This document shows positions 1 to 10,677 of a stretch of DNA of 10,677 bases, one piece after another. Position 1 is the first letter of the stretch, and every line of letters begins with the position of its first letter. The stretch covers positions 1-10,677 of the forward strand of contig JASJBO010000219.1 in assembly GCA_030066475.1 (NCBI GenBank), written 5' to 3'. The notes beneath the pieces were generated by a model, which ran no database searches, was not told the DNA's origin, and saw only the letters and a program-made list of their open reading frames with translations. A program made the position numbers and the translations under genes. The DNA is from Myxococcota bacterium (lineage in GTDB: Bacteria > Myxococcota_A > UBA9160 > PR03).

Positions 1-399
1 TGGGGTCACGGCTTCCCGTACGGGATCCTGAGCCACCTCGATTGGGTGTCGAACGTCGGGTACCAGTACCTCCACTTCCACTACAACCCGGCGCACATGA
101 TCGCCATCACCTTCTTCTTCACCACGACGCTCGCGCTGTCGCTGCACGGATCGCTCATCCTGTCGGTCACGAACCCGAAGAAGGGCGAGCCCATCAAGAC
201 CTCGGAGCACGAGAACACCTTCTTCCGGGACGCGCTCGGCTACTCGATCGGCGCGACCGGCATCCACCGGCTCGGCCTGTTCCTGGCCCTCTCGGCCGGC
301 TTCTTCAGCGCGGTGTGCATCGTGCTGAGCGGCCCGTTCTGGACGCGCGGCTGGCCCGAGTGGTGGAACTGGTGGCTGAACCTCCCGATCTGGAGCTAG
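1..399 (+). CDS. pufL: Reaction-centre L subunit, C-terminal part (5' end outside window)
   Basis: Encodes the last 132 residues of the L subunit of the type II photosynthetic reaction centre, an inner-membrane protein that binds bacteriochlorophyll, bacteriopheophytin and quinones. The reading frame is open from base 1, so the gene is truncated by the window; a GTG at 46 is internal. The visible part begins near L142 (Rhodobacter sphaeroides numbering) and covers the last two membrane helices. It keeps the accessory bacteriochlorophyll ligand His L153 (SHLDW), L168 and special-pair ligand L173 in FHYNPAH, iron ligands L190 (LHG) and L230 (GIHRLG), Glu L212 and Ser L223 (GYSIG). L213 is Asn (HEN) rather than the Asp of R. 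sphaeroides. The stop lies 16 bases before pufM. Identification is certain from near-continuous similarity to PufL. Confidence 0.98.
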
Positions 400-415
400 G
401 CGAGGGGAATCGAAC

Positions 416-1393
416 GTGGCGGAGTACCAGAACCTGTTCAATCGACTGCAGGTCCGCGGCCCGGTCGACGCCGGCGTCGCGCTCCCGAAGAGCGACTGGC
501 CGCGTCGCGGCAAGGGGGGCTTCTCGTACCTGTACGGCCTGATCGGGGACGCCCAGGTCGGACCGATCTACCTGGGCTGGGCCGGCGTCGCCTCCCTGTT
601 CAGCGGCTTCGTCGCGATCGAGATCATCGGGCTCAACATGTGGGCGTCGGTGAACTGGGATCCGATCCAGTTCGTGCGGCAGCTCCCGTGGCTGGCGCTC
701 GAGCCGCCGCCGCCGGAGAACGGCCTGCGCATCCCGCCGCTGAACGAGGGCGGCTGGTGGCTGATGGCGGGCTTCTTCCTGACGGCGTCGATCCTGCTGT
801 GGTGGACCCGGATGTACCAGCGGGCGCGCTCGCTCGGCATGGGCACGCACGTGGCGTGGGCCTTCGCCGCGGCGATCTGGCTCTACCTGGTGCTCGGGTT
901 CATCCGTCCGGTCCTGATGGGGAGCTGGGGCGAGGCGGTCCCCTTCGGGCTCTTCCCGCACCTCGACTGGACGGCGGCGTTCTCGATCCGGTACGGCAAC
1001 CTCTTCTACAACCCGTTCCACATGCTCTCGATCGTGTTCCTGTACGGCTCGACCCTGCTGTTCGCCATGCACGGCGCGACGATCCTGGCCGTCGGCCGCT
1101 TCGGCGGCGACCGCGAGCTCGAGCAGGTCACCAGCCGTGGCACCGCGGCGGAGCGCGCTACGCTTTTCTGGCGCTGGACGATGGGCTTCGGCGCCTCGAT
1201 GGAGTCGATCCATCGCTGGGCCTGGTGGTTCGCCGTGCTGTGCCCGCTCACCGGTGGGATCGGGATCCTGCTCACCGGGACCGTCGTGGACAACTGGTAC
1301 CTGTGGGGCGTGAAGCACGGCATCGCGCCGGCCTACCCGCAGGTCATCCCGCCCGTGGTCGATCCCGCCACGGCGCCGGGGGGCATGCCGTGA
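416..1393 (+). CDS. pufM: Reaction-centre M subunit
   Basis: Complete M subunit, 325 residues, five membrane helices, pairing with PufL in the reaction-centre core. The GTG start is supported by a GAGGGG ribosome site about nine bases upstream and by the family N-terminus MAEYQN. Pigment and iron ligands are present: His in FPHLDW (M182), NPFH (M202), FAMHG (M219), SIHRWA (M266) and Glu in ELEQ (M234). Tyr M210 (FLYGS), Leu M214 and Trp M252 (FWRWTMGF) are kept, so bacteriopheophytin and QA sites look standard. Residue 45, equal to M44, is Asp (GDAQ), matching the L213 Asn. A C-terminal extension of about 15-20 residues, rich in Pro and Val, follows HGIAPAYP; I recall such tails in species with a bound cytochrome. 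The stop overlaps pufC (GTGA), suggesting coupled translation. Confidence 0.98.
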
Positions 1394-2538
1394 GAACGCG
1401 GAGAACGATCCGGGCGCTGCTCGCAGCGAGTCTCGCCGTGGCGCTCGGCGGCTGCGAGCGGCCGCCGGTGGACGTCGAGCAGCTCAACTTCCGCGGCCTG
1501 GGCACCGAGCAGGTCCGGAACCCGCGCGCCTTCGATCGCGCGCTCGCGGCCAACCAGGCGCCCGAGCCGCTGCCGCCCGCGCAGCCGGGCGGTCCGCCCG
1601 CCTCGACGGTGTTCCAGAACCTCCGCGTCCTGGGTCACCTGAGCTCCTACGAGATGACCCGCGTGATGGGCGCCATCACCACCTGGGTCGCGCCGCAGCA
1701 GGGCTGCACCTACTGCCACGCGGGCGGCAACTTCGCCTCCGAGGACGCGCCCTATACCAAGGCCGTGTCGCGACGCATGCTGCAGATGACGATGCGGATC
1801 AACAGCGCCTGGAAGGCGCACGTCGGCGACACCGGAGTGACCTGCTACACGTGCCACCGCGGGCAGGTGGTCCCGGCCAACGTGTGGTCCGCGGATCCCG
1901 GACCTCGCAGTGCGAAGGGACGCCTCGGCTACCGGGCCGCGCAGAACACCCCGGCGCTGGGGGTCGGACTGACGTCGCTCCCCTACGACCCCTTCTCCGC
2001 CTTCCTGAAGCAGAAGGAGAGCGAGGAGATCCGGGTCCAGTCCGCGTCCGCCCTCCCCCGCGGCAGCACGCGGACGATCAAGGACACGGAGTGGACCTAC
2101 GGGTTCATGATCCACATCTCCGAGTCGCTCGGCGTCAACTGCACCTACTGCCACAACTCGCGCGCGTTCTCGCCGTGGGAGGCGAGCACGCCGGCTCGCG
2201 CGCAGGCCTGGCACGGCATCCGGATGGTGCGGGAGATCAACGAGGAGTACATCTCGTCGCTGGCCCACGTGTTCCCCGACAACCGCAAGGGTCCGATGGG
2301 CGACGTGCTGAAGGTCAACTGCGCCACCTGCCACAACGGCCTTCCGAAGCCGCTCATGGGCGTCAGCATGCTGGCGGACTACCCGGAGCTCGCGGCGCCG
2401 GGGCCCGTCTCCGCGAACGGCGGCTCGCCGGCGCCCGAGGGCGTTCTCGAGGCCGCGAGCCCGGCGGCGACCACCCAGGGCGGCGCAGCGCCCGAGAGCC
2501 CGGCGGCGCCCGAGACGCCGGCTACGGCGAGCCCCTAG
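1390..2538 (+). CDS. pufC: Reaction-centre tetrahaem cytochrome c subunit
   Basis: Periplasmic lipoprotein of 382 residues that re-reduces the oxidised special pair. The GTG start overlaps the pufM stop by three bases and has a G-run about six bases upstream. A basic N-terminus and hydrophobic stretch end in lipobox LGGC with Cys22 as the lipid-modified residue. Four CxxCH sites are seen: CTYCH (106-110), CYTCH (152-156), CTYCH (251-255) and CATCH (311-315). Axial ligands fall at the spacings known from Blastochloris viridis: Met93 is 13 residues before haem 1, Met130 is 22 and His144 is 8 before haem 2, and Met240 is 11 before haem 3. All four haems should therefore be ligated normally. Residues about 335-382 form an Ala/Pro/Gly/Glu-rich, probably disordered tail after the last haem. 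The gene lies directly behind pufM with no pufX. Confidence 0.98.
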
Positions 2539-2541
2539 GCG

Positions 2542-2553
2542 CGTGCGCGCACG
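2542..2553. repeat. 12-base GC palindrome between pufC and puhE
   Basis: CGTGCGCGCACG is a perfect 12-base palindrome in the 33-base gap between the pufC stop and the puhE start. It could form a cruciform or act as a protein site, but with no loop and no T-run it is not a terminator. In DNA this GC-rich it may be chance. Confidence 0.25.
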
Positions 2554-2571
2554 TCGAGCGAGGTCGACCCA

Positions 2572-3378
2572 GTGATCGAGCTGGCGATGCCGGCGCTGTT
2601 CGCGCTCTTCCTCTGGTGGTTCGGCACGCTGGTCGTCCTCGTCCTCGACGGCCTGCCGACTCGGACCTTCCGGGTGAGCCTCGCCGGCGCCGGCGTCTTC
2701 CTGGCGGCGAGCCTGGTCGGGATCTGGTCGACCCGCGCCGACCTGAGCGTCGGCGGGGCCTACCTCGCCTTCGGCTTCGGTCTCCTGATCTGGGGCTGCC
2801 AGCAGCTGGCGTTCTACACGGGCGCTCTGACCGGGCCACGCCGGCACGCGTGTCCGCAGGGCTGTCGGGGATGGCGCCACTTCCTCCACGCCGTGGAGAC
2901 CAACATCTACCACGAGGCCGGCATTGCGGTCGGCGCCGCGGCGATCGTCGCCGCGACGTGGGGAGCCGCCAACCAGGTCGGGACCTGGACCTACCTGATG
3001 CTCTGGGTCATGCACACCAGCGCCAAGCTCAACGTGTTCCTCGGGGTCCGCAACCTCAACGAGGACTTCCTGCCGGCGCATCTGCGCTACCTGGAGAGCT
3101 TCCTCAAGCGACGGCCGATGAACCAGCTCTTCCCCTGGTCGGTGACCGCCGCGACCGTCCTCGCCGCGTGGCTGGTGCAGCGGGCCGCGGCGGCCACGGC
3201 CGGCTCCTTCGAGGCGGTGAGCTGCACGCTGCTCGCGACCCTGACGATCCTGGCGCTCCTCGAGCACTGGTTCCTGGTGCTGCCGATCCCGGCCGAGCGG
3301 CTGTGGAGCTGGGGGCTCCGGTCGCGGCCGGCGCGCGAGGTCCCGCCGATCCGCTGGGAAGCTGCGGAAGAACGGTAG
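2572..3378 (+). CDS. puhE: Photosynthetic complex assembly protein PuhE (DUF3623)
   Basis: Integral membrane protein of 268 residues with about seven hydrophobic segments, matching the PuhE family, described as involved in assembly or amount of reaction-centre/LH1 complexes and bacteriochlorophyll. Family signatures are clear: ETNIYHEAG, SAKLNVFLGVRNLNEDF, FLPAHLRYL, RRPMNQLFPWSV and LLEHWFLVLPIP. The GTG start has a weak GCGAGG site eight or so bases upstream; no better in-frame start gives the family N-terminus. It begins 33 bases after pufC on the same strand, so it is probably co-transcribed with pufLMC. In Rhodobacter the gene belongs to the puhA/lhaA/puhBC superoperon, so this position is a rearranged order. 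Its exact biochemical role is not known. It ends 18 bases from the convergent deformylase gene. Confidence 0.95.
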   Translation: MIELAMPALFALFLWWFGTLVVLVLDGLPTRTFRVSLAGAGVFLAASLVGIWSTRADLSVGGAYLAFGFGLLIWGCQQLAFYTGALTGPRRHACPQGCRGWRHFLHAVETNIYHEAGIAVGAAAIVAATWGAANQVGTWTYLMLWVMHTSAKLNVFLGVRNLNEDFLPAHLRYLESFLKRRPMNQLFPWSVTAATVLAAWLVQRAAAATAGSFEAVSCTLLATLTILALLEHWFLVLPIPAERLWSWGLRSRPAREVPPIRWEAAEER

Positions 3379-3396
3379 AGCTCGGGTGCGGCGGGC

Positions 3397-3903
3397 TCAG
3401 GCCGCCTCGTCGCGGCGCCGTGACCGGGCCGCCGCGCGGATGCGCAGCCTCCGCAACAGCGACAGGCGGTCGACGAAGAGCTTCCCGTCGAGGTGGTCGA
3501 TCTCGTGCTGGAGACAGACCGCCTCCATCGCGACGAGCTCGCGCTCGAAGGTGGCGCCCGTGCGATCCTGTGCGCGCACCTTCAGCTCGGTCGCGCGCAC
3601 GACGTTGGCGACGACGCCGGGCACCGAGAGACAGCTCTCTTCCACGAGCCCCGGAGTGGACTTCGACCGGATCTCGGGATTGACGTAGACCTGCGGGGCC
3701 GAGGCGTCGCCCGAGAGGTCCATCACCAGCACGCGGCGCCGATCGTCGACCTGGGGCGCCGAGAGCCCGATTCCCTTCGTGGCGTACAGGGTCTCGATCA
3801 GGTCCTCGACGAGCCCGTCCAGCTCCGCATCGAACCGGTCGACCGGACGCGCGCGCAGCCGAAGCCGCGGGTCCGGGTACTCGAGGATCGGACGGAGCGC
3901 CAT
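3397..3903 (-). CDS. def: Peptide deformylase
   Basis: Metal-dependent hydrolase of 168 residues that removes the N-formyl group from new proteins. All three family motifs are visible: GIGLSAPQ (44-51), ESCLS (89-93, metal ligand Cys91) and QHEIDH (132-137, metal ligands His133 and His137, catalytic Glu134). Motif 2 has Ser where nearly all deformylases have Gly (EGCLS). The C-terminus (about 150-168) is very Arg-rich. The ATG has a perfect AGGAGG site five bases upstream that overlaps the stop codon of the preceding pucC/lhaA gene, so the two are translated from one message. A deformylase at the end of an antenna operon is unusual; whether it is the main cellular copy or a specialised second one cannot be told here. 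Confidence 0.95.
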   Translation of the reverse strand: MALRPILEYPDPRLRLRARPVDRFDAELDGLVEDLIETLYATKGIGLSAPQVDDRRRVLVMDLSGDASAPQVYVNPEIRSKSTPGLVEESCLSVPGVVANVVRATELKVRAQDRTGATFERELVAMEAVCLQHEIDHLDGKLFVDRLSLLRRLRIRAAARSRRRDEAA

Positions 3904-3912
3904 GGAGACCTC

Positions 3913-5364
3913 CTAGGACGTCGTTCGTTGCTTCATGAAGAGGGCGCCGGCGCCGGGAGCGTCGCGGTCGCCCCGGCGAGAGATCAGCGAGATCGTGGCG
4001 GCGATCGTCACGAGCAGCAGGGAGATCTCCAGGGCGTAGACGGTGACGTAGCCGCTGGCGGAGCCCGGCAGGCCGAACAGCTCGCGTTGGCCGGCGGCTG
4101 CGTTCACCACATCGCGGATCGGCCCACTGAGCGCCATGCCGGCGCCGGCGGCAGTCGCCTGCACGGCACCCCACGCACCCAGGGCGAGACCCGCCTGCTC
4201 CTTGGGAGCCTCCTTCATCGTGATCGTCAGCGTGCCGTGCCCGAAGGCGGCCGCGCCGAAGCCGACCGCGAAGTTTCCGACCAGGAAGAGCAGCGGCTGC
4301 TCGAGCGGCGCGGCGGCGATGACGAGAGCGAAGGCCGGCAGCCCGACGACGGCGCCGTTGCGGGTCATCCGGTACGGGTCGGCGCCGCGGCCGAGGACGT
4401 AGGCGGCGAAGCCGAAGCCGGTCAGGCCGCCGAGGGCCAGCAGGGCCGTGAGCTTCGTCGTGCTGGCGACCGAGAACCCGAGCACGTGGCCCCCGAAGGG
4501 CTCGAGCAGGATGTCGGCCATCCCGAACGCCATCGTGCCGACCCCGACGATCACGAGCCGGCGAACCGCATGCTCGCCCGCGCAGAAGTGCGCCCACGCC
4601 TCCAGGAAGGTGGGATCCGCAGCCGGGGCCGCGGCCCCGCGCGGCGGACGCCGCGTCTCCTGCTTCCACATCGCGACGGCGTTGAGGACCAGGGCCAGGA
4701 CGGCGGCGCTCTGGATCACCTGCACGAGCCGGCCGGGCGAGAAGTCCGTCAGGGCAGCCCCGAAGGCCAGCGCGCTCACCATCATCCCCACCAGGAGCGT
4801 GACGTACATCAGGCCGACCACTCGCGGATGCGACTCGGTCGGCGTGAGGTCGGTGGCGAGCGCCAGCCCGGCGGTCTGCACCGTATGGGAGCCAGCCCCC
4901 ACGAGGAGAAAGGAGACGGCGGCGGACAGCTGGCCGATCCACGCCGGAGCCGAGTCGGCCTGGCCCTTCCCGGCGAGCACCAGCAGGGCGAAGGGCATGA
5001 TGGCGAAGCCGCCGAACTGCAGGAGCGTCCCCCGCCAGAGGAACGGCACGCGGCGCCAGCCCAGCTCGCATCGATGCGTGTCGGAGCGGTGCCCGATGAG
5101 CGCGCGGAAGGGCGCGAACACGATCGGCAGCGCGACCATCACGCCGACGATCGTGGCCGGCAGTCCCAGCTCCACGATCATCACGCGGTTGAGCGTCCCG
5201 ACGAGCAGGACCATCGTCATGCCGACGGAGAGCTGGAACAGCGAGAGTCGCAGCAGGCGGCCCAGCGGAAGATCCGCGGTCGCCACGTCCGCGAAGGGAA
5301 GGAAGCGGGGCCCGAGCGAGGCCCACGCCCCCATCAGCCTCTGCCGGAGTCCGCCTACGTCCAT
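3913..5364 (-). CDS. pucC: PucC/LhaA-family antenna assembly protein (BCD family, MFS fold)
   Basis: Polytopic inner-membrane protein of 483 residues with about twelve hydrophobic segments. The family is thought to deliver bacteriochlorophyll to, or assemble, light-harvesting complexes. Signatures include PRFLPFADVATADLPLGR (19-36), SLFQLSVGM, GTLNRVMIVELGLPA, FAPFRALIGHRSDTHR (83-98), GWRRVPFLWRGTLLQFGG, VVGLMYVTLLVGM and GNFAVGFGAAAFGHGT. I chose the ATG at 5364 because it places the family N-terminus correctly; the frame stays open to 5472 with a basic, Cys-rich leader that overlaps the previous gene and looks non-coding. The ribosome site is weak, so translation may depend on the upstream genes. 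Sequence alone does not separate LhaA (LH1) from PucC (LH2); the pucBA genes just upstream favour PucC. It is 9 bases from def. Confidence 0.93.
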   Translation of the reverse strand: MDVGGLRQRLMGAWASLGPRFLPFADVATADLPLGRLLRLSLFQLSVGMTMVLLVGTLNRVMIVELGLPATIVGVMVALPIVFAPFRALIGHRSDTHRCELGWRRVPFLWRGTLLQFGGFAIMPFALLVLAGKGQADSAPAWIGQLSAAVSFLLVGAGSHTVQTAGLALATDLTPTESHPRVVGLMYVTLLVGMMVSALAFGAALTDFSPGRLVQVIQSAAVLALVLNAVAMWKQETRRPPRGAAAPAADPTFLEAWAHFCAGEHAVRRLVIVGVGTMAFGMADILLEPFGGHVLGFSVASTTKLTALLALGGLTGFGFAAYVLGRGADPYRMTRNGAVVGLPAFALVIAAAPLEQPLLFLVGNFAVGFGAAAFGHGTLTITMKEAPKEQAGLALGAWGAVQATAAGAGMALSGPIRDVVNAAAGQRELFGLPGSASGYVTVYALEISLLLVTIAATISLISRRGDRDAPGAGALFMKQRTTS

Positions 5365-5437
5365 GCCGTCGCCGCGTGGGTCTGCCTGGGTGCCGCCCCT
5401 CTCTGCTCGGCGTGGAGCGGCATCCGAGACCCCTTCC

Positions 5438-6127
5438 TCAATCGCGATCCTTCTTCTTCCTCGACAGCACACGCAGGCCGAAGAGAGACGAGATGGGCGT
5501 CGGGTTTCGCGACAGCAGCGACAGGCCGAAGCTCGTCTTCTTGTCGCTGCGGAAGCTCGAGAGCGGCTTGAGCCGAAGCAGCGACGAGAGGGGCGTCGGG
5601 TTCTGGCTGAGCAGCGGGATTCCGAAGCTCGATCGCTTCGACGTCTTGGAGGCAGTGAGCGTCTTCAGCCCGAGGAGCGACGACAGGGGCGCCGGGTTTC
5701 GCGATGCCACCGACGGCTCGCCGAACGTGTACGGGATGATGGACAGATCCGTCATCGGAGAGTAGTCCGCCAGGACCGGCAGTCCGAGCATGTCGGAGAA
5801 CGGCGAAGGGTTTCGCGACGTGTGGGCCGGCATCGCTTCGGTCTCCACCGGGCCATGCTCTTCCAACAGCACGGTCGCCCTCTGGCCCGCACCGAACGGG
5901 GCGCTGACCGACACGATGGAGCGTCCCTGCTGGAGCCCCCCGGTGCAGACCGAGGCGTGACTGGCCGGAAGCTGCCCCGCCTCGATGGTGGCGCGGACGA
6001 TCGCCTCCGCCTCGCCGCCTGCCGCGGAGGTCAGGATCGCGACCCCGCTGAAGCCCGCCTCCTCGAGGGCCTGTGCCGCATCTCGGGCCTGCTGTTCCGA
6101 CGGATACATCCGTACGATCGGGAACAC
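5438..6127 (-). CDS. Unrecognised antenna-operon protein with four SRNPxP repeats
   Basis: Encodes 229 residues; function unknown. The GTG start has a strong GGAGGTG site (6132-6138). Residues 1-95 look like a small alpha/beta domain (RMYPSEQQARDAAQALEEAG, then QGRSIVSVSAPFG), loosely like general-stress-protein (YflT-type) domains. Residues 104-229 contain four repeats starting at Ser104, Ser142, Ser174 and Ser206, spaced 38, 32 and 32 residues. The core reads S-[RQ]-N-P-x-P-[LFI]-S-[SD]-[LM]-[LF]-x-L; units 2 and 3 add a Lys/Arg cluster and SFGxxLL. The tail is Ser/Pro/Lys-rich, with no signal peptide or membrane helix, and ends in a basic RKKKDRD. It lies 97 bases after pucA and 73 before pucC, the place where small LH2 stabilising genes might be expected. 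I infer a cytoplasmic scaffold or assembly factor with several short binding motifs; this is a hypothesis. Confidence 0.8.
   Translation of the reverse strand: MFPIVRMYPSEQQARDAAQALEEAGFSGVAILTSAAGGEAEAIVRATIEAGQLPASHASVCTGGLQQGRSIVSVSAPFGAGQRATVLLEEHGPVETEAMPAHTSRNPSPFSDMLGLPVLADYSPMTDLSIIPYTFGEPSVASRNPAPLSSLLGLKTLTASKTSKRSSFGIPLLSQNPTPLSSLLRLKPLSSFRSDKKTSFGLSLLSRNPTPISSLFGLRVLSRKKKDRD
5495..5818 (-). repeat. Tandem coding repeats, about 96-base unit
   Basis: Four in-frame units begin at 5818, 5704, 5608 and 5512 on the minus strand, spaced 114, 96 and 96 bases. The DNA is conserved as well as the protein: TCGCGAAACCC opens units 1, 2 and 4, while unit 3 has diverged. Unit 1 is the longest and least regular and unit 4 is cut short by the stop, which suggests duplication followed by drift. 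Confidence 0.85.
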
Positions 6128-6170
6128 GTGTCACCTCCATGGTCCACGCGAGTAGCGGGATGGGAGCTTT

Positions 6171-6202
6171 CCTGCGGGCCGGCACGGCGTCCGACCCGCA
6201 GG
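6171..6202. repeat. GC-rich stem-loop between pucA and the repeat-protein gene
   Basis: CCTGCGGG (6171-6178) pairs with CCCGCAGG (6195-6202); after one mismatch, three more pairs form inside (6180-6182 with 6191-6193), leaving an 8-base loop. On the minus-strand message it is followed by AAAG, with no U-run, so it is unlikely to be an intrinsic terminator. Hairpins at this place in puf and puc operons are known to protect the antenna mRNA and raise its level over downstream genes; that role is inferred here. Confidence 0.6.
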
Positions 6203-6224
6203 AGTCACTCCGACAGGACCAGGT

Positions 6225-6371
6225 CTACCCCCCCTGGAAGAAGGCGGGGAACCAGGTCGTGTTGTTCAGGACGGCGAAGTGAACGATGAACGAAATCGCC
6301 GCTACGCCGCCGAGGAACAGCGGGAGGCCTACGGTCGGCTTCACCACACACCAGATCCTTCCTTGATTCAC
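6225..6371 (-). CDS. pucA: LH2-type antenna alpha polypeptide
   Basis: A 48-residue membrane peptide of the peripheral light-harvesting complex. The N-terminus [12 protein letters not shown], His31 in IVHFAVL (ligand of the B850-type bacteriochlorophyll) and the end [11 protein letters not shown] align without gaps to LH2 alpha of Rhodoblastus acidophilus; LH1 alpha peptides look quite different. Positions 44-45 are Phe-Phe, whereas B800-850 LH2 has Tyr-Trp and B800-820 LH3 has Phe-Leu. Those residues hydrogen-bond the B850 acetyl groups, so a blue-shifted complex is expected. The peptide stops right after GG48, without the usual short basic tail. The start is GTG at 6371, with GGAGGG (6376-6381) four bases upstream, 10 bases after the pucB stop. 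Met1 is the residue that, in modified form, ligates B800 in known LH2. Confidence 0.95.
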
Positions 6372-6381
6372 GATGCCCTCC

Positions 6382-6573
6382 TCAGCCGAGCCACGGCGTA
6401 TAGATGTACGCGAGGAAGTGCGCGAACAGGGAGATCACGAAGAACACGCGCGCGCCGTCGATGACGTGCTTGTGCAGCTCCTCGGATTCCCGGATGGTGA
6501 GACCGGTCGGCCAGATCCGGTCCGGATCGTCCAGGTCGGCCGTCTGCTGCCTGGCCCCTAGCGGTTCGGCCAT
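6382..6573 (-). CDS. pucB: LH2-type antenna beta polypeptide
   Basis: A 63-residue single-helix antenna peptide. The core [17 protein letters not shown] followed by AHFLAY and TPWLG is that of LH2 beta. His52 (AHFLA) is the ligand of the B850-type pigment, and His34 (ELHK) and Arg42 (GAR) correspond to beta-His12 and beta-Arg20 at the B800 site of R. acidophilus, so a B800 pigment probably binds. Residues 1-24 form an acidic N-terminal extension about 20 residues longer than the R. acidophilus peptide (about 41 residues). It ends in Gly rather than His. The ATG has an AGGAG site seven bases upstream. It is the first gene after the regulatory region at 6592-6729 and is followed at once by pucA, the standard beta-alpha order. 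Confidence 0.95.
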
Positions 6574-6591
6574 GTCTCCTCTCCTACTGCC

Positions 6592-6614
6592 GGAGCCGCC
6601 TCGAAGCGGGCTCC
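6592..6614 (-). promoter_or_regulatory. Stem-loop in the pucB leader, near the start codon
   Basis: GGAGCC (6592-6597) pairs with GGCTCC (6609-6614), leaving an 11-base loop. It lies just upstream of the AGGAG ribosome site of pucB on the predicted leader RNA. It may stabilise the message or tune initiation; no known riboswitch is recognised. Confidence 0.4.
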
Positions 6615-6634
6615 GTCACTGATTGTCGGACCTC

Positions 6635-6651
6635 CGGGAAGACCTTTCCCG
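6635..6651 (-). promoter_or_regulatory. Stem-loop at the 5' end of the pucBA leader
   Basis: CGGGAA (6635-6640) pairs with TTCCCG (6646-6651) around a 5-base loop. It falls a few bases downstream of the expected transcription start, so it would cap the 5' end of the antenna mRNA, a common way to slow decay. The structure is read from sequence; the role is inferred. Confidence 0.4.
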
Positions 6652-6662
6652 AGCATGACCAA

Positions 6663-6691
6663 CCCATACTCCGCTGGTCGCTTTGTGTCAA
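6663..6691 (-). promoter_or_regulatory. Sigma-70-type promoter of pucBA
   Basis: On the minus strand TTGACA (6691-6686), a perfect -35 box, is followed after exactly 17 bases by TATGGG (6668-6663), a moderate -10 box. Transcription would begin near 6656, giving a leader of about 80 bases before pucB. The -35 box is part of the inverted repeat TGTCAATGACA (6686-6696), so a repressor bound there would block polymerase. Confidence 0.55.
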
Positions 6692-6711
6692 TGACATTTG
6701 TCGCGCCGGCA

Positions 6712-6729
6712 TGTCAAGCGTAACTGACA
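6712..6729. promoter_or_regulatory. PpsR/CrtJ-like operator (TGT-N12-ACA)
   Basis: TGTCAAGCGTAACTGACA is a perfect match to the TGT-N12-ACA consensus of the photosynthesis repressor PpsR/CrtJ, with extended half-sites TGTCA and TGACA. It lies about 20 bases upstream of the predicted -35 box of pucBA. In Rhodobacter, puc is repressed by this protein under oxygen or strong light. The regulator gene itself is not in this window. A second, closely spaced TGTCA/TGACA pair overlaps the -35 box. Confidence 0.6.
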
Positions 6730-6759
6730 GTCGCCGCCAGGTCCTGCAACTATCTCAAT

Positions 6760-7233
6760 TTATTGGGTTTCGGTCGGTTCCGACGACGCCGGGTGCGCGG
6801 TCGCCCGGACCCGAAGCCCGCCGTCGCGCCAGGCCGCCAGCAGCAGCGCGATCTCGCCGGCGTGGAACGCCAGCGCGGCAGCCGGGAGCAGGACGAGCTG
6901 CCAGATCAGCACCGTCGCCGCGGCCATCGCCCAGCTGCCAGCCAGGTAGGTCCCGCACAGCCCCGCCGAGATCGGCCGGCCGAGGCGCCAGAGCACCGCG
7001 GCGAGCGCCGCGAGCGTCAGGACGGCCTTGATCAGCGCCATGCCGCGCAGCAGGCGCACCAGCTCGGGGTCCACGGCCGCCCGCGCCTCCGAGGCGCCGG
7101 TGGAGGCAGCGACCGCGGTGGCGACGAGGCCCCCCGAGACCAGCAGCGTCCGCCAGACGCGGGCGCGCGGCGGGCGCGCAGCCCGAGCCCGAGGCGCGTC
7201 GGGAACCGGGCGGGCTGTCGCAGGAGCGGCCAA
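6760..7233 (-). CDS. Small membrane protein of unknown function
   Basis: Predicted protein of 157 residues; no family recognised. I chose the TTG at 7233 because it has a clean GGAGG six bases upstream and lies in the 31-base gap after the previous gene; longer versions would overlap the hydrolase gene. The N-terminus (about 1-26) is Ala/Arg/Pro-rich and basic, followed by about four hydrophobic segments near residues 27-45, 62-83, 88-112 and 114-136. The C-terminus (137-157) is polar. His and Glu inside the last hydrophobic segment (AFHAGEIALLL) stand out as possible functional residues. It is the last gene of the bciA group and lies directly upstream of the pucBA promoter, so a role in pigment or membrane biogenesis is possible but unproven. 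Confidence 0.65.
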   Translation of the reverse strand: MAAPATARPVPDAPRARAARPPRARVWRTLLVSGGLVATAVAASTGASEARAAVDPELVRLLRGMALIKAVLTLAALAAVLWRLGRPISAGLCGTYLAGSWAMAAATVLIWQLVLLPAAALAFHAGEIALLLAAWRDGGLRVRATAHPASSEPTETQ

Positions 7234-7264
7234 GCGGAACCTCCGCGCCGGACTCGCGCCGAGG

Positions 7265-8152
7265 CTACCCCACCGACGCCGCCGCGCGAGCCACGTCGCG
7301 CCAGAAGCGGTCCATCGCGGCCGTCGTCTTCTCCAGCTCCTCCCAGTGGGGCAGTCCCTGCGTGGGCCGCACGCGCTCGGCGCGCCAGCCGGGCCGCTCG
7401 CGCAGGAGCTCGGGCAGCCGCTCGAAGGAGACGTTCGGGTCCTCGTCGAAGAGCACCAGCGCCGGGATCTCCAGCGGCTCGTAGAGACGGGCACAGGCGT
7501 CGGGAGAGAAGAGCGCGAACGACAGGAACGCGTAGGGTGCGAACTTCGCGTCGGGCTGGTGTGACGTCTGGTAGGCGTACTCGATCAGCTCCTGCGGGGG
7601 CTCGCCGCGGAAGTTGCGACCGAGGAAGTAGCGGATGCTCGGCCTCGACGTGAGCAGCCCGAACAGCGCGTCCGAGAGGACGGGCAGCCCCAGGAATCGC
7701 CGCGCGCGACGGCTCGCCGCCGGGCCGGGGGGCGCCCGGCGCGAGAGGCCCGTGGGCGAGATCAGCACCAGCGACGCGATGCTCCCGGGCCGCGCGAGCG
7801 CCGCGGCGGCCGCGAACTCCGCGCCGAGCGAGAGCGCGACGACGTCGGCGGGCTCCCGCACCCGTTCGGCGAGCAGCCCGTTCAACGCCTCCGCGTAGAG
7901 CGCCGGGGTGTAGCGCCGGTCGCCGCGCTCCGAGAAGCCGAAGCCGGGCAGATCGGGCGCGAAGACCGGGCGCCGCGACCGGTAGTGATCGAACAGCGGC
8001 TTCATCTCGAATGCGCTCGGCGCCGCGTTCACGCTGTGCACGAGCACCAGCGGGCGACCGCTGGCGGTCGCGTCGACGTAGTAGCCGAGGCGGCCGGCGC
8101 GCTCCGTCTCCAGCTCCTCTCGCGCCGCGCCGAGGGCCTTCTCGAGCGTCAT
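7265..8152 (-). CDS. Alpha/beta-fold hydrolase in the bciA operon
   Basis: Predicted enzyme of 295 residues with the alpha/beta hydrolase fold; substrate unknown. The oxyanion-hole region is LVLVHSVNAAPSAFE (35-49), followed by FAPDLPGFGFS (64-74). The nucleophile elbow is ALSLG with Ser108, where the first Gly of GxSxG is replaced by Ala. The acid is likely Asp236 or Asp238 (FDEDPN) and the base His269 (GLPHWEE). No signal peptide or membrane helix is seen. The ATG overlaps the bciA stop by four bases (ATGA), so it is translationally coupled to a bacteriochlorophyll gene. It does not look like a standard BchO, which is also an alpha/beta hydrolase of this pathway, but a role in pigment or carotenoid metabolism is a fair guess from position. 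Confidence 0.9.
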   Translation of the reverse strand: MTLEKALGAAREELETERAGRLGYYVDATASGRPLVLVHSVNAAPSAFEMKPLFDHYRSRRPVFAPDLPGFGFSERGDRRYTPALYAEALNGLLAERVREPADVVALSLGAEFAAAAALARPGSIASLVLISPTGLSRRAPPGPAASRRARRFLGLPVLSDALFGLLTSRPSIRYFLGRNFRGEPPQELIEYAYQTSHQPDAKFAPYAFLSFALFSPDACARLYEPLEIPALVLFDEDPNVSFERLPELLRERPGWRAERVRPTQGLPHWEELEKTTAAMDRFWRDVARAAASVG

Positions 8153-9198
8153 CCGTGCCCCCCCGTACCGTGACCGGATCGCAGACCTTTGCCGGATGCA
8201 AACACGCTGTGGTCGCCCAGCTCCTGCCCCGAGAGACCTTCGCGCAGCACCCGCGCATAGAAGTCGCGCAGCGTCCCGGTCCCGTGGGACGGTGTCGCCG
8301 CGGCTTCGTAGCGGCCGCTGCGCGCGTCGAGCACCAGCATCGACTCGGTGGCATAGTAGCGGCCGATGCGGGCGAGCTCGGCCTTGTCGCGCAGGCGCGG
8401 CGCCACGCGCGCCCCGACGGCCAGCGCCGCGGCGGCGAGATCGAGCGCGGCGACGGGAACGCGGCGGAAGCGGGGCGCCCGGCCCAGGAGCTCGAAGAGC
8501 ATCTCGCCCTGCTGGCGCGGCGAGATCGCCTCTCCCGGGCCGCCGACGGGAAGCACGGCGTTGCGTCGCGCGGGGTCGATCAGGCAGTCGGCCACGAAGC
8601 ACGCCAGGTCTGCCTCGGCGATGGGCTTGCAGGCCGTGAGCTCGCCGTCGCCGAACACCAGGAACGGCCTGCCCCGCTTCACCGCCTCCACCTGGCCCGC
8701 CAGGGACTTGAAGAAGGCCGTGGGCCGGACGATCGAGTGCGTGAGTCCCGATTCGATCAGCCTCGCTTCGAAGGCCAGCTTCGCGTGTTGGAAGGCGAGG
8801 CGGGGCTTCTGGACGCAGATCGCCGACAGCAGCACGAAGTGGGAGGCCCCGGCCGACGCGCCGGCGTCGAGCAGCTGGACGTTCGCGCGGTGCTCGACGC
8901 GCCAGGCGTCGTCCGGCCCGCCGGTCCGGCTTCCCAGGCAGGAGACGACGGCGTCCGGCTCTGCGCCGCGCAGCCCTTCTTCGCGGAGCGACCGCGCGTC
9001 GGTCACCTCGCAGAAGCGCACGTCGGCCCCCGCGAGCCGCGCCCGCGTATCGGCCTCCGCCAGGGCGCCGCCGACCCCGGCGCGTCGGCGGGCGAGAGCG
9101 ACGACGTGGTGCCCGCGCGCGACGAGCTCCCGCACCACGTGCCGACCGATGTAGCCGGTCGCGCCGGCCACCAGGACGCGGCGGGCGGGCGCGGTCAC
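8149..9198 (-). CDS. bciA: Divinyl chlorophyllide 8-vinyl reductase (BciA type)
   Basis: NADPH-dependent enzyme that reduces the C8 vinyl group of divinyl (proto)chlorophyllide to ethyl in (bacterio)chlorophyll synthesis. The 349-residue protein begins with a Rossmann site GATGYIG (12-18) and carries long blocks typical of BciA/plant DVR: VVSCLGSRTGG, AGASHFVLLSAICVQKP, HSIVRPTAFFKSLAGQVE, FGDGELTACKPI, IGRYYATESMLVLD and REGLSGQELG. This separates it from the unrelated ferredoxin-dependent BciB. I chose GTG at 9198 because family similarity begins eight residues later and no in-frame ATG/GTG lies nearby upstream; the ribosome site is weak. A TTG at 9360 would add 54 poorly conserved residues. 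The stop overlaps the next gene (ATGA). Its presence means the cell can make monovinyl pigment. Confidence 0.95.
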   Translation of the reverse strand: MTAPARRVLVAGATGYIGRHVVRELVARGHHVVALARRRAGVGGALAEADTRARLAGADVRFCEVTDARSLREEGLRGAEPDAVVSCLGSRTGGPDDAWRVEHRANVQLLDAGASAGASHFVLLSAICVQKPRLAFQHAKLAFEARLIESGLTHSIVRPTAFFKSLAGQVEAVKRGRPFLVFGDGELTACKPIAEADLACFVADCLIDPARRNAVLPVGGPGEAISPRQQGEMLFELLGRAPRFRRVPVAALDLAAAALAVGARVAPRLRDKAELARIGRYYATESMLVLDARSGRYEAAATPSHGTGTLRDFYARVLREGLSGQELGDHSVFASGKGLRSGHGTGGHG

Positions 9199-9724
9199 GC
9201 CCGCACCCGTTGCCCGCGTTCGGACCGCGGCGGCGCCGCCCGGCGACCGCGTCGTTCGTGGCGGAACGCGCCACGGCGCGAAGCGCTCAACCTTGCGGAC
9301 CGCCTCCCGCTCGCGCGCGCAGCTCCCGCGCGGTCGCGGGGGCGCCGCGCCGGCGGCCAACGGCCGGGAACCCGTCGGGCGGGTGCGGGATCACGTCCTG
9401 CATCAGGCGCGAGTATATCGACAACCGACCTCTCCAGAGATCGAATCGATCCGCTACCAGCGGAGCCGGTCGATTCCTGGAACACGACGGCCGTCGCGAC
9501 GGACACCCTTCCCTGGGCGAGCAGGGTCACGACCTGAGGGAGGCGCGACCCTCGAGAGCCGGGCGTCCAGCGTTCGCGGTTCGAGTCGCTGATGAACGGG
9601 TTGTTCCACATCACCCCGCTCGCGACCGAGACCTGGATGCGCATCCTCGGTCGATGGGCATCCCGACGACCCTCTGAGTCCGGCGAAGGCATCCCGACCG
9701 CTCGTGTACACTGCGTCGACTGTC
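9199..9724. other. Intergenic region between bciA and the lipoprotein hydrolase gene
   Basis: About 525 bases between divergent genes with no convincing gene. TATACT (minus strand, 9417-9412) is an isolated AT-rich hexamer that could be a -10 box for bciA, but no good -35 box is seen and the leader would be about 200 bases. No TGT-N12-ACA site was found. The minus-strand frame from ATG 9644 to about 9410 has GC-rich third positions and an ordinary amino-acid mix (for example VMWNNPFISDSNRERW). It may be a gene remnant; I cannot assign it to a family. Confidence 0.4.
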
Positions 9725-10675
9725 GTGAAACGGCGCATCTTCCGCATCTTCCTCGTGCTCCTGATCGTCACGATCGGCGCCTGCTCGGTCGACCTCGCGA
9801 CGGTGAGGCACGACGAGTTCCTGGAGCGCGCCGGGACATTGGCCAGCAAGGACGTCGTCGCCTCCGTGGAGTCCAAGGGCCTGCATCAGACCTTGCGGCT
9901 CAGGGCCTCGACCGGATTGACGGTCGAGGTCAGGACGTTGCGGCCGCACACTGCACCGAGCGAGAAGCTGCCGGTCATCCTCGTGGTCGGCGGACTGCGT
10001 ACGGGCAAAGACGCCGTCGACCTCGTGGCCGATCTGGACGATGTCGCTTGTGCCGCGATCGACTATCCCTACCGGGGGCCTCTGGAGCTCGAAGGCCTCC
10101 GGCAGATCGCCTCCGCCGCACCGGCCATCCGCCGCGGCTTCCTCGACACACCGTCCGCGCTGTCGCTGACCCTGCACTGGCTGCTGGAACAGGACTGGGT
10201 GGATCCGGATCGCATCGAGCTCCTGGGCGCCAGTCTCGGCGTGCCGTTCGCGGCGGTCGCCGGCGCGACGGACGAACGCTTCTCGCGCCTGTGGCTGATC
10301 CACGGCGGGGCGGACAACCAATCCTGGGTGGAACACGCGGGGCGCGACGAGATCGAGTCCGACTGGCTGCGCAGCATCGCGACGTGGGCCGCCTTGTTCA
10401 TCTCCTACGGCAACTCCTTCGACACGGCCGAGCGCATGCGCGACTTCGCGCCCCGGCCGTTGATCATCATCGCGGCATCGGACGACGACTTCGTACCGAA
10501 GGAAAGTCAGGCTCCCTTCATCGAGATCGCTCGGGATGACAACGTCGAGTTGATCTGGACGGAAGGACTGCACATCACGCGCAGACGACCCGAAGTGCTC
10601 ACCCAGCTGTTCGAGATCGTACTCTCCAGGGTGCGAGAGGAGTCCGCCGCCGGGGTTGCTGACCCGGGATCATGA
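9725..10675 (+). CDS. Lipoprotein alpha/beta hydrolase
   Basis: Predicted enzyme of 316 residues. A basic N-terminus (VKRRIFR) and a hydrophobic stretch end in lipobox IGAC with Cys20, so it is probably a membrane-anchored lipoprotein facing the periplasm. An alpha/beta hydrolase domain follows: VILVVGG strand, nucleophile elbow GASLG with Ser170, acid probably Asp254 (DDFVP) and base His283 (EGLHIT). The layout resembles dienelactone-hydrolase or acyl-peptidase-like families; the substrate is unknown. The GTG at 9725 is preferred because it gives a normal signal peptide; GTG 9704 would add seven residues, and neither has a clear ribosome site. Less GC-rich stretches and opposite orientation set it apart from the photosynthesis genes. 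ATG at 10672 overlaps its stop (ATGA), hinting at another gene beyond the window. Confidence 0.85.
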   Translation: MKRRIFRIFLVLLIVTIGACSVDLATVRHDEFLERAGTLASKDVVASVESKGLHQTLRLRASTGLTVEVRTLRPHTAPSEKLPVILVVGGLRTGKDAVDLVADLDDVACAAIDYPYRGPLELEGLRQIASAAPAIRRGFLDTPSALSLTLHWLLEQDWVDPDRIELLGASLGVPFAAVAGATDERFSRLWLIHGGADNQSWVEHAGRDEIESDWLRSIATWAALFISYGNSFDTAERMRDFAPRPLIIIAASDDDFVPKESQAPFIEIARDDNVELIWTEGLHITRRRPEVLTQLFEIVLSRVREESAAGVADPGS

Positions 10676-10677
10676 TG

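Follow-up and report, generated by a model that had tools for sequence, protein, structure and literature searches.

A repeat-tailed protein encoded in an LH2-type antenna operon of a Myxococcota bacterium and its possible relationship to LH2-gamma

Gene organization of the antenna operon

The window, the 10,677-nucleotide stretch of Myxococcota DNA analysed here, carries a minus-strand series of genes in the order LH beta, LH alpha, X, pucC and def (Table 1). Protein X was described in the original prediction as a 229-residue protein encoded between an antenna alpha gene and pucC, and this open reading frame is confirmed, with all of these genes on the minus strand. The true start of pucC probably lies downstream of position 5472. 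The plus strand contains pufM (a Photo_RC match) and puhE. Two further plus-strand ORFs are putatively named pufL (its end, 46–399) and pufC because tblastn matches of both flank PufM in loci L019, L020 and L025.

The antenna pair is treated as LH2 because LH2 proteins are the best matches to both chains among solved structures; for the beta chain, the best-scoring solved LH2 structures come from the Rhodopseudomonas palustris entries that contain LH2-gamma. The NCBIfam model NF040862 assigns the beta chain to LH1 with a score barely above the cut-off (62.3 versus 61 bits). Set against the LH2 relatives and the gene context, this name is possibly a naming error for the subtype. The closest locus to the window is L001 (a Myxococcota MAG by title), where the identities of LH beta, PucC and X are 89, 78 and 58%, respectively.

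In addition to the window, def follows pucC in 21 of the 28 X loci described below (L001–L017, L022 and L024–L026). Because a modified alpha-chain Met1 (Cxm) ligates B800 in Rps. palustris LH2 (PMC9618040), a dedicated deformylase might, by analogy, prepare the Met1 residue of LH2 alpha that ligates B800.

Table 1. Features of the antenna operon and protein X in the window, with repeat proteins of a Rhodobacteraceae MAG
Feature	Position	Strand	Remarks
LH2-type antenna beta, 63 aa	6382..6573	minus	PF00556; best solved relatives 7ze3_B and 7zdi_B (E 5.7e-24 and 2.1e-23)
LH2-type antenna alpha, 48 aa	6225..6371	minus	PF00556; best solved relative 7ze8_A (E 2.5e-19)
GGAGG of X, Shine-Dalgarno-like	6134..6138	minus	direct reading of sequence; six bases 5' of GTG
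Protein X gene	5438..6127	minus	GTG start; 229 aa; N-domain and 16-residue repeat tail
N-domain, residues 1–95	5843..6127	minus	beta-alpha-beta-alpha-alpha-beta-alpha in AF2 model, pLDDT about 96
Unit 1, residues 106–121, NPSPFSDMLGLPVLAD	5765..5812	minus	PSSM 32.0
Unit 2, residues 128–143, weak, contains YTFGEPSV	5699..5746	minus	16-residue register by Gly 137
Unit 3, residues 144–159, NPAPLSSLLGLKTLTA	5651..5698	minus	PSSM 35.3
Unit 4, residues 160–175, SKTSKRSSFGIPLLSQ	5603..5650	minus	PSSM 22.8
Unit 5, residues 176–191, NPTPLSSLLRLKPLSS	5555..5602	minus	PSSM 30.2
Unit 6, residues 192–207, FRSDKKTSFGLSLLSR	5507..5554	minus	PSSM 7.6
Unit 7, residues 208–223, NPTPISSLFGLRVLSR	5459..5506	minus	PSSM 36.3
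pucC ORF	3913..5472	minus	PF03209, E 1.9e-142
def, peptide deformylase	3397..3903	minus	directly after pucC; PF01327, E 3.4e-45
Repeat proteins without N-domain, Rhodobacteraceae MAG	L061:7499-7813; L059:7016-7402; L060:7120-7911

Architecture of protein X

Protein X is composed of an N-terminal domain (N-domain) and a tail of short repeats. The N-domain, anticipated in the original prediction as alpha/beta-like, is predicted to be alpha/beta at high model confidence, with a fold that is loosely YflT-like, PII-like or CutA-like and from which no function follows. Fold comparison gave weak matches to PII/GlnK and to CutA; the PII and CutA families are trimeric. The likeness to YflT consists of weak profile matches to the N-domains of some family members (PF11181 in 18 of 41 at E ≤ 0.5, best 6.1e-5), and a PF11181 profile search gave no match in X of the window itself. 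YflT proteins are not known to have an X-type repeat tail.

The X gene is real and its repeats lie far beyond chance. At the DNA level, three 52-nt copies are spaced by exactly 96 nt (32 residues), and the self-similarity of the tail (residues 104–229) peaks at a lag of 32, 10 SD above shuffled sequences, with a value of 2.9 SD at lag 16. Lags of 16, 32 and 48 are strong across 116 family tails, and the basic unit is therefore 16 residues, not 32. The 32-residue unit of the original prediction thus holds for the 96-nt spacing in the DNA, and at the sequence level it reads as two alternating subtypes of the 16-residue unit. A secondary lag of 38 in the window tail (4.6 SD) is no multiple of 16 and equals the step from unit 1 to unit 3.

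The tail contains seven 16-residue units, six of which (residues 128–223) are in tandem register. A unit profile with the outline N-P-[AT]-P-L-S-S-x-[FL]-G-[LM]-P-x-L-S-R was built from 120 listed homologues, and the threshold of the resulting PSSM was placed at 4.1, the 99.95th percentile for shuffled tails. Scores in X lie between 7.6 and 36.3 for six units. Unit 2, which had been overlooked, falls below the threshold and gives no match, although it is in register and its Gly 137 is nearly invariant in the family. The motif S-[RQ]-N-P-x-P-x-S-S-L-L-x-L, originally described in four copies, is exact in two of the four; the other copies read SRNPSPFSDMLGL and SRNPTPISSLFGL. For the two intervening basic stretches with SFGxxLL the description holds, and both fall into the 16-residue register as units.

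Proteins of the X family contain 3–10 units. The unit-to-unit spacing is exactly 16 in 350 of 627 family intervals, and the other 277 include 65 of 17. The tail of X is modelled by AF2 at low confidence (pLDDT 51–69). Five-residue helices in this model give a weak hint of the NP-capped helix that had been proposed for each motif, whereas LH2-gamma, described below, is extended.

The X family and its association with antenna genes

A protein search with X returned 169 matches at E ≤ 0.1, and no Pfam domain is found among the 120 listed; the family is previously unannotated, as had been suspected. A genome scan, using a pattern drawn from the repeat and not from gene position, located 28 X loci, all in MAGs by title, from Myxococcota, Alpha- and Gammaproteobacteria or groups within them. 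Homologues of LH beta/alpha and pucC adjoin X in 25 of these loci, across distant taxa and in three gene orders: LHb-LHa-X-PucC (16 loci), X ahead of the LHb-LHa pair and not beside pucC (six loci) and LHb-LHa-PucC-X (three loci). The three exceptions are L018, where the sequence stops about 230 bases after X; L027, a partial match from the same genome as L019; and L028, a paralogue in G027, whose third repeat gene adjoins pucBAC. LHC genes are present in all 27 source genomes. The outcome named beforehand as counting against an antenna role, with most homologues in non-phototrophs or distant from antenna genes, did not occur: they lie mostly in phototrophs, beside antenna genes.

Some genomes contain more than one X gene (two in G324, two in G338 and three in G017; loci L088, L063–L065 and L089–L090), and several of these genes adjoin LH2 genes. 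A Rhodobacteraceae MAG encodes three short repeat proteins that lack the N-domain and have a wider unit spacing of about 25 residues (Table 1). One is divergent from pucBAC and two carry a C-terminal RQIVTGEVQK. Among 248 genomes of the Rhodobacteraceae family sample, such proteins occur in one, its centre.

The genes of 31 X loci were aligned (31 X sequences, 30 each of PucC, LH beta and LH alpha, and 26 of def). X is a fast-evolving protein relative to its operon neighbours: its mean pairwise identity is 37%, and that of each LH chain is 72%, of PucC 67% and of def 56%. The distances of X follow those of LH beta (rho 0.65) and PucC (rho 0.63), with 0 of 500 permutations as high in each case, and also those of LH alpha (rho 0.47) and def (rho 0.57). 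Because X tracks def as well, its co-divergence with the LH2 genes may be explicable by shared operon descent alone. The correlation with PucC would suit an assembly factor, as would the gene position: of the 28 loci, 16 have X between LH alpha and pucC, and three others have it next to pucC. Such a factor would act with PucC during LH2 assembly, holding alpha and beta chains or supplying pigment, and would not be part of the mature ring. We consider such a role improbable, since X lies ahead of the LH beta–alpha pair and away from pucC in six loci, its correlation with PucC is no higher than that with LH beta, and assembly of this kind needs no regular 16-residue period.

As a control, evenly drawn genomes were searched to avoid sampling X-bearing loci only. 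Three samples comprise 525 genomes: the class of G004 (190), the order of G017 (195) and the phylum of G001 (140). Absences in these samples are not exhaustive, because scoring covered only some of the initial candidates in each genome. In the class of G004, LHC genes occur in 17 genomes and X profile matches in 11. Eight of the 11 matches extend past the N-domain, all with an LHC pair within about 0.6 kb, and one of the eight, in G121, shows a single recognisable unit; G004 (the centre), G013 and G026 were already in the first scan and the other five genomes are new. The remaining three (G071, G147 and G172) match the N-domain only and have no LHC genes. Nine of the 17 LHC genomes have a single LHC pair, eight of them without X and one, G124, with X beside the pair. 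G153 carries an additional pair, of the LH2 type, and no X was found in this genome.

In the order of G017 (a MAG titled Chromatiaceae), LHC genes are present in 77 of the 195 genomes and X in four, all four with LHC genes. An LH2 alpha of the window type occurs in three genomes of this sample, each of which contains X; in the fourth X genome, G408, the sequence is cut off inside X. Within this order, X goes with one LH2 subtype and not with LH2 in general. The phylum of G001 yielded LHC genes and a full X in a single genome, the centre, and N-domain-only matches in four others.

Over the three samples, 13 of the 525 genomes encode the N-domain together with X-type units. Every one of these 13 belongs to the 95 genomes with LHC genes, and the 430 LHC-less genomes include none. 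The combination was not found in 82 of the 95 LHC genomes, indicating that antennae can do without X. Homologues with the N-domain only occur in seven sampled genomes, all without LHC genes; these are open frames of 232–443 residues (L092–L095 and L071–L073). The antenna-linked part of X is therefore the X-type units and not the N-domain.

These N-domain-only homologues, and an N-domain weakly YflT-like by profile and PII-like by fold, would be expected of a YflT/PII-type regulator or stress protein that lies in the antenna operon by chance and has a disordered appendage as its tail. We regard this as highly improbable: it is the X-type units that track the antenna genes, and the repeat proteins of the Rhodobacteraceae MAG, one of them beside pucBAC, have no N-domain. 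The repeat tail is an antenna-linked module, as proposed (25 of 28 loci, 27 of 27 source genomes and 13 of 13 sampled genomes with LHC genes), and its docking on the antenna, the core idea of the original prediction, appears well supported genetically.

Possible relationship to LH2-gamma and a candidate LH2 belt

The membrane antenna LH2 has been studied extensively and is generally described in terms of alpha and beta chains. LH2-gamma of Rps. palustris (RPA1495, UniProt Q6N9P5; PDB 7zcu, 7zdi, 7ze3 and 7ze8) was reported in 2022, and only from Rhodopseudomonas (PMC9618040). It is described there as a ribbon near the cytoplasmic side that encloses six of the nine alpha–beta pairs, with six repeats that each place a Ser on a BChl for Mg ligation (PMC9618040). 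LH2-gamma and X share 16-residue tandem repeats (the Gly residues of LH2-gamma are spaced by 16 in five of five intervals), a Gly followed by P-L-[IL] in register (NPAPLSSLFGLPLLSR versus QEGEYKGFSGTPLILK) and an association with LH2, which for X is one of genetic linkage. The position of the Mg-ligating Ser is mostly Phe or Leu in X, with Ser or Thr in 10 of 747 X units, and pigment binding of the gamma type is therefore unexpected, although X may possibly use another pigment ligand.

A direct hhalign comparison of LH2-gamma with the X family was negative (probability 2, E 0.024). When the gamma unit is rotated along the X profile, one rotation scores far above the others, but its p against permuted columns is 0.065. 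Three bridge proteins (P0123, P0124 and P0125) were found by searching with LH2-gamma and then with its relatives. At the end of P0123, NPTPLSSYLGLKVLSN (X score 34.3) comes after two gamma-type units, with Gly spacings of 16 and 16. P0124 and P0125, from separate archives (ena and jgi) and 83% identical, both match the X N-domain over its second half (HMM E 8.6e-7 and 4.4e-9 among 3603 targets), and this match is independent of the repeats. In their tails, an X-like unit (16.4) precedes gamma-type units spaced by 13 or 16; the tails end in an X-type unit (35.9 and 32.8), and its Gly follows the last gamma-type Gly by 16 residues. In hhalign, the bridge matches the X family with an E of 1.1e-20 and LH2-gamma matches the bridge with an E of 3.8e-19, values that are inflated, as single comparisons of thin alignments and repetitive sequence. 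Through these intermediates, X appears to be related to LH2-gamma. Because two features of LH2-gamma are lacking in X, we do not file X as LH2-gamma but treat it as a related variant.

P0124 and a gamma-like protein, P0126, are both listed at 27,188 bases and are presumably from one contig; this genome may have chimeric X–gamma and gamma-like forms close together. The X protein of G173 (L078:6939-7625) has a row of shorter units, YILGEPKLISKRHIFGEPKLNSNKHIFGEPGL, that by eye are midway between the X and gamma types.

Our preferred reading, which we consider moderately probable, is that X is an LH2 belt tied to a cytoplasmic domain and free of gamma-style pigment ligation. X would be a cytoplasmic accessory subunit of LH2 whose tail forms an extended ribbon on the outer, cytoplasmic rim of the ring, like LH2-gamma, with each 16-residue unit docking onto one alpha–beta pair. 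The N-domain, attached at the ribbon's end, would remain cytoplasmic and may oligomerise or bind another partner. The belt could make the ring more stable, tune the B800 site or set the distance between rings; the extra bacteriochlorophyll binding of LH2-gamma is probably absent. We infer physical binding to LH2, the ratio of one unit per alpha–beta pair, the topology and the function of X from sequence: the LH2 ring, one of the partners named in the original prediction, is the likely partner because of the genetic linkage, and the belt geometry is suggested by the shared 16-residue register.

In G121, an X-like protein (L076, complement of about 6100–6636) has the N-domain and a single unit, NPTPFSSLFKIPLLSK (score 34.9). 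Its gene adjoins LH2-type genes and pucC, and it is difficult to see how one unit could form a belt. A full belt would thus not be general, since the number of units varies from 3 to 10 and G121 has one that is recognisable.

A multivalent linker could also be built from many similar units, with spacings other than 16 in 277 of 627 intervals (17 in 65 of them), a tail modelled at low confidence and an N-domain resembling the arrangement of the trimeric PII and CutA families. Its units would dock on different LH2 rings, or on both LH2 and the core complex, packing antennae into arrays, with X perhaps oligomerised through the N-domain, by analogy with the packing of Rubisco by EPYC1 and CsoS2. 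We judge this unlikely, since LH2-gamma, the precedent with apparently related repeats, wraps a single ring (PMC9618040), and six units of the window protein in a 16-residue register are close together for separate rings.

An extension of the belt reading, plausible but short of probable, is that X represents a widespread and perhaps ancestral LH2 belt, of which LH2-gamma is a trimmed, derived member. The ribbon would then be purely structural, with one 16-residue unit for each alpha–beta pair and a cytoplasmic domain that couples each ring to its neighbours or to a signal. LH2-gamma would have gained its extra B800 pigments later, by a single hydrophobic-to-Ser change in every unit.

If X is a belt, then belts occur in Myxococcota and two proteobacterial classes, beyond the one genus to which the published belt was said to be limited (PMC9618040). 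They would go with an LH2 subtype and carry a cytoplasmic domain. By moving a single gene, one could then test the size and spacing of rings and how the extra pigment sites arose.

EPYC1 and CsoS2 are Rubisco linkers with tandem short motifs in a flexible chain, a design that X shares. The original prediction compared X with these linkers and regarded a linker of this type for purple-bacterial antennae as not known; the closest relative appears instead to be LH2-gamma, a ribbon round a single LH2 ring (PMC9618040), which provides a precedent in the antenna itself. LH2-gamma consists of 97 residues and is a ribbon only, whereas X carries an additional 95-residue N-domain that is predicted to be folded. 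The partner of EPYC1 and CsoS2 is soluble Rubisco, and X bears a closer resemblance to a ring belt.
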